Shown: positions 1 to 64,000 of the stretch, piece after piece
Numbering within the stretch: the first letter of the stretch is position 1
Layout: each line of letters begins with the position of its first letter
NCBI RefSeq assembly: GCF_047495875.1
Contig: NC_092497.1
Location: forward strand, 6,230,937 to 6,294,936
Length of the DNA: 64,000 nt
Origin: Pithys albifrons albifrons
Taxonomy: Eukaryota; Chordata; Aves; Passeriformes; Thamnophilidae
Reading direction: 5' to 3'
The notes under the pieces: model-generated
The model's database searches: none
Told to the model about the DNA's origin: nothing
The model's input: only the letters and a program-made list of their open reading frames with translations
Position numbers and translations under genes: made by a program

Positions 1-379
1 ATTCTCAATTTTTGAATGTTTCGGTATCTCAACAGAAACTGTAAAAAAATCTAATTAACAATGGTGAGAATGAAAAAAAATGTATTTATTCAGGTGTTAT
101 TTTCAACTACATTATTTTAACAACAATGAAAAAAAGAATTACTTGGTTATTTGTCAAAGACCAAAAAATATGACATTAAAACTACCTTTAGAGAACAGAA
201 AAAAGTATGAAAATCTTCAATTAAGTCCAATATCTTTATTTTTAAAAGCCTTTTGGTCCTAATGCAATTTACCTGAGACTGTGAGTCAGAGAACCCTTCT
301 ATTCCCTGAATACTCACTCTATCACTTAATACTGATTTAACAACCACAAGAAGAACTTCGCTGATTAAATATTAAATAT
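1..379. other. AT-rich non-coding DNA, nothing recognised
   Basis: The stretch is AT-rich with short A runs and stops in all frames. I see no repeat family, RNA gene or exon signal in it. Confidence 0.5.
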
Positions 380-953
380 TCCATTCAAATGTGAAACAGT
401 ACAGTCGAAAATGGTTCCCAGTCTCTGACTGTAGGTCCCTTATAGGAGAAAAGTAAGGACATGTAAGAGCAGAAGTCAGGAAGACAAAGGCACAAAACGA
501 GGTGTTATTAGCAATGGAAGTAAAATGGATAAAGGAAAAGTTTTCCAAGAGTCTAAGAAATGAAACATGGACAAAAGAAAATGTTAAGTCTGCCATGCAG
601 CAGAGAGGAAAGAAGCAGATAATGGATATTAATAAGAATTGTTAAATACTTGATGGGTTTGATGCTTTAGCTGTCAATGAAAAGGTAGTGATAGTTGACA
701 AATGGAGAGAGAGGTCACAAGGCAGAATTAAACCAGCCATGGTTAAAGAACAGTATGACCTGAACATCGTCACATAAGCAAGGGCTGATGAAATTTATAC
801 TGTTAAAGTGTCCGCCAAGAATTGCAAAGGAAACTTTAAAATCTATTTTTGAGAACCCATTGAGATAGTCCAAGTGAACTGGGAAAGGGTGGTTACCTTC
901 TGGGATTTGAGGGAAGCTTATCAGTGGAAGTGCAAGTCAGAAAATTCATCTTC
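380..953 (+). pseudogene. Possible decayed coding sequence of unknown origin
   Basis: One plus-strand frame runs from about 390 to 950 (roughly 185 codons) with only about four in-frame stops, at about 450, 643, 775 and 849. AT-rich DNA of this kind would normally give about three times as many. The translation has a protein-like mix of charged residues and tryptophans, for example WTKENVKSAM and NWERVVTFWDL. I do not recognise the family. It could be an eroded processed gene, an old transposon or viral-derived coding piece, or chance. The AviRTE-like LINE at 960-4976 is inserted directly at its right end. If the LINE and one target copy are removed, the same frame continues past 4983 for some 50 codons, again with few stops. 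No start codon, splice signals or poly-A tail help to decide. Confidence 0.25.
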
Positions 954-959
954 TTTGGT
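954..959. repeat. Target site duplication of AviRTE-like copy 1 (left)
   Basis: TTTGGT here matches TTTGGT at 4977-4982 on the other side of the LINE. This marks the insertion boundaries. Confidence 0.75.
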
Positions 960-960
960 C

Positions 961-961
961 C

Positions 962-992
<31 letters not shown>
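961..992 (-). repeat. (ATG)n 3' tail of AviRTE-like copy 1
   Basis: About ten CAT units on the plus strand (ATG on the element strand) directly follow the LINE's last unique bases. RTE elements end in short tandem repeats rather than poly-A. Confidence 0.8.
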
Positions 993-1042
993 GGGTAGGC
1001 TTCGCGAACAAAGATTTGGGAGGGGCACTACCCATGCTGGCT

Positions 1043-1190
1043 TCAAGCGTGCTGGTGGTTAAAAAGGCCGATATGGGATAGGCAGGTCCAGTCACAAAAA
1101 GCACAGCGGAACGTCTCCCTAGATGATATTGGTGAGGAACAGTTTTTTCTGCGTTGTCTTTTTTCCTTGAGACTGACTGCATGCATTCTC
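1043..1190 (-). pseudogene. AviRTE-like C-terminal zinc-finger-like end
   Basis: The minus-strand frame here reads FRCAFCDWTCLSHIGLFNHQ and ends at HA-stop. It has a C-x2-C pair followed twelve residues later by a histidine, like a C2H2 or C2HC nucleic-acid-binding finger. The final ligand is missing: the frame ends in TGA at the place where a cysteine would complete H-x3-C. This piece is in a different frame from the preceding 1119-1490 segment, so a frameshift lies near 1190. Its role in the family is presumably RNA or DNA binding at the end of the polyprotein; that is inference. Confidence 0.6.
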
Positions 1191-1490
1191 AAAGGAAACA
1201 GCAGCGTCATGAATGGTGTGTGTCCATAAATCCTGATTGGAGGCCAGAGTGGACCATTGATGGCAGTCAATATGGCCAAGGCTGAGGTGTTGTTTCAGGG
1301 AGTCCTTGTATCTTTTCTTCGGGGCTCCTCTCTTGCGACAGCCAGTGGTGAGTTCACCATAGAGCACAATGTTTGGGAGGTGGTGATCCTCCATCCTGGA
1401 GACGTGCCCTGCCCAGTGCAGCTGCGTTCTCATCAGCATGGCCTCGATACTGCTGACCCCTGCCTGTTCAAGAACAGACACATTGGTCAC
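1119..1490 (-). pseudogene. AviRTE-like post-RT segment
   Basis: This 123-codon minus-strand stretch lies downstream of the reverse transcriptase, in the same frame as the RT segment but separated from it by stops between about 1490 and 1683. It contains GHVSRMEDHHLP and a basic patch KRGAPKKRYKDSLKQHL, both typical of the region after the polymerase in RTE- and Jockey-like LINEs (RMxDxRLP, then RG.P..R..D). I assign it by order and by these motifs. It has no independent function. Confidence 0.75.
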
Positions 1491-1682
1491 GTAATCAGAC
1501 CAGTGGATGTTTAGGATTGAACGGAGGCAGCGCTGATGGAAAGGTTCGAGAAGTCGCAGGTGGTGGCAATAGATGACTCATGATTCAGACCCATATAAAA
1601 CAGTAGACAGTACAATGGCTCTGTAGACACTGATCTTTGTACTTTTCTTCAAGTGTTTATTGGACCAGACTCTTTTATGGAG

Positions 1683-2792
1683 TTATCCAAAGGCTCTGTA
1701 TGCCTTTGTTAGCCTGTTGTCTATCTCCTTGTCAATCTTACCATCTGAGGAAATGATTCTTCCCAGATAGGTGAACTGCTGAACTGAATTAAGCTCTGAA
1801 TTGCTTATGGTGATGTGACGATAATGGAAGACTTCTTGAGGTGCAGGTTGGTAGAGAACTTCTGTCTTCTTCAAGATGACTTCCAGCCCAAAAAGCTCAG
1901 CAGCCTCTACAAAACAGGATGTTAAGCACTGCAGAGCTGCTTCTGTGTGAGCAATGAGGGCGGCATCATCACCAAAAAGCAGCTCGCGGACAAGGTGATT
2001 CAGGGTCTTGGTGTGGGCCTTCAGTCGCCTTAGGTTGAATAGGCTTCCATTGGTACAGCATTGGATGTAGATGCCGTTTTCTTCATCGACATCTGCTGTG
2101 GCTCTTTGGAGCATCATGCTGAAGAAGATTGTGAATACAGTTGGTGCAAGAACACAACCTTGTTTCACACCATTGGTTATTGGAAAGGGCTCAGAGAGTG
2201 CATCGCCATATCTGACTTGTCCACGCTGATCCTCATGTAGCAGGATGATCATTTTGAGGAACTTGTGGAGACATCCTAAACGTTCCAAGATCTGCCACAG
2301 GCCTTTTCTGCTCACACTGTCAAAAGCTTTGGTGAGGTCAATGAAGGTTACATAGAGTCCTTTCTTTTGTTCCCTACACTTCTCTTGCAGTTGTCTGAGA
2401 ACAAACACCATGTCTGTGGTACTCCTGTCGGCTCTAAAATCACACTGGCTTTCAGGTAGAAGTTCTTCTGCAATAGTGGGTATTAATCTGTTCAGAAGTA
2501 TTCTTGCAAGGATTTTACCAGCAATGGAGACCAAAGTAATAGCTTGGTAATTTGAGCAGTCTGATTTTTCTCCTTTCTTCTTGTACAGGGTGATGATGAT
2601 TGCGTCACAGAGATTTGATGGTAGTTCCCCTTGTTCCCAGCAACGTACAACAAGCTCATGAAATTTGGCATGGAGTGCTTGACCTCCATGCTTCCAGATT
2701 TCAGGTGAAATTCCATCAACCCCAGCTGCCTTGCCACTTTTCACCTGCTGTATGGCCCTAAGTCTCTCTCCCATAATAGGGGCTGCATTCAA
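1683..2792 (-). pseudogene. AviRTE-like reverse transcriptase domain
   Basis: This is a 369-codon uninterrupted minus-strand frame that would copy element RNA into DNA at the nicked target. The motifs appear in the expected order: KSGKAAGVDGISPE (residues 18-31), TLYKKKG (68-74), NYQAITL (81-87), FIDLTKAFDSV with the first catalytic Asp (150-160), NGVKQGCVLAP (207-217), FGDD as the polymerase YxDD box (273-276) and TYLG (341-344). Both Asp of the DD pair are intact. A single in-frame TAA at about 2793-2795 separates it from the upstream linker, and another stop ends it at 1683, so the whole protein is not made. Length and motif order fit RTE-clade LINEs well. Confidence 0.88.
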
Positions 2793-3179
2793 TTAATTTT
2801 TCACCAGTTGTTGTGTAATGTGCTGAATCGCTGAGCCTTGGACTACACGTCTGGCACTGAAGAGAGTCTGAAAATGTTCAGACCATCGGTTCAGGATGGA
2901 AGTTTTATCTGTGAGAAGCATTTGACCACCTGCACTGAGTAGGGGGCTTTGAACCTGGTGTGTGGATCCGTACACTGCTTTCAGGGACTCATAGAATCCT
3001 CTTTGGTCACCCAAATCTGTGCATAGTTGTGTCTTTTCTGCTAGGCTGAGCCACCATTTGTTCTGGATGTCTCGAAGTTTCTGTTGGAGCTTACTGCATG
3101 CACGAAGAAAGGCAGCTTTTCTTACACGGCAAGATGGCTGAGCAAGGTGTGCTTGGTGAGCAGTTTTCTTCTTCAACAA
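2793..3179 (-). pseudogene. AviRTE-like endonuclease-RT linker
   Basis: This 128-codon segment is in the same frame as the endonuclease and RT parts. It is rich in basic and helix-forming residues, with QRGFYESLKAVYG and LTDKTSILNRWSEHFQTLF, a linker signature found just before the RT in many RTE- and Jockey-type LINEs. Stops lie between 3179 and 3333. The same segment is recognisable at the right edge of the window in copy 2 (near 63,820-64,000). Confidence 0.75.
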
Positions 3180-3332
3180 TTCCTGGATCTCTTGACTGTT
3201 TTCATCAAACCCATCTTTGTTTTTCTTGGAGGAGAACCCTAAGGACTCTTCAGAGGACTGCAGGATGCTATTTTGAATATGTTGCCAAAGTGCTTCAGGA
3301 GAGGGATCTATGGGATTATCTTTAAGTCTCGT

Positions 3333-3917
3333 TTAAAGGTTTACCTGGAATCTGTCTCTCACTGTGGCTGTTTGAAGATTGCTGACTTGGAGCCTCCTGC
3401 TTGGAATGCCACCTCTCTTAGGTTTGGGCGTGAAGTGGAGGTTAAGTTTGCAATGCACAAGGTGATGGGCTGTTTGACATTCTGCACTAGGCATCACTCT
3501 GGTACAATGGAGACCACCAACATTTGTCTGTTGCACTAAGACATAGTCAATGAGGTGCCAGTGCTTGGATCGAGGAGGCATCCAGGTTGTCTTCAGTCTG
3601 TCTTTCTGTTGAAAGGTAGTGTTGGTGATGGTGAGCTGCTGTTCCGCACAAATCTCTTGCAGGAGGCATCCATTGTCATTGCAGTTTCCAAGGCCATGCT
3701 TGCCCAGGACTCCTTTCCAGGCTTCAGAATTCTTACCTACTCTGGCGTTGAAGTTACCAAGGATTATGATCTTATCAGCTGCAGGAACATTTTGGGTGAG
3801 GCGGCGCAGGTTGGTGTAGAATTTGTCTTTTACCGCTGGGTCAGCTTGTAGAGTTGGGGCATATACACTAAAAAGAACAACATGTTGCTTGTTGTGTAGT
3901 GGGAGGCACAGGGACAC
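3333..3917 (-). pseudogene. AviRTE-like endonuclease, C-terminal two thirds
   Basis: This 194-codon minus-strand frame belongs to the apurinic/apyrimidinic-type endonuclease that nicks target DNA. Visible motifs are VLFSVYAPT, IILGNFNARVG (the family motif is GDFN, so the catalytic Asp is changed to Asn), SKHWHLIDYVLV, and TAHHLVHCKL at the place of the family's (S/T)DH motif, again with the Asp lost. Two catalytic acidic residues are therefore gone, independent of the frameshifts. It joins the N-terminal piece at 3938-4222 through a frameshift near 4045. Confidence 0.85.
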
Positions 3918-3937
3918 AAAATGATCGGAATGACCTG

Positions 3938-4222
3938 TCAGCAGATTTTCAAGTTTGGAGGCAATGGAGTTTTCAATCGTGAAGCCAACTCCTGAAAGGT
4001 GACTTTTGGTTTTGGGTTTGCCTGACCAGTAGAGTGTGTAGCCAGCACCATGTTCTTTAAGGCTCCTTCCTCATGAAGACGAACTTCACTGAGAGCAGCA
4101 ATGTCAATGTTGACTTGTGACAGTTCGTGTGAAATTGGAACAGAACAATGCTCAGGACGTCCACTATCCCCAGTATCAAGCATGGTTCTGATTTTCCAAC
4201 ATGCAAGTGTTAGTTTGAGCAC
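3938..4222 (-). pseudogene. AviRTE-like endonuclease, N-terminal part
   Basis: The frame opens with LTLACWKIRTMLD, matching the N-terminal strand of AP-type endonucleases (family form: WNIRTM, here WKIRTM). It continues through NIDIAALSEVRLHEEG, where the E of SEV is the conserved metal-binding Glu. After EEGALK the frame shifts, and the remaining residues are out-of-frame. Copy 2 has the same region near 62,670-62,900 with an intact SEVQLHEEG. Confidence 0.8.
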
Positions 4223-4224
4223 AC

Positions 4225-4976
4225 CTTTGCAGGCAGGTGTATGCCTTTGAAATCTCCTTGTCTTTGTTTGACCGCATGGAAGATGCTGGTTGGCCGTGGT
4301 TATCCAACCGGGTGTGGAGATGAGCTTTGTTTAGGCCACCTTTGCTAGGCCACTCTCCATGTGGAGCAAGCAGTGCTGTCCTTAGAAAAGGCTGCTTGGT
4401 CGTTCAGGATGCTGCGTCAAGAGACTGTCATCTCCGGGATCAAGACTCTAATGGCCAATATCCTGAACCACCTGCATGCAGGGTTGGGTCTGCAGCTTCC
4501 AGCTGCTTCCTATCACCTGCCATTTTCTACCCTTGCCTGTTGCTACAGGGCTTTGCAATATGGGTGAACCCTTCAAGCCTGTGCAGTGGATTTTTTAGTT
4601 GAGGCACAGCGTGCGCAGAACTGGCCCCACCCTTTGGTCCTAAGGTTCATCTGCCACAGCCTAGTGAGCTTGGACGGTGACAGTGAATACATCAGGACGT
4701 AGGTTTGGTTAGAGTATCCTTCTCTTGGATGGCCTTAGAGGGCTAAGCGAGCTCCACCTGCCTGGGTTTGGTGTTGGAGTTGTCCTTCTCCTAGGATGGT
4801 TGCCAGACAGCTTGCGAGCCCATCCTGCCCGTGGACACATTTCATCTGACCCTTCAGCTGAGACCTGTCTGGCATGGGAGACCCTATCGGAAACACAAAC
4901 CACCACCAGCATAGCTCTCAACCTCAAGAGGGCACGCAAGCTTCTCCCCCGCAACAAGGGGGTGTCCCCGGAGAAG
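4225..4976 (-). other. AviRTE-like 5' untranslated / leader region
   Basis: About 750 bp of GC-rich sequence precede the endonuclease frame and align along their length with 61,910-62,660 of copy 2. The stretch 4561-4702 also matches the body of the short retroposon at 53,341-53,487. A sense frame at 4709-4976 (GRSLRALLRL, RVSHARQVSA) is shared with copy 2. Whether this is a small upstream ORF or only a leader is unknown. Confidence 0.7.
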
Positions 4977-4982
4977 TTTGGT
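4977..4982. repeat. Target site duplication of AviRTE-like copy 1 (right)
   Basis: TTTGGT, identical to 954-959. Confidence 0.75.
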
Positions 4983-6554
4983 ACTATATTAATTAGCATT
5001 ACACCTCAAATGCAAAACTATTTTTCCACCTTTCAGGAGAAGCAGCAGAATGAATCTCTTGCAATGTGGTGAACCTACATCCTGATCCAGTGATCATCAG
5101 TGTGAAAGGAAATCTTTTCTGTGGATTTCAATGGGCTTTCCTTCGGCATGTCTATGAGTGCTCTGAATGAGAATGAGAAGGGGATTACAAGTGTAAACAG
5201 AATCTGAAATGTTCTAGTCTATTTTCATAGGTCCAGCAGAGAGGATTACAGAAAGCAAAGAAAAAGGTATGAATACATTGATTTGAGGGGCTTAATAACT
5301 TACAGCTCAGCACATAGCATAAATATATATTTTAATTTTCTTCTGGCTTAAGCTAGACAATGCAGAAAGAAACAAATAGTTTAACAGATGATGGTTTCAA
5401 TAACATTTTAAACAGGATTTCACTTGCTGTTTCCATAGTGCATCTAAAATTCAGAGAACGAAACTAAAACCAAGCACCTGAGTCTACTCAATCTTAAAAA
5501 CTTTTCTGCAGTTTGTGAGAATTATCATTGAATGAAAATGTGCAATCTAGGCTCTTTCAAGAAAGTGTAGAATCATAGCAATAGCATAATTATTACCGTT
5601 TGTATGCCCGACTTTTTAGCTAGATGATTGTGAAAACATATTCAACCAACTTGTAGACGAAGTTGCATGCTAATTTGCAAGCATTAAGAGGGTTACACGT
5701 GCAGATTGAATAATTATGTACACACACGGTTATCGTTTGACATTTGCCCAGATAATTACCTAATATGTGCCTAGAATTGTGGACCCAACTTGACTGTGTC
5801 TGACACTTGCTGTCAAACAGTGTGAAGTTCACAGGCAACTTCCCTGAGGTCCTGTGCTTTGGCTAGCAACTTGGGGAACAGAATGCATTAACTTTCTCTA
5901 GAGATAATTAATATCTTCCTAGAACCTCAACTGAAAAGAAAATACAATCCAGCCTTGATATGCAGAGGAATGGCATTAAATCAATGGAAATAAATTTTTA
6001 AAAATAAGTAAGAGGCAAAAGCATTAGCTACACTATGTAAATACAAGTTCCGGGAATACCACTTATGGAGAATTACAGCAAAAAACCATCAGGAAAATAC
6101 TAAGAAAATAAGATTTTCATTAGAATATTGTATTGGTCCAGGAACATTCACAGCCTTTCTAACATGGTGAATGAAGTAGTCCCAGAAAGACAAACATGAC
6201 TACTTGGACACTTCCATGGCACTTGAGGTTGTGCAAGATGAAAACCTCACATGTGCTATTAGAAGCATTATGTAGATTAGGTAGTGGGAAAAAAAGTTAC
6301 ATGATTAAAATGTAGCTGTATATTTTGAATTCTTTTGATAAACATTGCTACTTGCCACCATAATGATTTAAATAATATTTATTCTATTTTCATAGTGAGA
6401 TCTGAAACTTTTTCCACACATTAAGCATATACAGTTAAATTGCAATGAACTTCACTTTTGAACTTGCAAATGTTTACACATTCCTCTTTCTTCCTCCCTC
6501 TCTATTTTCCTAGAAAACGCCACACTGAATTATGCACCATATTTCAAAAAGAAA
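4983..6554. other. AT-rich non-coding DNA
   Basis: No family, exon or RNA gene is recognised. Short frames here are unremarkable for the base composition. Confidence 0.5.
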
Positions 6555-6845
6555 AGACAGATTGGAATGGATTCAGAGAAGAGAAGGAGAATCATAAAAA
6601 GGACTGGAAAATAATGCTGCCAGTTTGAGGAAAGGTTAACAGAGCTGGCCATGTTCATTCTGGCAAAAAGGAGATTGAGAAGAGACATATAAAAATATGT
6701 AAAAGGACATTGTAAAGGGAGGAGGAATGAATTATCCTCCCAGTTTGTGAGGAGTAAGAGGTAACACGTTTATGTTACAGATGGAAATATTTGTTAAAAG
6801 CCAGGCTTGTTGAGTAATAGAAAAATGTGTTTGCCAGTAAGTTTT
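6555..6845 (+). mobile_element. Ancient CR1-type LINE relic
   Basis: The sequence follows the 3' part of old sauropsid CR1 elements in order: ATGGATTCAGAGAAGAG, then a segment ending in GGACTGGAAAA, GAGATTGAGAAGAGACAT, ATATGTAAAAGGACATTGTAA, and the region after the coding end. Many substitutions and small gaps show that it is old. It has no clear tail or target duplication. Confidence 0.65.
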
Positions 6846-8894
6846 CTAAATCTGAGCAAGCATTATTTATCTCCTTTTTGTTTGGTTTAGTACAAAAATT
6901 CTGACAGACATTTTCTCTTTATATACATGTTAGTAAAAGGGCAATTATTCTCAGGAACACAGAATGCACTCAAAAAGTATGATAAAGGATGTGTCTGTGA
7001 CTACACTGCCAGTCCAATAGAAAGAATGAATTTGTTTTCAAATTCAGAAATATTTATTCTGAAAATTTGCTGCAAGTTTGTTTTTAAAAGTACAGTACTT
7101 CTTATTTGAGATGTTCAATGATATTAAAATGGGTTTGGCTTTCACACAGAAGTTGAAATTAGCTTCTCTGTTCAGGCAAAAAGTCCAAGGTACACGCCTA
7201 AACTTAAATAAAAGAGTCTTTTCCATGAAGGCAATAAAGTCAAAGGTTCTGCTTTTGGTCATATTTGCCATCCATTAAACAGTTTGCCTGGATGGAATTA
7301 GTGTCAATTTATGCTTCATGAAGGTCAGGATCATGCCTGTGTTTTTGAATGTACTAAGTCTGAAATTATCTACTAAAGAATGTAAATTCACAGAATTTTA
7401 TTGCCTCAGGTGGAATTATCTTAATGTACATCTCTCAACACACATCTCATACTGACCATGATACTGTATGTTAATATTTGTCTATTAGCAGTCTGTAAAG
7501 TAGTCAGCTTCTCTTCCATACTGTCCTCTAACTATGTAAGTTCTAGCATATTCTTATTTTAACAATCAGTAAAATGCCACAACCTCTGTGATGGAAAATG
7601 CCAGCTGTTTAATGGTGGGCAGCAGAGAAGCATATCATCAGAGAGGAAGACAGGAAAAAGAATGTTGCCTCCAACTGAAGTGAAGGGAGTATTTTAAGTA
7701 GGTAGAATGTGATTATTCCATTTGGAATTTAGCCAGATCATCTGGCTGTACATGCTACACTTGCATGAGAGGAAAGGGGGAAAGCCACAGATTTCTAATG
7801 GTCTAAAATTGTCAAGTCCTTGATTTTACACCCCATCCATCTGAAAGGAATGTGGTTTCACTTTGCTATTTTCATTCAGAACCACTTAAAAAGGTGAGTT
7901 CCTATATAATTAGAATTTTAAAGGAGTTCATGTTGTGTTTATGGAGCAATCACTACTAAATGATTTCATTTAAATTTTTCATAAGCTACACTTTATGAAA
8001 AATTAAAAGAAATAGACTCTTCAGAAGCCTTGCTAAGAAATAAAGTCTCTTAAAGGAATACACATTCCATCTAATCACATATACTTTCAAATATTGAGTT
8101 TTCTGCATACAGATAAATAGAAGATGGCATTACTGAGAGAGAAACCTTTTCCTTACACTGTCAGTAGTTTTTGTTCAACTAGAAACATTAGAAATGGACT
8201 GCAGCAATCCACGCAGACTGAATCCAGCAATGCCAAACCTCAAAAAGATGTAGCCAAAGTGGTAGATCAATGAAGGATCTGTGTCCCTTTGGTTGACAGG
8301 GTCCTGGTTTTTAGCCTAACTGTAGCATGCATAGGACCAAAGTCAGCTTGAGCAAGCAGATATAGTCCTACCGGTTAGAAATAAAGACTCTGTCTAAATG
8401 TGGATTCCTGGTGTTAAGTCTGTGTCCATTTGCTATGCCATTAGTCAGTGTCTCAGCTATATCCTGGCTGGAAAGTGAGTGATGGATTTTTCTAGGGAAT
8501 TTAAGAGCAGACATAGTGCCAGTCTGAGCCTCTGATCTTTTGTCAGCGTCCAGCATGGAGTTGTATGTACAAAGCTTGAGCAATACTTTCTCTGGACATG
8601 TATGTTTTGAGAACCTGTAGTTAACTAACTTCTACAATGTGAGATATCAAACCTATTGCTAAGTGGGATTCTTATGAATTAATGCAGAGTCAACCCATTT
8701 AAAGTGTGACAGAAATGTATAAAATGCTTGCAGCATCTAATCCATAGAACTGTATTTTTGTAACATGTAACCCAATGTCTACATCCATGACTAGTAGCTG
8801 AATTAAAGAGCTCTCAGAAGGATGTATTCTATTGTTTCACGCACACTTTCATTTTTAACAGCCACAGCTCTATTTAGACTTCCAATAGATCTGC
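6846..8894. other. AT-rich non-coding DNA
   Basis: Only short unconvincing frames and single-copy-looking sequence are seen. Confidence 0.5.
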
Positions 8895-8980
8895 TAAAAA
8901 CCCCACCAAAACCCCAAAACCAACCAAAACCCAAACCAATAAAAAAGAAAAAAAAAGAAAATAAGAAAAAAAAGCAAAAA
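8895..8980. repeat. A/C-rich then A/G-rich low-complexity tract
   Basis: Runs of A separated by CC/CCC (such as CCAAAACCCC) pass into an A/G stretch. It is one of many similar tracts in this window. Confidence 0.85.
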
Positions 8981-10792
8981 TTTCAAATTTTCTGGAAATA
9001 AGATCTGAAAATTCATTGACTGAATCTGTGGAAAAAAGAAACCAAAGGATGATCACACACAATTAATGAAAAAGTCTGGGTTTTGAGAAACTCTTTAAAA
9101 TGGGGGAAAAAAAAGAAGAATGATGTATCTCATTAAAATTACTCTAGATTGATTTACAATAGCTGTAATCAAGGGTTATCCAACCTTATAAGCTGTGTTA
9201 TTCCATTTATAATAAATCTCAGCAGTTAAAAATAGATAAGCTTAGGACAAATAATAAAAAGATCAGTTTTAGAAAGTTACATGATTATTACAGAGAGGTT
9301 TCACCATGTCATCTGTTGACAGCAATCATGGCAATGCCATGATGATGTAGGGAGATGTTTTTGAAAAGTGTTTGATACAATCCAACCTCCACCTGTTTTT
9401 TTGTGTCAGAATTTTCACCAGCCTACTGCCTTGACATATGAACTGAGACGGAGCTGCAATTTCTTCTTTGAAAAAAGTGTTATGTGAAGGTCTGAGCGAA
9501 AGGACTTTGAGATGTTGGTTGATAAGAAGCTTCACATGAACTGGCATTGTGCACTTGAAGCCCAGAAAGCCAACAGTCCTTTAAGCTATCCTGTGAGTTT
9601 TTTTAAAAAATTATGCCAAATCATTGCCTGCATGATGTCTATGACACCTGCGTTCTTTTGACTTTTCTGTCCTGTCCTGTCCTCTCCTCTCTATTCCTTA
9701 ATCTTTTCCTTTAAAACCTGAAAATAGAAAAAGCTTATTTAATGAATGCTTCCAGCAATAAAAGTGTAAAACACAGGGAAAATAAATAATTAAGCTGAAG
9801 AAGTCAATTGAAATGCCAAGAAACAACAATTGACTAGAAGTGATGCACACATCTTTAAAATACATAGGTGGATTTTTTTTCTTGCATATTAATTCCATGG
9901 TTTGGCCCCAAATGTCCAAAGAACTGTGTTTATAACAAAGTGTTGATATCTGAAAACTTTAGAAGAATAGTGACATATAGAATAATTTAGAGAAAAAAAC
10001 AAACTGCTTTTACTTGCTTAGCAGGCCTTATAAATAAAAGAAGGAAGGAGTCTGGTGCCTAAACAGAAGTATAGCAAAGCCGAAGTCCTTCCTAGGCTCT
10101 TTGTCCAGGTAGATCTTCCCAAGATGTTTATTGTTTTATGTCCATGTGCACACATATATGTACACATGCACACATTCACACAAATATTTGCTGAATTAAT
10201 CAAATTACCTACATAGTATTTTATCGTTTCCCCACTATTTTCTTTTTAATTTAATTGGCTGGTAGTTTTTTGAGCTTCCAGTGGGGAAAAACAAAAAACA
10301 AATCCAAAAGCTTAAAAAACCTCAACTATTTGTATTTTAAGATATATTTTTTATTATTTTGAATATTGCAACTTTTATTTGATGGAAGTTACTATTAACA
10401 TATTTTCATAATCTTCTCAGCCTAGCAACAGCAGGAGTAAAAGGTGTGAGGGGCATGCAATATTCATGAAATTAAGGAGAGTTGAGATGAAAGGGAGTTC
10501 CATTAGGGAGACCAAGTGTGACAATATGACACATATTTGCATATTTTACACTTTAAATCTTTTCAGCACATCCAAGTTGATATATGGATGTAAACATGCA
10601 TTGCCAGTTTTTAGCATATTATAAGCCCTCAAGACTTTGCATGCATTTTAATATGTTTCATTATTGCTGCAGATTTTAATTTCGAAACCGCACAGCTTTG
10701 ATGGAAGAAAGCTGGAAGTCAAAGCATCTGGCCTCTGCTTCAGGCAAGCACAGCCTTTTCCTTGAGCACTTTTAGTATAAGTAAGTCTATTT
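8981..10792. other. AT-rich non-coding DNA
   Basis: No recognisable element. A short CCTGT repeat (TGTCCTGTCCTGTCC) lies near 9669. Confidence 0.5.
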
Positions 10793-10868
10793 ATTTGTGC
10801 GTGTGTGGGAGTTGTGTGTGTGTGGGGGTGTGGGTGGGGGTGTGTGCGTGTGTGCATGTGTGCATGCA
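10793..10868. repeat. (GT)n-rich microsatellite
   Basis: Imperfect GTGTGTG with GGGGTGTGGG interruptions. It generates spurious C/V/G-rich frames on the plus strand and H/T/P-rich frames on the minus strand. Confidence 0.9.
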
Positions 10869-10910
10869 AGGGGTGACAAGTGTGGGATACACTTTCTTTG
10901 GTACACGTTA

Positions 10911-10962
10911 CTGGAAAAGGGAAGGGGAAGGGGAACGGAAAAGGAAAGGGAAGGAAAGAGCT
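10911..10962. repeat. Purine tract (GGAAAA/GGGAAG)
   Basis: A nearly pure G/A run follows the GT microsatellite. Confidence 0.85.
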
Positions 10963-11082
10963 CCCTATGTTCTGTGGGCATATAAATGTGTTGACCTATC
11001 TAATTTTTTCCAATTATTGTAATTTTCCAATACCTATCCACACAGAAAATACTGTAAGTTCCATGATTATGGTGTTATGGAA

Positions 11083-11118
11083 CTCTTTTTTTTTCTTTTT
11101 TTTTTTTTTCTTTTTTGG
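11083..11118. repeat. Poly-T tract with C interruptions
   Basis: T runs broken by single C residues; low complexity. Confidence 0.85.
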
Positions 11119-11744
11119 CTTTCAGCAGTTCTTTGCTCTCTCCATTATCTCTGTAATTTAATTCTGTAAGAAATTCAGCATGACTCAATGATGTAAGGAA
11201 TACTATGGTTAATAATAATATTAATACCACTAATACTAGTAATACTAAAACTAATACTAATATATTTATCTCTTATCTTGTGATGTCAATATCACAGCAC
11301 CTTGCAAATGCCCCTTCATTCTTTAAGTATTTTTTAGGTTGATGCACTAACACCATTGGTGCTCAAGGAATAAATGTATTTTAAGTACCCATAGAATAGT
11401 CATTCATGAGGAACCAGTACTTACTACAAATAACTGTGTAGGTGTATGTGAGTTTCTACAATTTCCTGTATTTAAAAGAAAAAAAGAAGTATCTTAATGG
11501 ATGGTGTTTTGTGGGGAAACTGTGCATTAAGGCATTTTTCTTTCTGACATTGCTGAATTTAACTTAATATAACTTATCAAGACAGAGGTACTGTAGATGA
11601 ACACAAGCAGGACACATCACTACCTGCTTGATGTCCAGAACCACTCAAATTATGTACAATATAACTTGCTCAGGTACTACAGTACAAGGTCCTTAGAAAT
11701 TGGCATTTCCTGGTATGGCACTGGCATAAAAAGCACTTAAAAAA
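11119..11744. other. AT-rich DNA with degenerate AATACT repeats
   Basis: From about 11,208 to 11,262 an ATACTAATA-like motif recurs (a degenerate trinucleotide or hexanucleotide array). The rest shows no recognised feature. Confidence 0.6.
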
Positions 11745-12345
11745 CACTTCCAGGATGGAGCATACACATCTTCTCTGGCTAATTTTTTCAGGATTCCACC
11801 ATCCTCACAGGAAAGATTTTTTTCCTAATACCTAATTAAAACCTTTCCTCTGTCAGTTTGAAGCCATCCTTCCTTTTCCTATCAATCTATGCCCTTGCAA
11901 ACCATCCCTGTCCAGCTTTCTTACAGGTTCCCTTTAGGTACGGGAAAGGGCTTTAAGATTTCCCTGGAGTCTTCTTGTCTCCAAGCTGAACAAGCCCAGA
12001 TCTCTTAGCATGTCTTCATAGCAGAGGTGCTCCAGTCTTTCAGACATCTTTGTGACCTCCTCTGGATTTGCTCCAGCAGGTCCATGTTCTTCTTATGTTG
12101 AGTGCTCAAAATCTGGATGTAGTGCTTCAGATGGGGTCTCACTAGGGCAGAGCAGAGGGGCAGAATCCCCTCTGTCGACCTGCTGCCCACCCTGCTTTGG
12201 ATGCAGCCAAGACCACAACTGCCTTTCTGGATTGTGAGCTTACATTGCTGGATCATGCTGAGCTTCTCATCCACCGGCACTCCCGAGACCTTCTCCATAG
12301 GGCTGCTCTCAATCCATTCACCACCCACCCTGTATTTGTGCTCTC
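11745..12345 (-). mobile_element. 5'-truncated CR1 LINE, older subfamily
   Basis: The minus strand carries the C-terminal end of CR1 ORF2 followed by its 3' untranslated region. The frame at 12,005-12,328 contains EKLSMIQQCKLTIQKGSCGL, then [20 protein letters not shown] and QRRSQRCLKD, equivalent to the [17 protein letters not shown] segment of the CR1 at 14.8 kb. The 3' part includes reverse complements of TTTGAAGCCATCCTTCC and CTCACAGGAAAGATTTTTTTCC. It is diverged more than the 14.7-kb copy and lacks the octamer tail, so it is older or belongs to another subfamily. Confidence 0.8.
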
Positions 12346-14734
12346 CTTAAGTAACTGAATTGAGGTTTGTTCCAGTAGTACAGATTACAAATAGACCTTT
12401 CCACAACCTTCCTTTGTGTTTTCATCTGCTTATACATTTTCTGAGGCTGAGAATCACTAGCAAGTACTAAACAAAGTGCCACCCTAGCTGTCTGGTAAAA
12501 AATAGTACAATGATCCTTTTCAGACCTAAAAATCTATAAAACTGTGCTGCTGCCAGGGATGAGCACATCCTTGTCCCGAATTAGGGAAGATGGAGAAGAG
12601 TGAGCTAGGAAGTCAGTGCATGTAGTATGCTGTAGGGGATTGAATGGTCCTAATGAAGGGGATGTAAGCCCCAGTCAGTGTGTTGCAATAAATCAGCTCC
12701 CATTTTATTTGTTGTATAACTACAGAGCAATGCTGGAAACATCACACTTATTATAATGTCATAGATATGGCTCTGTTGTTTTGCATAATACTTTACCATG
12801 AATTGCATTGAAAAGTGTCTTGAAGAAATGACAGTGGAATCAATTCTGCAGCATTGTTTTTATTTTCTATCTTGTAGTATCACATAGCATTCCCAGGCAG
12901 ATAACAGTAAACAAGGCCTTAACGTAAGTACTTCAATGCAAAAGCAGAAGACAGCTTTTATAGCTCAGCTTGGCTGGTGGGGTTCAGGAGCACAAAGACC
13001 CTAGGTGAGGTTTCTGTCTTAAGGGAGACACTTTAGCCCTTCAGAATAGAAGTTCAGTGCCTGTCAGACACATAACCTTGATGTTACCCTAAAATGAATA
13101 CCTGTTTGACAAAATACTACTTAGAGTAAGTTGTGCAGAACCACTCTTTAAATTAAGCACAAAAGAAGAGACAGAAGGCGGTAAGAATGACAATAGTGAC
13201 ATGGCATGACCTAGTCTTGTTATGACGTAGGCACCCTCACAGAGCTGATATACAGGATAACGGATTAAAACTTGCAAAAGTCCTTGCACAAAAAACCTGC
13301 AGAAGTGGAAATGAATGTTATTATTTGAATCAATATGTGATGACAACAGAGATGCTATCCCTTCTGAGTTCACATTCTCCAGAAGTTACTCTTTCTGGCA
13401 CATATGAACATCTTTGTATTTACAGAGAAGTCACACACATTTATGCTGGCAAACACAGCTTTGGATTCCTGACTTATCACCACAGCTAACCTTTAGAATG
13501 GTGGATTTTGACCTTGCACTTCTGAAGTTACATGATAAGAATCTTATTTATAATATTCTTTCTTAGGGCTTTCAGAATATTTGATCTATTGGTGGCATTG
13601 ACCAGAAATATTTTCAAAGACATTTTAATTTTGATTAATTGATTTCATTTTCCAAAAAGTGTTACCACTGAGGCAGTCAGTGATAAGGCAGTGAATGACA
13701 ATCTAACTTGTAGTCTGAGTTTAGCCCTTATATAAGGCAAGTCACATTCACAGATACTTCTCAGATTAGTTGCACCCTCAATGCAGTTTACTTATACAAT
13801 ATCTTATTGCCAGCTTGCCTGTCCTTTGCACTTCCCTAAGCATCTTTCATGGTCACCATTAAAGAATCAACACAGGCAAGAAGAATCCCTCACCTGAACC
13901 AGCGCTGCAACTCTCATCTTTATTTTCTTGATACAGGTTTTTTTTAAATAGTAAACACCCATATGTGGGTCATTTCAGGTAAGGGGACAAACTTTTATTA
14001 TTCCACTGGTTACATCCACCATGTGTTGGTATGACCTTGTTGTGATGGTTGAATGGTCTGAGCTGCAAAATAACAAACATAAAATAAGAGAAAGCAAGTT
14101 GACTTTCAGCTTTAATGCACATGAAGCCCAACAGAGCAGACATAAGACCTGTCACAAACACTTTGATATTGACATTTCTCACCATAAATCCATAGAAGAC
14201 ACATACTTCTTCCAGCACTAAGTACACCGCTGGGTGTTAAGAAACATTTTTTGTTGCTGCTTATTCTCAAATGGGATAAAGATGAGAAGAGGCAAAGCAC
14301 TTATACTGGTGCAAAAGCTATTTCCAAGCCTTTCTTATCTCTACTCTATCTGTTAAAATGTGAAAAATACCCTTGTTTATATTTGCAGCTCTCAAAAAAT
14401 CCTAAATATTTGTGTTAGACCTTCTAAAAGAGAGATCTTTACAAACGCTTAGGAATAATTGCTTTACAGCAGATTTAAAGTCAAGGTCAGAATGCAATTG
14501 CTTTGGTAAAAAGAATAAATGGCAAACCCAACTGTTCTGCAAGCAAAATGGTGCAATTCAGAATAATAACTGATACTGTTACTGCATTATTTAAGTTTTA
14601 CATGCTGCTTTCAGATACAAATCTTCAACTGAGCTTGGAAATTCAGATAAAACTCAGTTTTTCCATTTTTTTAGACAACTTCTATACATAGACTTGCATA
14701 CCCATTAAAATCCTAAGAGTATTGCAACATCAAC
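12346..14734. other. Unique AT-rich non-coding DNA
   Basis: I see no transposon, RNA gene or convincing exon. Short frames have no family features. Confidence 0.5.
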
Positions 14735-14741
14735 ACACATA
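14735..14741. repeat. Putative CR1 target duplication (left)
   Basis: ACACATA matches 15,527-15,533 at the other end of the CR1 copy. The repeat is short, so chance is possible. Confidence 0.45.
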
Positions 14742-15526
14742 AGTTCAATAAGGCCAAGTGCCGGGTCCAGCACTTTGGCCACAACAACCCCATGCAGCGC
14801 TACAGGCTGGGCACAGAGTGGCTGGAGAGCAGCCAGGCAGAAAGGGACCTTGGAGTACTAATTGACAGGAAGCTCAAGATGAGTCAACAGTGTGCCCAGG
14901 TGGCCAAGAAGGCCAATGGAATCCTGTCCTGTATCAAAAATAGCGTGGCCAGCAGCACCAGGGAAGTGATCCTTCCCCTGTACTCTGCATTGGTGAGGCC
15001 ACACCTTGAGTGTTGTGTTCAGTTCTGGGCCCCTCAGTTCAGAAAGGATATTGAGGTGCTGGAGTGAGTCCAGAGAAGAGCAACAGGGCTGGTGAAGGGA
15101 CTGGAGCACAAGCCCTATGGGGAGAGGCTGAGGGAGCTGGGGTTGTTTAGCCTGGAGAAGAGGAGGCTCAGAGGTGACCCCATCACTGTCTAGAACTACC
15201 TGAAGGGAAGTTCTAGCCAGGTGGGGGCTGGTCTCTTCTCCCAGGCACTCAGCAATAGCACAAAGGGGCACGGGCTCAAGCTCTGCCAGGGGAAATTTAA
15301 GTTGGATATCAGAAAATAATTCTTTCCAGAGAGAGTGCTCAGGCATTGGAATGGTCTGCCCAGAGAGGTGGTGGATTCACCATCCCTAGAGATTTTTAAA
15401 CGCAGATTGGACGTGGCGCTGAGTGCCATGATCTAGTAAATGGACTGGAGTTGGACCAAGGGTTGGACTCGGTGATCACGGAGGTCTTTTCCAACCAAAT
15501 CGATTGTATGATTCTATGATTCTATA
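14742..15526 (+). mobile_element. 5'-truncated young-looking CR1 LINE
   Basis: The copy starts at GTTCAATAAGGCCAAGTGCC, inside the end of ORF2. A plus-strand frame at 14,792-15,067 encodes the C-terminal CR1 motif series: [46 protein letters not shown]. The 3' region follows, with CAGAGAGGTGGTGGA and CTTTTCCAACC, and ends in two to three ATTCTATG-type octamers (about 15,503-15,526), the hallmark CR1 tail. It is closely similar to the 3' end of the copy at 30.19-32.91 kb. The frame is interrupted, and a 5' truncation of this extent excludes activity. Confidence 0.93.
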
Positions 15527-15533
15527 ACACATA

Positions 15534-17264
15534 TGTGGCTAGTGTGTGCAGGTATAGATAAAATGGGAAAGTATCCTAAGTGTATCAGATGCAAAAGTTG
15601 GTCCAAAGGTGAATGCATGCCTTTAGTTAAAGAGGAGCATAATTTATGTGGTGCATTTTGTCACAGGGTTGGCCAAAACTTGAACATGAGAGCCTAAGTA
15701 AAATGCAGACATTGTAGACACTGTAGAAAAGACAAGTTAAAAAACAATTCAAACCTGAGAATATTTATTTAAAAACAAAGAACAAGCTCTTGTGTGCATG
15801 GAAACCCAAGAATACTTTTTCTCTTTATGGTCTTTCAGATAATCCTATTGATGTTTAACAACCTCAAGGACTGCAGGTGGTCTCTCAATTAGTTACTGTT
15901 CTTTTTATTCTGGGACCCATCCAATTCAGCTGTAAGCGAGTGTGAACACAGCTCTAAGCCAATTCCTCTCTATACACACACGTGCACATGCCATTGTACA
16001 CAGATACACACATGGAGACAGAAAAAAGAAATATATGGGACCTTCATTCTGAGCAATGGTCAGACTGTAATAATTATTGTTGACTCAGATTTGCTGCATC
16101 TGCATGCAGTCAAATAGATATATAGAAAAAAAGTATGCATATGCACTTTGGATATATGTATATATAATATACATATATACCATGTACATAAGGAGGAAAA
16201 ATAAAAGCAAAAGATATGAAAATCACAGTAAAATCTGCTCTCATGGCGTCTTAGCTAATTTTCATATCCATGGAAGACAAATGCAATTCTCTCTGGGAAA
16301 AAGTATTAAAACGCATTGATCATTCAAGAAGATACCTGAGACAATTTGGAATACAGATAAATTATAATTTCTTCTTTCATTAACAAACTATAAACTGTCA
16401 GCATCTATGGACACTGAATTTGTTATTAAACATTTCTAAGATAGATGCTGCTAATAAGAAGATGCTTTTCTTACTACTATTATCTACAGACAAACTGATT
16501 TAGGGTTTTCTTTTCAGTGCTTATACAATTCAATTTACACTTGGAAAAAAACTCTATTCCCATGGCTTTAGAAGAGTAAATTGATTAATGAATGGTAATT
16601 GTATGATTAATAGAAACCAGTAATTAATAAAACTAGTATTACAGTTTTGAAACCTTAAGACAGAATTAATACACCTACATTTTTTGGTTTTGTTTGTTTG
16701 GTTGTTGTTGGTTCACTTTTAAAACACAGACAATAAAACAAAGGAACAGGAACTCAATGTGGTTAATACATTACAACCAAAGTAGAATTAATATAACTTT
16801 TAAAGAAAAAACAGCTTCAAGACACTCCCGCTACTCCTCCACTTTGGAAAGCAGCTTACATATTGTTTTATATGAGTGATTATCTCAAACAATTATGATG
16901 ACCAACCTTAGTCTTACAGCTGCACATGTAGTCATTTGTTGAAGGTAAATCAAGAACAATGCTGGTGAGGTAGTAATGTGCTCAGAGCTAATGTTTCTGT
17001 TTGCTTCCTTAGCGATTCATTAGTCACTGAGTTATTCCACAAATTACCAAAAGGGCCCACTTTTTATCTTGGCAGTCAAAAAATATATTAGGCCAAAGAG
17101 AATGGCATTTCTATTTGTCTGGCTCTTCTCCATTATAATAGGCAAAAGTCCCAGTTTTGTGCCAAATGACATACTAAAAAAGAGTGTGTTAGCTTAGCAT
17201 AACAAACCAAGGGAAAATGAAGAAATATATCTACATACATGTGTGTACATATATATGCTTACTG
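15534..17264. other. Unique AT-rich non-coding DNA
   Basis: Holds a TA-rich patch near 16,150-16,185 and a G/T-rich tract at about 16,680-16,712 (TTTGTTTGTTTGG). No genes were seen. Confidence 0.5.
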
Positions 17265-17330
17265 CAGGTGGATTGACCTAGATGAGTTTTAATGGTCCCT
17301 TCCAACTCAAATTATTTTAAGATTCTATGG
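17265..17330 (+). mobile_element. CR1 3'-end relic
   Basis: The order GATTGACCTAGATGAG, GGTCCCTTCCAACTC, AAGATTCTATGG is the terminal ~65 bp of a CR1 element with one octamer. Confidence 0.7.
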
Positions 17331-20300
17331 CATGTATTCCTATATTACACATTTGGAGAAGGAACTGTGTGATTAGTGATCTTTGCCTGTTGGGTGTGTC
17401 AACTCTGCAGCTGTTGACATGACATCCAAACTCCTCTGAAACTCAGGTTGTAAAGCAGACTCATTTGTAAAGCACAATCCTCCTGCTACCAGCTATTCAT
17501 CAATAGCATTGCATTGGAGGTCCTAGTGCAAGGTCTTGGAGCTAAGCAGACAGATGTGGGAAAGATCTTTTTTCTTTAACAGTGACACTGGTTATGATTA
17601 GAAGACAGAGCTGGATGAATGTCATGCCATTGAGTGGAACAACTATATTGGGAGAAATGTTAAACTGTGTGTTCTATAAGGCTGGAGATGGAAATTTGCC
17701 ACATTTTTTTAATCTCTAGTCTCTCTGCTTGGGGTACTGAAATGCTGAGGTGAAAGGACAAGTCACAGAACCAGAGTTCTGAAAAACAGATTATTTTGAC
17801 TAAGGGAAATTTTTCCTTATCTTTTTCTCCCTCTCCCATCCTTCACTGTCAATGAGAATTGTAAACAAATAATATTTCATCTCATTTTCTGACACTGTAA
17901 GGGTGTGGCACAGCATGCTTAATGAATATTTTGTTTTGTGCAAAATGCAAACTCTCATGCATTGAAGATTATTTGATCAGGACATCATAATCCAATAAAC
18001 CTGCTTCTTGTGTTATATTACAACCTGGCTAATGCTTAAGCAGTACAATGGGCCGTTTTATATTGGAAACCTGGCAAAAAATGAAATAACATCTAGAAGA
18101 TTTCAAAATTACTATTTTCTCCTATTTAGTGTCATATTTAAATCAAGTTGTCCGTTCCCTCTGAAATCACAAGGCTCAATTCTTTTTCTGATATAAGAGA
18201 AAATGGAAGAGAAAAAGAACAAGATATAAATGTGCCTGTGAGTATAAGCATATATACAAGTTCCTATGTGTGGGAGACTGAGGGAAAGAAAGGGAGCAAT
18301 AGAAGGAAAGAAGGAAAGAGATTTAATGAAAAATTTGGATTACAACAATGTTCCTCAATAATAACTCCAGCCCTCAAAGCAAATTACATTTCTTTTGCAA
18401 CACTGAAAACCTTAGTATTATTTCTGACACTTTAAAATATGCCCGTATGGCTGTGCCACATTCAAGCTGCCAGCTTTCAAACAGCTTCAACGCCAAAGCA
18501 AGGGTTTAAGGTTTAAAGAGAGCAGTCTAATTTCTGAGCACAGGCTCAGCAAAGCATATAGACAAAATCCTGGAAATCAAAATGGGCTAGAGCTTAAATA
18601 AATATCCTCTATCCTTCACAATCCCTTCCCTCCCTACACATATTCTTTGCTATAAATATTATCTGGAATTCCTTGCCCCTGAGGTCCTGACAAAATTCAC
18701 TTGGCTGGGATGGAAGCACATACATCAAATATACATAGGGCACTAACAGACAGTGCATGAGATTTGGGGACTAAGAATTTTGAATCCCTCTCTCTTCTTA
18801 TTTCTCTGAGATATATTCTTAAATGCCACACTCTCAACAGATCTAGAACCAAAACAAAGAGGGAAAACTCTGTATCAAACCATGAAACTAATATGTTTTC
18901 AATTGTGAGAGGGTGCAATATTTATTTATGTTATCACCTACTAGCATGGCTGAGGTAAGTAAATTTAGTTGTTTCTGTTTCACAAATGGAAAAGAAAAAG
19001 CCTAAGAAAGAGTAATGTCAGATCTTGCAAGGGACTTGGTAAAGTTTATCTGGCATCAAAAACAGAATTTATGGTGTTGAGTTTGATTTTACTGATTTTG
19101 AGAGAAGTGAGAACCTTCTTACAGTTAGATTAGTATTCATAGCATTCAGGATGCCCAGTAGTTGTCAAAGAAGAAATAATTTTTCATTTCCCCCAGCCCC
19201 CCAAATAGAAGCACTGGCTTCCCAGTTTTCCTCTGTAAAACCTGTGACTTCTGTTTACAGATGATGCTTCAGAATATGAGCAAAGGTAATCTTTTTCTCC
19301 TTCTCATTTAGAAATAAAAGAACAGTTTTTGAAACTCTGATGTATTCACAAAAGTCTCGGGTTTAGCATTTTCAGCTAGGGCTTAACAGGACCGTGCAAT
19401 CCAATATAGTTGTCTGTGGCTATGTTGTATAATTTCCAGATTCCTCCTGTAAAGTACCTTCCATGAGACTCTAGTGCAGGTGCTAAAGTTAAAGAAGTTG
19501 TATTCTGAATCTCTTAGAAGATGAAAAAATGCAGCCTCAAACAACATGGAAGTCACTGAATTTCTTTTTTTGGTAATGTCCCAGACAGTGCTGATGTTAT
19601 AAGGAAAATGCCCTGAATTTCTCCCTGAGATGATGAACTTAATAATTTTTAATTGCCAATATACAGCTAGGAACTGACAGTTGGACAGTTTGTTCCTACA
19701 TTTTATCTTTTCTGCTACAAATATCTTGTCCCAGTTGATGAATGATAGAAGAGTAAAATGACCAGTCACACAATATATACTCATTTAAAAAACTCATTGA
19801 GCAAGTATTCTGTGTAGAGATGTGGTAAGGAGAAGCATTTGTTACATACTCTTGCAAAATTTTAAAAATATATTTAAACACTAAATATTTGTAACTAAAA
19901 AAGGAAATAAATTTTTGTGAACGAGGTTATTAACTATTAATAGTTAGCTTTGTTTAATAATTTCAAATTTGGATTTTCAAAGTAGATAATAGTGACGTGT
20001 ACTACTCATAACAAGTTAAAAAATAAGTTTTCAAAATTATATGGTAAATTTTAGAAATGGGTACGGTCTGAAAAATCTTTTTATATGCAATCCAATCAGT
20101 ATAACTGAAAAATCACAAAGTTCTTTTCATATAGAATCTTTGTGTCATCAAGCATATGAATAAAGTGAAAGGGGAATTATTTTATACATATGTAATTTAT
20201 TGGATTGAAAGGAGTAAATATGTGATGTGCACATACCACACCAGTGCTTAACACCTAAAGTCAAAAGGGGTTGTTTCTCTGATATTTTCCTTTTTTTTTT

Positions 20301-21008
20301 TTCCCTTTTTTGTCCTCCAGGGGTAACCAGTAGTGTGAAACCAGGAGATTAAATAGAGCAGATCAGTATTTGCTTCTTAATTTCTTCTAATTTGTGAAAG
20401 CTCTTACTCTATTCCTGCATCAAGATTATTCAGAAGGTTTTAGTGGTGGTATGCATCTAATCTAATTCCAGGTACATAAAACTCCATACCTAAATTGAAG
20501 CCAGGTGTTTAAAACTCTACCTGTGGTAAATAAAGAGAAAGGCATGACTAGAAGCAATATATCTATTGCAGACTTCTCTGTTTTGCTGGGATGAATGAGA
20601 CCCAAATAATGCCCACTTTCCTGTATCAATATCAAGTACTTGATGATAACCACCTCCTATCCAGACTCAGAAGGTTAGACTGAGCTAGATGATTAGTTAA
20701 CAGATCATTAGTTAACTCTCTGAAAGGAGCTGGGAACTTTTAATTGTAAATGAAGTTTTTGTGAAAATATTCAACAAGTACATTTAATTGGCATTTATTT
20801 GGAGGCTTGTATTATTTTTCCCCCAGCACAGAGCCCTGTTAGGCAATGGATTTAATGTTGTTCAACAGGAGAAATAACAGTTTGTTTTATTCCAAATTGT
20901 TCCTTTGGAACCCCAAGTACTTCCTGTTCTCACAGTCAGGCACAAAGCAAAATGTTGAATTTGGGTCCTCTGTTGATCATGCTTTTCCTAACATCCCTCT
21001 TTTCTTAC
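17331..21008. other. Unique AT-rich non-coding DNA
   Basis: There is a purine tract near 18,285-18,325 and a T-run at about 20,289-20,312. A 133-codon minus-strand frame at 19,383-19,784 has no recognisable motif. I support no gene. Confidence 0.5.
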
Positions 21009-21012
21009 ATAT
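21009..21012. repeat. 4-bp target duplication of solo LTR (left)
   Basis: ATAT, matched at 21,613-21,616. It is too short to be decisive alone. Confidence 0.5.
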
Positions 21013-21612
21013 TGTCTTGGGTTGAGCTGGTAAAATGCCAACTGCCCAATACAGAGTGTCAGAGACTACCTCCCCCTGCCAAGAAAAAGGCGAAAGGAAA
21101 AAACCTGGAAAATCAGAACAGGTTTAAACCCAAACTAATTATATATGTTTATAGATAAAGAAAAAGTTAAAAGAAAATTACAATATAACACACACTTACA
21201 CAAGTTAGAAATAATAAGAAATCACTCCCCACTCCCCATCGAACACAAATACCACCATTCTAACTACGAATCACTTTGGAGAACTCAATTCCCCAGAGAC
21301 AGACCCAAGCAGAGAGAAAGACTAAGAACAAACATTTTACTTCCCTAAGATAACATGGTGGTGAATTGGTGCTGGGCCTGGGCCTCCCGTCCTTCCTGGT
21401 ACAGCACAGTGCGTCCTTCTGGGACTGAGGCAAAGACCAAAAGAGGGAGAAGCTCCACCTCCCTTTTTTTATACTCCTTGACACTTCTTGATGATGTCAG
21501 ATGATATGAAATACCTCTTTGCTTAAGTCAGGTGGTGCTTCTCCCTTCTAATCTATGTCACATCCTTTGGGTCTGCTAAAGTCTAGCTGAAACTAAAACC
21601 AAAACTACCACA
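21013..21612 (-). mobile_element. Solo LTR of an endogenous retrovirus (600 bp)
   Basis: On the minus strand the element begins TGTGGTAGTTTTGG and ends CCCAAGACA, giving TG...CA ends with 4-bp flanking repeats (ATAT). A TATA box (TATAAAAAAA) lies at 21,464-21,473 on the minus strand, followed by GC-richer sequence. No proviral internal sequence adjoins it, so it is best read as a solo LTR left by recombination between two LTRs. A 4-bp duplication is usual for class I (gammaretrovirus-like) elements. The overall sequence resembles an LTR type I associate with birds, but I cannot name the family. Confidence 0.72.
21464..21473 (-). promoter_or_regulatory. LTR TATA box
   Basis: TATAAAAAAA on the minus strand inside the solo LTR; the probable U3 promoter. 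Confidence 0.5.
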
Positions 21613-21616
21613 ATAT

Positions 21617-22232
21617 CTACATCTTATGAGCACCTGTGTCATCATTAAGCTCACTTCCATTCTATTAATGTCTTCTTGTTCAAGATTACAGCTTCACATT
21701 ACAGCTGCAGTGCCGTCTTTTTTTTCAGTCCATTCTTGCAGCATTCAGATGCTTCTCAACAGGTAATGTTACACAATTTCAAGCAGGTACTCAAATTCTA
21801 GGGCGAGTGGTAAGTGTTGCAAATAAAAGCAAAAATAGAAATTACTCTTGATGCTTAATGATCTTTCTACACACAAGAAATTAAGAAACAATAGGAAACT
21901 GTCTCAAAAAACATGAGAAACAGGAGAGGAAAACTCACTATATGAAATTATAATATTGCATTTATGTTTTTGCTAAGAGTTCACTAAAGTCTTTGAAAAT
22001 TTTCATTACTCTGTCTTTGAGTCACATCTGTCCGATTAGTGAATCTGACTGGAGGCAAATGAACTGAAGCAAAGGAAGTTGGGTGACTTGGTGAAAGGAT
22101 GAATATGGGACTGCTAAGAAGGCTAAAATTAAATCTTTAGTGCCCTAATAAGGCTGCTGAAATGTACAATTTTTCATTAAATATTCTTGTATGTTTCTGC
22201 CTCTTTTTGTAGTGAGAGGCAAGAATTCCAAA
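21617..22232. other. AT-rich non-coding DNA
   Basis: Nothing recognised. Confidence 0.5.
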
Positions 22233-22290
22233 ATCAGTTTGGTTTGTTTTGGTTTTTTGGTGTTTTGGTTTGGTTTTTTTTTTTTTTTAA
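22233..22290. repeat. G/T-rich low-complexity tract
   Basis: GGTTTGTTTTGGTTTTTTGG followed by further TTTGG units and a T run. It is the complement-strand version of the A/C-rich tracts seen elsewhere. Confidence 0.85.
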
Positions 22291-22359
22291 TCACAGCAAT
22301 ACTGAGGAGGTGAATTAGGCCACAAGATCAATAACATGCAGATCCCTAGTAGAAAATAT

Positions 22360-22443
22360 CCCTGCCCATTCAGGGGATTTCTAACTAGATAATCTTTAAA
22401 GACCTTTCCAACCCAAACCATTCTGTGGTGATTCTTTGATTTA
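22360..22443 (+). mobile_element. CR1 3'-end fragment
   Basis: ACTAGATAATCTTTAAAGAC, CCTTTCCAACCCAAACCATT and CTGTGGTGATTCTTTGATTT form the last ~80 bp of a CR1 element with degraded octamers. Confidence 0.8.
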
Positions 22444-22807
22444 GAATGGATCTAGCCCTTATGAATACCTTTTTTCCTCTGTATGGCAGTAAGACTGTCT
22501 TGCCATGCTGGCTTGCAAAGCACCCACAAATCAAAACTGGAAGACCTTCCACACTCACTTTTCATGTTATCATCTGCTTTCTTTTCTGTGTAATGGAAAC
22601 ACATTGTCCTTACCCAGATCCAGTGCTGCAGTAATTCAGACCAGAAAGAAGCAACATTTTCACAGGAAGAGTGATTAACCACTGGAGAAACTTACTTATG
22701 AGTTTGGTAGATTCACTAATGTTAAAAATGTTTAAATCAAAATATTCTAAAAGATATATTCCAGTTCAAACAGAATTAATTCATGGAAGTCCTATGACTT
22801 CTGTTAT

Positions 22808-22872
22808 GAGAGAGGTCAGATGAAATGTTCACAATGGTCCCTTCTGGTTCCATAATCTATGAAGCTATGAAG
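22808..22872 (+). mobile_element. Ancient CR1 3'-end fragment
   Basis: GGTCAGATGAAATGTTCACA, ATGGTCCCTTCTGG and then AATCTATGAAGCTATGAAGC match the terminus of old sauropsid CR1 elements (TCTATGAA-type tail units). Confidence 0.65.
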
Positions 22873-25800
22873 CTATATGAACCTCTTTCAAGAAATAAAG
22901 ATGATGGTAACTGTCTATAAATACTTGATAACATGAAATTGCTGGAGGAACTATTTAAGGTGGTTAATGATGGTATTATAGGGAATAATGTCCTCAAATT
23001 GCAAAGACCAAGGTAGAATATTTAAGAAAGTATTTTCTAGAAGTGAGGTCAATTGCATAATGGAGTAATTTGCAAAATTGAGTTCTATAAAAAGAGCTGT
23101 GCAAAAAGAGAGTGAATAAAGCCTGTGATTAGTGTATGAAACAAGTGTGTTTTAAAGCTGGCTAATTCAAAACTAAGTTATTCAAGGGACTCCATCACCG
23201 TGTTTTATTTAACGATTTTAAAAAACATTTTCTTGGGTTTTTTTTTTTTTTTTTTTAGAATTGGTTAGAAAATGGCTAATACTTTCTCATCTGAGCAGAG
23301 GACTTCAAGCAGTAATTTTTCTACCTGATGTGACAGATCTTAGGGGGGAAATGCCTAGTCCATGAAAAAAAACAACCAAACAAACAAAAAACCCCCAAGC
23401 TTTCCCTTGTGACTTTCTTACTTTATTCCTCAAAGGAGAAAATATTTCCCTTGAAGTCATATACTACTAAACAACAATTCAGTGTACACCCTTCCACCTT
23501 AGTGCAAACTGACTCTACAAGCCAAAGCTGTGAATATAGAAGGGTCTGACATTATTTGCAACTCTGGTCGTGTTTCCTGTGGTTCCTCTCAGCTTTTTTT
23601 TGCATACTGAAGTGGTTTGTCAGAGCTTTGCACACATCTGTGTCTAATGGAGCCTCATTACTGGCCTGTGCAGAGACAAGTGAGGTGGAGAAGGATGACA
23701 AGGTTTGCATTAATTGCACAGCTATCTGTTGTTCCAGGGGCCATTCAAGCATATAATAACTTAAGTAGAGTTTCAGTGAGTTGGAAGTTGTTGCTTTTTG
23801 GAATGTTTTGGCAAGCTGATTTCTTATTATAGCACAGTTGGTATTTCTTTTTAAAGTCTTGACAGAAAGCTGTAGGTGGTCACATAGCTTTTGTCCTGAT
23901 AGCAATACATTTTAAACATTCCATTAGTCAGGAAAGAAGTTGACTGCTGCAACTGGATTTTATTATATTGAAGTTCTTGATAGAGGTCATCTCAAACAGC
24001 ATGGTTCAGGTATGAATCTACCTGAATATTCTCATAAAACCTGGGCATAGTTAGTGCTTTCTTTGCCCTATTAATTAGGGATGCTGGTAGATGAAAAGTT
24101 CATCTCAGTATTCCTATTCAAACTCTTCTAAGTGTGGAGTATCTTATGATCTTGACCAACAAAATTTGCCATGCCCTCAAGCTAATCTTAAGTAAATTTG
24201 ATGGCATTAGGCTGAAATCTGCACTGTCTTTGTTCTTACTGCTTGTCTATAAAGGAAGCTTTTTGCAGGTTACTCAAAGGTTCCAATTTGTGGGTGTCGT
24301 TCATACTATTTTAAAAACATCTTTGATTTTACATCAAGTCTGTTATTTGCACAGCTTTAGAAGTCATAGAAATTGACAGAAAAAAACAGAGAAGTTTAGC
24401 CAAGAAAATACAATGCATGGTGAACTTTATGCTGTTTAGATAAATTAAGTTGGTAGAAAACCTGGGAAGATAATGTTTCTTGAAGTTTTTGAAGTGGTAG
24501 AGACTGGCTTATACAATATCACTAGAAAGTCATTCTCTTTCTCATTGCTTTGGCATTAGTCAGATCCAGTCACAAGTCTAAACAGTTTTTCTGTCTATTT
24601 CAATCATAAAATGAATCTGTGCTTGAACTTTAATTGGACTAGGTATCAATAAGGATTTCAGCAATTGTGTTTTGTTGGTAGGGCTACCCAGAGAAATTAA
24701 AATATATGAAAATATCAACATGGAAAAATTAATTTATCAAGAGTGGAAGATGTAGGGCTTTAAATACTTGTAAGAGATTAGTTCATTTCAGAATCCGTGT
24801 CAAGGCATACAGTTTTTTTTAGATATTGAGCCCAAAGACAAAACTACAGTTCAGCCTATTTGCCTCAGTCTCTTTTAGCACTAAGTTGCTGAAATTAGCA
24901 TCTATTTTGGATGTCCTGAGGCTTCCATATATTGGTCATTCACATATTCTAGTGGACCATACCTTTAGGTCACTGATTTTTGTAGGTGACAAAGACCAGC
25001 CCATATAGAGCTACAACACAATCACTATTAGCCTATGTGGAAAGCTAAGATTAGAGATTAGGTCACATCTACTTTTAAAACTGCATTTTGCATGTTTTAG
25101 TCTAGTTTACTTGTTGTCATTTGCAATACACAATCAAACACACAAAGGACAGCATCACTGCCATGTTTGAATCACTCACAGTATGAGATGGATCTTCCAA
25201 CAAATGGTTTTCGATGGCAGTTAAAATGCATAAAATTATACTTCCAAGATTTACAACCAGTTGATTGTAATTTACATCTTATTAGTAAAGGAAAAAAAAA
25301 TCCATTACCAAATGTAAAATTAAATGATCATTAAGATAATTACCCAGTTTGTTGTTCTCATAGAGTTTATTGTGTCTGCACAAATAAGACCTTAAATTGT
25401 GCAGAAATCAATAAATTCTTTTGTTGTTGTTTTCATTGGTGTTGTGACAAAACATGCATATATTTAAAATGTTTTGGTATAAAAGACTTGAGTCAGAGTG
25501 TAGTTCAGGTTTTGCAGAAAAATGTAATACCTGACCTCACATGGACCAAGAATACAAATTATTGTTTTAGCAGATATTCATGGACAAAATTTGCTAGATG
25601 TTTTCAGGTGGTTGGGGCCTGGTAGCTCTTGTCCTGAGTTCTTTTGAAAAACAGAATATACATGCCTTATGCCTGAATCATAAGAGTACTGGCAAAGTGA
25701 ACATTTGTGAATGTAAGTCTAAATGTTATATTATCTAATGTACAAATTTAGTGGTATATATTGTTCCTTCCTGATTATGAGAAGTGTTTTGGCTCCAAAA

Positions 25801-25987
25801 AATTCAGCTGTCTTATCAAGGCAAGTAATTAAAATCCAAAAAGTGGCTTCTATTTTCAAGTGATGAATCACAGTGCCTAATTTTTAGATGTCTTGACAGT
25901 AGAACTGCTGGTAGTTTGACCAGGTTGAGAGTTATCTTACCTTTCTTTAGCTAAATGTTCCATAAATTTATATCTCAGGTTTCTTTA
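22873..25987. other. AT-rich non-coding DNA with simple tracts
   Basis: Includes a T run (23,237-23,257), an A/C-rich tract (23,363-23,398) and an unassigned 117-codon minus-strand frame (23,552-23,905). No family or exon was identified. Confidence 0.5.
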
Positions 25988-26058
25988 TTAAAAAAAAAAA
26001 CAAAACAAAACACCAAAAAAATACCAACAAAAAAAACCACCAAAAAACAAAACAAAAC
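25988..26058. repeat. A/C-rich low-complexity tract
   Basis: AAACAAAACAAAACACC and similar A4-6C units over about 70 bp. Confidence 0.9.
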
Positions 26059-27358
26059 CTTGTATATGTCATTTTTAATGACTGCATTACAATGAGAGGA
26101 ATCACCCTTAAAATGGACTATTTTCCTCCAAGGATTACAGAAGATTATGACAATCATAAGCTTTGATGAAGACATCTGCATAGTAAACATCTGCATCTGA
26201 GCAAAGAAAGTACATTCTTAGAGTCTATAAATAATGCAAAGAAACACTCACATCAGTTCCTGTGCTTCTTCCCTGGCAGGATAAAGACTATAGAGAAAAG
26301 CAATGAAAAAAGTCCGAACACCTTGAGTTTGCTTTTTGAGAAGGTTCCAAATTAACTTTATCTACCTGATTACAAGAACGAAGATAAGTTTAGTAGTTGC
26401 TGAGACATGGCAGTTAAAGAGTCTTTCCCTTTTCTTTATTTCTATTATTAATCATTATTTGAATTTTGCCCTGTGTTCTGGTAAATTCCTATTTTACACC
26501 AAGTGGTTTTTTCCTCTCCCTGAGTAGCTACTGTGTGAAAATATCTAAGAACTATATCCTAATGATTTCATTAAACCCCTCAGCCCTCTCTGGGGTCCTC
26601 CAGGGTTATTTTCTTTGCACACAATGGCTGCCATTACACTCTCTCCTCATTCTTAACGGGTGAATAAGGTAAAGAGAAAAAGCCAAACAACCAAGCAAAT
26701 AAATAAATAAATAGTACCGTGACACACATACCCCAAAGCTGGATCATACAAGCTACAATAATTCATAAACAGGGGAGGAAAGGCATAAAAAACAACAGCA
26801 ACAAAACACAATTCCCCAAACAGTTGGCACATAAAACAGCCCAGAGGCAAACTCTCTTGTAGCACATGAGACAAACACATAGGTATTTATGTGCAAAACA
26901 ATTCAGTTTACTTTCCCTAATCCTCCTGATTCCTCCCTCCCCTGACAAAAAACCTGTGGTGTTTATCACAGGAAAGATGGTACTTTGCCTTGTCACTCAT
27001 ATAGCCCTTGGATATGCAGAGCCTTAAAAGAAGCCCAGGTATACTTTCTTTTGATATTTTGATGGAATGGGACAATAAAGGAGCTCTGGTGACAGCCAAG
27101 GACAAAATGTCAGAACAGAGAGTTGAATTTACTCAATTAGACATAGTTCTATTGTATCATACTAAAATAAATAAAATGGGCTGAAGGGTCACGTTCTACA
27201 AATAATGACTCATCTTCATCCATTATAAAGAAAATAAATAGATATTTAGCCAGACTGATTACCTAAGGTGTATAAAACTTCTGGTGCTTTATACAAAACT
27301 GTAAATGTTTATGTTTGCTATTTATGCTGTTTATGCTGATCTGAGGGGCAAAATAGAG
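26059..27358. other. AT-rich non-coding DNA
   Basis: Contains a short (AAAT)n at about 26,697-26,713. No other feature is recognised. Confidence 0.5.
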
Positions 27359-28750
27359 TGTATTGGGTTTGTGTGGCAAAGTTATTGTAGCGGGGCATTA
27401 CAGGTGTGACTTTTAAGAAGCTGATAGAAGCTTCCTGATACCTGATTTTAGGGAAATACTGAAATGGACCCCAAGGGAAACAGTGCTGCAGAAACATGCT
27501 TAGTCCAAAGAAGCTGCATGGAAGAGATTTTGTCGTTGAAGTTTTAAAGTTACTTGTACTGGGGTTTTAGTTGCAAAGTTTGTATCACTTCTCCTTGCTC
27601 ATTATCACTTTCTGGTGGGCTGCCACCACCCCACCCCTGTTCTCTGTGTCTCCCGATGACTCATCCTGGGAGTTCGTTAAACACTTCTTTGTCTCTTCAC
27701 GGGTTGGGTGAGCGCCCCCACTCAGGGAACCCCCAGGACAGGGGATGGTCCAGACCCGTCCCCCTGCACTGCCACAGCAGGAGCTGCGGGAACATGCCCA
27801 GGCTGCCTTCCCCCTCTCCCCGGCACTGCCGGAGAGGCGGCGGTGACAGGAGCTTGAACGGAGCTGCCCCTGCGGCTCCAGGGCAAACCGGGATGGCCCC
27901 TGCTGGTCCAAGTAGAGGAGGTCTGTGCTTGAATTGGCCTGCATCGTGGAGCCAGGGCAGCATAGCTATGGTGGCTGCCCGGCTTCCGCCCCATCCTAAT
28001 TCTATTGGCTACTGCCCCCATCTGTCCCCAACCCACGGACTTTATATTGGGTGTTATGCCCCCCCACTGTCCTGTATGCTAGCTACGCACCCAAGACTCT
28101 GCCTCTTCCAAAGTTCTTGCCCAATCCAGACCCAGCTCTGGCACCTTCACCCTGAGAACTTAGACCTGAGAGAGTCAATTCCAGCTGGCTCCAAGACAGA
28201 TGCACCACTGGCCAATGCTGAACCCATCAGAGTCCTGGCAGGACCTCTGGGATAATAGATACAAGAAAGTGGGAAAACAACATCTGGAGAGAAAAGTGAG
28301 ATGACCTAAATGCAATAGACACCCAAATCAGTGCAGAAGGAGGGACAGGAGGTGTTTCAAGGTGCTGGAGTGGAGATTCCCCTGCAGCCTGTGGTGCAGC
28401 CCATGACGGGGCAGCTTTGCCCCTGCAGCCCACAGAGGCCCATGGCAGGGCAGAAATGCACCTACAGCCCCTGGAGGAGCCCACACTGGAGCAGGGCAAC
28501 ACCCAGAGGCGGCTGTACCTCCTTGGGACACCTGTGCTAGACCTAGAAGGCCATGTGGCCTCATGAGAAGAACCCACATGGAGCAGGGTAAGAATAGGAG
28601 TTGTCATCCCGCTGCAGATGAAAGAGTAGCAGAGACAACATATGATGAACTGAGTACAACCTGTACTTCCTTTCCTCCTCCACTGCTGTGGAGGGAGGTA
28701 GGTAGAAGAAATCAGAAGTGAAATGTGGGAATGGGGAAGGGCAGAAGGGA
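27359..28750 (+). mobile_element. Endogenous-retrovirus LTR-like block, probably composite
   Basis: The left end (TGTATTGGGTTTGTGTGGCA, then AAGCTGATAGAAGCTTCC) and the right part from about 28,150 (AATTCCAGCTGGCTCCAAGA, GGAGATTCCCCTGCAGCC, repeated CCCCTGCAGCCC-like units, ACAACATATGATGAACTGA) look like pieces of a long LTR type that I associate with birds. Between them, about 27,450-28,150 is a GC-rich stretch that I do not expect at this point, so an insertion or a different subfamily is likely. The left boundary is a TG; the right boundary and target duplication are unresolved. Long frames here, such as 27,554-28,255, reflect GC-rich sequence with few stops and show no protein motif. Confidence 0.55.
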
Positions 28751-29059
28751 ATACAAAATGTTTATTCTGTCCATACTAGATCAATATAAGAAACCTGCAA
28801 CAGTGCCTAGGAAGTGATTTTCAAGAGGAAGAAGAAAGACTAGTCTGAAAATTAGTCCTGGAAAGGTTACATAGCCCTCAAAGATAGTGCATTTTATGGC
28901 AAATTGAGTCTTATCTACTTACTGAGTGAAATAGATTTCCTCTGAGGGCTATTGTAATAGGAAATAAATACAGGAAAATTCACACTGGTATCATGATTTT
29001 GAAACATGTGAATATCTCATGTAATTTATTAGGCATTCATAAACACATATGAAAGCCTC
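28751..29059. other. Unique non-coding DNA
   Basis: Nothing recognised; possibly the eroded end of the preceding LTR block. Confidence 0.4.
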
Positions 29060-29260
29060 TAAAACACAGAATTGCTGATTTTGGAAGGGACCTCTTGAGG
29101 TTATGTAGTCCAGCTTGTCTACTCAGGATCATCTGGAACAGGTTGCTCCAGAAGGCAGGACTGCTACTGTGCAGGCAAATCTTGATATCAGGAAACTTGG
29201 CATGAGAACACTTAATTCCTTCCCTCTAACCTCATACTTTAAAGTGTGCTTTTGCAAATT
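29060..29260 (-). mobile_element. CR1 3'-end relic
   Basis: Read on the plus strand, ACAGAATTGCTGATTTTGGA, AGGGACCTCTTGAGG, AGTCCAGCTTGTCTACTC and GGTTGCTCCAGAA are the reverse complement of a CR1 3' end, including a degraded octamer at the left. The similarity fades beyond about 29,170. Confidence 0.7.
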
Positions 29261-29779
29261 TCTGCTTAAATTTACTAAGAATGATGCTGCCTAGAAGAAC
29301 TAAAAGTGATCATTTTAACCACACAACAGTAAAAGCACAGAATTATCAGGCTCCCAGTCCTAGACCAGGAATTTGGAGAGGAGGTGGTGAGCATCAGAGC
29401 AAGCACTGAAAATAAAAGGTTCAAAATTTGCCTCTTTGTATTCAACTTTCCACCATGAATCTCCATCAGCTACTAATTTTCCCTGCTGCTGTTGTGATAA
29501 AGAAAAAGTGATTATTGGGACACTGTTGTAAAATTACTAAGACCACGTTCTTTATTATATGATTAGAATTTTTCATCCACCTTCACAATTAATTACTCCA
29601 CATGATCAGATGAAATTATTCAATACTACTGCAGTGCATCAAGGACTAACAGGGCTTTAGCTATGCTAGACACCATACTCTAATCTGCAAGATGAAAGTC
29701 CATGCATCACAGAGTTAATAGCCTAAATAGCCAGGAAACGTAGAGGACTGGTGGGTAGCTAAAGGCATGGGAAGATGAG
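29261..29779. other. Unique non-coding DNA
   Basis: No feature recognised. Confidence 0.45.
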
Positions 29780-29880
29780 ATGCCCAAGGCCATATAGCAG
29801 ATCAGAAGTACAATTGGCAGTAGAATTCAGATTTCAGGACTCCATACTCAATACCATCAGTAAAGCCATCTTTTTGTTAC
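29780..29880 (-). mobile_element. MIR-like ancient SINE relic
   Basis: TGCCCAAGGCCATATAGCAG, GGCAGTAGAATTCAGATTTC and AGGACTCCATACTC follow the reverse complement of the tRNA-related and core part of MIR-type SINEs in the right order. MIR-type core SINEs are shared by amniotes and are usually very diverged in birds, as here. Confidence 0.5.
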
Positions 29881-30189
29881 ACTGACTCTTGTATGGAAAT
29901 CTCCATGAGCTCGAATTCTCATGAATTCTTGTAAGTCTCTCTAATGCACACTTTCCTAATGAAAAGTAAGAATTACTAAATTAAACAAAAAGGAAATTCA
30001 TTTTCAGATTATCTGTTGGAGAAAATAACATTGACATCAAAACTCTGAAATTAATTAAACATGAAAATGAAGAAATCATTGAGTGGCTCATTACTTGATA
30101 ATATATGTTTGCAGTAACGCGACAAATATGACTAAGCTCAGAGTATTTTTCCCATACAGGAGGAAAGTATTTCTATTCAAAGTTAATAA
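29881..30189. other. AT-rich DNA upstream of CR1
   Basis: No recognised feature; the CR1 5' boundary is near 30,190. Confidence 0.45.
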
Positions 30190-30814
30190 TGATGTAGTTG
30201 CCATTACAGAAACATGGTGGGTTTATTTGCATGACTGGAGTGCTGCTATGGGTGGCTACAAGCTCTTCAGAAAGGACAGGTAGGGTAGAAGAGGTGGAGG
30301 GGTGGTTCTATATATTGGAAAGTTTCTTGACTCTGTTGAACTTGGAGTCAGTAACAATAAGGTTGAGTGCCTGTGGACCAGAATCAGGGGAAAGGCCAAC
30401 AAGGCTGACAACCTGCTGGGAGTCTGTTATAGACCACCCAATCAGGATGATGAAGGGCATGAATTATTCTACAAGCTGCTGGCAGATGTCTAAAGATCGG
30501 CTGCCCTTGTTCTTGTGGGTGACTTTAACCTGCCAGATATCTGCTGGGAGCTCAACACAGCAGAGAAGAGGCAGTCTAGGAGACTCCTGGAATGTATACA
30601 GGATAATTTCCTGCTTCAGCTGGTAAATGAACCTACCAGGGGTGGGGCCCTGCTAGATCTGCTGTTTACAGACAAAGAGGGGCTGGTGGGAGGTGTTGTA
30701 GTCAGAGGCTGTCTGGGGCACAGTGACCATAAAATAATAGAGTTTTCAATACTCAGGGATGCAAGGAGGGCAGATTTCAGCCTATTCAGAAGACTAGTTC
30801 AGAGCATACCCTGA
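30190..30814 (+). pseudogene. CR1 ORF2 endonuclease portion
   Basis: One plus-strand frame gives VVAITETWW near the truncated start (with the conserved Glu of the AP-type endonuclease), WSAAMGGYKLFRKDR, LLGVCYRPPNQDDE, VGDFNLPDICWELNT (GDFN intact) and GHSDHKIIEFSI (SDH intact). Stops, for example at 30,284 (GACAGGTAG) and about 30,493, break the frame. The catalytic motifs are better kept than in the AviRTE-like copies, but the N-terminus is missing. Confidence 0.9.
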
Positions 30815-31185
30815 GAAACAACCCTTAAAAACAAGGGCGGTACAGGAGGGATGGATGTGCTTCAAGAAGGAAGTCTTGAGTGCACAGGAATGGGCTGTAC
30901 CAGTGTGCCAAAAGGCTAGCCGGAGGGCAAGACGACAAGCATAGTTGAACAAGGAGATTCTGAAGGAAATCTGGGGAAAAGGAGAGCTTACCGACTGATG
31001 AAGAAAGGGTTGGCTCCTCATGATGAGTCTAGGGATTTAGTTAGGTCATGTAGGAAGAAAATTAGACAAAAGCGCAATTTGAAGTTGATTTCACCACTTC
31101 TATAAGGGATACCAAAAAGCATATACATTAATAACAAAAGGAGGGGCAAGGAAAACCTCAATTCTTTGTTGGACTTGAGAAGGAA

Positions 31186-31491
31186 ATGGTTAATCTGGAT
31201 GAGGACAAGGCTGAGGTACTTAACATCTACTTTGCCTCAGTTTTCACCAACAAGACAGGTGGCCTTCAGGACAGCTGGCCCTTGGAGCTGATAGACAAAG
31301 GCAGGAAGATAAATAACCCCCCCAAATTCCGGGAGGATACAGTTAGTGATTTACTAAAACACTTGGATCCTCAGAAGTCAATGGGACCAGAGGGGATCCA
31401 CCCCAGGGTGATGAGGGAGCTGGCAGAAGACCTTGCAAGAACTCTCCATCATAATAACAGCAGTCCTGGCTCTCTGGGAGGTCCCAGATGA
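31186..31491 (+). pseudogene. CR1 ORF2 connecting region and RT start
   Basis: A shifted plus-strand frame carries DEDKAEVLNIYFASVFTNKT and LLKHLDPQKSMGPEGIHPRV (the RT-0/1 region before the polymerase). It goes out of frame near 31,440, where the 31,433-32,398 frame takes over. Confidence 0.88.
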
Positions 31492-32398
31492 TTGGAAGTT
31501 GGGAAATGTCATGCCAATCTACAAAAAGGGCTGCGAGGAGGACCCAGGCAACTACAGGCTTGTCAGCCTGACCTTGCTGCCTGGCAAGGTTATGGAGCAG
31601 ATCATCCTGATTGCAATCACACAGCACCTACAGGATGAACAAGGCCTCAGACCCAGCCAGCATGGATTTAGTAAGGACAAGTCCTGTCTGACCAACCTGA
31701 TCTCCTTTTATGATCAGGTGACCCGCATGGTGGATGAGGGGAAGGCTGTGGATGTGGTTCATTTGGACCTCAGGAAAGTCTTTGACACTGTCTGCCACAG
31801 CATCCTGCTGGAAGAACCGTCAGGCTATGGCTTGGACAGGAACACTCTGTGCTGGGTTAGGAGCTGGCTGGAGGGCCGGGCCCAGAGAGTGCTGATGAAC
31901 AGGGCTGTGTCCAGATGGCAGCTGGTCACCAGTGGTGTCCCACAGGGGTCAGTGTTGAGCCCAGTTTTGTTTAACATCTTTATCAATGCCTTAGAGGAGG
32001 AGATTGAGTCTGTCATTAACAAATTTGCAGATAACACCAAGTCGGGTGGCACTGTAAGCCTGCTGGAAGGCAGGAGGGCTCTGCAGAGGGACCTGGCTAG
32101 ACTTGAGAGATGGGCTGATTCCAGTGGGAACAAGGCCAATTGCCGGGTCCTGAACTTTGGCCACAACAATCCCATGCAGCACCACAGGTTGGGGACAGAG
32201 TGCCTAGAGAGCAGCCAGGCAGAAAGGGACCTGGGGGTTTGGATTGACAGGAGGCTGAACATGAGCCAACAGTGTGCCCAGGTGGCCAAGAAGGCCAATG
32301 GAATCCTGGCCTGTATTAAGAATAGTGTGGCCAGCAGGACCAGGGAAGTGATCCTTCCCCTGTACTCAGCACTGGTGAAGCCATACCTTGAGGATTGA
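31433..32398 (+). pseudogene. CR1 ORF2 reverse transcriptase and C-terminus
   Basis: A 321-codon uninterrupted frame with the polymerase motifs in order: MPIYKKG (27-33), NYRLVSLT (40-47), [11 protein letters not shown] (110-120, catalytic Asp kept), [19 protein letters not shown] (167-185), and FADN (198-201; nt 32,024-32,035) where the family has FADD. The second Asp of the catalytic pair is thus Asn, which should abolish DNA synthesis. The C-terminal [15 protein letters not shown] and [14 protein letters not shown] follow. It stops at TGA (32,396-32,398), just after a Cys-to-Asp-type change in the PHLEC region, and similar sequence continues beyond. Confidence 0.93.
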
Positions 32399-32910
32399 GG
32401 CCACACCTTGAGTATTCTGGGCACCTCAGTATGGGAGAGATATTGAGGTGCTGGAGTGGGTCCAGAGAAGAGCAACGAGGCTGGTGAAGGGACTTGAGCA
32501 CAAGTCCTATGAGGAAAACTGAGGGAGCTGGGGTGGTTTAGCCTGGAGAGGACGTGGCTCAGGGGAGACCTTATCACTCTCCACAACTACCTGAAGGGAT
32601 GTTGTAGCCAGGTAGGGATTGGTCTCTTCTCTCAGGCAAGCAGCAGTAGAACAAGAGGTCACGTGCTTAAGTTCTGCCTGGAGAGGTTTAGGTTGAATAT
32701 CAGAAAAAAAGTTCTTTCAGAGAGAGTAATCAGGCATTGGAATGGCCTGCCCGGAGAGGTGGTGGTCTTACCATCTCTGGAGGTTTTTATGATGAGATTG
32801 GATGTGTCACCCAGTGCCATGATCTAGTAATCAAAGTGAGGTTGGATCAAGAGTCAGACTTGATGATCTCAGAGGTCTTTTCCAACCCAGCTTGTTCTTC
32901 TGATTCTGTA

Positions 32911-34214
32911 AAATATACCTGAAGCTCTGTAGATACACAGATATCTGAAGAAGAAGCATACTTCCTTGAGGCAGCTAAACTCCCAGCTACCGGATCTCCG
33001 TGGGGAGACTAATTACCTCTCACTGGTTGGAAATAATATAAACTTACAGTGTAAATTCACCCTTTGAAAGTTAAACCTAATCAATGCTTGGAAAGAAGTA
33101 TTATGGGTATCCAACATGAGAACTATACTACGTGCTTGTTAATAACCATATAATGAATTTTTATACCTGAGGTAGTTTTCTTGTCTCCTTTATAGCTTGA
33201 GAGAACTGTTACCCCTAGAGCAAGATTTCCTGAGTGTCATGTTTTGACAGATGCACAAATACATTGAATGAATCATCTTCTGGTGATAACACACTGGTGA
33301 CTACAGAGGTATCTGTGAGATATTTTGAAGAGCTAGTATGGAAACAGATAAAGCACACTCTGAGTGCTTACACTTTTGCTTTAACTGAAAGGGGAAATTT
33401 GATGCCATCAGTGTAGAAATGTGGCATACAATTTACCTCCGCTCAGGACACCTTAGTACCTCACCTGACCTTCAGTTCTCTCTCTCTGAAGACATGAGTC
33501 TGTTGGCGTCAGGAAAGGAAGTCTTCACTTTAGACCCCCAAGATGATGGATGCTGGTGTTCTGTAGTCCAGAATGTGGTGAGAGAAATGCCAAACTTTCA
33601 CTGTTGTCAACATTTCCAAATTATGATCTGTCAGTGGTATAATTAGCTAAGCATTGTTATCATCTGTTAGTGGATAGATACTGTTAGTCCTCTTCTGTGA
33701 AGTTTCATTTTTTCCATTTGTTGTATAGGTGAGGATAAGGAGTGTGTTAGATCCTCTGGTTCATTAAGTTACTTTGTTCAGGACTACTAGCAAGAAAAGT
33801 GATAACGGGACTCACAGAGCTAACAAAAAGGTGATAATGGTGACAATAATGGAGAGCTGAGTTCTTCAGCCCCTGGGTGCTGGGCCACTAATGAAACTAC
33901 TCAGGCATAGCTTTGGGAGAACTGAAAAGGGAGATTCCCAAGATGGGTATTAGGAGATATCACAAAGGGCTTATGGAACTGTGGAAAACTTGTCATGGGA
34001 TGACACATGGAAGTGTCAAAGGTTGGGAAAGAGGGAGCTGAGGAGGGATGGCAGACGAAAAACTGCAAGAAAATAGAGAGGAGGACAGATAAAATATACA
34101 GCTACCTGCCAGCAATGCGCCAGGCTGTGTGCTTGTCTGATGGAACCCTGTATTTGATCACTGCAGTGTACCCTACCATCTTATGAAATATTTTGACTAT
34201 TTACTTTTGTGCAG
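32911..34214. other. Unique non-coding DNA
   Basis: Nothing recognised. Confidence 0.5.
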
Positions 34215-34282
34215 TTTTTGGGGGTGTTGGTTTTTGTGGGTTTTTTTATGTTTTTGTTGTTGTTTGGTTTTTTGGTGTTTCC
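34215..34282. repeat. G/T-rich low-complexity tract
   Basis: TTTTTGTGGGTTTTTTTATG, TTTGTTGTTGTTTGG and TTTTTTGGTGTTT units, the same style as the other A/C-rich tracts in complement. Confidence 0.85.
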
Positions 34283-36083
34283 TGATATACATCTAAATAA
34301 TGCAAGATCCAAGTGCCAGAGACAGACAAGGGGTCTGAGCCTCATAAGGTTCATAGGTCTAAGTATCAAACTAAGGATGCCAGTGTGTTAGAGAGGTTTG
34401 GTTAACTGTGAAAGGGACCACCAGTCAAAGAATTCATAGCTCTATATGTTAATAGCTGTGTATGTGTATTATGTATGGGTATGTAAAAGTGTGTTGTATA
34501 TATGACAGGCCTAAAGTCAGCAACTAGAAAAATAGAGGTTTATTTACTTTTTCCCAGTTAATCATGCTTGCACTTATGTGGGTGTATAACTCTCTAGTTA
34601 AATTCCAGATGAATAAGCTGGTGGGTAGGAAGACATCTATATATCTGCAAAGTTTCATAGTCCAAGCCAGTGATGAATGAGGTGTCTGGGATGTGGTCAT
34701 GGATATTAGGTAGAATGATATCTTGCGCTAATATTCAAGACATCCCTAATTGTGAGGATGCTTGTGAGATGCTTGGGTGATTGCATGCATTTGTTCATTA
34801 ACTGACATCAAGCTGGACTAGCCAATGAGTAGGGAGAAACTTGCACAGTGGATAGGTCTATACTTGAGACAGACCTTGAGGCCACACTGATACTGGGAAC
34901 TGTGAACACGAGTATTTGTGAAAACTAGAGACTGAAAATGTGTGTGAACTTCAATCCAGACCCTGTGTCTGTGGGATACACCCTCAGCCTTGATGCTGGT
35001 CAAGCCCATAAAGGGAAATATCTGCAGCTGGACCTATTGGATGATGAGTGAGAAATTTCCATGTTCTGAATGTTTAGTGGATGGGAATGAAACAGCCAGG
35101 AGTCATTAGATTCATAGTCTTTTTCACATCTTTAAGCATGGAGGCAGTCTAAGTTCTTCCCTGAAACTTCACTACATTTCAGAGGCCAAAACCTTGAGGC
35201 TAAACATTGTAATATGAATTTTTCAGATTATTCTATTTTTTAATACGTTTCCATATATGTTCATATGTGTTCTATAAATCCTTCCAAATTCATTTGCAAA
35301 AGCAGAAAGATACTGAGAAATATATATTAAAAATATTTTAAAAATATTAAAAGGTGACAAGTCTTCTCTCTCTGTAACCTAAGAAGTAGAAATTTACAGA
35401 AAAATATCACTATGTCAAGAAGAATGCAGGAAATACCCATCTCCTCATCACTCCTGCTTTCTGTTCCTTTCATCCTCATTTTGGAGCAGCCACCAGCTGT
35501 AGGCTTGAAAATTAATCTGAATCCTCACAATTTCAGATGTTTTCATTTTAAATAAAATAGACAAATTTCTATTTTGGGAGGAAACGATTATAGTTTTGTC
35601 AGATTTCCAGGCACGGTCTCTGAACTGATAGCAATATTGGCAAAGAAAATGGTTGTGAGCTGAGTGCTAAAATGTCTCTATCAAGACAAAGTTAGATCTA
35701 AATAGTCTCAAAAGCTTCTCAGGGGCAATGAGGAGGGTTTTGATACAAAATGAGAAACTAAAGGATGATTGAACATGGACTGGAGGTTTTCCAGTTTGAA
35801 CTTGTGGTACCTAAATCCTGTCTTGGTGTCAATTTAGGAGCCCTAAGTCACCCTGAGACTAACCTGTGAGTATAACGCTTCATCTAATTCTTGCTTACAT
35901 CCCTTATCCAGGTTTTTCAGTGCTAGTTAACACCCTTGATAGAGGGCTCAGGGAAGAGTTAGCACTGACTCATGGGATTTGTGAAATCCTTTTGGTTTTG
36001 TGAAAGAGGATTGGCTCGATACAGTATCTAAGCCTGAAAAGCATAAACAGTATGGAAAACATCACAGACTTACTATATCTGCC
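34283..36083. other. Unique non-coding DNA
   Basis: No element recognised; AT-rich around 35,310-35,350. Confidence 0.5.
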
Positions 36084-36228
36084 TATTGTGATTTAACCCC
36101 AACCAGCAACTCAGTTCCACACAGTTCCTTACTTATTTCCCCCATGTTGGGGTGGGGAGAGAATCAGAACAATAAAAGTGAAAATAATCATGTTTTGAGT
36201 TCAAGACAGTTTAAGATGTAAATAAAAA

Positions 36229-36290
36229 GCTAAAAAAAAAACCAAAAACCCAAAAAACAAACACAAAACCAACCAACCAAAACCCAAACA
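36229..36290. repeat. A/C-rich tract inside the outer LTR
   Basis: About 60 bp of A-runs with single or double C (AAAACCAACCAACC) sit inside the older LTR, where I would expect a much shorter A-rich segment. This suggests expansion or insertion in place. Confidence 0.8.
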
Positions 36291-36314
36291 GGCACACAGC
36301 AAAATAAAACAGGG

Positions 36315-36318
36315 AATC
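36315..36318. repeat. 4-bp target duplication of inner LTR (left)
   Basis: AATC, repeated at 36,672-36,675. Joining across gives the order expected for the outer LTR. Confidence 0.65.
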
Positions 36319-36671
36319 TGTTAGAAAGAGAATTAGGGTTTTGCTGAAGCTAAAGGAACTGTAAGAGAATAGTTAGGGGATAATTAGTTTCCAACGGTTT
36401 TTCCTGTCTTTGGAGGGGGGTGGGTGTTCTTGGGCAGGCAAACGAACTGGGTCAGATTGTGAACCCCAATTCCCAGCCAATAGGAAGAGGGGGCAGGGAC
36501 CTTTCGGCCAGGAAAGGGTATAAAAAGTTCTGTTTCTTTTTGTTCTGGGTCTCTCTCCTAGGCTAGGGGGACACACCCGATTCAGCTGAATTTGTTAAAT
36601 AAAAGTTTAGTTTTGCTTTGACGACTTTGTGCCCTCTACATTTTATTGGTAAAATGTGAGCATTTCTCACA
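36319..36671 (+). mobile_element. Inner solo LTR nested in an older LTR (353 bp)
   Basis: The element begins TGTTAGAAAG and ends TTTCTCACA, flanked by AATC on both sides. It has a typical retroviral promoter layout on the plus strand: CCAAT (36,477-36,481), TATAAAAA (36,519-36,526) and the poly-A signal AATAAA (36,598-36,603) about 80 bp downstream, then T-rich sequence. The 4-bp duplication suggests class I. It interrupts the outer LTR, so it is the younger of the two. Only an LTR is present, with no gag, pol or env sequence. Confidence 0.8.
36477..36526 (+). promoter_or_regulatory. Inner LTR promoter (CCAAT and TATA)
   Basis: CCAAT at 36,477 and TATAAAAA at 36,519 are spaced like a standard retroviral U3 promoter. 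Current activity is unknown. Confidence 0.6.
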
Positions 36672-37093
36672 AATCCATTCACCCATTCCAGTGGGCAGAC
36701 GGGTGCTCAGCCATCCCCAGGAGAGCAGGGCTCCATCATGTGTAGTAATGACTGGGGAATACAAAAGCCATCATTCCAAACTTCCCCATTTTGCTTCCTT
36801 CTTCTCCCAGCTTTATATGTTCAGTATGACACTGTATGGTATGGAATAATCCTGTGGTCAGCTGGGATCAGCTTTCCCAGCTATGTCCCCTCCCATCAGC
36901 TTGTGCACTCCCAGCCCCCTCACTGGTGGGGTGGGTTGAGAAGCAGAAAAGGCCTTGGCTTCATGCAAACTCTGCCCAGCAATAATTACAACATCTGTCT
37001 ATTATCATCACTGTTACCAGCAAAAATTCAAACCATAGCCTTATACTACACATTATTAAGAAAATTAACTCTACCCCAACTAAAACCAGCACA

Positions 37094-39398
37094 CTGCATA
37101 CACCTGGAAAGCAAAAGTACTTCTGAAATGATCTGAGGAGCAGACATTTCACAAGGAAGTTTGCTGTCTTTTCTCTGTGTCAGGTTGTCACATATAAGCA
37201 CATATAATTCTTATGGCTGCATAAGTAATGTCTTTCACAAAGCACTGACTTCTGTCCATGCAGTTCTTTGTCTTTAATGGTAAAATCAGTGGTTTTGTTA
37301 AGATTTTAAAACTGACCTATTTATCAAGGTGATAGCACATATACACAACCAACCCTTGCCACTTCCTTTGCAACACATCTCTGGTTTCCTTTTTATCGTG
37401 TACTGAAGAGTAGCTTAGGAGAAGCAGAGGTCAGTCCAGATTTCACAAATCAATATTTCACTTAGAAATACAGTCATGGATCAGAAGTGTAGTTGTATCC
37501 CAGAAAAAAGAAATCAGGGTTTTATCCTTCCCCCAGCTGGAATTATATTTGGCAAAAAAACACGAGTCAAACGTCTGAGCCAGGATTTGGTGATACAAGC
37601 TACCTTGCATCAAGTAAGCCAATTCCCTTTGATCATAGAGTGAACTTGTGCTTAATGCGTCTTCTGACATGAGATTGTCATATCTCAGTTCGCAGCAAGA
37701 ATACATGCCTTGAGAGAGGGACCCGAGCAGAAGGTTTAAATTGGGCCTTTACAGGTCTGATAAAGAAAGGAGCGCTAAGGAAATTGATGGAATGATGTGC
37801 ATTGCCTAAAAGTGTCCCATTTATGTCCTTTCAATTTCATCTGTTCATAGATCTGGAACAGTTAGATCTTCACTGATATTTCTGTGCCTAAATTTTAAAC
37901 AAAACATTATTACCAGGTTTGCTTTTCCAATACAGTCAAGTCACATTCCTGTTCTCAGTACTATGAGGCATTCAAGAACCATTTTCCAATTTTGAAATGC
38001 ACTTTGCAGCTGCTCCCTCTTTACTGTGTGTTGCACAGAGGATATTTGTTGTAATATCCTGCAACAAATTAAATTTCAAATTAAGTCTGAGACTACAAAA
38101 AATACAGAGTTCTTTTTCTGTTTTGTTCTGCTATCCCTTGTCTTCCAGTTCTGAGGTTTAGTTAAGCATTAAGTTTTGGAATCTATTGATGAAAAAATAA
38201 GCATAGACAGTCATATTTGGACATATTTGGAGTTTACAGCCCTGTTTTTCTGAGTCATGCCCTCATAAATAGCCACTTTACTTTGCTTGAATAACAAAAT
38301 AGGATCACAACACTGACTGTGTATCATAAGCACCTAACCCTCCTCCATAAAAACTAAAGAACAAGGAGTTATAGTGTGATTTTCCTGAAAAAGGCAAAAG
38401 AAACTTCAGATTTTCATCTGATCTGCAGTCACACTGATAAACACTGAGTTCACTAAGTTTGAGGAGAAAAAGCGATGCTCAAATGGAACTCACAAACCAA
38501 TTCATGCCATGACACTTGTTAGCAAGTTTCCATCTCACAGACTTCCAGGGATATGAAAGATGATGTATGTTTGTAAGGGACCCTGATTATTTCCGAGACT
38601 TCACTTCAGCTGTTGAGCTATCTGGGTTCTGTACAACTATAAATTCCAAATTTGTGTATCAGTTGAAAATACAGAACTACTTACACAAAATATTCTCCAA
38701 CTCACCAAAACCAAAGCAAGATTTCACTATTAGATTAGAATAAAAATATAACCAGAATTTACATTCTCCCACTGTTAATTCCTCAGAAAGTTTCATTATT
38801 TATATGTTTCTTTCCTTTTTTATATTCATGTGTTGATATGCCCTCTGTTTCTATTATATCTCTGTCTTTATGTAGGGTTAGTTCTCAGTAAGGAGGAACA
38901 GTCATTAAAGAAATGAATAAATCTTCCACATAATCAACTGATGTGTGGTTCTTTTCCAGGATTCACAATGTAAAGCCATCTCTGTAAGTGTTCAGAAATA
39001 CTCAGACATTTTAAATAATCATAATGTTTTTATGATAGAAATCTCTGAGTAATTCCAAGGTGGCTCTAAATGATGAAATAAACCCTCATATTTCTTTTTA
39101 AAAAAAAGGCTTTGTTCCAAATAGGTCACTAGAATTCTCTTAGTATCTACCTACTTTTTCTAATTTTCCGTGGACATTATTTGGAGGTGGAGCATCAAAT
39201 TAGGTAGAAGTGCTTCTGGAGGTATCAAAGTATTTATGATTACTTGTCTCTATATATCTGCAGAAAGCATTACTGTACATGATAATAAAGCAATATCCAA
39301 ATAAAACTTAGAATATTTTTAGTAATATACAGAAAATTTTGATTAAGATCAAACACTTTTCTTGAGAAGCTTAAAAAAGTCTGTGGAAAAAGGACCTC
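37094..39398. other. Unique AT-rich non-coding DNA
   Basis: No gene or repeat recognised apart from the 5-bp LTR flank at the left edge. Confidence 0.5.
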
Positions 39399-39502
39399 TC
39401 TCTGTCTCTGTCTCCTGTCTCTGTTTTGCTCTCTCTGTCTCTCTCTGTGTCTCTCTCTGTCTCTCTGTCTCTCTCTCTCCCTCTCCCCCCCCCCCATATA
39501 TA
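39399..39502. repeat. (TCTCTG)n microsatellite followed by poly-C and TA
   Basis: A pyrimidine-rich CTCTCTGTCTCTGT array ends in about 10-11 C residues, then ATATATAT. The frames across it are repeat artefacts. Confidence 0.92.
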
Positions 39503-40991
39503 TGTACATGCAGGGTCCAACATTTAACAACACTGTCTCTAACTACTTAAGAAAAATAAAAATGATACAGAAAATCATAGGAAACCCATAGAGTCCAATC
39601 CCAAACACCACTGAAGTCAGGGAAAGTATTTCTATATATGTCATAATTTTAATTGAATTGTTATAATATATGAAGTTTAACATTAGTTTTAGTTAACATT
39701 ATATATGTAGAACTACACACTTCTAAGATACTTGGTTTAGCTCTGTCTCCAGTGAATAGAGAAAGCTAAATGCTAAATTAGCTATCTAAGATATATGGCG
39801 TGAGACATCTTTTGGGAGAACTCATCTTTCTGTTTTGACTTTAAATGGGGCACAAATAATAAGTTTTAACTAGGCAGCTGGCATGTGGATGGCTAAAGCT
39901 GAGAGGAGGACAACAGTAACTGATAAATAAAATATACAGACAGCATAAGCAAGGACTAACTTTAATTCTACTGCAGACTATCTGAAAGTGCATACAAACT
40001 AGAGACCCCATTACAGATGTCCTTGCACTCATTTAGAAGCATTTTCAAGAACTGGACACTGAGATTAATTTGAATCATTGAAGGGAATGGGATCTATCTT
40101 GCCAGTATTGGATCTGATTTTGTCTGCTATCTATATGTGAACTCCCAAAATTATTAAAAAAAAAGCCAGAAAAACCTAAAATCTGCTAAGAGATCAATAT
40201 GACAGAAACAGTACAACAGTCATGCCAAACCCTGAAGCAGCAATACATTTCTTTTTCACTACCCAAGACAAATCTTGCAGAAACACAGGAGATGGCATAA
40301 AAATTAAAACGCTTCTGAATGAACTAACATGCCTTGAGTCACTTCAGAGGAGAGGCAGTGCAGCTTTGAAATACTCATCTCCAATTCTTCAGTTTCTGTT
40401 CTGTCTTGTATCTTTCTGCTCCCATGACCACACTTCATAATTATGGATAAACATAGAGAGTGTAAAGAAAGCCTTAATTGAAGGTTAATCCCCAACAGTT
40501 AAATTCAAGAGTTCTCTTTGATAAAAAAAGCAAAAGACCCTTAGAGGTAAAACACATGAAATTTTGATTAGATTTCAGAGTCTGTTTGATGACAAAAAGG
40601 TTAATGCATTTTTCTTTAAAGTTCTCTTTATTTATTAGCTATTCTTTTGAATGCTTTCAGTTTAGAAATAGCTCTTTATGGATGAAGGGAACAGTGATAC
40701 CTAGCACACTCTTAATGTAGGGGTGAAATGTACACTTTGTAATAGCTGCAGTGAATGCTGGCCACATCACAATCAAAACAAGGTGTGATTTCAATCAGAT
40801 CGTGCAAAGTGAAATTCATTCAAAGAATATAAACCTCTGAACAAACCATAGAGTTAGGGCCACCTAAATCTTACCAAACTGAATTATATCACAGTTTTAT
40901 AACAACCTAAGAAGAATCAGTGATTTAATCACCATAATACTATTTGCTGATGATTTCTGAGGCATTAGTGCAGGGGTTTTTAGAACCATAA
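39503..40991. other. Unique AT-rich non-coding DNA
   Basis: Nothing recognised. The last five bases (CATAA) are the putative left flank repeat of the following LTR. Confidence 0.5.
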
Positions 40992-41468
40992 TGTGGGAAA
41001 ATTCTCTTGATCCAAAATTTAGAGGCAGAATCCAAATAGAAGTGAAATAGGAACATTTATTTAACAGTGCACACAAGGAACTCTCTGGGAAACACCTGCA
41101 GCAACTCAGCTGGCGCTAGAGAATTTCTCCAGGAGCCCCCAAACCAAAGTGAAACTGTAGCTTATAAACTACCATTTCCCCACCCTGTCACTGCCCCCAG
41201 GGTGGTCCAGCCTTCTTGTCCTTGGATTGGGCATCTATATGTGGGCAATTTTAGCTATGACATTAACTGTAATTGGTGGTTCTCGTTGCCTTGACAAGCC
41301 CTATCCCTGGCTGCTTGGACCCTGGCAGCAGCCCCTGACTGGAGCTGTTACTTACAGCCTTCCTGCCTTTCACACCTAGCTAAGGGACACCTAATCTCCC
41401 TCGGACTTTTCTAGAAACCTTCCCCCCGCCTCCCCATACTATTTCCCTTTATTAATTCAATTAAAACA
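40992..41468 (-). mobile_element. Solo LTR of an endogenous retrovirus (about 477 bp)
   Basis: Read on the minus strand it runs from TGTTTTAATTGAATT (41,468) to TTTTCCCACA (40,992). Promoter elements lie in order: two CCAAT boxes (plus-strand ATTGG at 41,272-41,276 and 41,226-41,230), TTTATAAG (about 41,162-41,169) and AATAAA (plus-strand TTTATT at 41,056-41,061), about 105 bp after the TATA box. The flanks CATAA (40,987-40,991) and GATAA (41,469-41,473) match at four of five bases. I cannot name the family; the order of signals and the TG...CA ends are the evidence. Confidence 0.62.
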
Positions 41469-41473
41469 GATAA

Positions 41474-42539
41474 TTGTGTAAAAACTGGAGAAACTGTGCA
41501 AAATATAAACAGTCCTACATATTCAACCATTCATGCCTCTGGCTTGTGATGAATCCCCAATCTATTTTCTCACCCATAATACTTATAATGGCATTCTTAG
41601 TGGCACCAAGAACACTATGCTTCTTAATAGTTAAGATACTGTTTATATCTTTAATGGAAACTTGTTGGAAAAAAAATGTAATACTGAGTTACACAGAATG
41701 TTTATACAGAAAAATATTTGGAACATATAAATGTGGGTGTTAGGAATAAATACGGAACTCAGAAATTGAAATGAGAGAAAAAAAACCAATGGAAAACATT
41801 TAATATAATTAACCAAAATTATACTCAGAGAGGATGACTATGAATGAACAACATACTTGATATGACTCTTAGAATATTACAAGCTATTATTTGTATGTGC
41901 TAGTTATTTAACTACTTCTCTGTGTTTAGTGCTTAAATTTCTTAGCAAATTGGAAGTGTTCACTCATACCTGTCTTTAGTGATACAAAATGCTGAATATA
42001 CCAAAGAAGGAAAATTATTTTTCTTCTCGAGACTGAGACGACCAGAATATGTCCTATAGCAAAGGCAGTGCTTTGACCTATGTAAAAAGTTCCATTACTA
42101 GTCTGAAAGCCCAGAGCAGGGCCAAGGGCATAAACTGATACATCAGTGCTCAAATGAGGAATATTTACATCAGTAGATAGTCAGGAGGTTTCAAGACACA
42201 TTTTGTTTTTTCTCTGAAGATGACTTCAGTACCTTTATTAATATTATTCCCACTCTTCAAATATCTCTCCACTTCTCTGGCAAATTGTTCTGGAAAGAGT
42301 GGACTAAATGCTCTGATGGTACAGACTGGATAGAAGTTTTGGATCACCTTTATCCACCAGGCTTCTGACGGCCTTGGCTTTTCTTCCATTTTTGTTTACA
42401 TAGAAGGATATGCAAATGTGATTGTGTGGGCCAGAAGATTCAACCACTGGGGAGCTTCACTCCCCACTGGAAGTAGTTATTCCATTTTCATTTATATTCC
42501 TGTTCTAATGTGATCATGGAACAGTGCCTACAAGAAAGA
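41474..42539. other. Unique non-coding DNA
   Basis: Nothing recognised. Confidence 0.5.
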
Positions 42540-42845
42540 TGGGGGGAGACTATTTACAGGGATATGTAGTGACAGAACAAGATAGAATGGCTTCAAACTG
42601 AAAGGGATTGCTTTAGATCACATGCCAGGAAGACATGCTTTCCTGTGAGGGTGGGGAGGCCCTGACACAGGTTGCCCAGAGAAGCTGTGGCTGCTGCATC
42701 CCTGGAAATTTTCAAGGCCAGGTTGTATGGGTCTCTGAGCAACCTGATACAGTGAAGGGATTCCTGTCCATGGTAGGGGTGGTCAGAACTAGATGATCTT
42801 TAAAGTTCTTTGCAACATAAACCATTCTAGGATTCTATGATTTAA
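42540..42845 (+). mobile_element. CR1 3'-end fragment (about 300 bp)
   Basis: From TAGTGACAGAACAAGATAGA the sequence follows the CR1 3' untranslated region through GAGGCCCTGACACAGGTTGC, CCCAGAGAAGCTGTGG and GGTGGTCAGAACTAGATGAT to the tail CTAGGATTCTATGATTTA. It is a 5'-truncated copy of a subfamily different from those at 14.7 and 30.2 kb. Confidence 0.9.
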
Positions 42846-43783
42846 TGAAAGTACTCTGAGAATTTCCCATGATCTCTGGTCATCAGGAAAGATTTTATTC
42901 AGACATATCTCTAAAGTGATGTAGAATGTCTTGAGCATGTGTGAAAATTAGCTGTAGCTCTTTTCAGGCTATATTTCACATTTTCTCTCATTTTTCTATC
43001 TGTAGAAACAGAGTAAAATGTTTAGGATGCATGGTCAAAATTCCTGGCTCCTTAGAAAAGTCACAGATCAAATCATAAGATTAGTAAGATCTGAATACTG
43101 ATAAATACCTGAATGTAGGAGACAATATCTAGTAATTATCTCAAGCAAAAATATTTATAATTATTTAAAAATTACTCACATCTTTACCAAGTATACATAA
43201 AATATTAAACCCCAGTTTCCAAATCTGTAATATAAATACTAAATTAACATTATTTCAATTACAGCTTTAAACTTTAAGTTTACAAACCTAAGTTCCTTTT
43301 TTAATTAGTGATCCAATATTACCTACTTCTACCATCAGTGTTTAAATGTATTCACTTTGCTGAAAAAGAAAGGAATCCTATGGAGCCCTAGTTTTGATCT
43401 TTTGGATGAGAAGATGAGAGTGTAAAAACACAACTTGGCAATGCTTTCAGTCCTATCATTTCAGTGGTAGGGCTGCTTTGACTGCTGCTTACAGTAGAAA
43501 CACCTCATTCTGCTATAGTGGGTGAATATCAACTTATTCTCACTGCCAAGGACCATTTTTTTTGGCTGTCAAGTTTTGCTATACAAGTGTACAAATGTAT
43601 AAAGTGTGGAATTATTTAAACACCAAGAGGGCACTTTATGTTTTGCCATAATTGCACCTCCGGGACAATCTATGACTCCAGAAGATTTTTAGTGTAGACT
43701 CAGGGCCTGTTTTGGTCTTCTACCTAAGTGAATGCAACATGAAAAACCCAGAAACCTCCCATCAATTGATCCACAATCATGAA
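42846..43783. other. AT-rich non-coding DNA
   Basis: No feature recognised. Confidence 0.5.
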
Positions 43784-43868
43784 GAAAAAAACCAAATCAA
43801 AACAAAAAAAACCAAACCAAACCAAAACAAAAAAAAACAACAAAAAGCCAACAAACCAAACAACCCCC
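43784..43868. repeat. A/C-rich low-complexity tract
   Basis: AACCAAACCAAACCAAAAC-type units over about 85 bp. Confidence 0.9.
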
Positions 43869-44923
43869 AAACATTTCATTCTCTCAGCGTCTGCTTCCTA
43901 CATTGTTGCAGATTAAACACCTAGCAGATAAACAGATTATTGTCTTTCATATTAACATTCTGTGGAAGACTAAAGGGTACAGATTGCTACCCTGGATATT
44001 TATGAGTTTTTGACTGTTCTTTCCAGGAAAAAAAGGGCTCTTCAGATAGGTAAAGGACTCTTATCAGGAGTTCTGAGTAAATAGAATGTGTTGGGCTGGT
44101 CACTGTGACACTTTGTGGTGTTTAAATTTCATCAGGACAAAAATTAATTTAGGAACAACCTCTCCTCTTTCTGCCCCTGAAAGAGGCTCCAGGTACCCAT
44201 TGGTGTCCAAGAAGTGAGGGAGCAGTACATCTTCACCAAAAAACATCTCTATGTTTGTCTAGAGGATCAGATTATTAGAAGGAATCTGCCACAGACATTT
44301 TAAAGACGGATTGAATAAAACACAGCTAAATTTCTAACGGACTGAAGAATACAGCAGGAGCCATTATAGGCAGTGACAGTATCCAAGTTCTTAAATGACA
44401 TGTTCCCTAATAAAATAATAAGTTCAGTAAAATTCTAGGTATCTGAGGATATAGACCCCTGCTAACAGGGTAAGTCAAACCCTTCCCACACACATCCATG
44501 GTAAACTGGCCCATCTGGGAAATTATTCCTGACGCAAATCTTAAGATTAATTGATTTCAGGTGAAACTTATAGCAGATACCTGAGAAATTTTAAAGAAAC
44601 AATAAAAACTGTGACACATTTATATCGGAACTTGTTTCCCATGTATAACAGGAAAACATGAAACAGAGGAAAACATGTTATTAGTAATGGGCTATGAAAG
44701 AGGAAATATTTTTAGTCCCTGATAGACAAACAATGAGGGCCCAAGGTCTTGGCACTCACAAGATAGAAACAACATGAAAATAATAACCCAGACTCTTCCC
44801 AGACACAAGAGATGTTCAAGGACCCACAAGACAAAAATAATTGTGGGAATTGCATTGCAGTTCCTTCTGTGTACTTACTGTTTTCAATCAAAGCCAAAGC
44901 AGGCTCTTTGTCCTGTGCTGCTA
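43869..44923. other. Unique non-coding DNA
   Basis: Nothing recognised. Confidence 0.5.
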
Positions 44924-44959
44924 CCACCACCACCACCACCACTACTACTACTACTACTA
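44924..44959. repeat. Compound (ACC)n(ACT)n microsatellite
   Basis: About six ACC units pass directly into about six ACT units. A C-to-T change followed by spread would explain the switch. Confidence 0.9.
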
Positions 44960-46356
44960 TAACTACTAGATAGGTAGAAATTGTAAAACCTTGGTCTCCT
45001 AGTATTCAACATCACTTCTTATGGTTTTCATTTTTTTTAAACTATTCTCACCTTAAATAATCTTTCAGTCTTGACAACTACTTGGAAATTGTACTTCATG
45101 CATCTGCTTCATTCCATACCTCTGAACAAGCTTCTAGCTCCTGCTACACCTGTTCCAGCCTGTCTCTTGAGTAAATCCATAGGTACAAAGAATTGCTTGA
45201 TGTATTCCAAGTAAGACCTTTTTAGTGCCTTGTACTATAACAATAAAAATTCAATTTTTGTATGAAATAAAAAAACAACACAAAACCAAAACCAAAACCA
45301 AACATCTGACCCATTGTAGACCTATGTTTGGCTTTTCATGTCTCCACCAGTTATCCCAAAGTCATATTGATATCAACATATATAGAAAGTTCTTGCCCAT
45401 CCTTCCTACTTACACAAAAAACAAAAGCTCTTTCATTACTATTTCTTCTTGTCAAAAAATTCTATTTTTAAAAAATAAAGATGTTTAAATTCTCAGTAGT
45501 CATTTAAAATTTGAGATTAATATGTCACCACAAACTTAAAAAAAATCCAACAAAATTGTCCTTAACTTTAGCCAAAGTAGCATAAGATAAGAGGTAGAAT
45601 AATATGAAGAAAAAAAACCCCACTACCAATATAATGTACATCAGATTTTCAAAATGTATTCCTCCTGGGTCCAATGTCATATCACAAGCACAAAATATGA
45701 AGGCAATCAGAGCATTTTTTCTGTGTTGAGAGCTGTGTTACTTAGTCCTTTTTAATATAATTTAATAATATCACAGTCCTACAGCCACTGCCTGCATCCT
45801 TTTATGCAAGTTTTTTAGTGCAAAAGTTTATCTGATTTGTCTTTAGGAATCAGAAACATTATATATTTCATGCTAGATGTAGACTTTCATGGTGTTGCTA
45901 TGTAGAAAGCTGCACTAAAACAGAAATAACAACTGGGAACTGTGTCCAAAATGAATATAGAAATTAAGCTGAAATGAAAGGACTTATTTTCCATTTGCAG
46001 GAGATAAATGAATTGTTTTGGAACCAAGATAATAAATGGAAAGTCATTGTTTCAAATATTTCTAACGAGTAGAATTGAATGGAGATTTTGTTTGAAAAGT
46101 GTGACCTAAAAGAGCAGAAAAAAAATCTCATTTTAAAGCTTGAATTATACCATCGTCTCTGGAGGTGGGTAAGGTGCTGGCCTCTTGACTCCAGTCATTA
46201 CAAAAAGGAGAGAGAAAAGCCAACTACCAACTGAGAACAGGAAATATGATGGCCCTCCTACAGAGTATGAAAGACTAAGAGGATTGTGAGATCAGAGAGC
46301 CCATAGGAAGCTGCTTTTCGAACTGTCTACACAAAATTAAAAGGTTGTTAAAAAAT
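44960..46356. other. AT-rich non-coding DNA with one A/C tract
   Basis: An A/C-rich tract lies at about 45,267-45,302 (AACCAAAACCAAAACC). Nothing else is recognised. Confidence 0.5.
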
Positions 46357-46410
46357 AGAGGAAAAAAGGGGGACCCCCCACCTCCCCCAATAAACCCAAC
46401 CAAAAAACAA
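46357..46410. repeat. A/C-rich (GGGGGACCCCCC-containing) tract
   Basis: A-runs with CCCC blocks, including GGGGGACCCCCCACC. Confidence 0.7.
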
Positions 46411-46612
46411 CCCTGTTGCTGTGCTGACAAACCTTAAAAAGATGGGTGCAGTCAGCAGACTTGCAAGCAAATGCTTCTCATTTAGTAATGGGTCACAGTT
46501 GGTTTCAGAAACGGTCTGAAAGCTTCAAGATTGGCATGACCGAGCATTTATTCAGCTTAAGCAGAGGCATTTGACACTAGTGGTGGCAAATGTTGATGGA
46601 TTAAATGCATCC

Positions 46613-46619
46613 TTTGAAT
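46613..46619. repeat. Target duplication of the short retroposon fragment (left)
   Basis: TTTGAAT, repeated at 46,705-46,711. Confidence 0.6.
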
Positions 46620-46704
46620 GTATGTATGTATGTATGGCTAGGCTTCACAAATGAAGATTTGGGAAGGGCTCTACCCACGTGGGTGTATCCTTCGAGCCTG
46701 CCAG
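46620..46704 (-). mobile_element. 5'-truncated relative of the AviRTE-driven SINE
   Basis: On the minus strand: GGCAGGCTCGAAGGATACAC, CCACGTGGGTAGAGCCC, TTCCCAAATCTTCATTTGTG, AAGCCTAGC, then a (CATA)n tail. The first part equals the LINE 5'-leader segment used in the composite SINE (53,341-53,487). The second equals the LINE 3' end, with the same junction. It is therefore a truncated copy of that SINE rather than of the LINE itself. The 7-bp flanking repeat TTTGAAT supports insertion as this ~85-bp piece. Confidence 0.75.
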
Positions 46705-46711
46705 TTTGAAT

Positions 46712-48012
46712 ACAGTAAAGGCAACAAACACATCCGTGAGAATGAACAAATAAAACCGGTTTGACAGGTAACAGACTGTAAGAAAACCTTAATCTAAGCA
46801 ATAAGGAGAATGCAAATTGGAGGGCAGATATAATGTGCAGAAATAAAAATCTCATGTGATAATCTTGGCCTGAATCTATTTTTTCTGCACAGAATTTCTT
46901 ATTGACATCCCACAGTAAATATATGTAAGACGTAAAGAGTTAGGATAACAAGGTACTTGCTAGAGAGCAGTTCTAAACTTCAGTAGCAAGAGTCCAATTG
47001 GTATTAATAAGCTTTTGATTAGGACACAGGTTCTCATCTTTAAAAGTCCTATGCTCTGGGGAAATTCACCATAAGCAGGAGAGGATTATTTTCACTAAAA
47101 TCTTTAGAGACTACCCAGCTTCGCTGAAAGGAAGTGGTATGAAGAAGTCAGACAATTTGAGCTGCAGCAGAAGGTACAATGTGAAATAATATTTAAAGTC
47201 ATTATTAATTTCTCTCATTGCATTAAATTATCATTAACCTAGTAAAATTTTTTTCATATAACTTTTAGTGAAAAGGTAGGATGGTGCAAAATACCTGAAC
47301 AGGAGAAACAATGGCAACTTCATTTCACAAGAATATGGTATGAAAGTAGTACCCTTTTTTCATTTTACTTCTAGTATTGCCACTAATTACTTAATTTTGA
47401 TTCCATACAAAGAATAGGAAGCTGTCTGAATATACCCATAGCCCTTGGATTTTATTCCACTACCACAGTGACATTCACAGCTTTAAAAATGGTACAGAAT
47501 TGGTTTGAAATCTTTATATTGAATGTGCAAATTGGTGTGACTACTTCACAAAGACGACTTTCACTAATAAATGTTTTTTTCATTGCTTTAAAAATAATGA
47601 TTTCTAAAAATTGTAATAGAGATGGAAACCCCAGGTGAAGAAGAAGGCATCTTGCAAATGTCCAATGAGTGATTGTCTCAGACCTGAACAGTTTATCATA
47701 AAAAAAACCCAAAGATAACCCCAATAAACAAACAAACAGGTTTCAGAAATTTTTCACAGCATGAAAATAGAGTGCTCATTCCCCTTAATTTTTTGAGTCC
47801 CTCATGAAACATATAGAGGTTAGATTTATCATTCTCACCTGCTTGATAATTATACCAGGAAACAACTGTGGACAGGAAGTGATGAATGTTAAATATTGGT
47901 GTTTGCTTTGTTTGTCACCTACACATCTGACCAAGACAGATTGTTGCTTACCTCTCATATTTTTGAATCTGGTCCAAAATTCAAAAATGTCAGGGGGGGA
48001 AAAAATAAATCT
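46712..48012. other. AT-rich non-coding DNA
   Basis: No element recognised. A short A/C tract occurs at about 47,698-47,738. Confidence 0.5.
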
Positions 48013-48192
48013 CTTCCTTCCTTCCTTCCGAATTCCTTCCGAATTCCTTCCTTCCTTCCTTCCTTCCTTCCTTCCTTCCTTCCTTCCTTCCTTCCTTCCT
48101 TCCTTCCTTCCTTCCTTCCTTCCTTATTCCTTCCGAATTCCTTCCTTCCTTCCGAATTCCTTCCTTCCTTCCTTCCTTCCTTCCTTCCTTCC

Positions 48193-48231
<39 letters not shown>

Positions 48232-48779
48232 TTCCTTCCTTCCGAATTCCTTCCTTCCTTCCTTCCTTCCTTCCTTCCTTCCTTCCTTCCTTCCTTCCTT
48301 CCTTCCTTCCTTCCTTCCTTCCTTCCTTCCTTCCTTCCTTCCTTCCTTCCTTCCTTCCTTCCGAATTCCTTCCTTCCGAATTCCTTCCTTCCTTCCTTCC
48401 TTCCTTCCTTCCTTCCTTCCTTCCTTCCTTCCTTCCGAATTCCTTCCTTCCTTCCTTCCTTCCTTCCTTCCTTCCTTCCTTCCTTCCTTCCTTCCTTCCT
48501 TCCTTCCTTCCTTCCTTCCTTCCTTCCTTCCTTCCTTCCGAATTCCTTCCTTCCGAATTCCTTCCTTCCTTCCGAATTCCTTCCTTCCTTATTCCTTCCT
48601 TCCGAATTGCTTCTGAATTCCTTCCTTCCTTCCAAATTCCTTCCTCCCACCCTTCCTTCCGCTCTTCCTTCTGCCCTTCCTTTCTTCCACCCTTCCTTCC
48701 GCCCTTCCTGCTTGTCTGCCTGCCTGCCTGCCTTCCTTCTTTCTTTCTCCCTTTCTTTCTTTTTCTTCTCTCATTAACT
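48013..48779. repeat. Long (TTCC)n array with GAATTCC variants
   Basis: About 600 bp of TTCC tetranucleotide repeats are punctuated by GAATTCC units (EcoRI sites). They include five tandem GAATTCC heptamers at 48,197-48,231. The right edge decays into variants such as TTCCGCTC, TTCTGCCC and TGCC. All long frames on either strand (F-L-P-S or G-R-K-E repeats) are products of the repeat. On the minus strand the unit is GGAA, the core bound by ETS factors. Confidence 0.97.
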
Positions 48780-49725
48780 CCCATTCAAATGCATACCTCT
48801 GCCTCTTCTGCTCTCCTGCAGTGACAGGAAACTGAAGAAAATTGATGCACTAACAGTTGTAATATGACATTCGAAAAGTGACTTTTTGATTTTCAATTAA
48901 CCTTGCACAAAGAGGAAATATTGAAATTCACCTCTTTGTTCTTGGCTGTGTATGTTAGCCAGGCTAGTGTTGGTAGGAGCGAGCAGGAGGGGCTGGGTTT
49001 GGGAAGGGGGAAACTGGCACCTTGTTCTAGCACTCCACTGCTATTTGCACAAAACGAGACAAGACTACCCTGCAATAATTACTCTCTAAAGGGGGAAACA
49101 GGTAGGAGAGAGAGTGCTCTTGTCATTTGTTTGACTTAATTGTACGCTTTTATGAGCCGTCTGGCTGGAAGGATTAAAGTTACTTTTAATAACACCTCCT
49201 TTCAAAGGAATTTGATTTGAGATTTCCCAGCAGGGCTACCTACCAAGCAGCAGGACCCTTTTCTTCCTTCTAGACCCCTGTTCCTTCAGCATTCCCATAC
49301 CCTCCCACCTCTTCTTCCCCCATTGAGCACCAGCATTGTTCTATTTGTCTAAGAGAATCCACGCTGGATAACATGATATGAAGTCAAATTTATATATCCA
49401 CCTAAACAAAAAAGTAAATGAATTAGGATAAGAAAAAAAATGTGCATAAGCATTTCCTAAGATGCTGGGCTTAGGAAAAGTGACAGATCATCATATAGTC
49501 TGATCTTCATTCATTTAGTTTGGAGAAGATGTTCATTACATACCTACAGAGCAGATTGCAGAATGGACAATGAGTACAAAACTTATTTAATTTTGGAAAA
49601 CTGAAAATTAGTTAGTCATAGTGAAACAAATTTCTTGGGAATATGTGAGAGAGTCTGAATAATGATTACTTGATATCATGGGGAATAATTTCTGAGAAGT
49701 AAGTTTTCAAAGCTACTTGGTGTGT
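48780..49725. other. Unique DNA, possibly containing a conserved non-coding element
   Basis: No repeat is recognised. The patch at about 49,136-49,245 keeps CpG-containing words (TGTACGCTTTTATGAGCCGT) in otherwise AT-rich DNA, a look typical of conserved regulatory sequence. This is an impression only. Confidence 0.35.
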
Positions 49726-49794
49726 CCACATGTTCTTCAATTTAGTTTATGTGTCATGTCTACATGCACTTCAATTTAGTTTATGTGTTATGTC
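49726..49794. repeat. Two-copy tandem duplication, unit 34 bp
   Basis: CTTCAATTTAGTTTATGTGT starts at 49,735 and again at 49,769, with similar preceding bases (CCACATGTT and CTACATGCA). Confidence 0.85.
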
Positions 49795-49891
49795 ATCAAA
49801 CAATAAAGAAAAAATAAATCTATACATAAAGAAAACAAGATTGGTCATGAATTGTGGGAATTAAATTGTCTGTTTTTCTGCATTCATGCAG

Positions 49892-49964
49892 GATCCTCTG
49901 TCTGGGAACAGTATGGGTCAATGCGATATGAACAGTCTATATCCAGCAAAGTGTGGACTGATAG
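49892..49964 (+). other. Candidate coding exon (unverified)
   Basis: A pyrimidine-rich acceptor (TGTTTTTCTGCATTCATGCAG) ends at 49,891, and a good donor (ATAG followed by GTGAGG) starts after 49,964. The 73-bp stretch between is open in one frame, giving DPLSGNSMGQCDMNSLYPAK and further CGLI, a soluble-protein-like composition. I do not recognise the protein. No neighbouring exon was found in the window, so it could be an isolated exon of a gene with long introns, an alternative exon, or chance. Confidence 0.25.
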
Positions 49965-52311
49965 GTGAGGATAGGCCAGTTAAAATCCATTCCTTTATTA
50001 GGTGTGCACTTTTAAACTATTATTTAAGAGTTTTTGTAGAAAACCCTATACACTTGTACAGTAAAACTCACATGCTCTAAGTCAGTGGTTTTCTATTAGG
50101 ATTATTTAATTTGTATTTCTAAAAACCACAGCTTAAATTTTCATTTTGGTTGATTTCCTTGTGGCTTAGGAGAAACAAGGAAAAGTAAAAACAGTTTCAC
50201 AGGGAATGTAATTTCTTTTTTGGCCTAAAGAAAATCCCATAAGATAGTTAGACTTGACATGTTTTACAATGTCACTGTATATTTTCATAAGTATTTACAA
50301 ACCATCCATTTACACACTTTCTCCTCATTATGTTCAATATATGAGCAACCCCTCTATAATACTACCAGAATCAGCCTTATTTAATTGTTCAACTATCTGG
50401 GAAAGAAGCATGATTTTTGTTAATGTTTTAAGGTACCTAATGTGAAACTCCTAGCTTGCAAATATTTCACACCTGAGACATTAATTCATTGCAGGTCAAT
50501 TGCTTTTCTGATTGCATTAAAAGGAAGATGATGTCCTTTTGTACATGAATCTAAATCATAATATACTTAATTCACTCTCATATCTGAAGTCCAAAGTCCA
50601 AACTATTTTTATATCTGGAGCAGCAAATAACAAAAAAATTATCTGGCATTCTTGAGGCCTGAGTTCTAGTCCTGCATCTCCATGGTCATTAACAAGAACA
50701 GCCTTTGGATATACTTAAATATAATCAACATTATCCAATATGTAAGTGATTGTGGCATCAACATCATATGTCAAAAATGTCTGTGCCTCATCATGATCCC
50801 TGATTGGAAGTTGCTTCTTTTGTATCTAAAGTGAGCTCTCTTCCTCTGTTCACTACAAAAACTCCCCTTGATAATACATAAATTCCCCTTTTGATCTACT
50901 ACATGATGTATATATTAATTAAAGATAAAATAGAAATTTATCTTAGGTTATTCAATTCTGAATTAAATTATTTGATATTGCTTTATTTGCAAGAGGTCTA
51001 TTATTCTACTTCATGAGAAGCTTATAAGATATTAGGGTTAAATAGAGGTGTGGGGTGATGGCCCCTCTGATAAGGCCTGATGGGTTGAAGGGGATGCCTC
51101 AGCCCCTGAAGGGGCGCTCCAGCCGAGGACAAAGGCTTTCAAACTGATAAGATTAACTTAGAGTGAAGTGTTGTTTAAGGAATGACATGGCCCCCTCTGC
51201 GATATCTTCTGTAACTGCTCAAAGGAGCCACCTCACCTCAGGCATCTGTATCAGCATCACCCTCCCAATAGATGGACTCAGCCACACAACTGCATATGGT
51301 GGACAGAAGAAGCCTTCAGATTATCTTGGTAGGAGACAGTTCTTTCAAGAGGTCATATCACTGAACATCTAAAGATTTAATCTCCAAAAAAAGCTGAATC
51401 CCTATACCAAGACTTTGCTGTAAACTTGGGAAGGTGAGATGAGAAATGTGGAAAACCTGCATACCAGCATATTTGTACAGATTTATGTATTTTCCATGGA
51501 GCCTTTATTAATCAAACACAATTATTTGCATCTCTAAGTGCCCTGAATGCATTAACTGTATAGTTCAAATCCTGACTGAACAATGCTCTCACATCATCTA
51601 CTGCTATAGGAAATTAGTAAGTAATAAACAGAGAGATAATCAACAAAAGTGGATAGTTTCTCCCCCTACCTAGATAATAGCTAGCATTGCAGGTTTTTTT
51701 TTCTTTCTTTTAACTGAAACAATAGCCACTAATATCATCTTGGCTCTTGAAAATAGTCTGAGTTATCTGAGTTATCTGCCCAGTCTTCATTGTATGTGAA
51801 ATTTTGAGGAACTATGTAGAAAAAACTGAGTAGATTTAAACCATCAGACTTAGAAAATATTCCAGTGTTTTCCAAGTGGAAATAGCTGAGAACTAACAAC
51901 TCATTCCAATCTCACAAAAACCAGAATATCTTGTGTGAGTGATCTTTTTTGACTACAAATTATAAACCAGTTGTAAGATGGCTAACAACTGATTGTTGTA
52001 TAAAATCAGCAGAAAACAACAAAGCGAAATGTCCACCTAACAAAACTAAGAAGTGAAAGAGAAGTGAAGTATGATTAGGTCATGCACAAGCTTTGACCCT
52101 CTAACTCCCAGGTTTTGCAGACACTGAAGATTACAATACACTGTCCCTTTTAGGATAATAATGTGTGGTATAATTGTTAACAATACTAGCATTTCACATT
52201 GCTTTCAACAAAAAGTAAACACTGAACTTCTGTTAGATGTTTTACTTGTGCATTTTGAATGATCCAGGATTGAATCAGCCTTCATAGCTGTTGCTAATAT
52301 TTCTAGCCTTA
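49965..52311. other. Mostly AT-rich non-coding DNA with a GC-richer patch
   Basis: About 51,040-51,370 is richer in GC (GGCCCCTCTGATAAGGCC, GCCCCTGAAGGGGCGCTCC) and may be an unrecognised LTR or other repeat fragment. A weak MIR-like stretch occurs at about 50,645-50,700 (GGCCTGAGTTCTAGTCCTGC). Confidence 0.4.
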
Positions 52312-52432
52312 AAAAAAAAACAACAAACAAAAAAACTCCACAACACACACACAAAAAACCACACACACACACACACACACACAAAAAAAAAAAAGCCAAA
52401 AACCCAACCAAAAAAACCCAAACCCCAAAAAT
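52312..52432. repeat. A/C-rich tract with (CA)n core
   Basis: About 120 bp of A-runs with CA/CC, including a clean (CA)n at about 52,360-52,382. It explains the F/V/C-rich minus-strand frame crossing it. Confidence 0.92.
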
Positions 52433-53154
52433 GAACCAACTCCCCACCTCAGTATCTTTGGCAAACCTCATTATTTTTAAAAACCAGACAGAGGCTCTAA
52501 AAAGGCAGCAAATGCATAAACTGTTTCTTTCTTCTGTTACTGCAGTTAAATAGGATGAAAGTTCTTTGTCTTGCTCTCTCTCTCTAACCTCATGCTGCAG
52601 GTCACTACAATAATGATCTCTCACAGCTGGTTCCCTCATTAAGCTCCTTAGTGATTATATCTTACTAGTTCTCTCATGTAAAACCCAGAAGTTAGGCACA
52701 CGGTGAAATAACCCCTTGATTCATATTCACATGCACGTATAGTTCAAGTATGACACAAGTAACTTTATTGGAGATTTCAAAATAGTATCAGAAATAAATC
52801 CTACTGACAATTTCACCAAATGATACTCACAAACAAATTTAGGAATCAAGAAGAAATCCACCTTCCCTATTCATGATGTAATACTGAAAGACAGAGCTGC
52901 TGCACTGAAGTTAGTAAATTAGACAGAAGATACTGCTACTTCTGATCTCATTTATCACAATAGTTAGGACTTGCAGGCAATTGCGTTGAATTGCACAAGG
53001 ATCTCCATGCTGAATCATAGCTCTCATTATTAGTGTTAGAAGTGTTTTCCCATTTATTAGCAAGTCTATCAGAATATTATTTGTCATTTCCACATGCTAA
53101 AAAACCCCAAACAAACAAACATTCTTCCTGTTTATCATATTAATATTTGAGCCA
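52433..53154. other. Unique non-coding DNA
   Basis: Nothing recognised; it includes a short A/C tract just before 53,120. Confidence 0.5.
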
Positions 53155-53165
53155 TTATGGACTTC
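53155..53165. repeat. 11-bp target duplication of the composite SINE (left)
   Basis: TTATGGACTTC, perfectly repeated at 53,542-53,552. Confidence 0.9.
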
Positions 53166-53171
53166 CAGGGT

Positions 53172-53244
53172 GGTCACATGGTGTAATGGAGAGCACTCAG
53201 GAATCTGAATCCCAAGGTTATGAGTTTGAGTCTCAGTAGGGACT
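53172..53244 (+). other. tRNA-Gln-derived Pol III promoter head of the SINE
   Basis: The 73-nt stretch follows tRNA-Gln closely: GGTCACATGGTGTAATGG with the A box TGGTGTAATGG (53,179-53,189), a CTG anticodon in the context AATCTGAATCC, and the B box GTTTGAGTCTC (53,224-53,234). Mismatches in the acceptor and anticodon stems mean it is not a working tRNA gene. Confidence 0.85.
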
Positions 53245-53270
53245 GTCCCCCATTGGCAGTTAATTGTCTC

Positions 53271-53340
53271 CCTGACATCCGATCCCGCCAGATCTCAGAT
53301 GCTCAGCAGGGTCAGCCCTGCTTAGTACCGGGTGCTTTTA
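53271..53340 (+). other. Partial 5S rRNA-like module in the SINE
   Basis: CCTGACATCCGATCCCGCC, AGATCTCAGATGCTCAGCAG, GGTCAGCCCTGCTTAGTAC and CGGGTGCT match vertebrate 5S rRNA from about its position 20 onward, in order. About 26 nt are missing between TTAGTAC and CGGGTGCT; that interval holds the intermediate element and box C of the 5S promoter. The 5S box A region remains. Confidence 0.8.
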
Positions 53341-53541
53341 GACGGTCATGAGAACTTCACTGTCACTGTCCAAGCTCTCTTGGCCATGACAGATGGACCC
53401 TAGGACTTAAAAAGTGGGGCCAGTTCTGTGCATGCTGTGCCTCAACTAAAAAATCCACTGTGCAGGCTGGAAGGGCACACCTACATGGGGAGACCCCTTC
53501 CCAAATCCTCAGTTGCGAAGTTTGGTCATACGTACGTATAC

Positions 53542-53552
53542 TTATGGACTTC
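53542..53552. repeat. 11-bp target duplication of the composite SINE (right)
   Basis: TTATGGACTTC, identical to 53,155-53,165. Confidence 0.9.
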
Positions 53553-55899
53553 TAAAGTCTGGTGCAGCTGTTCAAGAACTGGTGACATTGACAAAACCAA
53601 TTTCTTTACTGCTGTTTAGCCACGACCAATCCAATGTTTTCTTCTATTCTCTTGAATGAAGTCTGGTCTTCCTTTTCCCTTTCATCTTTTGTAAAAAATA
53701 ATTTTTACATCCCTGAATTGTTTTTTGGTTTTTGTTTTTTGGTTTTTTTTTTATTCTGTGGGCAATAGCTGCCTTTCCTAATTATAAAACTAGAAAAAAT
53801 ATCTTAATGTTGTGGAAAAGTTTTCTTGTATCACACTTCTGTGGAATCAAACAGCTAAATACAACAAGTATGTTGTTGGAAATCTTGTTTGCTTGGGTTT
53901 TTTTTCCTTTCTCTCTGTCTCTTTTTTTTTTTTTTTAATAAAACTTATTTTGAGTGTGTTACATCTCTGAACTCCAGTTCTTGGTACATAAATTTTCAAA
54001 TGTCCAGCTTCAGTTTTCAAGTGAATTCCTTTCCTCTTCAATGTCTTGTTAAACATGATTGGGCCTATATTCCTTCAAATATCTCAATAATTTATTTAAT
54101 TTAGTAAAGCTATATTAAAACAATGTAGCATCAATGAATTTGTGACTCAGAAGAACAATGAAAGTAGTGAAGTCTCCCATATTTATTCTGTAATATAATA
54201 TGTGCACAGCTTTTACAGCCTGTGGTCTATACTACTGCACCTTCTAGTCTTGGTCTCAGGCCAACAGTGTTTTTTCTATTCTGAAATGTTTGAGTTGCAT
54301 CAGTTGAGCCAGTTCCAAGCTCTGCATGTAAAAAAAAAAGGTGCAGTGATGTTTCCATATGTTTTATTTGGGATTATTGTGGTTGGCTAATTCCAAATGG
54401 CTGAAACTGGAAACATCAAACTTAGCAAACCTGTATCATTCATCAAGAGAGGATAGACAGCAAAGCCTCAAAAGAAACAAGATTTAAAGTTATGTATATT
54501 TAAATATGGCATCTTTTCAAGTGCATAAAGACCATTTTTCATTGTATTTTTCATGGTACCCTCCGGCTAGCACCATTTAGTTTACTGGGTGCACATCAAG
54601 TCACTTTAGATTTAAGTTTTCAAGATCTGTTGGGGCAAAATATTTTGTCATACACTTTTGGGTACAAACTTTTTCCTCCTAGAAATAAGGGGGGAAATCA
54701 TCTTCAGTAGCATTGAAATTTAAGCTTTTAAGAAATGCGTTGCATTAAAGAATAATTTTGTGAATAAAAGAAGGTGAACAATAGCTATATCATGGAATGT
54801 TGGCAACCCTAAAAATTAATCTTTCCTGAAAGTATTTGGTTTTGGATACATAAATTTAAAATCACATTTTGACTGTTCAATTACAGTACTTACAGTATTA
54901 TACTTACAGTAACATATAGAAACACATTTTTACCTGTAATTGTAATTTTGAATGAGTAATGTTCTCCATAAACACATGAAGGCACCATTCCCCTTCCACT
55001 TCGTGTTTAGAAAGTAGAGAAACTTTCAAGGAGATTAAGGAGAGCTATTGAGAAACTATCTGATTCGTTGATCCTATTTATACACTTGGAAATGAGGTAC
55101 TTAAAGCAAAGGTGTCCACCCTATTTTAGTTTTACAGTCAGCAAGAACAAATAGCTGGCTTAAAAGAATGTTCCCTCTTCTACCATGATGTACTCTAAAA
55201 TGAGATAGACATATCTCTTAGAAGATGGTTATTTTCTCTATGGACACTTTTTAAAAATTATTTTTAGACATGTTTATTCATATATATATATATTTAAATA
55301 AACACATATAAACACATTTTTTACAAGATGCGTTGATGTACAAAGAAAACTCAGTAATTGGATGACAATTAAAATGTTGCATATCTGATATCTAAAGTTA
55401 GGTGAGCTGAGTACTCCTTTTAACATTAGGTGGCTTCACCAGAGTATGCAGATGAGGTTTGTTTTGGGCTGTATTCTGCATCAGATAACCATGTTTGGTA
55501 TTGCTGTTGCATAAGCATGAACACAAAAGGGATTAAAAGTTTGGAATCCACTCTAGTACAGAAACCTATGGCTGAAGTCTATGTCTTCATAGTCACCTCC
55601 ATAATGATCTTCAGATAACTGCAAGTCAGAATCTGACACCTTTCTCACATCCAATACTACTGCTTCAGGTCTTTGGTTTAACATATTTTTAGGTCTTTTG
55701 AAACATTTCTGCAAAGCTGTCTATGTCTCACTGACTTTCAGTCAGGTAGTACTGATGATTCCTCTTCATTCCTTAGGACTCATCCTTTGGCCCCGAATGA
55801 TTTTTCCACATTTTCAAAAGCAGTGAATTCAGACCCATCTGAACCTTAATTCATCTCTAATATGTCTGATTTTCAGCCTTTATATCATGAGCAGAATTG
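53553..55899. other. AT-rich non-coding DNA with simple tracts
   Basis: Contains a G/T-rich tract (53,718-53,753), a T-rich tract (53,898-53,938) and a TA patch (about 55,280-55,292). No gene was seen. Confidence 0.5.
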
Positions 55900-56035
55900 T
55901 CCTTTTTTTTTCTTTTTTTTTCTTTTTTTTTAAATGTTGATAAGCATGGAGTTTGCTTGATTTGCTTTGGTTTTGGTTGGGTTTTTTGTTTGTGTTTGTT
56001 TGTTTGTTTTGCTATTCTGTGCTTTTGGGTTTTTT
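55900..56035. repeat. T-rich then G/T-rich low-complexity tract
   Basis: T runs broken by C (55,900-55,932), then TTTGGTTTTGGTTGGG and (TTTG)n to about 56,035. Confidence 0.88.
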
Positions 56036-57914
56036 TGTACCCATTGCTATGGGATTGAAATGATTAACATCAGAAAGCACACAAAGAAGTCATAAAAATT
56101 ACTACAGTAACCATGGAGTTACTCCAGTGCGGCATATGCCCCTCAGTAGGGCTTTCTGCAGAATTTTAAGTAATTCCCTTGATTGACTCTTTCACAGGAG
56201 CTCAGCAGTTCCAGGACAGCACCACTGGTTTCAGCCACAGGCAAAGCTGACAGTTTCCTAAGGCAGATGATTGCTAATGGGAATAATGCAGTTATAGTAT
56301 TATTCTCTTTTGTTGGCATAGTAAAAAGGCAGATCTGCAGTTATTGCCCCTGAGTGAGTGGCTGTGGGAGAAGTTGACTTTTTCAGAGGAGAAGGTATTT
56401 TCAGTCAACAGCATCAATTGTCTGCTTTCCATCAGTCAGTCATCCCTTTCCATCCTAACCATGGTAACAGAAGCAGCAGTCCTACCTTTCTAATTCCTTT
56501 TTTTTTTAATACCCCTTTCCTTTATATATTTTTCTTTTTTATTTACTTTTACCTTCCCTTCCTATAATCCCAGCTCAACTTACTGACTGGAGTGGTAAAC
56601 TCACTTTCCCCCTACAAGAGATAGGTGTTGCTGCCAAGAGCTCTTGTGTTTGCTTTTGTTCCCATTCAGGCTCTTGTGCTGTAACTCCAGGCAATAATTA
56701 AGATATTTCATCTGAGCAAGACTTCTGATTTTTCTTTTCTCCTTACCAAGTTTCAACTGCTTAAAATAGAAATGCTTAATAAAGGAAAAAGAATGAATTT
56801 TGATGCTACCAACTGTTAAGCAATTTAAGTTGTAACTGTACAAACCTTAGCGTAAATGAACCTTAGTCTTGGAGCTGCATGATCAAATGCAGTTACAGAA
56901 TAATTTAGACCAGTAGAATATTTCAGTAAAGAAATAGAAATTCATTCTGGGCACATTTAAAGCTCTCACTTGTCACTTGCTCCTGAGAGCCAGATTCCAG
57001 ACAGATGTGTAAGTTCCTGAACAAGCTTAGAATAAATTGTTCAACTTCATATCACTAGCTGGGATTGTCAGCTGATGATTCCCAACCCTACAATATCTTG
57101 CCGGTGTGACAGAATTTGATAGTTTCCAGAAAGTTATACAGACAACTAGCATATAAATATCCAGACAAAAGATAGTCTATGCTGAGAGTAGCTTATTACC
57201 TTCTGGGTCAACAGCTCTTCTCTTACTGCAGTATTCTTATTACAAGACTATTTTTAAATTACTAATAACACAGAAAGGGATCAGAGGTCACAATAATGAC
57301 CACTGTAGTATCTTCAATTTTATGGCCCAAATGATTGAACAGGGGATTGAATATTAGAAACCATATATTTTATCTGAAAACTAACCTATGGCCAAGTAGA
57401 AACCCTAGATGAGTTATTTTATTGCATCATGTCTCAGCTATCAATAAACTGAGCATAATGACACTTCACACCTTTAAATACTAGAGCATGGGGAAAAAAA
57501 AGGGAGTTTATAAATGTGACATAGTATTACTGGTAAAAAGACTTAAAATATTAAAGTATATTATTGCTTTCCACTATATTTTTAAATTCTGTGGCCTCAC
57601 CATTTATCTCTGGGTATCAATATTTCAAATCTTTAAAACAGCTTTGACAGTGGTCATTTCAGTTCCCATTGAAGCCCAGACACTTAAACAGTTCACTGTT
57701 CTTGGAATACATATATGATGTCTTACAATTAATGCTGTACTTCTTGATAGGTGTAGCCATTGGGAATGACATGATTGGTCTCCATAGTTCATTGACAGAG
57801 GAAGCCAAAAATGGAGTAAGTGGCTTACTCTTCACATTCTCTTCCTCACTGGTGTTGTATTCTCCACATTCCTTAACCAAATGGAAAGATATCAGCATCT
57901 GTTAAAAGTTCAAA
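56036..57914. other. Unique AT-rich non-coding DNA
   Basis: Nothing recognised. Confidence 0.5.
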
Positions 57915-57938
57915 GGGGTGGGGGGAGGGGGGAAGGGG
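57915..57938 (+). other. G-quadruplex-type G-run cluster
   Basis: Four G runs (GGGG, GGGGGG, GGGGGG, GGGG) separated by one- or two-base loops fit the intramolecular G-quadruplex pattern. It lies about 350 bp left of the LTR at 58,289. Confidence 0.6.
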
Positions 57939-58288
57939 TCCTTTAGAAAATGTTTCTCTCCCTACCAACACAAAGGTTTTGGGAGCTGAACGGCCAGGAC
58001 TGACAACAAAGGTGTGGTTAATGATTCCAAATTAATAGTGGGGTGGAGGTGAGGAAGAGCCATTCAGCAGCTGGGAGATGGAGAGGCTTTTCCTGTGTGA
58101 TGGTTTCACTTTGTTTTGTGCAACTGCTGCGACTAGAAGCCACCATTCTGCTGAGCTGGTGAGAGCTCCTTCTGGCTCTGCTCTTTTCCCCTTTCCCCCT
58201 CCATCGCTGGGCACCCAGAGCTTGAGAGAGAGAGAGAGAGAGAGAGAATTGACCTGTGGCCCTGAGCCTCCATTTGCACAACACACTG
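57939..58288. other. GC-richer DNA left of the LTR, with a (GA)n
   Basis: It may be a longer part of the same LTR, or a separate repeat. A (GA)n microsatellite lies at 58,222-58,247. Frames here are low-complexity and not convincing. Confidence 0.45.
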
Positions 58289-58683
58289 TGTAAGAGCTGA
58301 CAGGGTGGCAAGGTCACTGTGAGACAGCCTGAGAGCCAGGTAAACAACTTCAGACCCGAGGTAAACATAGACCTGGTGATGCCAGGCGATAGCTGCTTGG
58401 TGCATGATTGCTGGCTCCCAGCCAATGAGAGCAGACCACCGCTGCGTGGTCAGAGACCTTCAGCCTATCCAAAGTTGTTGTTGTCCTCATGTTCACTCCA
58501 AAACCCTATATAAGTTGTTTACCCCCGAATAAAGTTTGAACGTTCCTTGATTTTAAGCTGAGCGTACGGCTCTGATCTCTATGAGAAAAAGCACATACGA
58601 CTAGAAGCCCGAACCCAGGGTACCGTGCGAGGTGAGCCGGCGAGGACACGGAAAATCCTCCCCTCCACCTCACCACTGTTACA
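58289..58683 (+). mobile_element. Probable ERV LTR (boundaries uncertain)
   Basis: The ends TGTAA and TTACA are inverted copies. Between them lie CCAAT (58,422-58,426), TATATAA (58,507-58,513) and AATAAA (58,528-58,533), then a 150-bp GC-rich tail, as in U3-R-U5. The poly-A signal sits only 21 bp after the TATA box, so it would lie in U3 just before the transcript start, unlike the nested LTR at 36.3 kb. I found no matching target duplication, so the left end may be further out. Confidence 0.6.
58422..58533 (+). promoter_or_regulatory. LTR promoter and poly-A signal cluster
   Basis: CCAAT, TATATAA and AATAAA occur in this order within 112 bp. Activity is unknown. Confidence 0.55.
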
Positions 58684-61600
58684 CCAGCTGAGTTGTGGCA
58701 CTGCCACCTGCTGTCCAGAAATATAATTGCACTGGGAGGAAACTACAGGGTTTGCGGCTGTTTTTGGTGCTGGGGAAGTAGTTTGTGCTAGTCTCTTTAC
58801 AGTTATATCCAGATATAGATCTATAGATATATAGATATATAAAAGTTAAGAACAATTATCCTTCTTATATACATTTTCTAATTAAAATTCTTTTAAATTT
58901 AATAAAGGCTGAAGTAGTTATTTAGGAGGAGTCCCCTCTTCTACTCTTGGTAGACACTTTGGTTTTCTTTAAATGAGGACAGCATCCAACATATTCTCTT
59001 AACATTTACGAACAAAACTTCGTCTAGTTCCACCAGGCATCTTTTCTGCTTATTCTACATTCTTCGTTTGTTCTTGCCTGAACCTTTGCACTGCATGTGT
59101 AACTATCTCACAAATTTCTGTTTCCCCCTTGGTGATCACATATTATTTAAAAATTTGTGCTTTACTTTATTAAAAATATGCTGTTTCCTGTGCTATAGTG
59201 ATGTTATATGGCAGCATCACAGTGCTACAAAATGCTTATATGCCACTCATAGTTACCCTATTTCATTATGTTTATATTATCTTTGAGGCAAATATTAAAT
59301 CTTTGTTCTTAGTATCTTCCTATTTTGCAGCTTTAGCAAGACCATCTTTGGATAAATCTCTAAAGCAAAATAAGCAAAGAAAGTCCAAAACCTTAAGTCA
59401 TAGCACAACCAGCATGGTTTGCCAAATTTCTCATTCTAAAATAAAAGTTCAAATTTATTTTTTCAATAAAATTAGCAGTAAGACTGGGGGGAAAAAATGT
59501 GCATGGTGGACAAGAAAATTCTTCCTATAGGAACTCACTCAATGCCATGCATTTTCATGTTAGATGCTTTAGTCTTGAGGTCTTTTATTCCTAGAAATTT
59601 TGCATAAAGCAAAATCCACTAAATTAGTACAAACATAAATAAATAGACAGTAATATCCTCACCGTTTTTAAAAATGTGGAGTTTATTTTCAGGGCATATT
59701 TAATGTACTGTGATGGAAGACACAATAAATCCCTGTGGTGCTGTGTCTGATATGTTACAGCTTTAATGGTAGGAACCTTCCAAAAACAGAGATTCAAGTC
59801 AACAGAGAGGTAAAATCTACTTTAACATAAAACAGTTCACTGATTTCAAACTAAATTACTGTGGAAAATTTATTTTTCTTAAGATTGGGTTATTTTGACC
59901 TTTCATTTCATTTCATTTCATTTGAAGATTAAAAGGGCTGTCAAAAAGATAAGGATATTTGAGGAGCAGAAGTTCTGTATTTTGATCATCTCTAATAAGG
60001 CATGTTCCATGTTCCAAGTATACAAACCATCTCAATTACCGTTGATTAGAATATATCTCTAACAGAATGAAGTTACCGACTGGTTTCTGAATCTCTTAAA
60101 AGAGAAAGAGAAAATTATGAAGATCCTTCCCATTAGGAGGAATTCTCCTAACCGCATAAATTACTTGTCTAAATCTTCCAATGGAGCAATTTTTTTTGTT
60201 TGTTTTTGGTGTTTTTTTAATACATGTTTTCTCCACTGAGTTTTGGAGAACTGCATTTCTTTAGAGAATCTTGCCTCATGTTTAATACATTTTTAGCTTA
60301 ATAATAGTTGGTGCCAGTGAGCTCCACCAGCCTATTAATAGGTTTAATTTGAAATAGCTTTTCTTTTGATCATTTTTGATCTATTGTCTTTCAAAACCTT
60401 TCTTATATTTTCAGAGGCATGTGGAAGAATATTCAGGAATATCTAATACATTTCTATAAAATTAATTGCTCCTTATATAACCCTTATGTTATTTTTCTTT
60501 GTCTCCAAACAAAAAGTCACCAGTGCTTTTATGTCTCCTAACTAGCTGGCATTTTGAGGCTAGACAACTAAAACATACAGGTTCCAAGGCAGCATTAAAT
60601 AGAGTGTTTATTTAAACATCTTCTGAATTCTGTTTGTCTACTTGACTTAACTGCTGACTTAAATGCAGTAAGGAGGCATTTTAACACCATTAGTATCTGG
60701 ATTCCAGCCAAAGAAAATCTCCTTACTTTATATCCCTTTAGACTACATTGATGAAATAGCCTAAAAGTAGGTTTGGTGTTCATTAATTCATTTTAAATGG
60801 AAGGGGAACTTACAGACTGTGTCACAGGGAGACAAAAACCAAGGTTCTGAAGGTTAAAGGTTCGATCCTTGCTTGGATGTTGCCTAATGTAAGTAACAAC
60901 ATGGATGTTTGGTTTTGTACGATTACAGGAGAATATAATCCTAAGTAGTATGGCAACTTCAGTCAGAATACACTTTTTAAATTGTGTTGAAAAGACTCTG
61001 TTTCTCCTCTTTCAGTCCAAGATGACTTCTTTCCTGCCCCTCTCCCCTCCCTTGAGTTTATGCCTTTAGCACAATGAAATTAAGCAGTCCAGATTTCAAA
61101 TGCAAACTGCTCAGGGAAAAGATGCTAAGTGATTCCAAGTGTTTTGTTAAGAGCCACTGTTTAAGTAAACATTACAAATTATGGTTATGTAGTATATGAT
61201 GTAGATTGAAGCCCTTGAGCAATGTATTATTCATAAAATATATCACTTTATCAGTTTGATCATGTTTCTTTTCTTTAAAGAAGAATATGACAAGGAATTC
61301 AGTCCTGTTACTAAGGTAGCATATACAATAGTGGGAAAGATACATCCTTGTAAGATTCATTTGCTTTTTCAGACCAAGTCTTTGATTATCTGGAGAAAAT
61401 ATGTGATATTCTTAACATGTCCTTTCATTGATAGAGCAGATCTAGCACACACTGCTACTAGAAAGAATATTATACAGTAATTTCAATCGCGCAGTTGATG
61501 GTGTCATCATTTTAGTTGTCTGTAGTTTGTTTATATTTTATGCTTTGCTTCTTTGTATTTATTTTGGAAGTCATTCTCCAATTAAAAAAAAAAATCCATG

Positions 61601-61909
61601 GCACTATTCCTATGAAAAACTATACTACAACATATCAAATATAGCTTAAGTTTATAGGCTTAGCTCTATTTACGTAGCGTTGTATGAGGCTCTATCAGGA
61701 ACCAGGGCAATCTTGGAAAGAAGAAAATGCTCACACAACACAGGAATTGAATAATGTGCAACCACTGGCATTGGGCTTCTTTGTGCATGTATTCTATTCT
61801 GTGATGATAGGTCAGTGGTGGTATGGATACATTCACTATCTGTTACATTTATGTAAGGAGGCATGGCCATGAGGGAGCAAAGCATTTTGGCAAAATTTAC
61901 AGGCTCAAT
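58684..61909. other. AT-rich non-coding DNA with minor repeats
   Basis: Includes an ATAGAT-type patch (58,797-58,842), a (TTTCA)n (59,907-59,932) and a G/T tract (60,190-60,220). At 60,862-60,872 the word GGTTCGATCC resembles a tRNA B box within possible SINE debris. No gene was seen. Confidence 0.5.
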
Positions 61910-62669
61910 CTTCTCTGGGGACTCCCCCTTGTCGTGGGGGAGAAGCTTGCATGCCCTCTTGAGGTTGTGTGCTATGCTGGCAGTGGTTTGTGCCTCTGGT
62001 AGGGTCTCCCATGCCAGACAGGTCTCAGCTGATGGGTCAGACAAAGTGTGTCCATGGGCAGGATGGGCTCACTAGACCTCTGGCAACCACCCTAGGAGAG
62101 GGACAACTCTAACTCCAAACCCGGGCAGATAGAGCTCACTTAGCCCTGTAAGGCCATCCATCTAAGAATACTTTAACCAAACTTACAGCCTGAGGTATTC
62201 GCTGTCACCATCCAAGCTGACTCGGCCCTGGCAGATGAACCTTAGGAGTGAAGGGTGGGACTAGTTCTGTGCACACTGTGCCTCACCTAAAATATCCATT
62301 GCACAGGTTCGAAGGACACACCCACATTGCAAAGCCCTGTAGTGACAGGTGAGGGTTGAAATGGCAGGCAATAGGAAGTCACTGGAAGAGGCCGACCTAA
62401 CCCTGCGTGCAGGTGGTTCAGGATATTGGTCATTCGAGCCTTGACCACGGAGATGACAGTCTTGTGGGGCAGCATCCTGAAAGACCAAGCAGCCTTTTCT
62501 AAGGACAGCACAGCTTGCTCCACACAGAGAGGGGTCTGGAAAAGGTGGCCTAAACAAAGCTCATCTCCACACCCGGTTGGATAACTGCAGCCAGCCAGCA
62601 TCTTGTCATGTGGTCAAACAAAGACAAAGAGAATTCAAAGGCATACACGTGCCTGCAAAGGTGTGTTCA

Positions 62670-63500
62670 AATTAACACTCACATGCTGGAACATCAGAGC
62701 CATGCTTGATACTGTGGATGGTGGATGTCCTGAGCGTCATTCTGTTCTAATTGCCCAAGAACTGTCATGACTCAACATTGACATTGCTGCTCTAAGTGAA
62801 GTTCAACTTCATGAGGAAGGCAGCCTTAAAGAACATGGTGCTGGCTACACACTCTACTGGTCAGGCAAACCCAAAACCAAAAGACACCTTTCAGGAGTTG
62901 GCTTCATGATTAAAAACTCCATTGCCTCCAAACTTGAAAATCTGCTGACTGGTCATTCCGATCACATTATGTCCTTATGCCTCCCTCTACACAACAAGCA
63001 ACATGTTGTTAGTGTATATGCCCCAACTCTCCAAGCTGACCAAGGGAAAAAGACAAATTTTACACTGACCTGTGCCACCTCACCCAAAATGTTCCTGCAG
63101 CTGATAAGATCATAATCCTTGGTGACTTCAGTGCCAGAGTAGGTAAGAATTCTGAAGCCTGGAAAGGAGTCCTGGGCAAGCATGGCCTTGGAAACTGCAA
63201 TGACAATGGATGCCTCCTGCAAGAGATTTGTGCAGAACAGCAGTTCACCATCACCAACACCACCTTTCAACAGAAAGACAGCCTGAAGACAACCCCGATG
63301 CATCCTTGATCCAAGCACTGGCACCTCATGACTATATCTTAGTGCAACAGTGAAATGTTGGTGATGTCCGTCATACTCCAGTGATGCCCAGTGCAGAATG
63401 TCAAACACACCACCGCCTTGTGCATTGCAAACTTAACCTCCACTTTAAGCCCAAACCTAAGAGAGGTGGTATTCCAAGGAGGAAGCTCTAAGTTAACAAT
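62670..63500 (+). pseudogene. AviRTE-like endonuclease of copy 2 (broken)
   Basis: Frames give LTLTCWNIRAMLD (WNIR intact), NIDIAALSEVQLHEEG, GAGYTLYWSGKPK, GVGFMIKNS, VSVYAPT and, after a shift near 63,040, ILGDFSARVGKNSEAWKG (GDF kept, the usual Asn changed to Ser). A stop replaces a residue before NIDIA, and small deletions disrupt the HWHLIDY and TDHH regions near 63,330-63,400. It is therefore inactive by lesions independent of those in copy 1. Confidence 0.82.
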
Positions 63501-64000
63501 CTTCAAACAGCTGCAGTGAGAGACAGCTTCCAGGTACACCTTCAAACTAGACTTGAAGGCCATCCCACAGATCTCTCTCCTAAAGCACTTAGGCAAAATA
63601 TTAAAAATAGCATCCTGCAGACCTCGGAAGAATCCTTAGGGTTCTCCTTCAAAAAAACCCCAAAGACGGGTTTGATGAAAACAATCAAGAGAACCAGAAA
63701 ATGTTTAAAAATAAGTAAATTGCTCATCAGGCACACCTTGCTCAGTCACCTTGCCATATAAAAAAAGCCGCCTTTCATCTTGCATGCAGTAAGCACCAAC
63801 AGAAACTTGAAGACATCCAGAACAAATGGTAGCTCAACCTAGCAGAAAAGACACAACTATGCACAGGTTTGTGTGACCAAAGAGGGTTCTATGAGGCCCT
63901 GAAAGCAGTGTACGGACTCACACACCAGGTTCAAAGCCTCATACTCAGTGCAGATGGCCAAATGCTTCTCACAGATAAAACCTCCATCCTGAACCGATGG
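63500..64000 (+). pseudogene. AviRTE-like linker of copy 2 (broken, partial)
   Basis: Contains the counterparts of SILQTSEESLGFSFKK, then HQAHLAQ- and NKWWLSLAEKTQL-like words out of frame, and LTDKTSILNRW at the window end, in the order seen in copy 1 (2793-3179). Several indels and at least one A-rich disruption (about 63,700-63,765) break it. Confidence 0.7.

Follow-up and report, generated by a model that had tools for sequence, protein, structure and literature searches.

How does a short retroposon come to carry parts of two different genes of the polymerase III (Pol III) type in tandem, and do these parts belong to a single element at all? These questions are raised by a 376-bp short interspersed element (SINE) in a stretch of 64,000 nucleotides of the Pithys albifrons albifrons genome (hereafter the window; C40:6230937-6294936, where Cn are the contig labels of this analysis). 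The element occupies window positions 53166–53541 and has an exact 11-bp target duplication on both sides. An earlier note, made from the letters of the window, had described it as a composite of tRNA-Gln, 5S rRNA and two ends of a LINE within one perfect 11-bp duplication, and this description was confirmed by the exact duplication and by Rfam, ARAGORN and alignments. The parts of the window copy are as follows.

53155..53165: left target-site duplication, TTATGGACTTC, exact
53166..53541, + strand: whole copy of the tRNA-5S SINE with LINE-type tail (genome search, consensus)
53173..53244, + strand: tRNA-Gln-like head (Rfam 19.4 bits, sub-threshold; similarity to the consensus; relaxed ARAGORN)
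53255..53339, + strand: 5S rRNA-derived part, starting at GGCAGTT like the 5S-only SINE (5S alignment)
53344..53481, + strand: piece of the LINE 5' leader (match to the LINE copies of the window)
53486..53530, + strand: LINE 3' end, with a hairpin of the CTTCG-TTCG-CGAAG type in the consensus (LINE match)
53528..53541, + strand: short tail of the (CATA)n type
53542..53552: right target-site duplication, same as TTATGGACTTC, exact

The genome (1.144 Gb, 53 contigs) was searched with the 376-bp unit, as the earlier note had proposed. All 40 scored hits, the best 40 of 4,539 first-look candidates, were near full length with 85–100% identity; those other than the window copy lay at 85–87% and were spread over many chromosomes. 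A consensus of 366 bp was built from all 40 hits, each of which was fetched, and its parts match 5S and tRNA-Gln. We refer to this family of tRNA-5S SINEs, which lacks the 5S C-box and includes the window copy, as T, and to a C-box-less subfamily with a variant tRNA head as T2; 5S-only SINEs are 5S-headed, have an intact C-box and no tRNA head, and share the LINE-type tail. Individual genome loci are numbered Lnnn. The junction left by the C-box deletion in T gave 1,900 genome matches (control, 0), and the copies of T2 have one extra base within this junction. Exact flank matches of at least 9 bp were found for 23 of the 40 T copies and for 11 of 1,560 cross-paired control flanks, and a pairwise comparison of the flanks of the 40 copies gave no pair matching at E 1e-8. 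With the tRNA part alone as query, 40 hits were scored; the 11 loci read from these all contain every part, in one and the same order. Two of the 11, the window copy and L042 (= L013), had belonged to the set before. The element is thus a member of a multi-copy family, by its junction count, single order of parts and differing target duplications. It has the properties of a SINE: many dispersed copies with variable target-site duplications, and a head derived from Pol III genes (Rfam tRNA in L030 and L002, the 5S match, and full 5S in L123 and L124).

The window copy is old, at about 9% K2P without CpG sites from the consensus. Among the fetched copies the median K2P without CpG from their own consensus was 2.2% for 5S-only, 3.6% for T (4.0% in the first alignment) and 1.5% for T2; because the copies are the best hits to each query, these divergences are biased and are not family ages. 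With at most one mismatch, the genome mean was about 1.7 T junctions per Mb and about 1.6 matches per Mb to a C-box-specific pattern. Local concentrations were seen on C1 among the matches listed (the first 100 for each pattern, all on C1): 20 exact T-junction matches at C1:24.0-25.0 Mb, with further ones at 26.3-27 Mb, and 57 exact C-box-pattern matches at C1:2.2-5.05 Mb. Eight of the 40 first T hits lie at C1:24.0-26.7 Mb, and their flanks are unrelated.

The tRNA head of the window copy is decayed. Default ARAGORN and Rfam at gathering scores gave no hit anywhere in the window, and in a scan of 53100–53600 the head (53173–53244) scored 19.4 bits against the Rfam tRNA model, for which the gathering score is 29. 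Less decayed copies exceed this score (L030, 35.6 bits; L002, 30.0 bits). The T consensus was read as tRNA-Gln(ctg) by ARAGORN at a relaxed threshold of 80%, and its positions 5–77 match human tRNA-Gln at 60 of 73 positions (82%) for TTG and at 56 of 68 for CTG. The A and B boxes of the head, recognised by their consensus, presumably constitute a type 2 Pol III promoter. In a fold of the consensus, the leader GGGC (1–4) can pair with the trailer GUCC (77–81), lengthening the acceptor stem of the tRNA.

The 5S-derived part consists of two pieces. Positions 109–158 of the T consensus match 5S nucleotides 29–78 at 42 of 50 positions (84%), and positions 156–168 match nucleotides 102–114 at 13 of 13, the two pieces sharing TAC. 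About 26 nucleotides including the 5S C-box are missing between them, in the window copy at about 53328/53329. The C-box segment is absent from 40/40 T copies and 20/20 T2 copies, and Rfam made no 5S call in the four C-box-less copies that were scanned (L002, L030, L125 and the window copy). The stretch between the tRNA and the recognisable 5S sequence was considered as a free linker, and this was rejected: it is the 5' terminus of a 5S-headed SINE (GGCAGTT...). A shuffle test of the 31 nucleotides against the 5' end of 5S was not significant (368 of 2,000 shuffles were equally good); the identity of the stretch was settled by full-length Rfam 5S matches in L103, L117, L123, L124 and L145 together with the alignment of 5S-only copies.

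The remainder of the element is derived from a LINE, of which the window contains two copies, along with a further fragment of the SINE type.

985..4980, - strand: decayed LINE, apparently full-length (about 4.0 kb), ending in (ATG)n and related to the element that donated the body and tail of the SINE; its 5' end was placed where the two window LINE copies begin to match
61906..64000, + strand: another copy of this LINE, 5' part, cut off by the end of the window
46625..46705, - strand: 5'-truncated 3' end of the SINE type (88% to the SINE consensus), tail (CATA)n; by eye, a 7-bp repeat ATTCAAA

Positions 170–326 of the T consensus match the leader of this LINE with 81–83% identity (window 62185–62338, + strand, and 4698–4547, - strand), and positions 314–357 match its 3' end with 84% (window 1034–991, - strand), which bears out the earlier claim that the body joins a piece of the LINE's 5' leader to its 3' end. 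The leader piece sits about 280–430 nucleotides from the apparent 5' end of the LINE. By layout, the element has the bipartite tail of AviRTE-mobilised SINEs, with a part of the LINE 5' UTR and the 3' UTR. The 3' hairpin CTTCG-TTCG-CGAAG is common to the SINE and the window LINE copy, with one G-U pair in the LINE; all five pairs are intact in 11 of 39 T copies (one of the 40 was unscorable), 14 of 20 5S-only copies and 15 of 20 T2 copies. The tail of the window LINE copy is (ATG)n (window 940–1000), and the SINE subfamilies have (CATA)n tails. The LINE has a reverse transcriptase domain (E 1.9e-29), an endonuclease match of 21.5 bits (cut-off, 27.4) and a short 3' UTR, and at about 4.0 kb its dimensions fit AviRTE as described in PMC4844689. 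By size and layout the partner LINE would be of the RTE type and most likely AviRTE. Two other repeats were noted in the window: a tandem array with an 8-bp period from 48012 to at least 48530, and a dispersed repeat in two copies that are 81–88% identical (14747–15427 and 32129–32818). The dispersed repeat is possibly a CR1 LINE, to judge by its TCTATGATT end at 15467–15521.

The same genome contains a SINE with the 5S head only. The host 5S cluster lies at C11:1.30-1.35 Mb, and a query of host 5S joined to the SINE tail, which favours copies with a C-box, gave hits that align through the C-box; all 20 copies fetched, of 40 scored hits, have it and are without a tRNA head. Their alignments start at consensus position 1–5 of GGCAGTT..., and the Rfam 5S model was matched over positions 1–120 in both copies scanned (L103 and L117). 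Exact duplications of at least 9 bp flank 14 of the 20 copies, against 1 of 462 controls (which include L123 and L124). The C-box-specific pattern matched the genome 1,877 times (control, 0), a count of C-box-intact bodies that includes tRNA-headed copies with such a body, for instance L145.

Loci with both a tRNA head and an intact 5S part were also found. A search with the tRNA head joined to an intact 5S part scored 40 places (42 matches); both parts were present at four (L121–L124), and the other 36 alignments start at query position 79–85, at GGCAGTT, and are 5S-only over the matched span. L123 and L124 are single elements with a tRNA-like head, full-length 5S (Rfam model 1–120; 42.2 and 60.1 bits, respectively) and a LINE tail. 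Their heads are 87–88% identical to the family tRNA head; that of L124 scores 26.2 bits with Rfam tRNA, under the gathering score of 29, and no tRNA was called at E 1 for L123, the T2 copy L125 or L145, so the identification of these four heads rests on similarity to the family head. TAGTAC...GAATAC, the repeats on either side of the C-box deletion, is present in both L123 and L124. No clear target duplication was found at L123, and that of L124 is imperfect and was identified by eye. A second query, consisting of the T head and the C-box, recovered L121–L123 and added L145, and did not find L124; at the remaining 36 the alignment reaches only query position 156–165, up to the C-box.

At L121, L122 and L145, what appears to be a variant tRNA head sits on a C-box-intact body of the 5S-only type. 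The heads of L121 and L122 were read by ARAGORN as Arg, not Gln. L145 (C1:2878070-2878640) has a full 5S (Rfam 51.9 bits, model 1–120); this locus, which sits inside the C-box-pattern hotspot of C1, may have undergone local gene conversion or an exchange of heads. At L121 (C17:12914500-12915700) and L122 (C10:29766400-29767600), a 5S-only SINE and a tRNA-headed SINE stand head to head, each with its LINE-type tail facing outwards. An exact 13-bp duplication, TTCCCCTCCTTTG, encloses the whole pair at L122, which would fit two cDNAs that were primed at the two ends of a single break and then joined; L121 shows no clear target duplication. A query that ran from the variant tRNA head into the start of the 5S part, stopping before the C-box, gave 40 places at 96–100%, of which 21 were read: the top hit, L122, has the C-box, and the 20 fetched T2 copies are without it. 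Exact duplications of at least 9 bp were counted, without control, at 15 of these 20 copies. The tie between the tRNA head and the loss of the C-box is strong, not absolute.

The order of events was approached with trees of the 5S and LINE part, computed with FastTree and IQ-TREE and rooted on a chimera of host 5S and window LINE (one locus, as L013 and L042, is present twice among the 49 T rows). The 5S-only copies are paraphyletic at the base, followed by R_L116, L124 and L123 and then by a clade of the C-box-less T and T2 copies. Support for the four key nodes was moderate (UFBoot 85, 75, 87 and 69; FastTree 0.85, 0.84, 0.92 and 0.83), and two further trees gave the same branching order. 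The bodies of L121, L122 and L145 group with young 5S-only copies. In the 5S part, 5S-only copies keep the host base at four substitution columns (45, 51, 71 and 75), and the C-box-less family keeps it at column 128 and at two one-base indels (94 and 124), all at or beside the deletion. For the LINE part, agreement with both window LINE copies is seen in 5S-only copies at columns 153 and 201 and in the C-box-less family at 249, with 240 mixed. Because the source bases are split between the two, the C-box-less family and the 5S-only SINEs are sisters that share a C-box-intact ancestor, and neither is the parent of the other. At column 71 L123 and L124 have the base of the C-box-less family; like that family they lack the two extra bases, and they keep the C-box. 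The best reading of these sequence data is that a tRNA head was added to a 5S SINE precisely at the 5' end and that the 5S C-box was then lost, which would amount to a change from a type 1 to a type 2 promoter. The earlier note had proposed that an internally deleted AviRTE-like copy acquired a Pol III head; the fusion of leader and 3' end stands, and the order needs revision, in that a 5S-headed bipartite SINE would have come first and the tRNA head later.

Other explanations differ in how well they accommodate these observations. With one 11-bp duplication enclosing the entire unit and collinear near-full-length matches at all 40 scored hits, in the order repeated at the 11 tRNA-query loci, it is hardly credible that the tRNA, 5S and LINE parts are separate neighbouring insertions peculiar to this locus; nothing was found in favour of this, and it was rejected on finding a multi-copy family, the junction matches excluding a single copy. 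The stretch of 5S nucleotides 29–78, kept at 84% in the T consensus, might mean that the 5S remnant still contributes to promoter function and that both heads are used, for example the tRNA boxes together with the remaining 5S A box and intermediate element. We consider this improbable, given that the C-box segment is gone from every T and T2 copy inspected and present in 20 of 20 5S-only copies by the C-box query.

Rather more weight, though still little, is due to a head swap, in which a separate tRNA-headed SINE and a 5S SINE were combined by recombination or template switching and L123 and L124 are later recombinants instead of ancestors. Exchange does seem to occur, as the variant heads on 5S-only-type bodies at L121, L122 and L145 indicate, and the T-like intermediates number only two, L123 and L124, which could themselves be recombinants. 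Against the swap, these two loci adjoin the C-box-less family in the trees and share its GGATG variant of the 5S part, found in 40/40 C-box-less copies (19 of 20 5S-only copies have GGAAG), and among the 11 loci of the tRNA query that were read, none has a tRNA head without a 5S part. A head swap is therefore unlikely, and we prefer the gain of a tRNA head by a 5S SINE followed by loss of the C-box.

The preferred history would run as follows. The element would be non-autonomous, a retrotransposon that relies on the machinery of a LINE of the RTE type, most likely AviRTE, and is recruited via its LINE-type 3' end for target-primed insertion. A 5S rRNA head would have joined an internally deleted LINE, consisting of the 5'-leader piece and the 3' end, to give the 5S SINE. 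A tRNA-Gln-like sequence would then have been joined exactly to the 5' end of this SINE, most simply by a template switch of the reverse transcriptase from the SINE RNA to a tRNA. A 26-bp deletion between two TAC repeats would subsequently have removed the C-box. The C-box is the main TFIIIA contact of 5S, and on this ground transcription would be expected to depend thereafter on the A and B boxes of the tRNA. The 5S-only line would have stayed active in parallel, and tRNA heads were probably exchanged later onto 5S-only bodies, as the variant heads on the C-box-intact bodies of L121, L122 and L145 suggest. Gain of a head by template switching at the 5' end of SINE RNA is discussed for RTE SINEs in the accessible part of PMC7245038, and template switching for L1 chimeras in that of PMC13174262. 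The parts, the insertions with their duplications, the subfamilies and the three promoter states are seen directly in the sequences; promoter use, the template switch and dependence on the LINE are inferred from them. We regard this history as a whole, from LINE mobilisation through the 5S SINE and the gain of the tRNA head to the loss of the C-box, as likely. A wider claim is that a retroposon lineage switched its class of Pol III promoter: a TFIIIA-dependent 5S SINE gained a tRNA promoter at its start and then lost the C-box, two subfamilies arose as the double-headed form spread, the starting, both-intact and end forms coexist, and tRNA heads joined 5S bodies repeatedly. To this claim in full we would give an even chance.

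In the parts of Suh et al. 2016 available to us (PMC4844689), AviRTE SINEs with bipartite tails comprise ManaSINE1 (tRNA-Glu head), GymnSINE (5S), BuceSINE and ManaSINE2 (GC-rich heads) and MeloSINE (28S). A bipartite tail is published there and, for other RTE SINEs, in PMC7245038 (available text), and was rejected as a novelty. GymnSINE, from the antbird lineage, has a 5S head and a tail of AviRTE 5' and 3' UTR, a description that fits the 5S-only SINE found here; by description, to which the comparison is confined, shared identity and independent origin are both possible. Unlike the T family, GymnSINE is not described with a tRNA head in those passages of PMC4844689, and the window element, with its tRNA-like start and without a C-box, does not have 5S as its 5' end. 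ManaSINE1, of manakins and tyrant flycatchers, combines a tRNA head with the same kind of bipartite AviRTE tail as T; its head is tRNA-Glu with no 5S part described in the same passages, whereas the T consensus is Gln(ctg) by relaxed ARAGORN and contains 5S.

For the hagfish SINE1-1_EBu/SINE2 families, with bipartite RTE tails, stepwise head capture and internal deletion of RNA-gene parts are proposed by the author (PMC7245038); the heads are 7SL or tRNA, and the portion consulted describes no tRNA-then-5S double head. Helicoverpa HaSE1 and HaSE3 have tRNA and 5S heads on a common body and an RTE partner LINE for the shared tail; according to the available text (PMC3272025) each has one head, 5S replacing tRNA rather than following it in tandem, and boxes A, IE and C are reported for HaSE3. 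The springhare SINEs Ped-1 and Ped-2, which have 5S and tRNA heads and share an RTE-clade partner (BovB), are given in the accessible part of PMC3747384 as separate families with a single head each. A tandem tRNA and 5S head with an AviRTE or RTE tail was not found in the literature searched, seen in part and with most subscription journals outside its scope, and Repbase or Dfam may hold a relative of the double-headed SINE. Fruit-bat SINEs reportedly include composites of tRNA- and 5S-derived units (work of Gogolevsky et al. in 2009); these are mammalian and are said to be without an AviRTE tail, and priority for a composite tRNA and 5S head as such may belong to them. What is new here is the double head and its visible stages, the bipartite body being already known.

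SINEs often change heads, and the steps are usually inferred from end products. In this genome the 5S-only, double-promoter and C-box-less forms are all present, and their coexistence makes it testable whether a retroposon that captures a new promoter at its 5' end can become independent of TFIIIA, with decay of the old promoter as the consequence. Should AviRTE be the partner LINE, tandem tRNA-5S heads would also extend the diversity of AviRTE SINEs reported in 2016.
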